Source: Opitutia bacterium
GTDB lineage: Bacteria; Verrucomicrobiota; Verrucomicrobiia; Opitutales; UBA953
Reading direction: 5' to 3'
Length of the DNA stretch: 41,508 bases
Assembly (NCBI GenBank): GCA_003569245.1
Contig: BGOM01000002.1
Coordinates: 135,001-176,508 of the forward strand
The translations under genes and the position numbers were made by a program. Below the pieces are notes generated by a model. That model was not told where the DNA came from and ran no database searches. It saw nothing but the letters and a program-made list of their open reading frames with translations. Within the stretch, counting starts at the first letter, position 1. Every line of letters starts with the position of its first letter. Shown here in pieces: positions 1 through 41,508 of the stretch.

Positions 1-1367
1 ATCCCGGCCAGCTCGCGGGCCGCCGGGTCCGAGCGCAGGTCGGGCTCGCCGCTGTGGTTGACGGTATGGAGGTCGACCAAGGACCAGAGCTCGCCCACCG
101 TCATCTTCTCGATCGGACGGGCGGGCTTGTGGCCGCCGGTGCGGCTCTCGCTCGCGAGGAGGTTGGCGTCGCGTAGCATCAGGAGGCAGTCCTCGCTGAC
201 CATCGCGGGGACGCGCGCGGCGGCGGCGATGTCCTCGGCCGTCGGGCCGGGGCGGCCCGCGTTATAGCGGCGCAGGGTCTCGGCGACGCAGATGAAGGCG
301 AGCGTGCGGCGCGCCCGGTGGCTCAGGCTCTCCCAGGCCTTGTGGCGCGCAAGCGCCCGGCGGTGCTGGAACGCGTACGCGAGCTGGCCGCCGAACAGGA
401 TGAAGAGCCACGTGAGGTACAGGCCGAACATGAGCACGAGCACGATGCTCAGCTCCCCGTAGAGGCTCTGGAACTGCGTGACCTTCCCGACGTAGAGCGC
501 GGCGAGGGCGTGGTTGAGCACGATCAGCAGGGCCACCGCGAGGCCGCCGATGAAGGCCGCGCTCCAGCGCACGCGGACGTTCGGCATCATGCGGTTGAAC
601 GCCGCGAACGCGCACGCCATGAGCGCGATCGAGAGCACGAACGGGCCGCCGCCGCTGATGAACGCGACGAGCGCGCCGCCGCCCGGCAGCGTCGCCAGGT
701 GTCCCGAGAGCCAGGACGCGCCCTGGCCGACGGCGCCGGCGAGCGAGGCCGCCGAGAGCATCGTGAGCGAGGTCGCGCCGACGAGGAAGAAGAGCACGAG
801 GAAGAGCAGGTAGTTGGCGAACCGGTCCCGCCAGCTGCGCCCGAACCGCACGCCCCAGATGCCGTTCAGCGCGTCCTCGACGCGGCTCAGCATGAGCACG
901 GCGAAAGCGAGGATGAGGACGAGCCCGATCACGCCCGCCTGGCCGCTCGCCGCGTTCGCGAGGAGCCGGTCGACCATCTGGTCGAGGTTGGTGTTGATCT
1001 CGCGCAACGTCGCTTGGTGGCCCGGGGTGGAGGCCTGCGCGATGGTCTGCGGCGCGACGTACTCGATCGCCGCGACGATGGCGCGCTTCGCCGGGTTGTC
1101 GCCCTGGTCCGTGGTACGCGAGAGGATGTAGCCGGAGATCGTCAGCGCGAGCGCCAGCAGCGGGCCGAGCGACATCAGCGTGTAGTAGGTCAGCGCCGCC
1201 GCCTGCTGCGGCAGGTGGTTGTCGCGCACGCCGTGCGCGCACGTCGTCGCCACGCGCCAGGTCGCCTGGAGGCCGCCGCGCCAGCCCCCGCGCGCGAGCG
1301 CCTCGGGAGACCAGCTGTCCGCGAGCAGGGCGGGGCGGGGCGGGGTCGGGTCGGCGGCGGTGGACAT
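1..1367 (-). CDS. YihY/BrkB (UPF0761) family inner-membrane protein, 3' end outside window
   Basis: The minus strand is open from an ATG at 1367 to the window edge (455 codons, no stop), so the C-terminus is missing. The N-terminal part carries the family signature RDNHLPQQAAALTYYTLMSL, followed by about six hydrophobic segments ending near GLYLTWLFILFGGQLAYAFQ. After the membrane domain there is a soluble extension (RYNAGRPGPTAEDIAAAARV and on) that looks like the winged-helix C-terminal domain of the longer UPF0761 members. The family is an integral inner-membrane protein group once misannotated as RNase BN; its molecular role is not settled. It is transcribed divergently from nrdB across a 347-bp spacer. 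The large opposite-strand and other-frame ORFs here are GC-driven shadows. Confidence 0.85.
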   Translation of the reverse strand, partial: MSTAADPTPPRPALLADSWSPEALARGGWRGGLQATWRVATTCAHGVRDNHLPQQAAALTYYTLMSLGPLLALALTISGYILSRTTDQGDNPAKRAIVAAIEYVAPQTIAQASTPGHQATLREINTNLDQMVDRLLANAASGQAGVIGLVLILAFAVLMLSRVEDALNGIWGVRFGRSWRDRFANYLLFLVLFFLVGATSLTMLSAASLAGAVGQGASWLSGHLATLPGGGALVAFISGGGPFVLSIALMACAFAAFNRMMPNVRVRWSAAFIGGLAVALLIVLNHALAALYVGKVTQFQSLYGELSIVLVLMFGLYLTWLFILFGGQLAYAFQHRRALARHKAWESLSHRARRTLAFICVAETLRRYNAGRPGPTAEDIAAAARVPAMVSEDCLLMLRDANLLASESRTGGHKPARPIEKMTVGELWSLVDLHTVNHSGEPDLRSDPAARELAG

Positions 1368-1714
1368 GGGCAGGAACGTGCCGATTATCGGGGCTTCGGC
1401 AATCCCGGCCCGGCCCCACCCCGGCCCGGCCGTGAGCAAGACCAACAACTGGCGTTTGCCCCTCAGGAAATCCTCGGATTTTGTGCCCATCCGCTTCCTA
1501 GGGTCCTTTCTCATCAAAAAACCGTCAAAAACCACCCCTGTGAATAAAGTTTCTTACCCAAGTCCCCGCAGGACAAAGGTTTGTGCATCAACACTAGATG
1601 TAGCGGAGATTTTCATTTGCAGCCACTACATCTAGTATTATCTCCCACTCATACCACTTCCCAGGCGGCCGTCCCCGGCGCCCACCACCCCCTTTTCCCC
1701 CTACTCTCCAGCCC
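1368..1714. other. Intergenic spacer between divergent YihY gene and nrdB
   Basis: No gene is visible. The part from about 1500 to 1650 is clearly more AT-rich than the flanks and holds the NrdR-like box pair listed separately. A TATTAT at 1636-1641 overlaps the second box and could be a -10 element, but no good -35 stands out. The last 60 bases before nrdB are C/T-rich and lack a Shine-Dalgarno sequence. Confidence 0.6.
1591..1638 (+). promoter_or_regulatory. Pair of NrdR-like boxes upstream of nrdB-nrdA
   Basis: Two 16-bp elements, ACACTAGATGTAGCGG (1591-1606) and CCACTACATCTAGTAT (1623-1638), each match the NrdR-box consensus ACACWATATATWGTGT at 12 of 16 positions. Their starts are 32 bp apart, about three helical turns, the usual NrdR arrangement. 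The two elements are also inverted copies of each other (12 of 13 core positions). NrdR is the ATP/dATP-sensing repressor of ribonucleotide reductase operons, and the location fits exactly. The nrdR gene itself is not in the window. Confidence 0.72.
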
Positions 1715-2806
1715 ATGGAAACCATCACCATCAAAGTCGGTCCGAAGTCCTTCGTCCTCGATAAGACGAAGGCCGAGGAGGCCTTCGCCAACAAGCGCGT
1801 CATCAACGGTCGCGAGACCATGTTCTTCAACATCCTGCCGTTGAAGTACCAGTGGGCCTACGACCTCTACAAGACGATGAAGAACAACCATTGGGAGCCC
1901 GAGGACATCCCGATGCAGAAGGACTGCGAGCAGTGGCGCGACCAGACCGGCCAGATCAGCGAGATCGACCGCTGGATCGTCAAGATGGCCATCGGTTATT
2001 TCTCCGCCGCCGAGGGCATCGTGGGCGACAACATCATCCACGTCGTCCGCGAGGTCGTCACCGCGCCCGAGCTCAAGCTCGTCCTCGGCCGCCACGCCCA
2101 CGAGGAGAACATCCACGCCGACTCCCTGGTCTACATGATCTCCTCGCTCGGCATCAACCCGCACGAGTGCGAGGCGATGTTCGAGGACATCCCGACGATC
2201 GCCAAGAAGGCGTCCTTCGTCGTCAACAATTCCCGCGCGCTGCGCCGCAAGCTCGACCTGACCAAGCTCGAGGACAAGCAGGCGCTCGCCCACAACATCT
2301 TCCTCTTCGGCCAGTGCATGGAAGGCACCCAGTTCTACGGCCTCTTCGGCATGGTGCTCTCGCTCGCCCGCCAGAACAAGTTCCCCGGCATCGGCCAGAT
2401 GTTCCGCTACACGCTGCGCGACGAGTCCAACCACATCGACCTCTTCCGCAACCTGCTCGCCGAGCTCGTCAAGGAGAACCCCGATATCTGGACCCCCGCG
2501 TTCAAGGAGGAGCTGCGCCAGCTCATGGCCACCGCCGTGACGCTCGAGAAGGACTTCATCCGCGACTGCCTCCCGCTCAACGGCCTCGGCCTCTCCTCCA
2601 AGGAGTTCGAGCAGTACATCGACTACATCGCCGATCGCCGTCTCCGCAACTGCGGCCTCGATCCGCTGGTCGCCGAGACCGTCAATCCCTTCCCCTGGCT
2701 CTCCGAGATGATGGACCTCAAGAAGGAGCAGAACTTCTTCGAAGGCCGCGTCACCGAGTACCAGAAGCAAGGCGCGCTCGGCACCGTCAACGACGACGAA
2801 CTCTGA
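1715..2806 (+). CDS. nrdB: Ribonucleoside-diphosphate reductase beta subunit, class Ic-like (radical Tyr replaced by Leu)
   Basis: This 363-residue ferritin-like protein is the R2 subunit, which holds the metal cofactor that starts radical chemistry in NrdA. The metal ligands read as E100, E131, H134, E203, E237 and H240, in motifs SAAEG, HEENIHADSL, QCMEG and RDESNH. Two features stand out: the first ligand is Glu instead of the Asp84 of E. coli R2, and the residue four after H134, where Tyr122 would sit, is L138. Both changes, and the 72-residue gap between ligands three and four, resemble chlamydial class Ic R2, which uses a Mn/Fe cofactor and no tyrosyl radical. It lies 157 bp upstream of nrdA and behind NrdR-like boxes. 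The start has no Shine-Dalgarno sequence. Confidence 0.95.
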   Translation: METITIKVGPKSFVLDKTKAEEAFANKRVINGRETMFFNILPLKYQWAYDLYKTMKNNHWEPEDIPMQKDCEQWRDQTGQISEIDRWIVKMAIGYFSAAEGIVGDNIIHVVREVVTAPELKLVLGRHAHEENIHADSLVYMISSLGINPHECEAMFEDIPTIAKKASFVVNNSRALRRKLDLTKLEDKQALAHNIFLFGQCMEGTQFYGLFGMVLSLARQNKFPGIGQMFRYTLRDESNHIDLFRNLLAELVKENPDIWTPAFKEELRQLMATAVTLEKDFIRDCLPLNGLGLSSKEFEQYIDYIADRRLRNCGLDPLVAETVNPFPWLSEMMDLKKEQNFFEGRVTEYQKQGALGTVNDDEL

Positions 2807-2963
2807 GCACCGCCGCCGGTTTCCGGGCGTCACCCCCTCCGCGCCCGGGACTGGCACGTTTCCTGTTTACGCTTACCCCTAGCATCACCCGATCCACCAC
2901 CCTGCGCCGGCCCCCGCCGACGCCACCACCTCCCGCTTTCCCACCTCCCTCCTTTCCTCCCGC

Positions 2964-6143
<3,180 letters not shown>

Positions 6144-6177
6144 AAGTGACTCGAGGGCCCGCGGGCCTGGAAATCAA

Positions 6178-6204
6178 GGGCGTCCGTAAGGACGCCCTTT
6201 TTGT
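6178..6204 (+). terminator. Rho-independent terminator of nrdB-nrdA
   Basis: A perfect 8-bp stem GGGCGTCC/GGACGCCC with a GTAA loop is followed directly by TTTTT, 35 bases after the nrdA stop. Confidence 0.9.
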
Positions 6205-6330
6205 TGGGGCCGTCGTGCCCCGGCCGGTGGCCCCGGTCATTCTTCGGTCTCCGTCGGCTTCCCGCCGCCCGCCGCGGGCACCCGCTTGTCCTCTTGTCCT
6301 CTTGTCCTCCGGCCCTCTATCCTCGCCCCC

Positions 6331-7053
6331 ATGGCCCGTCTCATTCCCACGCTCGCCGGCGACGTCCACGTCCTGCCCCGCGATGCCGCCTTCGCCGAGC
6401 TCGCCCGTCGCCTCAACGCCCAGGTGACCGCCCGCCCGGTGTCCGTGGGCCTCAGCGGCGGCTCGACGCCCAAGGCCTTCTACGCCTGGGCCCGCGCCCA
6501 GTCGGCCTTGTCCTTCGAGACCTTGCTCCGCACCGACTGGCACGTGAGCGATGAACGGTGCGTGCCGCTCCGGTCCGATGACTCCAACTTCGGCCATGCC
6601 GCCCGCGGCCTGCTCGATCCGCTGGGCGTGCCCGCCTTGCGCCGCCACCCGTGGCCGACCGAGTTCACGCCCGCCGTCGCGGCCGAGGCCTACGACGACG
6701 CCTGGACGCGTCGCTCTCCTCGCCGCGCCTTCGACCTTTGCGTGCTGGGCCTGGGCGACGACAGCCACATCGCTTCCCTGTGGCCCGGTTGCCCTTTGAT
6801 CGGCGCCCCGGAGCTTCCGCGGTTCGCCGCCACCGAATGGCCCGGTCGCGGTTGGCGCCTCACGATCACCGAGGCGGGGCTCGCCCAGTGCGGCGCCATC
6901 GTGGTGCTGGTCAACGGCAAGTCCAAGGCGGCGGCGCTGCGGGCCGTCTGCGAGGGCGACCTCGCTCCGGCCACGCATCCCGGGCAGGTCCTGCGCGCCT
7001 GGTCGGCCAAGGTCACCTGGTTGGCGGACGAGGAAGCGGCCGCGCTGCTCTGA
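6331..7053 (+). CDS. pgl: 6-phosphogluconolactonase
   Basis: This 240-residue protein hydrolyses 6-phosphogluconolactone in the oxidative pentose phosphate pathway (cytosol). Family motifs are VGLSGGSTPKAFY near the N-terminus, WHVSDERCVP in the middle and GLGDDSHIASLWPG, a variant of the usual G-G-x-D-G-H-x-A-S-L-F-P-G block. The start is placed at ATG 6331 (MARLIP) because the upstream in-frame ATG at 6286 would add an unrelated, low-complexity stretch. It is the first gene of a plus-strand run that continues with exbB 49 bp later. The leader CTCTATCCTCGCCCCC has no Shine-Dalgarno sequence. Confidence 0.88.
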   Translation: MARLIPTLAGDVHVLPRDAAFAELARRLNAQVTARPVSVGLSGGSTPKAFYAWARAQSALSFETLLRTDWHVSDERCVPLRSDDSNFGHAARGLLDPLGVPALRRHPWPTEFTPAVAAEAYDDAWTRRSPRRAFDLCVLGLGDDSHIASLWPGCPLIGAPELPRFAATEWPGRGWRLTITEAGLAQCGAIVVLVNGKSKAAALRAVCEGDLAPATHPGQVLRAWSAKVTWLADEEAAALL

Positions 7054-7102
7054 ACGCCTTCCTGGGCTTGCGGACTCCCGGCGTTCCCACAGGCTCCGGG
7101 GC

Positions 7103-7654
7103 GTGCAAACCTTGATCGAAGGCGCGGGTATCTTCCTCTGGCCGCTGGGCTTCTGCTCGCTGGCGGCCCTCTTCCTGCTCCTGGAGCGGGCCTGGGTGCT
7201 CCGCCCCGGGAGCGTCGTGCCGGAGGCCTTGCTGGCGGCGGTCCGCGCCGGACGCGCGGCCAACCTCGATCCGGAGCTCGCCATCACCCCCGCGGGTCGG
7301 CTGGTCCGACGCTGGTCCGAAGGCGCCGCCGGTGAAGCCCTCAAGGCCCACGCCCGCGCCGAAATCGTCCGCCTCCAGCGCGGCCTGCATTGGCTGGACA
7401 GCATCGTCGCCGCCGCGCCCCTGCTCGGCTTGCTCGGCACCGTCACCGGCCTCGCCACGCTTTTCCCGGCCCAAGGCCTGCCCGACGCCGCCACGCTCAC
7501 CCGCGGGGTGGGCTTGGCGCTCAGCACGACCATGATCGGGCTCTGCATCGCCATCCCCGCCCTCATCGGCGCCAACTGGCTCGGTCGCCGGCTCGAGGTG
7601 ATCAGTTCCCGGCTCGACGTCCTGGTCGAGACGCTCGAGGGCTCCGCGCGATGA
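7103..7654 (+). CDS. MotA/TolQ/ExbB-family proton channel protein
   Basis: This 183-residue protein starts at GTG 7103. It has one N-terminal hydrophobic helix (GIFLWPLGFCSLAALFLLL) and two more in the conserved TolQ/ExbB core (WLDSIVAAAPLLGLLGTVTG and GLALSTTMIGLCIAIPALIG). These proteins form the pentameric proton channel that energises TonB- or Tol-dependent outer-membrane work. The stop overlaps the start of the ExbD-like gene by four bases (ATGA), so the two are co-translated. No tonB-like gene lies next to this pair; a second, separate ExbB/ExbD set with TonB is at 12.3-14.1 kb. Confidence 0.87.
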   Translation: MQTLIEGAGIFLWPLGFCSLAALFLLLERAWVLRPGSVVPEALLAAVRAGRAANLDPELAITPAGRLVRRWSEGAAGEALKAHARAEIVRLQRGLHWLDSIVAAAPLLGLLGTVTGLATLFPAQGLPDAATLTRGVGLALSTTMIGLCIAIPALIGANWLGRRLEVISSRLDVLVETLEGSAR

Positions 7655-8052
7655 GCCTCGTCGTCACCCGTCGCCGGCGCGCCGACATCAACGTCATCCC
7701 CCTGATCGACGTCATGGTGGTCCTGGTTTTCTTCCTCCTGTTGGCGGGTCGTTTCGATCAGACGCATTCCTTGGCCATCGTCCCGCCCACGACCACGACG
7801 GGCGCCGCGCAGGCCGGCGTGCCTTCGCTCGTCCTGTCCGTCGACAAGGACGGCAAGCTGTTCCTCGAGGGCAAGGAGATCGCCCGCGCCGCCTTGGAGC
7901 AGGCGCTCGCCGCCCAGGCCACCAAGGCCCCCGCGAGCGAGGTCCTCATCGTCGCCGACGAGCGTTCGCTGACCGGCGCCTCCGTGGCCGCGCTCGACGC
8001 CGTCGCCAAGGCCGGTCTCCGGCCCCGCCTCCTGACCCGCCCCGCCCGCTGA
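7651..8052 (+). CDS. ExbD/TolR-family biopolymer transport protein
   Basis: This 133-residue protein has the typical layout: a short basic N-terminus, a single membrane helix starting INVIPLIDVMVVLVFFLLL with the conserved proton-pathway Asp (LIDVMVVL), then a periplasmic domain ending in the VLIVADERSLTGASVAALD type strand-helix. It is the partner of the upstream ExbB-like protein. The stop is six bases before the M42 peptidase start, so all three probably share a transcript. Confidence 0.87.
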   Translation: MSLVVTRRRRADINVIPLIDVMVVLVFFLLLAGRFDQTHSLAIVPPTTTTGAAQAGVPSLVLSVDKDGKLFLEGKEIARAALEQALAAQATKAPASEVLIVADERSLTGASVAALDAVAKAGLRPRLLTRPAR

Positions 8053-8058
8053 TTTCCC

Positions 8059-9138
8059 ATGACCTCCCGTCCCTCCGATTCGGTCCGCCTGCTCGAGGAG
8101 TATTCCCAGGCCCACGGCGCCTCCGGCCATGAGGATGCCGTCCGCGCGATCTTCCTCCGCGAGCTCCGCGGCCGCCGTTTCACCGCCGACGGGCTCGGCG
8201 GCGTGCTGGCGGCGCCGGCGGCCGAGGTCGCCGGTCCGCGCGTCGTCCTGACCGCGCACATGGATGAGGTGGGTTTCCTGATCCATGATATCACCCCGGA
8301 CGGCTTCCTTCGCCTCGTCCCGGTCGGCGGTTGGCCCGACGGCGTGCTGGCGGCCCAGCGGCTGCGCGTGCTCGCCCGCGCCAACGGGCGCGAGTTCATC
8401 GGGGTCGTCACCGCCTTGCCGCCGCACCAAGGCGGCGCGCAGGCCGCCTCGCCCGACAAGGTCTTCGTCGACCTCGGGGTCCGCTCGGCCCAAGGCGTGC
8501 GCGCGCTCGGCTTGCGCGAGGGCGATCCGGTGGTCCCCGAGGCGCCGTTCATCCCCTTGGCGGAGGCGGGTCTTTACGCGGCCAAGGCTTTCGATAACCG
8601 CGCCGGCATGGCCGCGTTGACGTTGGCGATCCAGCGCCTGGATGCGCAACCTCCGGCCTGCCAGGCCCTGGCCGTCGCCACCGTGCAGGAAGAGGTCGGT
8701 TGCCGCGGCGCCGTCGTCGCCGCGCGCCTCGCGCAGCCCGACGTCGTGATCGTCCTCGAAGGTCCGCCCGCCGACGACGTGCCGGGCGCGCCCGGCGGCA
8801 CCCCGCAGGGCGCCTTGGGCGGCGGCGTGCAGGTCCGTGCCTACGACCCGACGGCGATCATGCATCCGCGTCTCGTCGACCTCGCCCTCGCGACCGCCGC
8901 CGAGGCGGGCATCCCTTGCCAGGTGGCGGTCCGCCGCACCGGCGGCACCGATGCGCGCGCCTTCCAGGCCCACGGTCTCGGCGTCCCGGTCATCGTCCTC
9001 GGTGTCCCCGCGCGCTACATCCACACGCACAACGCGGTGCTCGACCTCGCCGACCTCCACGCCTGCGTCGACCTCGCGGTCGCGTTGACGCGCAAGCTCG
9101 ACGCCCGGACGGTCGCGGGTCTCACCCGCTACGTGTGA
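8059..9138 (+). CDS. M42-family metallo-aminopeptidase (glutamyl aminopeptidase/endoglucanase-like)
   Basis: This 359-residue co-catalytic metallopeptidase of the TET/M42 group has ligand and catalytic motifs TAHMDEVGFLIHD (His), AFDNRAGM (bridging Asp), VQEEVGCRGA (catalytic Glu pair), VIVLEGPPADD (acidic ligand) and YIHTHN (C-terminal His). The size is normal for the family. These enzymes are usually large cytosolic oligomers that trim peptides. Its stop overlaps the GTG start of the following DUF167 gene by four bases. Confidence 0.88.
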   Translation: MTSRPSDSVRLLEEYSQAHGASGHEDAVRAIFLRELRGRRFTADGLGGVLAAPAAEVAGPRVVLTAHMDEVGFLIHDITPDGFLRLVPVGGWPDGVLAAQRLRVLARANGREFIGVVTALPPHQGGAQAASPDKVFVDLGVRSAQGVRALGLREGDPVVPEAPFIPLAEAGLYAAKAFDNRAGMAALTLAIQRLDAQPPACQALAVATVQEEVGCRGAVVAARLAQPDVVIVLEGPPADDVPGAPGGTPQGALGGGVQVRAYDPTAIMHPRLVDLALATAAEAGIPCQVAVRRTGGTDARAFQAHGLGVPVIVLGVPARYIHTHNAVLDLADLHACVDLAVALTRKLDARTVAGLTRYV

Positions 9139-9407
9139 GCGGGCCGGCCTGCCGCCTCCGGGTCAAGGTCGTCCCCGGCGCCTCGCGCTCGGAGGTCGTC
9201 GGCCTGCTGGGCGCCGCCGTGAAGGTCCGGGTGGCCGCCCCGCCGGAAGGCGGCCAGGCCAACCGCGAGGTCTGCGCGTTGCTCGCCGAACGGCTCGGGC
9301 TGCCCCTCGCCCAGGTGACCGTCGTCGCGGGACCGGCTTCCCCCGTCAAGGTCATCGGGCTCGTCGGGATCACCGAAACCGAGGCCAAGGCCCGGCTTCT
9401 CGCCTGA
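9135..9407 (+). CDS. DUF167 (YggU) family protein
   Basis: This 90-residue protein starts at GTG 9135, overlapping the previous stop as GTGTGA. It carries the DUF167 core: LRVKVVPGASRSEV at the start, KVRVAAPPEGGQANREVCALL in the middle, and VTVVAGPASPVKVIG near the end. Function of the family is unknown; structures show a small alpha/beta fold. Translational overlap indicates it belongs to the same operon as the M42 peptidase. Confidence 0.85.
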   Translation: MSGPACRLRVKVVPGASRSEVVGLLGAAVKVRVAAPPEGGQANREVCALLAERLGLPLAQVTVVAGPASPVKVIGLVGITETEAKARLLA

Positions 9408-9463
9408 GCCGGCACAATCCGCTTGAGGGGGGCGGGGGACGGGGAGACAGTACCGGCTCTCCC

Positions 9464-9697
9464 ATGTGCGCGGACAAGAAAACCACCCCGGCCTCCGGCA
9501 AGGAATCCTTCGAGGCCGAGCTCGCCCGGCTCGAGAAACTCGTCGAGTCCCTCGAATCCGGCACCGTCTCGCTCGATGAGCTCGTGACGAAGTACGAGGA
9601 AGGGGTCCGCCTGCTCAAGTCCTGCCAGAAAAGCCTCGAGGCGGCCGAGCTGCGCATCGAGCAGCTGGGCAAGCGCGCCGACGACGCCCAGGGCTGA
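9464..9697 (+). CDS. xseB: Exodeoxyribonuclease VII small subunit
   Basis: This 77-residue helical protein matches XseB: FEAELARLEKLVESLESGTVSLDEL followed by YEEGVRLLKSCQKSLEAAELRIE. XseB stabilises the large subunit XseA of exonuclease VII, which degrades single-stranded DNA. xseA is not in the window. The stop and the dxs start overlap by one base (TGATG). The xseB-dxs pairing is common in bacteria and supports both calls. Confidence 0.9.
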   Translation: MCADKKTTPASGKESFEAELARLEKLVESLESGTVSLDELVTKYEEGVRLLKSCQKSLEAAELRIEQLGKRADDAQG

Positions 9698-11580
9698 TGG
9701 CGCTGCTCGCGAACATCCGCGGCCCGGAGGATGTCCGGGCCCTCCCGGCCGACCAGCTCCCCGCGCTCGCCGCCGAGATCCGCGAGCGGCTGATCGCCGT
9801 CACCGCCCGCAACGGCGGCCACATCGGCCCCAACCTCGGCGTCGTCGAGCTGACCCTCGCGCTGCACCGCGTCTTCCGGACGCCCGCCGATAAGTTCGTC
9901 TTCGACGTGGCCCACCAAGGCTACGTGCACAAGCTCCTCACCGGCCGCAACGGGGCCGACTTCGACGGGATCCGCACGACCGGCGGCCTCAGCGGCTTCC
10001 TCAACCGCGAGGAGAGCCTGCACGACGTCTTCGGCGCCGGCCACGCGGGCACCGCCCTTTCCGCCGCCGTCGGCCTCGCCAACGCCCGCGACCGCCTCGG
10101 CGAGGACGCCCACGTGGTCGCCCTGATCGGCGACGCCGCCCTCACCTGCGGGGTCACGATGGAGGCGCTCAACAACGCGGCGAAGTCCACCCGGCGCCTG
10201 GTGATCGTGCTCAACGACAACGAGTGGTCGATCGACCGCAACGTCGGCGCGGTGGCCGACATCCTCAGCCGGCTGATCGTCACGCGCCCCTACAACCGCT
10301 CCCAGCAGGGGCTCAAGCGTCTGCTGGGCCGCACGCGCCTCGGCACCAAGGTCCTCGACTTCGGCCGGAGCTTCAAACGCCACGTGAAGAACTGGTTCAC
10401 CCACCAGTCCTCGTTCTTCGAGCAGTACGGCGTGCGCTACCTCGGGCCGATCGACGGCCACGACCTGCCGACGCTCGAGAAATACCTGGCCTTCTGCCGC
10501 GACGCCACCGGCCCGGTGATCCTGCACGTGCGCACCGAGAAGGGCCGCGGCCTCGGCGCCGCCCTGCGCAATCCCGAGAAATTCCACGGCACGGGCGCCT
10601 TCGACCCGGAGACGGGCGACTCCCTCGCGTCGGGCGCCCCCGGCGCGCCCAAGGCCTGGCAGGACGTCTTCGGCGCCCTGTTGCTGCGCGAGGCCCGGGC
10701 CGACCCGAAGGTCGTCGGCATCACCGCCGCGATGCCGTCCGGCACCGGCCTCAACCAGCTCAAGCAGGCGCTGCCCGCCCAGTACCATGATGTCGGCATC
10801 GCCGAGGAGCACGCCGCGCTCTTCGCCGCCGGCCTCGCCGCCCGCGACCTCCGCCCGGTCTGCGCGATCTACTCCACCTTCATGCAGCGCGCCTACGACA
10901 TGGTCATCCATGACGTCTGCCTGCAGCGCCTGCCGGTGACCTTCTGCATGGACCGCGCGGGCGTCTCGCCCAGCGACGGCCCGACGCACCACGGGCTCTT
11001 CGACATCGCTTACCTGCGTTGCGTGCCGAACCTCACGCTCATGCAGCCGAAGGACGAGGACGAGTTCGCCGACATGCTCCACACCGCGCTCAAGTCCGGC
11101 GCGCCCATGTTCATCCGCTACCCGCGCGGCGCCGCCGCCGGCCAGGCGATCAAGGCGCAGCCCGCGCTGCTCCCGCTCGGCCGCGCCGAGGTCCTCCGCC
11201 CCGGCGTCGACGTCCAGTTCTGGGCTCTCGGCCCGATGGTCGCCGAGGCCCGCGCCCTGGCCGAGCAGCTCGCGGCCGAGACGGGCCTGTCCGTCGGCGT
11301 CGTCAACGCGCGCTTCGCCAAGCCGATCGACGAGTCGCTGCTCGTCGCCCAGGCCAAGGCGGCCCGGCTCCTGGTCACCTTCGAGGATGGCGCCGTCACC
11401 GGCGGTTTCGGCACCGGCGCCCTCGAGGTCCTCGCCGAGCACGGCGTGCGGACCCCGGTGCTCCGCTTCGGCTGGCCCGACCGCTTCGTCGGTCACGCCA
11501 CCGACGTGAAGACGCTCCGCGCCGCGCACGGGCTCGCCCCGGCGCAGATGCTCGCCGCGATCAAGGCGAAGCTGGGTTGA
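9697..11580 (+). CDS. dxs: 1-deoxy-D-xylulose-5-phosphate synthase
   Basis: This 627-residue thiamine-diphosphate enzyme catalyses the first step of the MEP isoprenoid pathway (pyruvate plus glyceraldehyde-3-phosphate). Visible are NGGHIGPNLGVVELTLALH, the ThDP/Mg motif region IGDAALTCGVTMEALNNA to LNDNEWSI, the transketolase pyrimidine domain (DRAGVSPSDGPTHHGLFD) and the C-terminal FEDGAVTGGFG region. Two normally rigid motifs differ from the textbook form: HQGYVHKLLTGR instead of HQ(S/A)YPHK(I/L)LTGR, and GAGHAGTALSAAVG instead of the Ser-Ser-Thr form. Overall length and order are otherwise normal. Confidence 0.92.
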   Translation: MALLANIRGPEDVRALPADQLPALAAEIRERLIAVTARNGGHIGPNLGVVELTLALHRVFRTPADKFVFDVAHQGYVHKLLTGRNGADFDGIRTTGGLSGFLNREESLHDVFGAGHAGTALSAAVGLANARDRLGEDAHVVALIGDAALTCGVTMEALNNAAKSTRRLVIVLNDNEWSIDRNVGAVADILSRLIVTRPYNRSQQGLKRLLGRTRLGTKVLDFGRSFKRHVKNWFTHQSSFFEQYGVRYLGPIDGHDLPTLEKYLAFCRDATGPVILHVRTEKGRGLGAALRNPEKFHGTGAFDPETGDSLASGAPGAPKAWQDVFGALLLREARADPKVVGITAAMPSGTGLNQLKQALPAQYHDVGIAEEHAALFAAGLAARDLRPVCAIYSTFMQRAYDMVIHDVCLQRLPVTFCMDRAGVSPSDGPTHHGLFDIAYLRCVPNLTLMQPKDEDEFADMLHTALKSGAPMFIRYPRGAAAGQAIKAQPALLPLGRAEVLRPGVDVQFWALGPMVAEARALAEQLAAETGLSVGVVNARFAKPIDESLLVAQAKAARLLVTFEDGAVTGGFGTGALEVLAEHGVRTPVLRFGWPDRFVGHATDVKTLRAAHGLAPAQMLAAIKAKLG

Positions 11581-11825
11581 AGGTTGAAGATCAGGTGGAA
11601 GCGGTCGGCGGTCAGCGGCTAGTCGAGAATCTAGAAAGGGTAGGGCTGCCCGCCTTGGTCAGCCGCGATTGAGCGAGGGCGCTTAAGCCTGCCCACGACC
11701 AGACCCTTTCAGGTCTCAGGTCTCGGGTGTTCTGCCATCGATCCTCTTCCATCGATACAGCCCTCCATGCAATCCTCCCGCTATCTCAACCTAACCGCCA
11801 ACCGCTAACCGCCACCACCTATCAT

Positions 11826-12317
11826 CTACTGCTTCTTCGCGGGCTCGCCGGCTTCCTTCGCTTCCTTGGCTTCGAGGCGGACGCGCATCGCTTCGGCGCG
11901 CGCCGTCGCTTCCTCGGCATGGCGCACGGCTTCCGTGAGCTTGGCTACGATCTGCTTCTCGCGCTCCTGTAAGGTGGCGAGGCGAGCATCGCGCGCCTTC
12001 ACGGCGTCTTCCCAGCCGCGCAGGGCCTTCTGCCAGTCCTGCGTGCGGGCGACGAAGTCGGCGGCCTGCCGGCGGATCTCCGCCTCCGCTTCGGCGCGTT
12101 GCGTCCGCGTGCGGTCGAGCTGTTGGCGGAGTTCGGCCAGGTCCTGCTTCAGGCCTTCGCCCTCGGCCCGCGCCGATGCGAGGTCGGCGGTGAGCCGCGC
12201 GCGGGTGGTGCTTTCCGCGGCGTAGTCCGCGCGTAGCCCGAGGTCCCGGCGCCACTGCCAGCCGGCGACGGCGACGAGCAGGCCGATCAGGACGAACTGG
12301 AGGGCGCGCAGGCTCAT
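11826..12317 (-). CDS. Membrane-anchored coiled-coil protein
   Basis: This 163-residue protein has one N-terminal membrane helix (LQFVLIGLLVAVAGW) followed by about 130 residues of charged heptad-rich sequence (ADLASARAEGEGLKQDLAEL and on), so it is predicted to be a long coiled coil, probably in the periplasm. No known domain is recognisable. It is the last gene of the iron-uptake operon; its ATG overlaps the exbD stop by four bases, so it is translationally coupled. A role in spacing or stabilising the TonB-ExbBD complex is possible but is only inference from context. Confidence 0.75.
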   Translation of the reverse strand: MSLRALQFVLIGLLVAVAGWQWRRDLGLRADYAAESTTRARLTADLASARAEGEGLKQDLAELRQQLDRTRTQRAEAEAEIRRQAADFVARTQDWQKALRGWEDAVKARDARLATLQEREKQIVAKLTEAVRHAEEATARAEAMRVRLEAKEAKEAGEPAKKQ

Positions 12318-12739
12318 CGGCTCTCGGCGGGTTCGGCGGCGAAGCGCACCTCGGTGATGCCGGCTTCGCCGACGGCCTCGAGGGCGCGGGTCATCGCGGC
12401 GAACGGCGTGCGCGCGTCGCCCTGCACGAGCGCGGGCCGGCCGGGCGCGGCGGCCGCGCGGCGGCGCAGCTCGGCGACGAGTTCGTTGCGGCCGAGGGCG
12501 CGGCCGTCGAGCGAGAGGGTGCCGGCGGCGTCCACCGCGACCACGAGGTTGCGCTCGGCCGAGGCCGTGGCCGCGGCCGACGTGGGCAGGCGCACCGGCG
12601 CGAGCGCCTGGCTCTGCGTGAGGCCGAGGGTCGCCAGGATGAAGGTGGCGAGCAGGAAGAACATGATGTCGATGAGCGGCACGACCTCGATGCGCGCGCC
12701 CGTCTCCTCTTCCGGCGGCCGGCGAAGGCGGACGGCCAT
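12314..12739 (-). CDS. exbD: ExbD/TolR-family protein of the TonB operon
   Basis: This 141-residue protein has the membrane helix IEVVPLIDIMFFLLATFIL, including the conserved Asp of the proton path (PLIDIM), followed by a periplasmic domain ending PFAAMTRALEAVGEAGITEV. It lies one base after the exbB stop and overlaps the following coiled-coil gene. With exbB and tonB next to it, the assignment to a TonB-energising complex is well supported. Confidence 0.88.
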   Translation of the reverse strand: MAVRLRRPPEEETGARIEVVPLIDIMFFLLATFILATLGLTQSQALAPVRLPTSAAATASAERNLVVAVDAAGTLSLDGRALGRNELVAELRRRAAAAPGRPALVQGDARTPFAAMTRALEAVGEAGITEVRFAAEPAESR

Positions 12740-12740
12740 C

Positions 12741-13412
12741 TCAGCGGGCCCGCCCGGCGGCGGTCTCGGGTTGGAATTCGCCCACCGGCTGGCCGGCGGC
12801 GGCCGCGGCCTTGAGCGCGACCTCGGCCTGGTTGACGGCCTGCTCCAGGTCGTGGCGCAGCGCCTGGACCCGGCGATGGAAATAGTTGTGCGGGATCAGG
12901 CAGACGATCGCGATGCCGAGGCCCGCCGCCGTCGCGATCAGGGCCTCGCCCACGCCGCCGCTGACCTTGGCCACCGCGAGCTGCTCCGACCCGATGAACT
13001 GGAAGCTGCCCATGATGCCGATGACCGTGCCTAGCAGGCCGAGGAGCGGGGCGAGGGTCACGATCGTGCTCAGCAGCCACTGGCGGGCGCCGGCTTCCTC
13101 GAGGGTTTCCTCGGCGCTCAGCTGCATGGCCGTCACCGGTTCGGCGCGGCTGTTCCCGAGTCCTGCGCGTAGCGCGACGAGGAACGGCGAGGTGGCGTCC
13201 CGCGTCCGTTCCCAGACGGGGCCGAAGCGTCCGAGCCGGATGTCCCCGAGGGCTTCGGCGAAGACCGGCTCGGCCCGGAGCCGCCGCACCTTGCGCCAAT
13301 AGAGGACGCGCTCCGCCACGGTCGCGAGGGCGACGACGAGGCAGGCGAGGATCGGCCACATGATGGGGCCGCCCTTGAGGAAGGTCTCGACGACGATGTT
13401 GGCGAGGGGCAT
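12741..13412 (-). CDS. exbB: ExbB/TolQ-family proton channel of the TonB operon
   Basis: This 223-residue protein starts at ATG 13412 (MPLANIVVETFLKGG); the longer in-frame ORF upstream overlaps tonB and is rejected. It has an N-terminal helix (MWPILACLVVALATVAERVL) and the two-helix ExbB core (TIVTLAPLLGLLGTVIGIMG and GEALIATAAGLGIAIVCLIP). Together with ExbD it forms the proton-motive-force-driven motor for TonB. The gap to the tonB stop is two bases. Confidence 0.9.
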   Translation of the reverse strand: MPLANIVVETFLKGGPIMWPILACLVVALATVAERVLYWRKVRRLRAEPVFAEALGDIRLGRFGPVWERTRDATSPFLVALRAGLGNSRAEPVTAMQLSAEETLEEAGARQWLLSTIVTLAPLLGLLGTVIGIMGSFQFIGSEQLAVAKVSGGVGEALIATAAGLGIAIVCLIPHNYFHRRVQALRHDLEQAVNQAEVALKAAAAAGQPVGEFQPETAAGRAR

Positions 13413-13414
13413 GG

Positions 13415-14068
13415 TCACTGGAGTTGGAAATGGATGGAGATCTCGTAGAGGCGCGCGTCGCCGGCCGGGAATTCCCAGCGGCGGAGGATGGTCTCGGTGG
13501 CGGCTTCGTCCAGCCGCGCGCAGCCGGAGGAGCCGACCGCGCGCGCCCGGCGCACGAGCCCGTTCTCGCCGACCTCGAACTCGACGCGCACGACACCGCT
13601 TTCCCGGCGGCGGAGGCATTCGTAGGGGTACTCGGGCCAGGGCTGGCGTCCGGCCATCTGGGCGCCGTCGAGCACGATGGGTCCGGTCGCCACGGTGCGG
13701 GTGGCTCCGCGGGTTGCCGCCGGGACGGTGGCGACGGGCGTCCGGCGCACCGGCGCGGCCGGCACGGTCGGCAGGTTCGGCAGACGGAGGTCAGGTAGAG
13801 AGGTGATCGGCGCGAGCGGGGCGGGCGCCAGCGCGGCGTCCGGCGCCGCGGCGGCCTCGGGGGAAGCGGCGGGCGCGGTGCGCAGGCGGGTAGGGTCGAG
13901 TTTCACCAGGGCCGGCTTGGGGCGCGTGGCCGCGGGCGCCGGCGTCTCGACCCGGGGCGGCGTGCGCGTCAGGCCGGCGACCGACACCGCCAGGGCCACG
14001 ACCGCCACCGCCGCGACGACGAAGTCGGCGAGACGGGCGGGGTCAGGTGAGGCGGTGGTGGCGCGCAT
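13415..14068 (-). CDS. tonB: TonB-family energy transducer
   Basis: This 217-residue protein has the TonB layout: N-terminal membrane helix (ADFVVAAVAVVALAVSVAGL), a Pro/Ala-rich periplasmic spacer (about residues 38-115) and a C-terminal TonB domain with WPEYPYECLRRRESGVVRVE, FEVGENGLV and LDEAATETILRRWEF. It transmits energy from ExbB-ExbD to outer-membrane receptors. It is 57 bp downstream of the receptor gene and directly followed by exbB. Confidence 0.9.
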   Translation of the reverse strand: MRATTASPDPARLADFVVAAVAVVALAVSVAGLTRTPPRVETPAPAATRPKPALVKLDPTRLRTAPAASPEAAAAPDAALAPAPLAPITSLPDLRLPNLPTVPAAPVRRTPVATVPAATRGATRTVATGPIVLDGAQMAGRQPWPEYPYECLRRRESGVVRVEFEVGENGLVRRARAVGSSGCARLDEAATETILRRWEFPAGDARLYEISIHFQLQ

Positions 14069-14125
14069 GGGCGTCAGGGTGGGACGATGCGACGGCGTTC
14101 CGGGGGTGGCAAGCCGGGTCCGGCG

Positions 14126-16359
14126 TCAGAAGGCGAGCTCGCCCCCGAGGAAGAGGGTCCGCGGGGCGTTCGCCCGCGCCCCCAGCGGGGCCCGGCTGAT
14201 GATCGCACGGCGGTCCAGCAGGTTCTGCACGCCTCCGACGACCCGGAAGCTCCGGGTGCATTGCCAGCGGAGGTTCAGGTCGACCGTGAGCAGACCGTCG
14301 ACGCGCCCGTCGATCGCCGAGGGGTCGGCCAAGGCGCCGGTGCCGTCCACGAGCCGCGGGCCGGCATTATAACCGGTCCCCCAGGTCGCCGAGTAGTAGC
14401 TCAGGTCCAGCGAGCCCGCGTAAGGACCGGACTCCAGTCCGGCGCCCGCCGCGAGTTTCCATTCCGGGATGTAAGGGATGTCGTGGCCGTTCTCCGCGCC
14501 GGCGAAGAGGCCCGCGCTGTTGCCCAGCCGGCTGCCGACGATGTCCTTGAAGCGCGCATGCGTCCAGGTGAGGCCCGCGTAGACGGGCGCCTTGTAACCG
14601 CGCTCGCCCCCGGCGAGGTCGTGCCGCAGCAACGCCTCGAGTCCGTAGGAGACCGCGCCGCCGCCGTTGGTCACGGCGAGCAGGCCGCCGCCGGCCACGC
14701 CCACGACCGGGGCGATGAGGTCGTGGAAGTCCGTGTGGAAGGCGACCAGTTCCCAGCTGGTCGCGCCTTTCCGCCCGCGCCAGCCGAGTTCCTTGCCCAG
14801 GCTGCTCTCCGCGGTCGCGCCCGCGGCGTAGCCCGCGGGGTTCGCGGCCGAGCCACCGCGGTAGACGCCGCCGAAGAGCGAGTGCTCCGCGTTCAGCGCG
14901 TAGGTGAAGCCGAGCCCGCCCATCACCATCGCGTTGGTCGTCGGCGCGTAGGCGCCGGCCGCGGACGTGCTGCCCATGTTCAGGTGTTCGTAGCGCAGGC
15001 CGGGCCGGAGGGTGAGCGCCCCGTCCGGATGGCGTCCTCGACGAAGAACGCCGTGGCCACGGTCTCCTGGTAGCCGGCCGACGAGACCGCGCCCGGCGTG
15101 CCGGCGCCGATCACGCCGTCGTCCACGGCGTAGGTGGTGCGCTGGTTCGAGCCGCCGGCGTCGTCGCGGTGGATCCGCAGCCCCGCGGTGAGCTCGTGCC
15201 GGACGGCCCCCGCCTCGAGCCGCTTGGTGACGGCGCCTTGCCAGCCGTAGGCCTCGTGCTGGCGCAGCGCCTTGTTGGTGTAGAAGGAGCCGTCGTTGCC
15301 GGCGACCCGGTCGCCCCGCAGCAACGCCAGCGAAGGCGCGTGGACGAGCGCCTCGCCGATGTTCGAGCGCAGACCGGGCGCGGCGGTGATGCCGTCGAGC
15401 TTGTCCCACATCCGGTCGAAGCGGTTGAAGTAGAGCGCGCTGTCGAGCCGCAGGGACTTGTCCGGTTCGGCGCTCCACTTGAGGTAGGTGCGCCACTGCT
15501 CGGCCACGTGGTGGTCGAAGCGGCTGGACGCGTAACGCCGGTCGGGCTGCGCGCGGAGGTCGGCCTCGCTCAGTCCCGCGTACGATTCGTCGGCGTCGAA
15601 GTCCGTCTGACCGACCTTGAGCTCGAAGCGCTGGCGGAGGCCGCCGGTCGGTTCCCAGGACAGCTTGACCATCGGTTCGGTCAGCGTGTAACCGCTGCGC
15701 CGCCCGACGCCGTCGATCCGCCGGAAGCCGTCGCTGAGCTGGGTGTGCAGCTCGACGAGCGCGCCGACCTTGCCGGTCTCGGTCTGCGCGACGCCGCCGA
15801 GCCAGGTCTGGTTGAAGACGTTGCCGTAACTGCCGGCGGTCAGGCGCGCGAAGAAGCGCCGCTCCTCGGTCGGGATCGGCGTCGACAGGAAGTTCACCAC
15901 GCCGCCGGTGGTGTGCGGTCCGTACATGACCTGGCTCGACCCCTTGAGGAACTCGATCCCCGCCATGCGACCCGACTTCGGCGAGTAGTAGGCGTTCGGG
16001 GCGGAGTAGGGCGAAGGCGCGGTCAGGATGCCGTCCTCCATCAGGGTGACCTTGGCGCTGCGCGTGCCGTCGACCCCGCGGATGGAGATGTTGGGGAAGT
16101 TGCCGAAGCCGTCCTCGTCGCGCACGAAGACCCCGGGTGCCGTCGCGGCGATCTGCTTGAGGTTCGTGTAGCCGCGGGCGCGGAAGTCCTCGCCGGCCAC
16201 CACGGCCGCGGAGCCCGGCAACTCGAACAGGTCGGGCACGATGCCGGTCACGGTCAGCGGCGACAGTTGGGCGGCCTTGGGCGCCGGCGCGGCGGTCGTC
16301 TGCGCCAAAGCGATGCCGTTGGCGGCGATCAGGAGCACAAGGGGGAGGGCGGATTTCAT
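14126..16359 (-). CDS. TonB-dependent outer-membrane receptor, FecA-like, frameshifted as read
   Basis: About 744 residues in two frames. The first part (16359 to about 15030) has a signal peptide (SALPLVLLIAANGIALAQ), a plug domain (TVTGIVPDL, then VTLMEDGILTAPSPYSAPN and GSSQVMYGPHTTGGVVNFLS) and the first barrel strands. The second part (about 15030 to 14126) continues the barrel and ends in the terminal Phe (GELAF) of outer-membrane porins. The plug resembles ferric-citrate-type receptors. The switch lies near 15030, where AFFVEDAI must continue as PDGALTLRPGLRYEHLN, a one-base indel. Both halves are well conserved, so a sequencing indel is as likely as a real lesion. Upstream are Fur-like boxes; downstream tonB, exbB and exbD. 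Confidence 0.85.
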
Positions 16360-16378
16360 GAGCGGGGTTTATTTGATA

Positions 16379-16425
16379 TTGAGACCCACTCTCATCCGTC
16401 AAATGTTATATGAGACTCATTCTCA
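16379..16425. promoter_or_regulatory. Two Fur-like boxes upstream of the TonB-dependent receptor
   Basis: TGAGACTCATTCTCA (16411-16425) is a near-perfect inverted repeat that, read on the minus strand, is TGAGAATGAGTCTCA, close to the classical Fur half-sites (TGAGAATGATTCTCA type). A second, weaker copy, TGAGACCCACTCTCA, is at 16380-16394. The pair sits 20-65 bp before the receptor start in an AT-rich promoter region, as expected for iron-repressed uptake genes. It may also affect the divergent glycosyltransferase gene. Confidence 0.75.
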
Positions 16426-16489
16426 ACTAACTCGCATCAGTTCATAAACAGTTGATGTTTAAGGATATTTATCGGATAAGTCAGGCATC

Positions 16490-17188
16490 GTGTCCTTGTT
16501 GATCGTCATCCCGGTCCGCAATGAGGAGGCCCGCCTAGCCCCCGGTCTCGCCCTGTTGGCCGAACGTCTCCAGGCCTGCGGTTTCGAGGACTACGCCGTG
16601 ATCGTGGCCGACAATGGCTCCACCGACGGCACCGCGGCCCTCGCCCGGGCCAGCGGCGATCCGCGGGTCTCTTACCTGCGCGCCTGCGAGCAGGGCGACA
16701 AAGGAGCGGCCATCGCGGCGGGTTGGGCGGCGGCCTCGCCGGCGGTCTCGGTCCTGGCCTACGTCGACGTGGACATGGCGACGGACCCGGAGGCTTTGGT
16801 CCGCGGGTTCCGCTTGATCGCCGAGGGCCTGGCTGACGTGGTGCTGGGTTCGCGTTGGGATCGCGCCGCCCGCGTCGTCGGTCGTTCCTGGCGCCGAGGT
16901 TTTCTGTCCGCCGGTCTCTCGCTGGCCTGGCGTCTCCTTCCGGCCGGCGTGGTCCGCGACCCGGGCTGCGGGCTCAAACTTTTCCGCCGTTCGACGTGGC
17001 AGGCGCTGCCCCCGGTCGCCGGTGGTTTCGCCTACGGCGCCGAGTGCGCCGAGCTCGCGGCGCGGCGCGGCGCAGCGGTCGCCACGATCCCCGTGAGTTG
17101 GACGGATGATGATGCCGGGCGCATCCGTCTCGGCCGGGCCGCCGGTGACTACGCCCGCGCCTGGGTCCGGCTGCTGGCCGCGCGCTGA
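16490..17188 (+). CDS. Family 2 glycosyltransferase (dolichyl-phosphate glucosyltransferase-like)
   Basis: This 232-residue GT-A enzyme starts at GTG 16490. Motifs are LLIVIPVRNEEARLAPGLAL, the nucleotide-binding VADNGSTDGTAALA, the metal-binding DxD as YVDVDMATDPEAL, VLGSRWDRAAR, and DPGCGLKLFRRS. These are typical of polyprenyl/dolichyl-phosphate sugar transferases. No membrane segment follows the catalytic domain. It is divergent from the iron-uptake operon and upstream of a phosphoesterase gene; the acceptor cannot be read from sequence. Confidence 0.82.
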   Translation: MSLLIVIPVRNEEARLAPGLALLAERLQACGFEDYAVIVADNGSTDGTAALARASGDPRVSYLRACEQGDKGAAIAAGWAAASPAVSVLAYVDVDMATDPEALVRGFRLIAEGLADVVLGSRWDRAARVVGRSWRRGFLSAGLSLAWRLLPAGVVRDPGCGLKLFRRSTWQALPPVAGGFAYGAECAELAARRGAAVATIPVSWTDDDAGRIRLGRAAGDYARAWVRLLAAR

Positions 17189-17243
17189 CCGCCGGGAAAG
17201 GCGTTGAAGCCGCCGGCCTCGACGCTAGTTTCGGCTCACCCCG

Positions 17244-18206
17244 ATGCCGTCCTCGCCGCTCTCCCGCCGCGCCTTCCTCGGTCGCGCCACCGCCTTCGGG
17301 CTGGCCTGCGCCTTGCCGGGCTGCGTGCCGAACCCCGCGGGTCCGCGCGTGCGCTTCGGGGTCATCACCGACGTGCACCAGGACGTGGTGGCCGACGGTC
17401 CGGCGCGGCTGGCGGCCTTCCTCGCCGCGATGCGCGCGGCCGAGGTCGACTTCATCGCGCAGCTGGGCGACTTCTGCGTGCCGCACGCGCGCAACCGCGC
17501 GTTCCTCGAGGTCTGGCGTTCCTGGACGGGCCCGGCCTACCATGTCCTCGGCAACCATGATTTCGACGGCGGGTACCGGCCCGAGCAGGTCCGCGCGTTC
17601 TACGGGATGGCCGCCTCCTACTACCGCTTCGCCGCGGGCGGCGCGGATTTCTTCGTGCTGGATGGCAACGAGCCCGGCGGCAAGGCCAAGGGTTACAAGC
17701 GTTTCATCGGCCCGGCCCAGCTGGCTTGGCTCGAAGCCGGCCTGCGCGCCGCGCGGGGTCCCAAGGTCGTGCTGGTGCACCAGCCGCTCGACGATCCCCA
17801 GGGCGTCGAGAACGGCGCCGAGGTCCGCGCGCTCCTCGAACGCCACGGGGTCGCCGCCTGCCTGAGCGGCCACCTGCACCAGGACTACCTGCGGCCGCTC
17901 GGCGGCGTCGCCCACCTGCAGCTCAACAGCGCCTCCTACCACTGGCTCGGCGAGCCGGCCGCGGCCCGCGAGACGCTCGCCCCCGAGGTCCACCGCGCGC
18001 ACCCTTCGCTGCGCAACGTCGCCCTTTACCGCGACCCGCTCTGGGCGGTGGTGACGCTCGACTTCGCGCGCGCGGAGCTGCGGGTCGAGGGGCGCGCCAG
18101 CGCGTGGATCGGCCCCGAGCCGTGGGCCCGCGGCGCCCCCGCGGCGAACCACCCGCCCGCGGTCGTCCGCCCCGCCATCAGCGATCGTCGCGCCGCCCTC
18201 GGCTGA
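17244..18206 (+). CDS. Secreted calcineurin-like metallophosphoesterase
   Basis: This 320-residue protein has an N-terminal Tat-like signal (LSRRAFLGRATAFG) running into a lipobox-like ALPGC, so it may be a Tat-exported lipoprotein. The metallophosphoesterase motifs are all present in order: ITDVHQD, AQLGDF, VLGNHDFDGG, VLVHQPLDD and SGHLHQDYL. The preferred substrate cannot be read. It follows the glycosyltransferase by 55 bp on the same strand and converges with rnr. Confidence 0.87.
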   Translation: MPSSPLSRRAFLGRATAFGLACALPGCVPNPAGPRVRFGVITDVHQDVVADGPARLAAFLAAMRAAEVDFIAQLGDFCVPHARNRAFLEVWRSWTGPAYHVLGNHDFDGGYRPEQVRAFYGMAASYYRFAAGGADFFVLDGNEPGGKAKGYKRFIGPAQLAWLEAGLRAARGPKVVLVHQPLDDPQGVENGAEVRALLERHGVAACLSGHLHQDYLRPLGGVAHLQLNSASYHWLGEPAAARETLAPEVHRAHPSLRNVALYRDPLWAVVTLDFARAELRVEGRASAWIGPEPWARGAPAANHPPAVVRPAISDRRAALG

Positions 18207-18213
18207 GCGCCGT

Positions 18214-20505
18214 TCAGCGCTGGCCTCGCCGACGTTGGTCGGTCGGCCGGGCGCGCGTCGGGGCCTCCTCGGCCAGCCGGAAGTCGACCTGCCGCTTGTA
18301 GCGGTCCACGCGGTCGACCGTGACCATGATCGTGCCGCCGGCCATGAAGGTCCGGCCGGTGCGGCTGCCGCGCAGCATATTGCCGCGGTCGTTGAGGCGG
18401 TAGTGATCGTCCGTCAGGGTCGACATGTGGACGAGGCCGAAGGCGTTGGAGGCGGTCAGCTCGACCATGAGGCCGTGCGGCTTGATCTCGGTGATGGTGG
18501 CCTCGAAGGGCCGCTTGTCGGGGCGTTCGACCTCGCGCTCGAAGAGCTCGAGCAGCTTGATCTTCACGGAGTCGCGCTCGGCCTCGGCGCTGTTGCGCTC
18601 GGTGATCGAGATGTGCTCGCACGAGCGGGTCAGCTCGCCCAGGCCGGGGGACCGCGGCGGCTCGGCCGGCGCCGAGCGCACGCCCTGCTTGGCGATGAAC
18701 GCGTCGAAGATGCGGTGCTCGAGCAGGTCCGCGTAGCGGCGGATCGGCGAGGTGAAGTGCGAGTAGTGGCGCTTCGCCAGGCCGAAGTGGCCGTCGGGCG
18801 CGGCGCGGTAGCAGGCCTGCTTGAGCGAACGCAGCAGCGCGATGCGGATGGTGTAGCCGTCCTCGCGCGACTTGAGGTCGGCCAGGAGCTTGATCATGTT
18901 CGCGCGCTGGGTGAGGTCGCCCACCTTGAAGCCGTCGCCGGCCAGCTCCTCGCGCAGGGCGTCGAGCTTCTCCGGGTCGGGGTCGTCGTGCACGCGGCAG
19001 ACGTGCGGGATGCGCTCCTTGTCCAGGGCCTTGGCCACGCACTCGTTGGCCAGGAGCATGAACTCCTCGATGAGCTGGTGGGATTCGTCGTGCTGGACGA
19101 TCTCGGTGCGGTCGGCCCAGCCGTCCTTGTCGCAGTAGATCTTGATCTCCTTCATGTCCAGGTCGAGCGACCCGGCCCGGAAACGCTCGGCCCGCAGGAT
19201 CTTCGCGATCTTCCAGAAATCCCCGATCATGCCGCGGACCTCGTCCAACTCGGCATCGGTCAGCTCGGCCAGCGGCCGCCCGGGGGAGCCGGTCTGGTGG
19301 GGCGGCGGCGCCGGCATCGCGCGGAGCGCGGCGTTGTCGTCGCCCTTCATGAACGCGTAGGCCTGCTTGTAGGTGAGGCGCTTGCGGCTGCGGATGACCG
19401 AGTTCGCGAACTCCGTCTTCAGCAGGCGCGCGTCGGGTCCGAACTCGCAGATGACCGATTTCACCAGGCGTTCCTCGGCCTCGACGAGCGAGCACAGGCC
19501 GCTGGAGAGGGCGTGCGGCAGCATCGGGATGACGGTGCCGACGAGGTAGGTGGAGTTGCCGCGCTCGCGGGCCTCGGTGTCGAGGCGCGAGCCCGTCTTC
19601 ACGTAGTGGGAGACGTCCGCGATGTGGATGCCGATGCGCAGGCGGCCTTCCGGCAGGCGCTCGACCGAAAGGGCGTCGTCGAAGTCCTTGGCGTCGTCCG
19701 GGTCGATCGTGATGGTCGGGATGGCCCGGAAATCCTCGCGGCCCTTGCGGTCCGCGGCCTGCACGACCTTGCCGAAGGCGTTGGCCTCGTCCGCGACGGC
19801 GGCGGGGAACTCGGGGTTGAGGTTGTAGCGGCGCAGGATCGCCAGGTACTCCGCCATCGGCGTGTGCGTGACGCCGAGGACCTCGGTGATCGTGCCGGTG
19901 GGGTTCAGGTTGCGGCGCTCCCAGGCGTCGAGCTTGACGACGACCTTGTCGTCGGGCTTGGGCGCGGGCGTCAGGTTGGACCGGGCCGGGTCGCGGACCA
20001 CGATCTCGCGGGAGACGCGGGGGTCGTCGGGGACGACGTACCAGGCGAGGCGCGTGCGCTGCAGCGTGCCGGTGAGCTGGGTCAGCGCGCGCTTGACCAC
20101 GCGGACGACGACGGCGGTGCCCCAGTCCTCGCCCTGGCGGTCGCGGCGGACGGGGTTGAACTTCACCAGCACGCGGTCGCCGTGCAGCGCCACGCCGGTG
20201 TCGCGCGCCTCGATGTGCACCTGCTCCCGCGGTTTCTGCCCCGGCTCGGCGTCGAAGACGACGCGGGCCGAACCGCTCGCGCGGAACAGGATGGTGCCCT
20301 CGGGGAGCGTCTGGCCTTCGGGCAGCATGAGGAGGTCGCGCTTGCGCACGGCGATGGCGCCGGCCTTCAGCAGGCCGGGGATGACCTTGCGCAGGTGGCG
20401 GAGGTCGGCCTTGGTCGCGCCGATGGCGGCGGCGAGGGCCTCCAGACGCATCGGCTGGTAGCCGGGCCGCGCCATGAAGGCCAGCATCGCTTCCTCGGCG
20501 GTCAT
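18214..20505 (-). CDS. rnr: Ribonuclease R
   Basis: This 763-residue RNase II/R family 3'-5' exoribonuclease has an N-terminal winged-helix-like region (MRLEALAAAIGATKADLRHL), cold-shock/OB domains, the RNB catalytic centre with TIDPDDAKDFDDALS, HIADVSHYV and HFTSPIRRYADLLEHR, and a C-terminal S1 domain (ATITEIKPHGLMVEL to MVTVDRVDRYKRQVDF) with a short basic tail. The start is ATG 20505, which overlaps the ppaC stop by four bases; a longer in-frame ORF reaches back inside ppaC and is rejected. RNase R degrades structured RNA and is involved in tmRNA-linked quality control. Confidence 0.93.
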   Translation of the reverse strand: MTAEEAMLAFMARPGYQPMRLEALAAAIGATKADLRHLRKVIPGLLKAGAIAVRKRDLLMLPEGQTLPEGTILFRASGSARVVFDAEPGQKPREQVHIEARDTGVALHGDRVLVKFNPVRRDRQGEDWGTAVVVRVVKRALTQLTGTLQRTRLAWYVVPDDPRVSREIVVRDPARSNLTPAPKPDDKVVVKLDAWERRNLNPTGTITEVLGVTHTPMAEYLAILRRYNLNPEFPAAVADEANAFGKVVQAADRKGREDFRAIPTITIDPDDAKDFDDALSVERLPEGRLRIGIHIADVSHYVKTGSRLDTEARERGNSTYLVGTVIPMLPHALSSGLCSLVEAEERLVKSVICEFGPDARLLKTEFANSVIRSRKRLTYKQAYAFMKGDDNAALRAMPAPPPHQTGSPGRPLAELTDAELDEVRGMIGDFWKIAKILRAERFRAGSLDLDMKEIKIYCDKDGWADRTEIVQHDESHQLIEEFMLLANECVAKALDKERIPHVCRVHDDPDPEKLDALREELAGDGFKVGDLTQRANMIKLLADLKSREDGYTIRIALLRSLKQACYRAAPDGHFGLAKRHYSHFTSPIRRYADLLEHRIFDAFIAKQGVRSAPAEPPRSPGLGELTRSCEHISITERNSAEAERDSVKIKLLELFEREVERPDKRPFEATITEIKPHGLMVELTASNAFGLVHMSTLTDDHYRLNDRGNMLRGSRTGRTFMAGGTIMVTVDRVDRYKRQVDFRLAEEAPTRARPTDQRRRGQR

Positions 20506-22205
20506 GGGCTGTCGGCGGCGGTCCCCAGCAGGCTGGACAGGTAGGGCATCAGCTGTTTCTTGCGGCTGACGATCCCGGGCAGGTCGAAGATGTCCGGCGG
20601 GCGCTTCTGCGGGTAGGTGATGGCCTGGACGACCTCGGCTTCGCCGCGGACCAGCAGGAGCGAACTCTGCGTGTCGATGTCGGTGACGAGCAGGCAGGCG
20701 AAGTTGAGGCCGTTCTCGACGCGGTACTTCTCCAGCGCCTCGAGCAGGCCGTCCTCGCACTTCCAGAAGTTGGTGAAGCCGAGCTCCTCGACCTGCGAGA
20801 CGGAGAAGCGACGTTCGCCCTCGCGGTACTGCTTGCAGTCGGCGCGCACGGCGGCCGCGGGCGAGAGCGTCGCGAGCACGGAGCCGGCGTTGAAGATCAT
20901 GTCCGCCAGCGCGCGCGGGTCGGCGTCGGCGACCGGGGTCAGCCACTGCAGCAGGTCGGCGTCCAGCGGCGTGGTCGTCGGGCTCTGCAGCAGGAGGGTG
21001 TCGGAGATGATCCCGCACATCATCAGGCCCGCGATCTGCGGGGTCGGGCGCAGGCCGGCGGTCCGGAACATGTCCGCCACGATCGAGCAGGTCGAGCCGA
21101 GCGGCCGGTTGATGAAGAGGATGGGCTGGTGCGTGGGCGCGTTGCCCAGGCGGTGGTGGTCCACGACCTCGGCGATCTCGACCTCGGCGGCGCCGTCGAC
21201 GGCCTGCGAGAGCTCGTTGTGGTCGACCAGGACGAGCTTGGCGCGGGGCGGGTTGATGATGTCGGTCTTGGTGAAGACGCCGAGCAGGCGGCCGTCCTCG
21301 TCGATGACATGGCAGATGAGCGCCGGGTTCTGCACGATGCGGCGGCGGGCCACCGAGAGCTTCTCCTGCGGCTTGAACGTGTAGGCGTCGCGCTGGACGA
21401 GCCCGCCGACCAGCGTGGCCGCGCGCACGGCCCAGGCCGTGGTGGCGCTGTCGGTGTCGGCGTAGGCGACGGAGACGCGGGCGGCCTTGGCGCGCTCGAG
21501 GATCTCCGGGCGCATGCGGTGGCCGCCGGTGACGATGATGATGCGCACGCCCATCTCGATGGCGCGCAGGTGGACGTCGGCCCGGTCGCCGACGACGATG
21601 ACGCTCTGGTTGGTCGGGATGCCCTCGACCGTCGCCGACTTGCCGAAGGACTCGAGCTCCATGGCGGCGACGCGGACGTAGAGCTCCTGCACGGTGGCGG
21701 CGTCGAAGGCGATGACCTCCACCCCGCCGATGGAGCGGATGATCGCGTTGATCGAGCTCGTGACCTTGCGCATGGCGGTCGCGCGCTTCGGCTTCGGGAT
21801 GAAGTAGTCGCCCAGGCTGAAGATCGAGACGTACCCCTCGAGGCGGCCGTCGTCCCCGACCACGGGCAGGGCGCGCACGTCGTGCAGGTCAAGCAGCTCG
21901 AGCGCCCGCGCGCAGGTGTCGTCCACCCGGACCTTGTACGGGTCGCGGTGCATGATGTCCTCGATGCGCGGGATGACGTCGCCCACGAATTCCGGGAGCG
22001 CGGCGCCGAACCGGCCGAGGATCGCGTCGATCCGCGCATTGGAGTTGCCGCAACGGGCGGGTTTGAAGCCGGGCTGGCCGGAGGCTTCCTTGAAGGCGGC
22101 GTAGGCGAGGGCGGAGCAGATGGCGTCGGCGTCGGGGTTCTTGTGCCCGATGATATAAGTCGGCTGCGGCGGGCGGGCCGAGGGAAGGGTGGGAGGGACG
22201 GACAT
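20502..22205 (-). CDS. ppaC: Family II (Mn-dependent) inorganic pyrophosphatase with CBS-DRTGG-CBS insert
   Basis: This 567-residue protein is of the regulated CBS-pyrophosphatase type. The DHH core starts with YIIGHKNPDADAICSALAYA and continues after the insert with VLVDHNELSQAVDG and VVDHHRLGN; a DHHA2 domain closes the protein. The insert holds a CBS domain (IMHRDPYKVRVDDTCARALE), a DRTGG domain (about VIVVGDRADVHLRA to VSVAYADTDS) and a second CBS domain (LICHVIDEDGRLLGVFTKTD). In known members, adenine nucleotides (and diadenosine polyphosphates in DRTGG forms) regulate PPi hydrolysis through this module. The start is set at ATG 22205, just before the conserved region; it is translationally coupled to rnr. 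Confidence 0.92.
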   Translation of the reverse strand: MSVPPTLPSARPPQPTYIIGHKNPDADAICSALAYAAFKEASGQPGFKPARCGNSNARIDAILGRFGAALPEFVGDVIPRIEDIMHRDPYKVRVDDTCARALELLDLHDVRALPVVGDDGRLEGYVSIFSLGDYFIPKPKRATAMRKVTSSINAIIRSIGGVEVIAFDAATVQELYVRVAAMELESFGKSATVEGIPTNQSVIVVGDRADVHLRAIEMGVRIIIVTGGHRMRPEILERAKAARVSVAYADTDSATTAWAVRAATLVGGLVQRDAYTFKPQEKLSVARRRIVQNPALICHVIDEDGRLLGVFTKTDIINPPRAKLVLVDHNELSQAVDGAAEVEIAEVVDHHRLGNAPTHQPILFINRPLGSTCSIVADMFRTAGLRPTPQIAGLMMCGIISDTLLLQSPTTTPLDADLLQWLTPVADADPRALADMIFNAGSVLATLSPAAAVRADCKQYREGERRFSVSQVEELGFTNFWKCEDGLLEALEKYRVENGLNFACLLVTDIDTQSSLLLVRGEAEVVQAITYPQKRPPDIFDLPGIVSRKKQLMPYLSSLLGTAADSP

Positions 22206-22704
22206 GACGGACGACGCGGGAAGTGCTCCAGCACACCTAACGGCGGAGGGCAGGGGAGGGAAGATTAATGGGGCGAGAATGCAGAGCCAGCCGGCTGGCA
22301 AGCGGGCCGGTTGGCAAGGGGTGGACGCAGAGATGCAATGAGGGACAGGGTCAGGGACAGGGACAGGGGCAGGAATGGTATCGCGTCTCTCCACCATCCT
22401 TCCGGCCAACCGATCAACCGGTCAACTAACACCCGCTTCTCCTCTGGCCAACTGGCCAACTGGTCAACGGGTCAACTAACGCATCCCCTTGCCCCCTGGT
22501 CAACTTGCCAGCCGGCCAGCTAACGTCCGCCTCCCTCCGGCCAACCCATCAACTCTGCATCTCCTAACCGCTAACCGCTACCACCTCTTACATTACCTCC
22601 CCCTCCTTGCCTTTCCCGCCCTCCTCCTTATCCCTTCCCGTCCCTGTCTTTCGCTTTTTAATTCCCGGCCCCGGCCCAAGCCCTAACCCCATCCCTTCCT
22701 CCAC
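22206..22704. repeat. Spacer with arrays of a degenerate 8-bp repeat (YTGGYCAA)
   Basis: There is no credible gene between ppaC and the OYE gene. From about 22282 to 22556 the spacer is dominated by loosely tandem octamers such as CTGGCCAA, CTGGTCAA, CCGATCAA and CGGGTCAA. A run of CTAACCG heptamers follows at about 22565-22580, then pyrimidine-rich sequence up to the OYE start. The same octamers recur in many spacers further right. Confidence 0.75.
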
Positions 22705-23783
22705 ATGTCCTCCCTCTTCTCTCCCCTTCAGGTCGGCGCCGTGACCCTCCCGAATCGTGTCCTGATGGCGCCCCTGACCCGTTGCCGGGCCGAGGGTGCC
22801 AATGTCCCGACGGACCTGATGGCCGAGTACTACGCCCAGCGCGCCGGCGCCGGCCTGATCATCGCCGAGGCGACCACGGTCTCGCCCCGAGGTCATGGTT
22901 ACCCGAACACCCCGGGCATCTACACCGCCGAGCAGGTCGCCGGCTGGAAGAAGGTCACTTCCGCCGTCCACGCCCGAGGGGGTCGCATCTTCCTGCAGCT
23001 CTGGCACGTGGGCCGCATCTCGCACCCGTCCTTTCAGCCCAACGGCGAACTGCCCGTCGCGCCGTCCGCGATCAAGCCGAAGGCCAGGTCTGGACCGGCA
23101 AGGAGATGGCCGACTACGTGACGCCCCGCGCCCTGCCCATCGAGGAAATCCCGGGGATCGTCGCCGAGTACGTTCGCGGCGCCCGCCTGGCCAAGGAAGC
23201 CGGCTTCGACGGCGTCGAGATCCACAACGCCAACGGCTACCTGCTCGACCAGTTCCTGCGCAGCGGGACCAATCACCGCACGGATGGGTACGGCGGCTCC
23301 GTGGCCCACCGCGCCCGCCTGACGCTCGAGGTCGCCTCCGCGGTGACGTCCATCTGGGGCTCCGACCGCGTGGGTATCCGCCTGTCGCCCGGCGGCGTCT
23401 TCAACGACATGGCCGATGCCAACCCGCGCGAGACCTTCGGCTACGTGCTGCGCGAGTTATCCAAGCTCGAGCTGGCCTACGCCCACGTGACCCGCGTCAC
23501 GGCCCAGGACATCGCGCATGGCGCCAAGGACGGCGTCGGCCCGAAGGAGCTACGCGCCGACTTCCAGGGCGTGCTCATCACCGCCGGCGGCTTCGATCGC
23601 GCGCAGGGCGAGCAGGCCCTCGCCGAGGGCTGGGCCGACGCCATCGCCTACGGCGTGCCGTTCCTCGCCAACCCGGACCTCCCGCGCCGCCTCCGCGAGA
23701 ACCTCGCGCTCAACCCGCCGGACGAAGCCACTTTCTACGCCTCCGGCCCGAAGGGTTATACGGATTATCCCGCGGCGAAGTAA
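22705..23783 (+). CDS. Old Yellow Enzyme-family NADH:flavin oxidoreductase (NemA-like), frameshifted as read
   Basis: About 359 residues of FMN-dependent ene-reductase. The N-terminal frame (22705 to about 23083) has LPNRVLMAPLTRCRAEG, YYAQRAGAGLIIAEAT and FLQLWHVGRISHPSFQ. The second frame (to 23783) has GFDGVEIHNANGYLLDQFL with the catalytic His-x-x-Asn pair, RTDGYGGS, GIRLSPGG and the FMN phosphate site ITAGGFDRAQGEQAL. The two join at about 23083, where restoring one G (AAG GGC CAG GTC) gives the expected KPKGQVWTGKEM. A single lost G in a G/C run is typical of a sequencing error, though a real frameshift cannot be excluded. Its 3' end faces nuoI. Confidence 0.87.
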
Positions 23784-23808
23784 GCGCCGCGAAGGGCTAG
23801 TCACCCCA

Positions 23809-23941
23809 GGTAGGGACCAGCGTCCCGCTGGTCCGCCGCCGGCATGGGGGCCAACTCTGGCTTCAGCACGCTTCGCGTGATGGTGCCTGACCCATTGCCA
23901 GAATATCAACGTTCGTCCGACCGAGGACGGTCAGCCCTACC
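23809..23941 (+). repeat. Composite palindromic repeat R1-R4-R3
   Basis: R1 (GGTAGGGACCAGCG..CGCTGGTCCG, 23809-23835) is followed by an R4 module (TTCAGCACGC..GCGTGATGG..GCCTGACC, about 23860-23892) and an R3 module (CGACCGAGGACGGTCAGCCC, 23917-23941). The same order recurs at 31864-31976. Confidence 0.85.
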
Positions 23942-23955
23942 CGAAAACGACTCTA

Positions 23956-23982
23956 GGTAGGGACCAGCGTCCCGCTGGTCCG
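23956..23982 (+). repeat. Palindromic repeat R1
   Basis: A second full copy of R1 lies in the same convergent spacer between the OYE gene and nuoI, 14 bp after the preceding R3 module. Confidence 0.85.
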
Positions 23983-24021
23983 CCCCGGCCCTATCCCTGC
24001 GCCAGCTCTGTCTCTGCGCCC

Positions 24022-24567
24022 TCAGTGGCCCTCCTGGGCCTGCCGCTCGGCTTCCTGCTTCTTCTTATCCCACTTATGATGGCCGTCGGGCAGCGTGCCG
24101 CCGAGTTCGTAAAGCCTGGCCTTGTTGTTGACCATCATCTCGCGGTTGGTGCCGGTCATCGAGTACTGGCTCTGCAGCCAGATCGCCTCCTCGGGGCAGA
24201 CTTCCTGGCAGAGGCCGCAGTAGATGCAGCGTAGCATGTTGATCTCGAACTCCTGCGGGGCCTTCTCGACGTGCGCGTTGGGCGCGTCGGGGGCGATCTC
24301 GCCGGGCGTGATGCGGATGGCCTTGGGCGGGCACACGAACTCGCAGAGCTGGCAGGAGACGCACTTCTCGCGTCCGTTCGGGTCCATCACGAGCGTCGGC
24401 ACGCCGCGGTAGTTCTGCGGGATGGCCGGGCGCTCATCAGGGTACTGCAGCGTCACGGGCGGACGCACCATGTTGTCCCAGGTGACCTTGAGGCCGGCGA
24501 GGATCTGCGGGAGGTAGCTCCGCTCGGCGAGGGTCAGGGGGCGGCGTTCGACGACTTTGATGGCCAT
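24022..24567 (-). CDS. nuoI: NADH-quinone oxidoreductase subunit I
   Basis: This 181-residue complex I ferredoxin-like subunit has two [4Fe-4S] motifs, CVSCQLCEFVCP and CIYCGLCQEVCP, that carry clusters N6a/N6b between NuoG and the quinone site. The N-terminus (YLPQILAGLKVTWDNM) is the usual amphipathic part. It is four bases downstream of nuoH. nuoJ would normally follow, but the next sequence is a repeat-rich spacer and a convergent OYE gene, so the nuo cluster ends here. Confidence 0.94.
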   Translation of the reverse strand: MAIKVVERRPLTLAERSYLPQILAGLKVTWDNMVRPPVTLQYPDERPAIPQNYRGVPTLVMDPNGREKCVSCQLCEFVCPPKAIRITPGEIAPDAPNAHVEKAPQEFEINMLRCIYCGLCQEVCPEEAIWLQSQYSMTGTNREMMVNNKARLYELGGTLPDGHHKWDKKKQEAERQAQEGH

Positions 24568-24571
24568 GGGT

Positions 24572-25678
24572 TCAGCGGGCGCCGGTGAGGGCGTAGTAGA
24601 GGAAATAGACGAGGAGGTTGAGGATCGCGACCGGCAGGAGCACGCGCCAACCGATGCGCATGACCTGGTCGTAACGGAAGCGCGGGATGGTCCAGCGCAC
24701 CCAGACGAAGAAGAAGAGGAAGAAGCAGAGCTTCGCGAAGAAGGCCGCGACGCCGAGCAGCGAGGCGACGGCCCCGGAACCGACGGTGGGCACCCACGGC
24801 AGGACGTGCCAGCCGCCGAGGAACATCAGGATGAACAGCGAGGAGCCGATCACCATGTGGCCGTATTCGGCGACGAAGAAGAGGCCGAACTTGAACGCGC
24901 CGTACTCGGTGTGGAAGCCGCCCACGAGGTCGGTCTCGGACTCCGGCATGTCGAACGGGTGGCGGTTGGTCTCGGCGAAGATGCTGATGAGGAAGACCAG
25001 CGCGGCGACGGGGTGGTACAGGATGTTCCAGGCGCCGGTCTGCGCGTCGACGATCGCGACGAGGCTGAGGCCGTGGTCCTGGCCGGGGCCGGAGGTGGCG
25101 AGGAAGACGGTCAGGACGGACAGGCCCATCGCGAGCTCGTACGAGATGAGCTGCGCGGAGCCGCGCACGGCGCCGAGGAAGGGGAACTTGGAGTTGGCGG
25201 ACCAGCCGGCGAGCGCGATGCCGTACACGCCGAGCGAGCTCACCGCGAACATGAAGAGCACCCCGACGTCGGCGCCCTGCGTGAGGGAGATGGCCTCGCC
25301 GGTGGGCAGCTTGCCGAAGGGCAGCATGATCAGCACGATGAGCGCGGGCGCGAGCGCCACGATCGGGGCCAGGACGTAGTAGGTCTTGCGGACGTGCCCG
25401 GGGAGGGCGTCCTCCTTGAAGAGGAACTTGAGGCCGTCGGCCGCGGGCTGGATGAAGCCGCCCTTCATCAGGAAGTTCCCGAGGCCGGGGATCCACGCGA
25501 TGAGCGGGTGGTTGGTGCGGTTGGGCCCGATGCGGCCCTGGATCCAGGCCGAGGCCTTGCGCTCGAGGAGCACGGAGTAGCCGGCGATCGTCATCACGAT
25601 GAGGATGAGGATCAGGCCGCGGGCGGCCGTGAAATACCAGGCGGTGTTCAGAAGGAGGTCGCGCAGGAAGGCTTCCAT
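24572..25678 (-). CDS. nuoH: NADH-quinone oxidoreductase subunit H
   Basis: This 368-residue integral membrane subunit has about eight hydrophobic helices. Conserved blocks include RKASAWIQGRIGPNRTNH, LQP-like IQPAADGLKFLFKE, FAETNRHPFDMPESETDLVGG (the charged loop at the quinone site) and FFFVWVRWTIPRFRYDQ. It lies between nuoG and nuoI with short gaps, and is of normal length. Confidence 0.94.
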   Translation of the reverse strand: MEAFLRDLLLNTAWYFTAARGLILILIVMTIAGYSVLLERKASAWIQGRIGPNRTNHPLIAWIPGLGNFLMKGGFIQPAADGLKFLFKEDALPGHVRKTYYVLAPIVALAPALIVLIMLPFGKLPTGEAISLTQGADVGVLFMFAVSSLGVYGIALAGWSANSKFPFLGAVRGSAQLISYELAMGLSVLTVFLATSGPGQDHGLSLVAIVDAQTGAWNILYHPVAALVFLISIFAETNRHPFDMPESETDLVGGFHTEYGAFKFGLFFVAEYGHMVIGSSLFILMFLGGWHVLPWVPTVGSGAVASLLGVAAFFAKLCFFLFFFVWVRWTIPRFRYDQVMRIGWRVLLPVAILNLLVYFLYYALTGAR

Positions 25679-25693
25679 GGTCGTCGGCGGGGC

Positions 25694-27351
25694 TTAGGCG
25701 GTGGCGACGGGGGCGAACTTCAGCAGTTTGCCTTCGGGGAACTTGTGGTGCGACCAGGCGGCGCCGTCGAGCGCGACGCCTTCGGCGGGGAGCTTCGCGC
25801 CGTCGAGACCGGCGAGCGCGGGCACGGCGGCGGCGAGCTCGGCCCAGACGTTCTTGGCGTCGACGCCGGCGAGTCGCGCGAGCAGGAGGCTGTCGGGCAG
25901 CGTGCCGGCCGGGCGGGCACGGCCTGCGCGAAGGCCTGCAGGCGGAACTGGCAGTTGATGAAGGTGCCGCTGCGTTCGAAGACGGTCAGCGCGGGGAGCA
26001 CGACCTCGGCGGCGGCGGTGGTCACGCTGTGGTGCGTGGCGAGGGCGACGCTGCGGACCTTGGCGAGCGTCGACGCGGGCAGGCCGAGCATCACGGCGTC
26101 CTCGCGCACGATGAGGACGGACTTCACCTTGCCGGCGTCGATGTCGGCCGCGAGGGCCTTGAGGTCGGCGACGGGCGCGCGGTCGGTGAGCCCGGTGACG
26201 AGCGCGCCGCGGAAGTTCGGGGTGCGGTCCTCGGAGACGAGGAGGCCGTCGCCCTTGCCGAGGTGCGCGGGGACGTACACGACGGCGTTCCTCGCCTGGG
26301 CGAGACGCGCCAGGAGGCGCTGTTCCTCGACGGACATGTGGGCGGAGCCGACGATCGCGAGCGGGCCGGCGGCGAGGGCTTGCTGCGCGGCGACGAGGGC
26401 GGCCTCCAGCGTGGCCGGGGCTTGCTTGACGGTGGCGGCGGTCACGCGGTTCGGGGCCTCGACGGCCTTGAAGAGCTCGCGGCCGGAGTCGGCCATCCAG
26501 GTGTCGTTCACGGCGTCGTTGCGGCGCGGCGTCACGCGGTAGATCTTGCCTTCGCGCGACCAGACGGTCGTGTTCGCGCCGGCGGAGGACTCGGTGTCGA
26601 TGCTCGGGGTCTGCTTCAGGAACCACACGCGCATCTTGAAGCGGAAGTCGGTGCTGGTGAGCGCGCCGACGGGGCAGATGTCGACGGTGTTGAGCGAGTA
26701 GTTGTTGTCCAGCTCGCGGCCGGGGAAGCAGGTCAGCGTGTTGAACGAGCCGCGGTTGACGAAGCCGAGGACGGGGTCCTTGGCGATCTCGGACGAGAAG
26801 CGCACGCAGCGCGAGCAGAGGATGCAGCGTTCGTCGTCGAGCGTGACGCGCGGCCCGAGGCGGGTCTTCTTGGGCTTGGCGTTCTTCTCGTCGAGGTAAC
26901 GGGAGTAGCCGCGACCGTATTCGGCCGAGAATTCCTGGAGCTTGCACTCACCGGCCTGGTCGCAGATCGGGCAGTCGAGCGGGTGGTTGAGCAGGAGCAT
27001 CTCCGTCACGCCTTCGCGGCAGGCCTTCACGCCGGGCGACTCGAGGCGGACGTGCAAGCCGGGGGATACGTTGGTGGCGCAGGCGATCGCGGGCTTGGGC
27101 TGCCAGCCGATCTTGGGCTTGCCGTTCTCCATCACGACCTCGTTGGTCGCCCGGTCCCGCATCGGCGACCCGAGCTCGACCAGGCACATGCGGCAGTTAC
27201 CGGCGACCGGGAGCTTGGGGTGGTAGCAATAATGGGGGACTTCCTTCCCGATTTTGCCCAGGGCATCGACCAGATTGGCCCCCGCGGGGACCTGGTGCTC
27301 GACGCCGTCGACGTTGATGGTGACCAAAGAAGGTTTATTGTCCGTGACCAT
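25694..27351 (-). CDS. nuoG: NADH-quinone oxidoreductase subunit G, frameshifted near the C-terminus as read
   Basis: The N-terminal frame from ATG 27351 has the [2Fe-2S] ferredoxin domain (YCYHPKLPVAGNCRMCLVEL), the His/Cys cluster region with CPICDQAGECKLQ, the [4Fe-4S] motif CILCSRCVRF and a molybdopterin-oxidoreductase-like domain (NTTVWSREGKIYRVTPRRND). Near 25,910 the frame must change: AFAQAVPARPA is continued in another frame by GTLPDSLLLARLAGVDAKNV to the stop at 25694. That gives about 551 residues, shorter than proteobacterial NuoG. The switch sits in a G/C-rich run and may be an assembly indel. No nuoF or nuoE lies upstream; the spacer there leads to the giant RNA. Confidence 0.9.
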
Positions 27352-27560
27352 GGGTCTGGAAAGTTATCCGCAAGGTAGGTCCACCCCCACCTGCCGCAAG
27401 GGGAAAGGGGCGAAATTCGGCCTGTATTAGCCCAACGGACAGGGTAGGGCCCTCAGGTTGACCCGTTGATCGGTTGATCCATTGGCCAGAGCGCACCGAT
27501 TCTCTATGCCCCTGCGCCGCCCTTGCCCTGACCCAGACCCTTTTTGTGTCTCTGCCTCTA

Positions 27561-27588
27561 GGTAGGGACCAGCGTCCTCGCTGGTCCG
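27561..27588 (+). repeat. Palindromic repeat R1 (28 bp variant)
   Basis: GGTAGGGACCAGCG is followed by TCCT and CGCTGGTCCG; the loop has one base more than the consensus. Confidence 0.82.
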
Positions 27589-27733
27589 CCGCCTGCCTAT
27601 CCTACCCCTGACCCGGCCGCACCCCTGACCCTAAGAACATCCTCGCCTCCCTTGCCCCCGTTCAACCGGCCAACTATTTCACGATTAAACTAAATCTCCT
27701 TATAAACCAACGTCTTACGATTATTTTACTAAT

Positions 27734-27757
27734 GATAACAGTAATAATGCTTGCAGT
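27734..27757 (+). promoter_or_regulatory. Conserved upstream element of giant RNA A
   Basis: TGATAACAGT (27734-27743) is the exact reverse complement of ACTGTTATCA found at the same place before RNA copy B. A few bases later both copies have CTTGCA (here 27751-27756), 36-37 bp before the shared GTTCYTT at the 5' edge of the RNA. CTTGCA could be a -35 element; no good -10 is visible. Confidence 0.5.
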
Positions 27758-27787
27758 AAGATGTTTGTTTAGTTGGATGGGGCTCTG

Positions 27788-28623
27788 TTCCTTTTACATA
27801 GTCGCTCCTGGGCTCGCCTAGGAGGGACGCCAAACAACGGGCCGCTTAGGGTCCGCAAGATACATCACCGCAAGGTGAGGAAAGCAGTCGCCTCCAACAG
27901 GCCTGCGCCGATCGCGAGGTCGGACAGCTAAGCAAGGGTAGACCTTAAGCTTATTTACAGATGAGCTAGATTCGATGAAGGGTGTGCAAAGTTCCGTGAG
28001 GCTAACTGCTTAGCGGGATGGTAACGGTATCGCCGACCACTGCACCAAGATAACCTTCCAGTTTCTTAGTCTAAGCCAAGTCCGGTGGTTCGACGCGTAG
28101 CAGCGAAGAGCTGACGGGCAATGGACGGAGAGGACGGCTTCCGGGCGACCGGACGACGCGATCTTCGCCCATCGTTCAGGTCAGCTAAGGCTTGGATACG
28201 AGGCGTGCGGCATAGGGTGCTCCAAAAGAGCCTTCAACCGCAGGTGAAGCACGTCTTGGTTGGTGTCTATTCAAGACGTCGTCTGTAAAACGATAAACGC
28301 AAAGTCTTCACCCTCGAGCCGCGAAAGCGGCATAACACTGGAGGCTTCGGCCAATCCAGTCAGGAAAAGCCCCGCGAGGGCTCGACCTGTTGATCATCGA
28401 TGCCTCGGCGACGTTAGCGCGTCTCGCTGCCCGCAAGGTAGACGGGGAGGAAGTGATCGAGTAGCGGTTCGACAGGGATGATACGCCACATCCTAAAAAA
28501 GGCAGTCGTGCTGGATACGCCGGAGGTGAGGAACCACGGTGGTGGACAAGCGGGAAACCCGGTTAGCAGATCGGGGATAATCCGTCGAAAGGTCAGCGAT
28601 GAAGGGGGTAGTCTCACCCCTTC
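27788..28623 (+). ncRNA. Giant structured non-coding RNA, copy A (GOLLD/ROOL-like candidate)
   Basis: About 836 bases with no protein-coding character but many hairpins: CACCGCAAGGTG, CCGATCGCGAGGTCGG, GCCGC-GAAA-GCGGC, ACTGGA-GGC-TTCG-GCC-AA-TCCAGT, GGGATG..CATCC and a terminal GAAGGGGGTAGTCTCACCCC hairpin. It aligns over its whole length with copy B at 33187-34030. Long identical blocks lie at both ends (ACATAGTC near the start, AAAAAGGCAGTCGTGCTGGA near the end), and stems between them keep pairing while changing sequence, which indicates a selected RNA fold. Size, GNRA/UUCG loops and direct tRNA linkage are those of the GOLLD and ROOL classes, but the family cannot be assigned by eye. Boundaries are estimated from shared sequence. 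Small ORFs inside are spurious. Confidence 0.82.
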
Positions 28624-28683
28624 TACCCATTTTACCCAGGCCCCGACGACGAACCGTCGGCCCGCCCGGTCTTCATTTTTCAC

Positions 28684-28758
28684 GCCCCCATCGGCTAGCA
28701 GGCTAGGCCCCCGGCTTTCATCCGGGAAACCGGAGTTCGATCCTCCGTGGGGGTGCCA
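28684..28758 (+). tRNA. tRNA-Glu (UUC)
   Basis: The cloverleaf has acceptor GCCCCCA/TGGGGGT, D-stem GGC/GCC, anticodon stem CCCGG/CCGGG with loop CTTTCAT (anticodon TTC), T-arm CCGGAGTTCGATCCTCCG and an encoded CCA. It starts 60 bases after the terminal hairpin of giant RNA A on the same strand, so co-transcription is plausible. Confidence 0.93.
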
Positions 28759-28774
28759 ATTTTTCTTCTACCCC

Positions 28775-29163
28775 ATGAACTCCTCCCTGGATTTTTCTTA
28801 CGGCGAGGGCGAGTGCGCCCCGCAGGTCCACCTTCGCTGGACCTCCGGCGCTCCGCGCTTGGTCGCCATGCCCTGCGCCTCCGCCTACGTGCGCCCCCCG
28901 GTCGGTGATTCCTGGCCCGCGTGCGACCTCGCTCAGCTCCGTCGGATCGCCCGCCTGGCAAGGAGCTCAACCTCTGGGATGACCAGGCGCACGTCTGGGG
29001 CGAGGACTCGTGCTCCATGGTCGATGGCACCTTTTGGACGCTCGAGCTCGTCGTCGGCCGCCGCCGCTACCGCGCCTCTGGCTGCACCTACGGCGCCCGC
29101 TTCGGCCTCTGCCAGCGCCTCCTCGGCCTGAAGCCCGCCCCCTCTTGGGATTACCGTTCTTGA
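28775..29163 (+). CDS. Hypothetical protein, frameshifted as read
   Basis: An ATG at 28775, 16 bases after the tRNA-Glu CCA, opens MNSSLDFSYGEGECAPQVHL. Near 28957 the frame must shift so that QLRRIARL continues as GKELNLWDDQAHVWGEDSCS, ending ASWDYRS-like at 29163; restoring one G gives a single frame of about 130 residues. I do not recognise the family. The second half is rich in Trp, Cys and aromatic residues and looks like a small soluble domain. The leader CTTCTACCCC has no Shine-Dalgarno sequence. Confidence 0.55.
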
Positions 29164-29176
29164 GCAGCTGCCTTTC

Positions 29177-29201
29177 GGTAGGGACCAGCGTCCCGCTGGT
29201 C
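29177..29201 (+). repeat. Palindromic repeat R1 (right end degenerate)
   Basis: GGTAGGGACCAGCG..CGCTGGTCT lies directly after the hypothetical gene and is followed by a separate 37-bp palindrome. Confidence 0.82.
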
Positions 29202-29207
29202 TATCGC

Positions 29208-29244
29208 GTCCCTTTGAGGTCGCAATTTGCGACCTCAAAGGGAC
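29208..29244. repeat. 37-bp perfect palindrome
   Basis: GTCCCTTTGAGGTCGCAA (29208-29225) is followed by one T and by its exact reverse complement (29227-29244). With an 18-bp stem and no T-run after it, it is neither one of the dispersed repeat modules nor a classical terminator. Confidence 0.88.
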
Positions 29245-29266
29245 GCCTTCGAACCGATCGACGAAC

Positions 29267-29292
29267 GGCCGACCGAGACGGTCAGCCCTACC
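29267..29292 (+). repeat. Palindromic repeat R3
   Basis: GGCCGACCGAGACGGTCAGC and the following CCTACC form the R3 module, with inverted GACCG/CGGTC arms. Confidence 0.78.
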
Positions 29293-29319
29293 TGAAAGCC
29301 TCTGATCGCATCGCGCCCG

Positions 29320-29348
29320 GGTAGGGGCAGCACCGCGTGCTGCCCTAG
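29320..29348 (+). repeat. Palindromic repeat R2
   Basis: GGTAGGGGCAGCAC..GTGCTGCCCTAG is a 29-bp R2 module with complementary GGGCAGCAC/GTGCTGCCC arms around CGC. Confidence 0.85.
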
Positions 29349-29401
29349 TTTTTGCCCTCCTTCGACCTAAAAGCCAACCCCTCGCGAGCTTCGCTCGCGC
29401 A

Positions 29402-29475
29402 GGTAGGGACCAGCGTCCCGCTGGTCCGTGCCGGCACGAGGTCAGGCACGCCATCGCTTCGCGAGGCGAAGCCAG
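29402..29475 (+). repeat. Composite repeat R1 plus inverted R4
   Basis: R1 at 29402-29428 is followed by GGTCAGGCACGCCATCGC..GAAGCCAGACC, the R4 module in the orientation opposite to that at 23860 and 31905. A hairpin CGCGAGC-TTC-GCTCGCG precedes R1 at about 29386. The rest of the spacer to 29544 holds octamer-like repeats (about 29500-29532) and no gene. Confidence 0.75.
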
Positions 29476-29544
29476 ACCCCGCGTTTCGGCCCTCTCCCTT
29501 GCCCCCTGGCCAACTTGCCAGCGTGCCAGCTAGCGTCTGCCCCC

Positions 29545-30276
29545 TCACTTCTCCCCCTCCTCCACATACCCGATGACATGCTTCCCGCTGGCGACGTCAT
29601 ACGTGAAGTGCAGGCAGAGCACGCTGTCGAACTCGGGGTGGGGGATGTACATCCGGCGGCTCAGCGCGAGCTTACGGCCGCGGAACGAGATCACCTTGGG
29701 CTCCGGCCAGACCCGGCAGAGTTGCTCGATCCGGGTCTGATGCATGGCCGCGTTCCAGCCGCCGTTTTTGAGCAGCGCCGGGATTTCCGTCAGCAGGTAG
29801 AGATCCTGCAGGAGGAGGTCGTCGCCCTCCCAGGTGCACTCCCGCGCGCTCTCGATGGCCGACCCCGTCACGATCAGGTGGTCCTTGAAAGGTTCCTTGC
29901 GCAGTTCCTGCAGGAAGCCGGCCACGCCGTTCGTGGCGCGCACCGGGATCTTTTCGGCCCGCGGCCAGAGCGAGAGTTCCTTCTCGCCGTCGCCCGAGAT
30001 CGCCAGCTCCTCGATGATCCGCATGACCTTCGCCTGGTCGCCCTGGCGAAACTCGATGGTCAGGTACAGCTTCCCCTCCCAGGTGTAGTGGATGAAGTGG
30101 ATGCTGCCATGGAGGTCCAGGCCGTGGATCGCGAGGGTGTGGCTGGCGTCGTCGACCATCCAGCAGTCGTTGAGCACCCGCTCGGCGGTGATGATCTGCG
30201 GGAGGAGGCGGCGGAGGTCGGCGGCCGTCAGGCTGGTGCCGAGTTCGCGGTGGCTGAGCTGGTAGGGATGTTTCAT
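29545..30276 (-). CDS. Unknown protein, paralog 1 of a three-copy family
   Basis: This 243-residue protein starts at ATG 30276 (MKHPYQLSHRELG). I do not recognise the family. It shares with two neighbours a layout of an N-terminal region with an LDLHGSIHF-type strand, the signature LYLTIEFRQGDQAKVM (general form TIE-x-R-x-GD), a central VAGFLQELRKEPFKDHLIV segment, and a C-terminal VISFRGRKLALSRRM..LCLHFTYDVASGKHVIGYVEE block. No signal peptide or membrane helix is seen; a cytosolic role is likely. It is flanked on both sides by palindromic repeats. Of the three copies it is the most divergent and, with copy 2, has an intact frame. Confidence 0.72.
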   Translation of the reverse strand: MKHPYQLSHRELGTSLTAADLRRLLPQIITAERVLNDCWMVDDASHTLAIHGLDLHGSIHFIHYTWEGKLYLTIEFRQGDQAKVMRIIEELAISGDGEKELSLWPRAEKIPVRATNGVAGFLQELRKEPFKDHLIVTGSAIESARECTWEGDDLLLQDLYLLTEIPALLKNGGWNAAMHQTRIEQLCRVWPEPKVISFRGRKLALSRRMYIPHPEFDSVLCLHFTYDVASGKHVIGYVEEGEK

Positions 30277-30705
30277 AAGGGGGGTGGTGAGGGGCGGTGG
30301 GGTGGGGGAGCAGGTAAAAGCAATCACGGGCTGCCAGCGCCGGCCCCGGTGAAGGAAGCTGACGTGGTGGGCCGGTCGCCGGTGTGCCCGGCGAGGCTGA
30401 TCTGAGGCGCTTAAGCGGTCTTCGGTTCGATTAGGTGCCCCGAAGACAAATGCTCGGCATTGGTTATCTCAGATGTGGTGTATCCTTCAGAATATCCTAT
30501 TATTATCAAGCCAAAACGTATCCGCGCACCCACGACACCGTTACAATCCACGCCAAGAATTGGAATCGATTTAGTCAGCTGGCCAGCTGGCCAGCGGGCA
30601 CGTGGGCAAGGGGTGGAAACAAGCGAGCACTCGAGGGCCGGAGGGCACGAGGAAGAGGCAAAAGAGACAGATACTAGCAACCTCACCTCGCGCGCCCCGC
30701 GCGCA

Positions 30706-30770
30706 GGTAGGGGCAGCACCGCGTGCTGCCCTAGCTGCCTCTAGGTAGAGACCAGCGTCCCGCTGGTCCG
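30706..30770 (+). repeat. Composite palindromic repeat R2-R1
   Basis: R2 (30706-30734) is joined by CTGCCTCTA to R1 (30743-30770, one substitution: GGTAGAGACC). The same 65-bp arrangement occurs at 31827, 35800, 36775 and 37653. Confidence 0.88.
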
Positions 30771-30873
30771 TGTGTCCCTCAGCCTCTCTGCCTCTGACCG
30801 TCTTCTGGCCCTATCATCGACTCAGCCCTCAGTACTCGATCCAGCACTCGACTCAGCACTCCTCTGCCTCTCC

Positions 30874-30958
30874 CACCGGCCAACTGGCCAACTAATCAAC
30901 CAATCAACTAACTCATCCCCTTGCCCCCTGGCCAACTTGCCAGCGTGCCAGCTAGTAT
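30874..30958. repeat. Octamer repeat array
   Basis: Tandem-like units CCGGCCAA, CTGGCCAA, CTAATCAA, CCAATCAA are followed by a second cluster CTGGCCAA-CTTGCCAG, of the same degenerate type as in 22282-22556. Confidence 0.7.
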
Positions 30959-30982
30959 CTCCTCCCCCTGTCCCTAACTATC

Positions 30983-31741
30983 TCATCGCCCCTTACTATT
31001 CCCCCAACCCACATCCCAGCTCGCCAGCGGCTGCACCCATCCCACCAGGATCTGGTTGTCCGAGATCTTGGCGAAGTGCAGGCCCAGGTGTTCGTCGCGC
31101 AAATCCGAGATCACCTTCACCCGGTGGCGCAGGGCGATTTTCTTGCCTTGGAAGAGGCAGTAGCGCGGCTTGGCATGAACGCGCGTGGCCTCCTGGTAGT
31201 CTTTCTGCACGCGCTCATCCAGGCTCCGCTGCAGGACGCTCAGGCGGGGCACCATGCTCAGGAACTCCAGCTTGCTCCGGATCTCGCGATAATCGTCGAA
31301 CGCCACCTCATGGGCCTCCTCGATGACCGCGTCCGCGATCAGCACCTGGCGTCGCAACGGGCTGGCCTGGATCATCTCGAAGAAAAAGGCCAGCCCCACC
31401 GGGCGCTTCTTGCCCGGGACCAGACGCGGCTCCTTGGGCGTCAGGTCCTTGGCCAGCCCCTGCGCGATGGCCTCGACCAGGGCCTCATCGCCGGCCCGAT
31501 ACTCGATGGTCAGCTCGTTTCGGGGGCGTTGCGAGACATGCTGGACCAGGATATCGCCGTATTGCTGCATCCCCCCGATGCGGGCGGACATGTACAGGTC
31601 CCCCGTCGCCCACGACTCATTGAAGACCGGGGCCGTCGCCACCAGCTTATCCAGCTTCTCCCGCATCTTCCGGGCGGACAACGCGCAGTCGTAGGCACGG
31701 ATCTTCAGTTTCTTCGGGGCGGTCGAGGTCGGCGGTTCCAT
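30983..31741 (-). CDS. Unknown protein, paralog 2 of a three-copy family
   Basis: This 252-residue protein starts at ATG 31741 (MEPPTSTAPKKLKIRAYDCA); unlike most genes here it has a Shine-Dalgarno-like GGAGG eight bases upstream. It shares with paralog 3 the blocks IGGMQQYGDILVQH, LTIEYRAGDEALVEAI, VGLAFFFEMIQASPLRRQVL and IADAVIEEAH, and with both copies the C-terminal strand pattern HLGLHFAKISDNQILVGWV. No known domain is recognised. The charged, soluble composition suggests a cytosolic protein. Repeat composites lie on both sides. Confidence 0.75.
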   Translation of the reverse strand: MEPPTSTAPKKLKIRAYDCALSARKMREKLDKLVATAPVFNESWATGDLYMSARIGGMQQYGDILVQHVSQRPRNELTIEYRAGDEALVEAIAQGLAKDLTPKEPRLVPGKKRPVGLAFFFEMIQASPLRRQVLIADAVIEEAHEVAFDDYREIRSKLEFLSMVPRLSVLQRSLDERVQKDYQEATRVHAKPRYCLFQGKKIALRHRVKVISDLRDEHLGLHFAKISDNQILVGWVQPLASWDVGWGNSKGR

Positions 31742-31826
31742 GGGCGCCTCCGTCTGCCCCTCCGTCCCCTTTGTCAAATCCCCGCCCCGGCTACCTCCGC
31801 CTACCCTCGCGAGCCCTCCGCGCCAG

Positions 31827-31976
31827 GGTAGGGGCAGCACCGCGTGCTGCCCTAGTTGCCTCTAGGTAGGGACCAGCGTCCCGCTGGTCCGCCGCCGGCA
31901 TGGGGTCTGGCTTCAGCACGCGCAGCGTGATGGTGCCTGACCCCGTTGCCGGCCGACCGGGACGGTCAGCCCTACC
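31827..31976 (+). repeat. Long composite repeat R2-R1-R4-R3
   Basis: R2 (31827-31855), R1 (31864-31891), R4 (about 31905-31942) and R3 (31951-31976) follow each other. This is the fullest version of the modular element in the window. The rest of the spacer to 32136 holds low-complexity pyrimidine-rich sequence and no gene. Confidence 0.85.
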
Positions 31977-32136
31977 TCCTTTCCCTGTCCCTGACCCCAT
32001 CATCGACTCAGCACTCCTCTGTCTCTCCTCCTTGCCCCCGGTCAACTATTGAGCCCTCACCTTCGTCATAACCCTCTTTGGATTGGCGGTCGGTTCCCCG
32101 CGCGCGTACTCTCCGCTTTCCACCTGCCCCTTCCCC

Positions 32137-32946
32137 ATGCTCGGAGCCATCGCCGGAGATATCATCGGATCCGTCCACGAATTTAGCCAGAACGAGGACC
32201 GCGACTTTCCGCTGTTCGTCGCGCGTTCTTCGCCGACCGACGACTCCCTGCTGACGGCCGCGATCGCCCGTGCTTGCCTGGGGGGTTCACGTGACTACCG
32301 AGCGGCGATTCTCCGCGCTTGGGCCGATACATGCCGTCCCGCGGTCCAGCCGCCGATCGGGCCGGGTTGGGGCGTGGGTTTCTCGGCCTGGGCCTCCACC
32401 GGGGGAGAGACCGTCCGTCAGTCTTTCGGCAACGGCGCCGCGATGCGCGTCTCCCCGGTCGCCTGGGCCTACGAGCAGGAGGCCGACGTCTTGGAGCACG
32501 CCCGGCTGACGGCGGCGGATTCCCATGCCCATCCCGAGGGCATCAAAGGCGCCGTGGCCACCGCGCATTGCATCTGGGTGGGCAGGCGGACGAACGATGC
32601 GGCGGCGGTGCGCCGGACGGCCCTGAGCTATTACTCCGAGCTGCCCGACCTCGAAACGATTCGCCGGACCCACGTCTACAACGAGACCTGCCAAGGCTGC
32701 GTCCCGGAATGCCTCGCCATCGCCACCGGCACGTCCGACTACGAGTCCGCCGTCCGTTTCGCCTGCTCCATCCGGGGCGACGCCGACACCTTGGGCGCGA
32801 TCGCTGGCGCCGTCAGCCAAGCCCTGTACGGCATCCCCGATTCCATCCGCCAGTCCGCCGTTCGTCTCGCCCACCGCTACTACCCCTGGATCGGCTCCAC
32901 CCTTGCGGAGTTCGAATCCCGCTTCGGCCCAGCCCCCAACCGCTAA
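32137..32946 (+). CDS. ADP-ribosylglycohydrolase family protein
   Basis: This 269-residue protein starts at ATG 32137, where the family motif begins at once (MLGAIAGDIIGSVHEF). Further motifs are SPTDDSLLTAAIA (metal-binding T-D-D), GNGAAMRVSPVAW, TAADSHAHPEGIKGA and the C-terminal metal site RGDADTLGAIAGAV. These are the hallmarks of the DraG/ARH fold, a di-magnesium enzyme removing ADP-ribose from proteins or small molecules. The substrate cannot be told. It lies between the unknown paralogs and giant RNA B, alone on the plus strand. Confidence 0.9.
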   Translation: MLGAIAGDIIGSVHEFSQNEDRDFPLFVARSSPTDDSLLTAAIARACLGGSRDYRAAILRAWADTCRPAVQPPIGPGWGVGFSAWASTGGETVRQSFGNGAAMRVSPVAWAYEQEADVLEHARLTAADSHAHPEGIKGAVATAHCIWVGRRTNDAAAVRRTALSYYSELPDLETIRRTHVYNETCQGCVPECLAIATGTSDYESAVRFACSIRGDADTLGAIAGAVSQALYGIPDSIRQSAVRLAHRYYPWIGSTLAEFESRFGPAPNR

Positions 32947-32955
32947 CCCCAACCC

Positions 32956-33004
32956 CGCGCGAGCTTTGCTCGCGCTCGGTAGGGACCAGCGTCCCGCTGG
33001 TCCG
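32956..33004 (+). repeat. Hairpin plus palindromic repeat R1
   Basis: GCGCGAGC-TTT-GCTCGCGC (about 32957-32975) is followed directly by R1 (32978-33004). A related hairpin precedes R1 at 29402. Octamer repeats follow at about 33017-33060. Confidence 0.78.
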
Positions 33005-33134
33005 CCGCCGGCTCGCTTGCCTCGTACTTGCCCACCGGCCCACTTGCCCGCTGGCCAGCACTGGCTCTCTTTAGACCAAATTACTGTCACTAAATTTCGT
33101 TGAACACCAATGACTTGCGTTAAATCAACAAACA

Positions 33135-33156
33135 ACTGTTATCATTTTACTTGCAC
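33135..33156 (+). promoter_or_regulatory. Conserved upstream element of giant RNA B
   Basis: ACTGTTATCA (33135-33144) is the exact inverse of the element before RNA A and is followed five bases later by CTTGCAC (33150-33156). CTTGCA is 37 bp from the shared GTTCYTT. The region 33065-33180 is AT-rich, as expected of a promoter. Confidence 0.5.
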
Positions 33157-33186
33157 CATGCTGTCACTTTCTTACCTCTCCCATCA

Positions 33187-34030
33187 GTTCTTTAAACATA
33201 GTCCGACGAGCGATCACCTCAAACGCCGGACGCCAATAAACGGGTCGCGTTGGATCCGTAAGATAGTGCGCCGTGAGGCGCGGAAAGCAGGGAGCCCACC
33301 GACGGGTCTGCGCCCGACCGCAAGGTCGGAACAACAACGCAAAAAGGATGAGTAGTAATAGCTTCCTTGCATGGGAGCTAGATCCGACGATGGAGGGGAA
33401 AAGCGCGTGAGTGCCAAACGGCGTAGCGCGTGACTAACGGTTGTGCCGAGCAAGCCCCTGCACTAAACCATATAAGATTGTTACAAGTCCAGGTCCGGCG
33501 GTCCAAGACGAAATCAAGGGCTGGCGGACATGATGAGAGCGAATGGGTGCTTCGGCGCACAGGAGCTCGACTTCGAGTTTTGACCCTCAAGGTTGGGACA
33601 TGGCAGGAGCGTGGTATTTTTCCACCCGCGAGGGAGGGAAAGCCGCTGGTGACGCGCTTCTCGGTCGGTTCTCTTACGCGGAGAAGTCTTATGTAAAAAG
33701 ACCAAATGCAAAAGTCGTCACCCCTGATCGAGCGAAACGACGCAACGCTGCGGGCGAAAGCCAACGCAGCCGGAGGGAAGTCCGCCCGGACTTCGCCGTT
33801 GATCTTGGAGGAATCGGAGGGCTTCGCCGCCCTAGCTGCGCGTCAACGTGGACGAGTCTGAAGAGGTCGAAAGCAAAATCAGCAGGGAAGTGATGCCGCT
33901 TCCTTAAAAAGGCAGTCGTGCTGGATACTCCGTAGGTGCAAGCCGCGGAGTGGATAAAGCGGGAAACCTGATTAGCACCGGGCATAATCCGAGCAAAGGC
34001 CAGCGATGAAGGGGGTAGTCTCACCCCTTC
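33187..34030 (+). ncRNA. Giant structured non-coding RNA, copy B (GOLLD/ROOL-like candidate)
   Basis: About 844 bases aligning end to end with copy A. Homologous stems with compensatory changes include GCGTTG/CAACGC (A: GCTTAG/CTAAGC), GCGCCGTGAGGCGC (A: CACCGCAAGGTG), GCTGCG-GGC-GAAA-GCC-AA-CGCAGC (A: ACTGGA..TCCAGT with a TTCG loop) and CTCCG/CGGAG (A: CGCCG/CGGTG). Near-identical single-stranded blocks include GGAAAGCAG, GAGCTAGATCCGA, AAAAAGGCAGTCGTGCTGGA and GGGGGTAGTCTCACCCC. The terminal hairpin ends 14 bases before the first element of the tRNA array. No coding potential is evident. The family assignment is a hypothesis; the presence of a selected RNA fold is well supported. Confidence 0.82.
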
Positions 34031-34044
34031 TCAACATTTTCAAT

Positions 34045-34115
34045 AGTCCCTTGAGGCAGCGGTGGCATGCGAGGCTTTGACCCTCACGGCCGGGGTTCGC
34101 ATCCCCGAGGGACTA
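34045..34115 (+). tRNA. tRNA-Gln-like element (UUG), atypical D-arm
   Basis: There is an acceptor stem AGTCCCT/AGGGACT, a good T-arm CGGGG-TTCGCAT-CCCCG, and an anticodon arm with loop CTTTGAC (anticodon TTG) on a four-pair stem with one C-A mismatch. The D-arm region is short and pairs poorly, and no CCA is encoded. It could be a working tRNA-Gln of reduced form or a degenerate copy. It starts 14 bases after giant RNA B and ends three bases before the next tRNA. Confidence 0.6.
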
Positions 34116-34118
34116 TAC

Positions 34119-34194
34119 GCGGAGGTGATGAAATGGCAGACATCGCGGGTCCAGAACCCGTGTCCTGCGGGTTCGAGTCCCGCCCTCCGCACCA
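34119..34194 (+). tRNA. tRNA-Leu (CAG) lacking the long variable arm
   Basis: Acceptor GCGGAGG/CCTCCGC, Leu-type D-arm (TGATGAAATGGCAGACAT), anticodon stem GCGGG/CCCGT with loop TCCAGAA (anticodon CAG, with C instead of the universal U at position 33), T-arm GCGGG-TTCGAGT-CCCGC and encoded CCA. The variable region is only GTCCT, five bases, whereas bacterial tRNA-Leu normally has a long stem there. Confidence 0.8.
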
Positions 34195-34198
34195 TTCG

Positions 34199-34270
34199 CG
34201 CGGCAGATCGTGCAAGGTGGCCTGCGAGGCCTGGCTCCTCGCGGCCGGGGTTCGCATCCCCGAGGGACTA
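34199..34270 (+). pseudogene. Degenerate tRNA-Gln-like element, unit 2
   Basis: The T-arm and 3' acceptor strand are identical to unit 1, but the 5' acceptor strand no longer pairs. The anticodon arm (GCGAGG/CCTCGC) carries loop CCTGGCT, which would read TGG with C at position 33. It is probably not a working tRNA. Confidence 0.6.
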
Positions 34271-34273
34271 CAG

Positions 34274-34346
34274 GCGGAGGTGATGCAACGGCAGACATCG
34301 CGGGTTTAGAACCCGTGTCCTGCGGGTTCGAGTCCCGCCCTCCGCA
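34274..34346 (+). tRNA. tRNA-Leu (UAG) lacking the long variable arm
   Basis: Same body as the first Leu copy, with loop TTTAGAA (anticodon TAG, normal U33) and variable region GTCCT. After the discriminator A the sequence is CCG, so CCA is not fully encoded. Confidence 0.85.
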
Positions 34347-34353
34347 CCGTGCG

Positions 34354-34424
34354 CGCGACAGATGGTCCACGGTGGCATGCTAGCCTTTGTTCCTCGCGGC
34401 CGGGGTCGAATCCTCGAGGGACTA
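34354..34424 (+). pseudogene. Degenerate tRNA-Gln-like element, unit 3
   Basis: The T-arm (CGGGG-TCGAAT-CCTCG) has lost a loop base and the anticodon stem no longer forms. Only a partial acceptor pairing TGGTCC/GGACTA remains. Confidence 0.6.
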
Positions 34425-34427
34425 TAC

Positions 34428-34503
34428 GCGGAGGTGATGAAATGGCAGACATCGCGGGCTTAAAACCTGTGTCCTGCGGGTTCGAGTCCCGCCCTCCGCA
34501 CCA
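34428..34503 (+). tRNA. tRNA-Leu (UAA) lacking the long variable arm
   Basis: Same body as the other two Leu copies, with stem GCGGG/CCTGT, loop CTTAAAA (anticodon TAA), variable region GTCCT and encoded CCA. Confidence 0.85.
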
Positions 34504-34533
34504 CCTGGCAGATCGTTCAACGGTCGAAACCCT

Positions 34534-34550
34534 CGCCCGCTCACCGGGCG
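34534..34550 (+). terminator. Possible terminator of the giant RNA B-tRNA transcript
   Basis: CGCCCG-CTCAC-CGGGCG is a six-pair hairpin 30 bases after the last tRNA. No T-run follows directly (only ACTTT further on), so the call is weak. Confidence 0.3.
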
Positions 34551-34683
34551 ACATGATACTTTGCCCCCTTTGACCGACGCTCCAGGTATTTTCAGCAGTT
34601 ACTTTCAGGTCACGTCGGACGAGCAATGCCTTCGCCCTCGGGCCATCGGATTCTTCGGGGCCTCGGGCGGTCTCGTTCCGGCG

Positions 34684-35625
34684 TCAGAGTAGGGTATCCT
34701 GGAGCAGGTCGTTGCCGATCAAGCCATCGATGTTATCGAGCTGGATATGGCCCCGCAGGCCTTCGGCCGTGAAGCGTCCCAGCGAAGGCGGGACCCTGCG
34801 CGCGACGGTAAATATCTGGTTGGGCGCCACCTGGGCAGGCGGGGTTACGGGGCGGTTATCCCCGGCCACGATTTCGAAAGGATCATGATTTGGTCTTCCT
34901 CTCGGGGCTCCCGTACTCGTATTCCGCTCTATCCAGACAGGGAGGTTTTGAATCCTTACCAGGCCTTTCCTTCCACAGATGGCGACGATCACACCCTCGT
35001 TACAGTCCATCAGAAGCTCCCCGTATTCTCCTCTTGCTGCCGCTAGCATTCTGGTCAGCGAATCCTTGTCGCCCATCCAGCTATTACCAAGCACGCCGTG
35101 AGCGCCTTCTTTTCTGATGTCCGCAAGTATATCGGCTCGCGCATCGGCCATTTGGCAGTGGATGTAGGGAACGAATTCAGACCGGCTGAAGTCGGGTTCG
35201 GGGTTAAACCGAGCAAGCCAGGTCATCGGTGATTCGATCGTTCGGTAGGTCGGGCTAAAGTCGCTGAAAGCACCCATTTCCTTGATGATACTCTCCTTGG
35301 GTACGGTGCTAATGTCGATATAGCCGACTTGGGCGCCGGTATCCCAGATCATTTTAAATCCAGGATGGCACCTGAGGATCGGCGCCTGCGTCCCCGGCGC
35401 CTTCGTGAAAGGCAACACCAAGCCACATCGCGACACCTCATCATTCTCCCCGGCGAATCGCAGGCGACCTTCCTCCATGTCAAGAACCACCGCATGCGGA
35501 GTCCGGTCAACCCAGGGAATCACTCCGTTGATCGCAAAACTTGTGGGGCAACCAGTATCGACGAGGTAAAGACGACCCTCATGCTCCATGAAGAGGTGCC
35601 GGTTGATGTATTTGAGTGCGAACAT
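34684..35625 (-). CDS. Retropepsin-like aspartic protease domain protein (tentative)
   Basis: This 313-residue protein starts at ATG 35625. Near the N-terminus HEGRLYLVDTGCPTSFAING has the D-T-G triad in the strand context of retropepsin-like proteases, which act as dimers with one DTG per chain. A later hydrophobic-Gly segment (LDNIDGLIGNDLLQDTLL, at the very C-terminus) resembles the psi-loop after the active site, and VLGNSWMGDKD may belong to the core. There is no signal peptide or membrane helix. Base composition is lower in GC than the housekeeping genes, suggesting transfer. It faces the tRNA array tail to tail. The substrate is unknown. Confidence 0.55.
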   Translation of the reverse strand: MFALKYINRHLFMEHEGRLYLVDTGCPTSFAINGVIPWVDRTPHAVVLDMEEGRLRFAGENDEVSRCGLVLPFTKAPGTQAPILRCHPGFKMIWDTGAQVGYIDISTVPKESIIKEMGAFSDFSPTYRTIESPMTWLARFNPEPDFSRSEFVPYIHCQMADARADILADIRKEGAHGVLGNSWMGDKDSLTRMLAAARGEYGELLMDCNEGVIVAICGRKGLVRIQNLPVWIERNTSTGAPRGRPNHDPFEIVAGDNRPVTPPAQVAPNQIFTVARRVPPSLGRFTAEGLRGHIQLDNIDGLIGNDLLQDTLL

Positions 35626-35981
35626 TATTAAACACTTTGTATAGTAATTTTGTGGACTCGACTGCGCCTCTCAAACAGAAACCACGGCGTTTTTACGATC
35701 TCCTCGCCCGCCCAATTTCCCGCCTGGGTAGGGACCAGCGTCCCGCTGGTCCGTGTATCTGTTTCTCGTTAGGGCTGACCGTCCTGGTCGGCCGCCTCAG
35801 GTAGGGGCAGCACCGCGTGCTGCCCTAGCTGTCTCGAGGTAGGGACCAGCGTCCCCGCTGGTCCGTGTATCCCTTGTCAACCGGTCAACTTGCCCACTGG
35901 CCAGCTACTCCCGCCTCTCCTCTTGCCCACCGGCCAACTAATCAACCGGTCAACTCGTGGTTCTGTCGCGGCCTTGCCGCG
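35626..35981. other. Repeat-filled spacer
   Basis: It contains an AT-rich stretch next to the protease-like gene start, R1 (35727-35753), inverted R3 (35771-35793), an R2-R1 composite (35800-35865) and octamer repeats (35874-35962). No gene is visible. Confidence 0.7.
35727..35865 (+). repeat. Composite repeat R1-R3(inverted)-R2-R1
   Basis: R1 at 35727-35753, R3 in reverse (AGGGCTGACCGTCCTGGTCG and on) at 35771-35793, R2 at 35800-35828 and R1 with one extra loop C at 35838-35865. R2 to R1 is joined by CTGTCTCGA. Confidence 0.85.
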
Positions 35982-36713
35982 TCAGAACGGCGTTTCCTCC
36001 ACCCACCCCAACAACACCTTCCCCGCCGGCAACCTCGCGAAATGCATCGTCAGCACCTGCCCGCTCTTGGGCTCGCGGGCCTCGATCTGGTGCCAGAGCC
36101 AGATCCGGTTGCCATTGAACCAGCATGCTTTCGGCTCCCGATGCCGGCGCAAAGCGTGGCGGGCCTCGCGGACCTCCTCCGTCGTGAACGCGCTCAGAAT
36201 CGTCCGGTTGGCCAGCCGCTCGTGGAGCGAACCCAGGACCTCCAGTTGCCGACGGGCCACCCGGTACCCCGCGAAATGGAACAAATGCGCCTGCTCCACT
36301 ACCGCGTCGGCGATGAGCACCTTTCGTCCCAGCGCCTGTCCCTGGATCATCTGGAAGAAGTAAGCCATCCCCGGCGGACGGGTCTTGAGCGGGGAGGGCG
36401 GGTTAGGTCGGGCGACCAGCACCTTCCCCATTTCCTGTTCCAGCTCACGGACCAGCCCCTCGTCGCCTGCACGGTTGCTCGATGGTCACCGTGAACCCAT
36501 CCGCCTGCGTATCGTGGCGAATCAGGATATCCCCATGCAGGTCCATCCCGCCGATACGGTACAACCAGCCATGCTCCTCCAGCAGGAAGCACCCGTTGAA
36601 AGCCCGCGCCCCTCGATCAACTCTCCAGCCGCAAGGCGAAAGAGCGTGCAAAGCTCCGAGCACGCATAGGTCCGAAGGACAAGTTTAAGGGGGGAGGAAA
36701 GATCTCGTTTCAT
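35982..36713 (-). pseudogene. Paralog 3 of the unknown three-copy family, two frameshifts
   Basis: Read from ATG 36713 the protein begins MKRDLSSPLKLVLRTYACSE, moves to another frame near 36610 (RGARAFNGCFLLEEHGWLYR, then IGGMDLHGDILIRH and FTVTIEQ), and shifts again near 36480, where one extra C breaks TIEQRAGDEGLV. The last part runs intact to 35982 (GMAYFFQMIQGQALGRKVLI, ADAVVEQAH, LTMHFARLPAGKVLLGWVEE). It is clearly closer to paralog 2 than to paralog 1. Two indels in one gene argue for decay, but assembly indels are frequent in this window. Confidence 0.72.
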
Positions 36714-36774
36714 GAAGCGGTCGGGGCCTGCATGGCTTGCCCGTGGCGCCGCCCCCGTCAAGCGACCCGCCCAG

Positions 36775-36838
36775 GGTGGGGGCAGCACCGCGTGCTGCCC
36801 TTACTGCCTCGAGGTAGGGACCAGCGTCCCGCTGGTCC
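36775..36838 (+). repeat. Composite palindromic repeat R2-R1
   Basis: R2 with GGTGG and CCTTA variants at its ends (36775-36803) is joined to R1 (36813-36838). Octamer repeats CTGGCCAA, CTGGTCAA, CTGATCAA and CCGGTCAA follow at 36864-36936. From there to 37022 the spacer has tandem CCCTGACCCT units and no gene. Confidence 0.82.
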
Positions 36839-37022
36839 CCCGCCGGCCTCCTCCTGTCTCTCTTCCAACTGGCCAACTGGTCAACTGGTCAACTAACGCA
36901 TCCCCCGGCCAACTGGCCAACTGATCAACCGGTCAACAAAAGTGCCCCTGCCTCTCCTTCCCCTGACCCTCCCCTGACCCTCCCCTGACCCTAATCGCTC
37001 CCGCCGCTCATCTCCAATCCCC

Positions 37023-37544
37023 TCACTTCGTCAGCTCCGCGATCGACCTCGCGTATTTGTGCAGCTGCCAGCGGGTATCCGCGTCATCCTTTTCCACCGC
37101 GATCAGGTCGCGCATGTTGACGTAGTTGTCGGCCAGTTTAACCCTTCGGGCGAAAGCGTTTTCCTTTACCTGACCCCGGACATAGGCCAGGTAGGCTTGC
37201 AGCTTGCCCTCGTCTTCTTTGGGCTCATTGCCCGACTTAGGCGGCTTGGTCATCGCGACCACCCCTGCGATCAGGTGGTCCGGGATGACGCCTTTCAGGG
37301 AGTCCGCCGTCACCCGGACACCCTCGGGCTTCTCGCGGGTATCTTCGATGGCGTCGTGCAAGATCGCCACTGTCTTGGTCTCCCAGTCGTCGAAGAAATC
37401 GGCCACGTCCTTCACGTGCTCGAAATAAGGGCGGCCGTCGGGCAGGTCTCGGAAATCGCCCGCGTGGGCGCGTTCGGCGATCAAGTAAGCCAGGCCGAAG
37501 ACCCGCCGCTGTTCGCTCACCGTCTTCCAGTCGATTTCGCTCAT
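37023..37544 (-). CDS. HD-domain hydrolase, SpoT/MESH1-like
   Basis: This 173-residue protein starts at ATG 37544 (MSEIDWKTVSEQRRVF). It has the HD pattern of the (p)ppGpp hydrolase group: RPYFEHVKDVADFF (His), VAILHDAIEDT (His-Asp with following Glu-Asp) and ARRVKLADNYVNMRDL (distal Asp). The length fits a stand-alone small alarmone hydrolase with no synthetase, TGS or ACT domain. The real substrate is not proven. An ATG three codons upstream (37553) is an alternative start. It lies between two repeat composites. Confidence 0.78.
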   Translation of the reverse strand: MSEIDWKTVSEQRRVFGLAYLIAERAHAGDFRDLPDGRPYFEHVKDVADFFDDWETKTVAILHDAIEDTREKPEGVRVTADSLKGVIPDHLIAGVVAMTKPPKSGNEPKEDEGKLQAYLAYVRGQVKENAFARRVKLADNYVNMRDLIAVEKDDADTRWQLHKYARSIAELTK

Positions 37545-37652
37545 GCCCGCCATTCTGCCCGTCCCGACGACCTTAGCAATCCCCGCCCGCCTGACCGCGG
37601 AAAGTAATATAAACCAATCCACCGAACCCCAACCCCGCGCATCTCGCACTCG

Positions 37653-37717
37653 GGTAGGGGCAGCACCGCGTGCTGCCCTAGCTGCCTCTAGGTAGGGACC
37701 AGCGTCCCGCTGGTCCG
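37653..37717 (+). repeat. Composite palindromic repeat R2-R1
   Basis: R2 (37653-37681) joined by CTGCCTCTA to R1 (37691-37717); octamer repeats follow to about 37758. Confidence 0.87.
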
Positions 37718-37805
37718 TGTATCCCTTGCCCACCGGTCAACTGATCAACCGGTCAACATCCCTTCCCGCTTTCCAGCCCCTTTACTAAACTGGTATAATA
37801 CGAAG

Positions 37806-38486
37806 ATGTTCCGCTTCCTCCTCTGCTTCCACGTCTCCGCGCTCTTCGCCGGGGAAGCTCCGCTGACCCTGCCGCCGGCGGCCAAGGACCACCTCCCCAA
37901 GGGCTGGAAGGTGTTGGAGGTGGCATCCACCGACCTTAACGCCGACGGCCTGGCCGACTTGGTCTTCGTCCGGGAAGAGGATGATCCTAAGAAGATCGTC
38001 AAGCGGCTGCCCGCCAACGACGGCGTCAGGAATTACAACCCAAGGGTCCTGGTCGTCCTCCTGGCCGAGGCAAATGGCTATCGTAAACTCGGTGAGTATG
38101 CGAAGCTGATTCCGCCGGCCTTTGATGATGAGCGCGAGTATTGCGACGACCGATTCCATGGCATCACGGCGGAGAAGGGCGTTTTGACTGTCGGTTTTCG
38201 CTACTGGACGAGTTGGGGGAGCTGGTGGTCGAGCATGGAGTTTTATAAGTTCCGACTCGAGTCCGGCCGACTCAGGCTCATCGGCAGTGAAGTGGATGCA
38301 TGGCATCGATCTTCTGGGGAGAGGTTCCTCGTCAGTACCAATCTCCTGACTGGCAAGGTTAAGCGCACGGCTGGCCTGAACGAATTCGATGAAGCCAAGT
38401 CCAAGCCTGAGTTCGCGTGGAGCAGTTTGCCCTCGCGTAAGCCGATTTACATCGAGGACCTCCCGCCCTGCGCCCGAGAACCCTAG
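37806..38486 (+). CDS. Secreted hypothetical protein with a VCBS/FG-GAP-like calcium loop
   Basis: This 226-residue protein starts MFRFLLCFHVSALFAG, a signal peptide with likely cleavage after the LFAG. VASTDLNADGLADLVFVREE contains a D-x-N-x-D-G-x-x-D loop as found in FG-GAP/VCBS repeats and calcium-binding lipoproteins. A later aromatic segment (GFRYWTSWGSWWSSMEFYKF) looks like the beta-sheet core of related hypothetical proteins from other bacteria. The C-terminus is short (PPCAREP). It is predicted periplasmic or extracellular. The sequence just before its start (GGTATAATACGAAG) holds a TATAAT at about 37792-37799. Confidence 0.65.
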   Translation: MFRFLLCFHVSALFAGEAPLTLPPAAKDHLPKGWKVLEVASTDLNADGLADLVFVREEDDPKKIVKRLPANDGVRNYNPRVLVVLLAEANGYRKLGEYAKLIPPAFDDEREYCDDRFHGITAEKGVLTVGFRYWTSWGSWWSSMEFYKFRLESGRLRLIGSEVDAWHRSSGERFLVSTNLLTGKVKRTAGLNEFDEAKSKPEFAWSSLPSRKPIYIEDLPPCAREP

Positions 38487-38515
38487 TCCTCCGCTCAGTC
38501 CCTTCACTTTCCCTT

Positions 38516-38542
38516 GGTAGGGACCAGCTACCCGCTGGTCCG
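38516..38542 (+). repeat. Palindromic repeat R1 (variant loop)
   Basis: GGTAGGGACCAGC-TAC-CCGCTGGTCCG lies at the 3' edge of the decayed helicase-associated-domain gene, whose reading frame runs into it. Confidence 0.82.
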
Positions 38543-38544
38543 CC

Positions 38545-40059
38545 GCCTTACCGTTCCGGTTTCCTTCCGGGGCGTTCTGGGGTTTGGCCCACTGAAAGCC
38601 CAGGGCATCAAGTGCCTGAATGTCCTCAGCCGCAAGATCGCCCGCCGCTCGGAGTATCCGCTGGTAACGTACCCAGCGCCCAAGCGCCGGGTTATCCGAC
38701 CAGCTGGTGGTCACGTTGCAATGGCCAAACCGTTCGCGTAAGCGGCAAGTTGCCGGAGGCGCTCCGGCCGGAGGGGGTCGCGTCCCGGTGACTTCCAATT
38801 GAAACCGATGGCTTCGAGCCTGGGCGACCTTTTCCGCCGGAAGGCGACCTTTGGCGTAGCGGGGCGCGGTTGGCTCGCGACGAAATAACCCAGGAGCGGA
38901 TTGGGTCGTAAAGGTTGAGGCACGTTCCCGTGACCGTTCGCGGCAATGAAAGCCTGCAGGGCTGCCAGGTTAGCCTCCCAGGCGTCTTCACGTGCTTGAG
39001 CCAGGTGAAGCCGAGCTGGTCGAGGAGCTCGATCTGAGCCTGGGGCATCTCGCCCTTCTTCCGGCGCTGGCGTTGGTGCACGCAACCAGGCCCGAGCCGC
39101 TCGAAGCGTCGTCGGAGGGGGTTGGCGTCGCCATGCTGCGCCTGTGGGGCCTTTAGTTCTTCGTAGTACTCGGCCACAATTGTTTTCCACGAACCTTCGA
39201 TTCCCAGGTGAATGCGATTTCGTTCAGCAGATCGATCCGCTCCTGGGCTAGCTGGCCCTGGTGATAGGCCTTGCGCTGCGAAGGCCCATCGGCTGAGGTC
39301 GTCATCCTCGATGGGGTCGTACCCTCCGAGCGTGCTTTTCGCCGTAGGCTTTGAGCTTGCTGAAATGCTCAGCCCAGTTCTCCCCGTGGGGTCCCACGTG
39401 AAACCTAACTTATCCAATAATGCTACTTGGGCGCTCGTGAGTTGTTCTGATTCAGGTAGGGTCCCCTTGCGCCGGAGTCGTTGGATCCAGACCCAGTTGG
39501 CCAGGGTGCGTTGCGGGTGAGTCCGGGGCATGTCGGTAGTGCCCATGCTGCAGATAGTAGGTCTCGAGTTCGTGATATCTCTTGATCCACGATTGTTGTG
39601 ACTTCGCGGACTGGTAGTCCAGATGAAGCCCGGCTGTCCAGGGCCTGTCGATGCGCGCTCACCATGAAGACCTTTCTTCCGCCCGCAACGCGTTGACTGG
39701 AGGCCCAGGAGCCCAGCGACTCATATCCTGGAGTTTTCGAGGGTCACGTTCGCGTTCCCCGTGTTTCTTCACATAGGCCTGTAACTCGACGAAACCATGC
39801 CTCGAAAGTGTTGGAGACGCGGTGGTTCCTTGAGGTGCCAAAGGAAGCCGATTTTCGTTAAGCAGCCGGGTCCGGGCGGGCGAGAGTTACGCCGCGTTTC
39901 GCCATGGAACGCATTGCCGGCGACCCAGGAACCGAGCGAGCCATACCCAGGGGTGTCAGGGCGCAGGTTGCAGTCGCCGTGCCGGGCCGCGTAGGCCTTG
40001 AGTTCGTGGTAACGTCGGAGCCAGGTCGGGCTGACGGATTTGTCCGCGGCGGGGTCCAT
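38545..40059 (-). pseudogene. Decayed protein of tandem helicase-associated (HA) domains
   Basis: The minus strand from ATG 40059 encodes repeated HA-type units (aromatic helix, H-G-x-x-x-V/L, G-x-W-V, then L-x-x-L-G-F-x-W) spread over all frames: WLRRYHELKAYAARHGDCNL then IGFLWHL (39.8-40.05 kb), FVELQAYVKKHGERERD (39.7-39.8), LANWVWIQRLRRKGTL and LLDKLGFTWDP (39.4-39.55), QIELLDQLGFTW (39.0-39.1), LQAFIAANGHGNVPQP then LEAIGFNWKS (38.8-38.95) and FGHCNVTTSWSDNPALGRWV then LDALGFQWAKP (38.55-38.75). At least four frame changes are needed for about six units. HA repeats normally follow a helicase domain or occur as tandem arrays; no helicase motifs are present here. The function is unknown. 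Confidence 0.75.
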
Positions 40060-40163
40060 GGGGCAGGGGGGGGAAGATAATTAGGTATCGCCGCGTCCCA
40101 TCGCTTTTGTCAAACGACACACTTCAAGCTAGCTCTCGGGGGTATGTGCTTTGTATTTGTTAT

Positions 40164-40983
40164 ATGAAACGACGAGGCAAGGAGCGGGATCGATCGCTCA
40201 TCGCAGACGAGTTGCTTGGCATGTCTTGCTTTTATCGCATATCGAACACGTCGCACTACTAAGAGCGAAATCTGCAAAGCGTTAGCCGCTACGACACGCC
40301 TCACCGAGGATACGAGGATGAGAAGCGCCCTGGGTGGTGGGAGTATAAGTTCTCGAATATGCACTTCGCGTTCAAGCCACTGGAGGGGCGAGTGGTTAAT
40401 GGAGTGTTGCTCGAGCCAAGCACCACAAAGGGTGCAGTGAGCAATCCTGGCGTTCAGGCAAATATTAGAAAATATGCTTTGGAATACTTCCTCAACGATT
40501 TCGATCCGTTGTGTATCAATGGCTCGTGCTGCCTTAGATAAGTCACTTCCTTCTGATATCGAGGAGGCTGTATTCGGAACAACCGCGGGGGTCCCATCAA
40601 TGCATACATCAGGTCAGTCAGAGGCCGAGGCTATCGCTAAGCGTATCACCTGAAGGCGCTAAGAGACTTCGTCAGCACTGGTATCTAGAGCGCGATTCAT
40701 CTCTTCCCAAAGAGGCAAAGAGACGTTCGAGGAGGTTCACGGTGAACTTTATTGCGAGGCTTGCGGGCTGCGACCCGTCCCAACTTATGGCTACCCTTTG
40801 GTAGATGCACACCACCGCATACCGTTGAGTGAATATGCGAAACGTGGTAAATTGGAGACAGAACCAACAGATTTCGTTATCCTTTGTCCTTCCTGTCATC
40901 GAGCGGTCCATAAGCACGAAGACTGTGATATTGATGCCCTCAAGGATCCTCTACCTAAAGGTGGAATTGTCTTCAGGTCTTAG
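40164..40983 (+). pseudogene. Decayed HNH endonuclease gene
   Basis: The C-terminal part is a clear HNH domain: HGELYCEACGL (first Cys pair), VDAHHRIPLSEYAKRG (catalytic His-His) and DFVILCPSCHRAVHKHEDC (second Cys pair and His). Upstream, the frame from ATG 40164 (MKRRGKERDRSLIADELLGM) is broken by TAA at 40260, continues YEDEKRPGWWEYKFSNMHFA, needs a frameshift near 40510-40540, then meets TGA at 40651 and TAA at 40660 in the HNH frame. So the gene has three in-frame stops and one frameshift. Base composition is lower in GC than the chromosome, suggesting acquired DNA. The upstream domain is not recognised. Confidence 0.72.
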
Positions 40984-40989
40984 CCTGGT

Positions 40990-41202
40990 TTATTCTTCTG
41001 CGAAGAAGTGGCCGGCGATCAGCCGATATATCTTTTCAACCGTAGGTACCACTACGCTATTCCGAACTGTTTATAAAGCTGCCAGTCGGAAAGCCCCATG
41101 CCATTCAACTTTTTTCACGTCCATTAAACGCACCTTTGCCGGACGACCGTTTCTCCCCGGCTCTACTTGGCGAGAGAATCCCATGATCTTTGCGCACTCC
41201 AT
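40990..41202 (-). pseudogene. Gene remnant of unknown function
   Basis: From ATG 41202 the minus strand reads MECAKIMGFSRQVEPGRNGR and PAKVRLMDVKKVEWHGAFRL up to a TAA at 41071, then stays open in the same frame (NSVVVPTVEKIYRLIAGHFF) to a TAA at 40990. A charged, protein-like composition on both sides of the internal stop suggests a C-terminal fragment of a decayed gene. An opposite-strand ORF also spans the region, so the call is weak. Confidence 0.3.
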
Positions 41203-41305
41203 TCGTGGGTTAGCTTTCTGACGTTCTCATTAATTAGGTAAGCACCGGTTCTTGCTGCTAGTCCGCCGCCCGTATGCCGAAAATGTTATAGCATGACCGT
41301 AGATG

Positions 41306-41508
41306 CTATAAATTCTCTCTCCTTGCCGACCCTTTCTTGATATCACCGTCTTTACCGATTTGGCCTATTTGGGCAGGTTCGGCTTCGGGGGCTAATTTTG
41401 TCGATTCATCCAAGGCCAGCATCTCGGCCCAATTCGTGACGATTCGGTTCCTCGGGATGATGTAGTTCAGGGTATCTTCTTCGCTTAGACTTTCTAAGTG
41501 TTTTTTGA
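41306..41508 (-). CDS. Partial protein of unknown function, N-terminus outside window
   Basis: The minus strand is open from the window edge to a TAG at 41306, giving 66 C-terminal residues that include HLESLSEEDTLNYIIPRNRI and VTNWAEMLALDESTKL and end in a charged tail (KKGSARRENL). I do not recognise the family. It has the lower GC content of this end of the window. Confidence 0.45.
   Translation of the reverse strand, partial: KKHLESLSEEDTLNYIIPRNRIVTNWAEMLALDESTKLAPEAEPAQIGQIGKDGDIKKGSARRENL

Follow-up and report, generated by a model that had tools for sequence, protein, structure and literature searches.

GOLLD, a non-coding RNA of giant size that is most familiar from phages, forms a very large RNA-only assembly. 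A second described system that matters here is the leader of the rRNA operon, in which boxB is followed by boxA. For env-38 GOLLD, PMC12286853 describes a cage structure solved as a 14-mer, with symmetric kissing loops L21a (a palindromic dinucleotide) and L21b (conserved), and reports ribosome binding by GOLLD from pull-down assays; its published set comprises 806 non-redundant GOLLDs. The GOLLD-tRNA clusters of Mycobacterium are held to be horizontally transferred (PMC9569102, PMC6582537), and the boxA consensus used below, GYTCTTTAANA, is taken from PMC5725501. Here we analyse a 41,508-nt stretch of DNA (the window) from a freshwater bacterium with an Opitutales-type Verrucomicrobiota genome. 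We consider it probable that it holds full-length GOLLD-tRNA units, likely boxA-antiterminated, whose RNA, released by a presumed cut at the first tRNA, is predicted to form cages.

Identity and extent of the two RNAs

A preliminary description of this DNA had pointed to two homologous non-coding regions of about 840 nt, and indeed the two stretches are essentially non-coding and align end to end, with conserved blocks that start at 27787 (copy 1) and 33187 (copy 2). Its statement that the 5′ and 3′ blocks are near-identical holds for short blocks but not for the whole, where identity is 61% (5′ half 58%, 3′ half 64%). Both copies match Rfam GOLLD (RF02032) across model positions 1-416, copy 1 with 198.6 bits (3′ domain, 28198..28620, + strand) and copy 2 with 157.3 bits (33605..34027, +), against a gathering score of 150; the E-values of 1e-54 and 2.3e-42 exclude chance. 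Each ends in the same 23-nt terminal hairpin string (28601..28623 and 34008..34030, both +), and each folds better than every one of its 20 dinucleotide shuffles, with z-scores of -4.17 and -3.60. On sequence grounds, each region is a full-length gene for GOLLD RNA with tRNA genes following it.

The original guess of GOLLD or ROOL is thereby settled as GOLLD: ROOL, HEARO and OLE gave no match at gathering across the window and none at E<=0.1 in 27600-34600, and no Rfam family other than GOLLD and tRNA was matched in either span. The suggestion of a new class fails because both copies exceed the gathering score of a known family, and that of a new subfamily falls with it, given that the 5′ halves are homologous to phage-type 5′ domains. 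A coding reading was likewise rejected: the ORFs within the RNAs are of 81-128 aa and a codon-composition caller retained one weak 89-aa ORF across copy 1; a 217-aa ORF begins within copy 1, in its 3′ end, and extends past it.

The homology to phage GOLLD 5′ domains lies beyond the Rfam model, in the 5′ domains at 27796..28197 (copy 1, +; homologous to viral 5′ domains) and 33196..33604 (copy 2, +). A model of this region, R1, was built from the genus copies, so its matches at 27796-27946 and 33196-33355 are training rows. Applied to 28 non-training GOLLD loci at E<=1, it matched 14 (best E 1.9e-11), and all 14 matches lie upstream of the 3′ domain on the same strand. Covariation there is strong: both sides change in 27 of the 31 pairs of the 5′ domain, and 92.8% of cells are paired versus 64.6% when shuffled.

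Twin-hairpin regions, at 28389..28464 in copy 1 and 33798..33874 in copy 2 (both +), are similarly well paired (96.8% versus 66.4% shuffled). By our own equation, their loops may be L21a and L21b of the solved cage. The first loop, TTAGCG in copy 1, carries GC or CG in 28/29 rows and AT in one, which is weak evidence for L21a. The second is the conserved CGCAA in copy 1, as in 26/29 rows, and is replaced by CGTCAA in copy 2. Because of this departure, and because copy 2 is the most divergent among the genus copies, it may be decaying. By analogy with the solved structure, the prediction for each copy is that its RNA forms a hollow cage.

tRNA genes behind each copy

Direct linkage to tRNA genes was confirmed by ARAGORN. 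Copy 1 is followed after 61 nt by tRNA-Glu(UUC) (28684..28758, +; Rfam tRNA 44.2 bits), and copy 2 after 14 nt by tRNA-Gln(UUG) (34044..34116, +; CCA not encoded) and then by three tRNA-Leu genes with short variable arms: tRNA-Leu(CAG) (34119..34194, +; 76 nt), tRNA-Leu(UAG) (34274..34348, +; 75 nt as called) and tRNA-Leu(UAA) (34428..34503, +; 76 nt). Interspersed among these are two degenerate copies of the tRNA-Gln unit (34197..34271 and 34352..34425, both +), recognized as tandem units by BLAST and with no ARAGORN call. CCA ends two of the three tRNA-Leu genes, those two differing little outside the anticodon region, and such short tRNA-Leu genes are phage-like.

boxA-like motifs at the 5′ ends

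Copy 1 opens with a conserved block, GTTCCTTTTACATAG (27787..27801, +), that is loosely boxA-like and is kept in 7/7 genus copies. By our count it fits 7 of the 11 positions of GYTCTTTAANA, a gamma-proteobacterial consensus, so the match is weak alone. Copy 2 begins with the boxA GTTCTTTAAACATAG (33187..33201, +), which matches G[CT]TCTTT[GA]A; with both strands scanned, it is the single match in the window and falls exactly at the 5′ end of the copy. The motif is not strict in 6/7 genus copies. A sigma-70 promoter scan upstream of copies 1 and 2 gave no match, and no rRNA genes for a boxA comparison within the genus were found in the 14 and 25 genomes searched.

The motif was then scored at 25 loci above Rfam gathering (23 IMG/VR contigs and 2 phage records). 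It occurs in the 5′ zone of 13/25 viral GOLLDs and is absent from 12/25, compared with 0/25 on the opposite strand, 8/490 control windows and 0.25 expected by shuffles. It had been picked after the first nine loci were viewed (4/9 positive), and the 16 validated later gave 9/16; the 13 positive loci are not 13 independent cases, because they represent few lineages. None of seven further phage GOLLDs has it (0/7). Across 32 loci, strict matches number 28 on the GOLLD strand versus 5 on the other. A hairpin stands immediately ahead of boxA at 7/13 loci versus 125/2600 random places. Left out of the set of 25 were L104, L122, L124, L125 and L126 (scores under gathering; two are truncated); L105-L108, L118 and L123, which lack validation (L105, L118 and L123 having failed Rfam or not been submitted to it); L127 and L128, which are not GOLLD-like; and L131, L138, L140, L142, L143, L145, L146 and L149-L151, for upstream sequence too short, near-copies or a lack of GOLLD-like character. 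The motif is visible in three of these excluded loci, L143, L149 and L104. Judged from these alignments and scans, boxA at GOLLD gene starts is a new lead: the genes often appear to begin with an rRNA-operon-type antitermination motif.

Host, distribution and neighbourhood

The nearest named contigs bearing GOLLD come from Opitutae/Verrucomicrobiota assemblies, in keeping with the PVC-type host that the preliminary description had proposed. It had also called a tandem pair unusual, and so it is: GOLLD was found in 6/55 genomes of the genus, and only this one of the six shows two copies (assemblies incomplete). Both copies are located among chromosomal genes. The divergent neighbour of copy 1 is a nuoG-like gene for an NADH dehydrogenase subunit (25720..27351, - strand; Pfam Fer4_Nqo3 and NADH-G_4Fe-4S_3). 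In genome G021, too, GOLLD lies beside nuoG, at the same flank and in the same orientation, in a locus whose cellular genes include nuo genes and a DNA ligase. The GOLLD tree conflicts with the nuoG tree, and therefore transfer of the cassette between species is probable. A sister relation of copies 1 and 2 is neither supported nor rejected (p-AU 0.276). A third GOLLD might lie at the end of contig C13, upstream of the tRNA array.

A prophage at the locus was rejected, since neither of two scans of window proteins (10 and 8 proteins, a subset of the ORFs) turned up a phage structural gene; for eight window proteins the only PHROGs matches with clear E-values were an ADP-ribosylglycohydrolase and a phosphohydrolase. 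A defence island was also rejected, PADLOC having found none among the eight window proteins it was given; of two proteins submitted from genome G440, one gave a PADLOC mad8 match. A protein family of no assigned function is encoded at 29545-30327, at 30983-31840 and near 35994, its three places in the genome and all near GOLLD; in G440, 2/3 of its places are near GOLLD. As a dedicated protein partner it was rejected, because it is absent from the GOLLD-bearing genomes G021, G009 and G023 and gives a single weak match in each of the GOLLD-negative G011, G034 and G156. Its AlphaFold model (pLDDT 80.9, pTM 0.53) had no match in the PDB at E 0.001. The family stays a neighbour of GOLLD.

Pattern searches for further relatives gave 5 GOLLDs among 8 matches in genome contigs. 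In viral contigs, two 3′-end patterns had no matches, the 5′-block pattern had three, none with Rfam GOLLD, and another pattern had two, not GOLLD-like in appearance. A blastn search of copy 1 against phage records returned tRNA matches only.

Discussion

We favour a reading in which each GOLLD and its tRNAs would share one transcript, made under boxA antitermination of the rRNA type. Nus factors would bind boxA in the nascent transcript, as in rRNA leaders, and would keep Rho from halting the long untranslated RNA. RNase P would generate the tRNA 5′ ends, and its cut at the first of them would free the GOLLD, which may then self-assemble into a many-copy cage like the published 14-mer. The probable role of such a cage would be to hold or shield a component of the translation machinery, either tRNA or ribosome. 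The cassettes themselves would be phage-derived and would now pass among genomes of the genus as small GOLLD-tRNA units.

The boxA-like block might instead be a conserved RNA 5′ end or a promoter element and not an antitermination signal. Such an origin would suit the genus block, whose sequence, GTTC..ACATAG, mostly differs from the gamma-proteobacterial consensus, as well as the several viral GOLLDs that possess the 5′ domain and lack a strict boxA. A conserved RNA end would nevertheless not explain the five strict matches in viral loci that sit 27-30 nt ahead of tRNA genes, away from GOLLD; moreover, the spacing between boxA and the 3′ domain ranges from 418 to 683 nt, and a hairpin often precedes boxA. 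We regard this explanation as doubtful. That the GOLLD-tRNA stretches are decaying remnants left by phages or phage-like islands, little transcribed and useless to the cell, we judge unlikely. The patchy distribution within the genus, the degenerate tRNA-Gln units, the phage-like tRNA-Leu genes, and the lower Rfam score and altered loop of copy 2 speak for decay, yet both copies retain the whole Rfam model, helices stay paired across 58-66% identity, two tRNA-Leu genes keep their CCA ends and near-identity, and the scanned proteins hold no phage structural genes.

At the other extreme, the nuoG-adjacent GOLLD could be an old, vertically inherited cellular RNA with a function in translation or stress, its phage link a thing of the past. 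Conserved synteny with G021 and the grouping of the seven genus copies on one branch (support 100/100) versus nine viral GOLLDs speak for such a history. However, GOLLD occupies this flank at only 2/30 nuoG loci (several of them truncated at contig ends), a comparison of nine genomes shows a breakpoint at the flank, and the tree conflict noted above also counts against vertical descent, so that we think this account quite improbable.

Returning to the boxA-led GOLLD-tRNA unit, we offer more tentatively a broader version of it. The unit would be a shadow ribosomal operon, boxA-led, antiterminated in rRNA style and spread by phages, and would make cage RNA and tRNAs together in large amounts; in freshwater Opitutales it would have become a small mobile chromosomal cassette, here with two diverged cage RNAs run at once, perhaps in mixed or separate cages. 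Such cassettes in a free-living bacterium would offer a system without an interfering phage life cycle, and a natural GOLLD pair raises the question of whether two cage RNAs can join in one assembly. With the boxA lead, the production of so much untranslated RNA becomes testable with reporters, and the lead would tie GOLLD to the ribosome-making machinery, ribosomes being reported GOLLD binders (PMC12286853).

Comparison with known systems

ROOL, as described in PMC12286853, is likewise a large, ornate, cage-forming RNA found near tRNAs, but the window has no ROOL match. With rRNA operon leaders as presented in PMC5725501, the likeness is that boxA precedes a long untranslated structured RNA; the differences are that the RNA is GOLLD, that boxA occurs in part of the GOLLDs and that Nus binding is putative. 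The hairpin right before boxA in some viral GOLLD loci resembles the boxB-boxA order.

The env-38 GOLLD of PMC12286853 is closest: the RF02032 3′ domain is above gathering in both of our copies, the layout of 5′ and 3′ domains with tRNA neighbours is the same, and the length is about 840 nt here versus 833 nt there. Unlike it, the present locus has two copies that have diverged and stand 5.4 kb from each other among Verrucomicrobiota chromosomal genes, with no prophage seen around them among the scanned window proteins and with an altered conserved loop in copy 2. GOLLD is usually, though not obligatorily, carried by phages or prophages, in contrast to the setting found here. The Mycobacterium arrays share the combination of a bacterial-genome GOLLD with tRNA clusters, but as PMC9569102 and PMC6582537 describe them, one GOLLD lies within a cluster of ~32 tRNA genes with an HNH endonuclease, whereas the units here are small, a GOLLD followed by 1-5 called tRNAs, and one genome carries two of them.

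Identity of the two stretches

The two ~840-nt stretches of the window align with each other from end to end, as the preliminary description held, and its proposed check against Rfam came out positive for GOLLD (RF02032), a large non-coding RNA. The Rfam model, which spans the 3′ domain and has a gathering score of 150, is matched completely (positions 1-416) by copy 1 at 28198-28620, with 198.6 bits, and by copy 2 at 33605-34027, with 157.3 bits; around both copies, the Rfam search matched no family except GOLLD and tRNA. The 5′ halves start with conserved blocks at 27787 and 33187, and on folding each copy beats 20 of 20 shuffles. Identity between the copies is 61%, and to the other five GOLLDs of the genus it is 65-66% for copy 1 and 57-60% for copy 2; with values this low, the pair is no recent duplication. 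In short, the family is known, its place and number here are unusual, and what is new is a testable lead on how GOLLD is expressed.

The 5′ halves were followed with a covariance model of 151 positions built from the seven genus copies (two in the source genome, five in relatives). A first run over 34 sources at E up to 1 gave 21 matches, seven of them the training rows; the other 14, all upstream of the 3′ domain and on the same strand, come from 14 of 28 non-training GOLLD loci (three of the 28 below the Rfam gathering score), with a best E of 1.9e-11 and no match at the remaining 14. A second run at E up to 0.01 over 26 sources, including seven further phage records of which two were matched, gave 22 matches, 15 non-training. 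In the resulting alignment, which was fitted to the structure and is thus biased in its favour, 92.8% of cells are paired, versus 64.6% when shuffled and at most 48.7% when slid; of 31 pairs, 27 show changes in both partners. The 5′ half of the window copies is the GOLLD 5′ domain.

Within the 3′ domain, a model of the twin-hairpin region (28389-28464 and counterparts) was run over 44 sources and found 29 matches at E up to 0.1; in these, 96.8% of cells are paired versus 66.4% when shuffled. The second loop reads CGCAA in 26 of the 29 rows, the exceptions being copy 2 and loci L132 and L059; in 28 rows the first contains GC or CG, and the remaining row has AT, a weak signal, as these dinucleotides are common in short loops. 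We take these loops to be L21a and L21b, a numbering that is our own assignment. In the published GOLLD cage, L21a and L21b connect the half-shells (PMC12286853). The region looks competent in copy 1 and may be altered in copy 2.

Chromosomal setting and probable transfer

Among the GOLLD-bearing genomes of the genus, the source assembly (2.45 Mb, 91% complete) is the only one that shows two copies. GOLLD was detected in 6 of 55 genomes of the genus, in the same six of 372 in an order-wide sample and in 2 of 387 in a phylum-wide sample (one below gathering), absences being soft given incomplete assemblies and the strict filters of large searches; the 5′ model recovers the same six genus genomes and again a pair of copies in the source genome alone. 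For the relatives, the named contigs that carry GOLLD belong to uncultured Opitutae, Verrucomicrobiota bacterium BS8, a Lac Pavin Verrucomicrobia assembly and Opitutia bacterium UBA957.

Copy 1 is oriented divergently from nuoG and nuoH. The GOLLD of one relative, G021, occupies the same nuoG flank inside conserved synteny, and these are the only 2 of 30 nuoG loci (some cut short) with GOLLD there; this flank is a breakpoint, with little in common beyond nuoG among nine genomes. In the GOLLD tree the seven genus copies fall on a single branch, apart from the nine viral GOLLDs included, and the relative G439 groups with G021, G009 and G023 (support 100/99). The nuoG tree, which lacks G023, rejects the grouping of G439, G021 and G009 (p-AU 5.6e-39); on that tree, 5 hosts require 5 changes. 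We read this disagreement as movement of the GOLLD cassette within the genus, in a lineage that entered long ago.

REP-like short repeats, many, near-identical and intergenic (27553-27596, 29401-29436, 31857-31899, 32975-33012 and others), are dense around both GOLLDs. A minus-strand protein family is also found there (29545-30327, 30983-31840 and, with stop codons, 35994-36698); it lies near GOLLD at all three places in the source genome and two in the relative G440, and has 82 relatives in metagenomes, while the two intact members matched nothing in Pfam, PHROGs, NCBIfam or PADLOC. A SpoT-like HD_4 protein, possibly an alarmone hydrolase, is encoded downstream of GOLLD in the source genome (37023-37733, Pfam score under cut-off) and in G440 (L057 8631-9092).

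tRNA genes

Copy 1 is followed by tRNA-Glu, and copy 2 by one gene for tRNA-Gln and three for tRNA-Leu, interspersed with two degenerate tRNA-Gln units. These tRNA-Leu genes measure 75-76 nt versus 82-86 nt in the host's four others (anticodons CAA, CAG, GAG and UAA), and in the viral loci 19 of 35 tRNA-Leu are at most 78 nt (near-copies counted); the short length points to a phage origin, and no close match to them was found among the tRNAs of the viral loci. One of the three, tRNA-Leu(UAG) at 34274-34348, was found nowhere else in the 91%-complete source genome; the cell may get its CUA reader from the phage-like array, or the usual gene may be missing from the assembly. A second array (Gln, His, Ile, Ile, Arg, Gln, Pro; L036 6744-8210, on contig C13 of the source genome) stops at most 5 nt short of where the contig ends, on the flank expected to hold a GOLLD; none was seen on the piece examined.

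A whole or partial tRNA match sits inside the 3′ domain linker in the viral loci L111, L112, L115, L119, L130, L132, L134, L139, L141, L144, L148 and L152, and in neither window copy. Directly downstream of the L119 GOLLD is a tRNA with a CUA anticodon (1603-1676, minus strand; called Pyl), possibly an amber suppressor, and in L110, L112, L158 and L159 the arrays with GOLLD also include tmRNA genes close to it. Seven annotated phage records (L154-L159, L161) have no feature over the GOLLD match; these GOLLDs were thus missed by annotation.

A boxA lead on expression

The seven genus copies open with GTTC..ACATAG, and viral GOLLDs carry, at the corresponding place, clear motifs of boxA, the antitermination motif of rRNA operons (consensus GYTCTTTAANA; PMC5725501, whose authors place non-coding RNAs outside their survey's scope). 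A strict boxA, G(C/T)TCTTT(G/A)A, precedes the 3′ domain by 330-720 nt in 13 of 25 Rfam-confirmed viral GOLLDs and in none on the other strand, versus 8 of 490 windows elsewhere and 0.25 expected by shuffles; the Fisher p of 3.6e-14 overstates the significance because the loci come from few lineages. Across 32 loci, strict matches number 28 on the strand of GOLLD and 5 on the opposite one. At 7 of the 13 loci boxA is immediately preceded by a hairpin, versus 125 of 2600 random places. The only strict boxA in the window, on either strand, is at 33187, the start of copy 2; the 5′ block of copy 1 is a loose match. Seven further phage GOLLDs have neither a strict boxA nor one by a looser pattern. 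In the literature searched, where most subscription papers fell outside, neither a link of boxA to GOLLD or ROOL nor a paper that joins at least three of boxA, phage tRNAs, antitermination and tRNA operons was found.

Of 15 strict matches outside the GOLLD 5′ zones, five sit 27-30 nt before a tRNA gene, as noticed post hoc (L134, L139, L144, L153 and L154, which are viral contigs and Xanthomonas phage X1); antitermination may be a general driver of phage tRNA arrays.

Judging from how rRNA and tRNA are known to be processed, and from the published cage structure, most likely transcription would begin in the AT-rich leader (a sigma-70 promoter scan upstream of the copies gave no match), boxA-dependent read-through would follow, RNase P would release the tRNAs and leave GOLLD as a free RNA, and this would assemble into a cage. 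For the published cage, tRNAs and ribosomes are named among the candidate contents (PMC12286853), and the GOLLD of an L. brevis prophage builds up in lytic growth and is dispensable for phage production, as PMC7567579 states, citing others.
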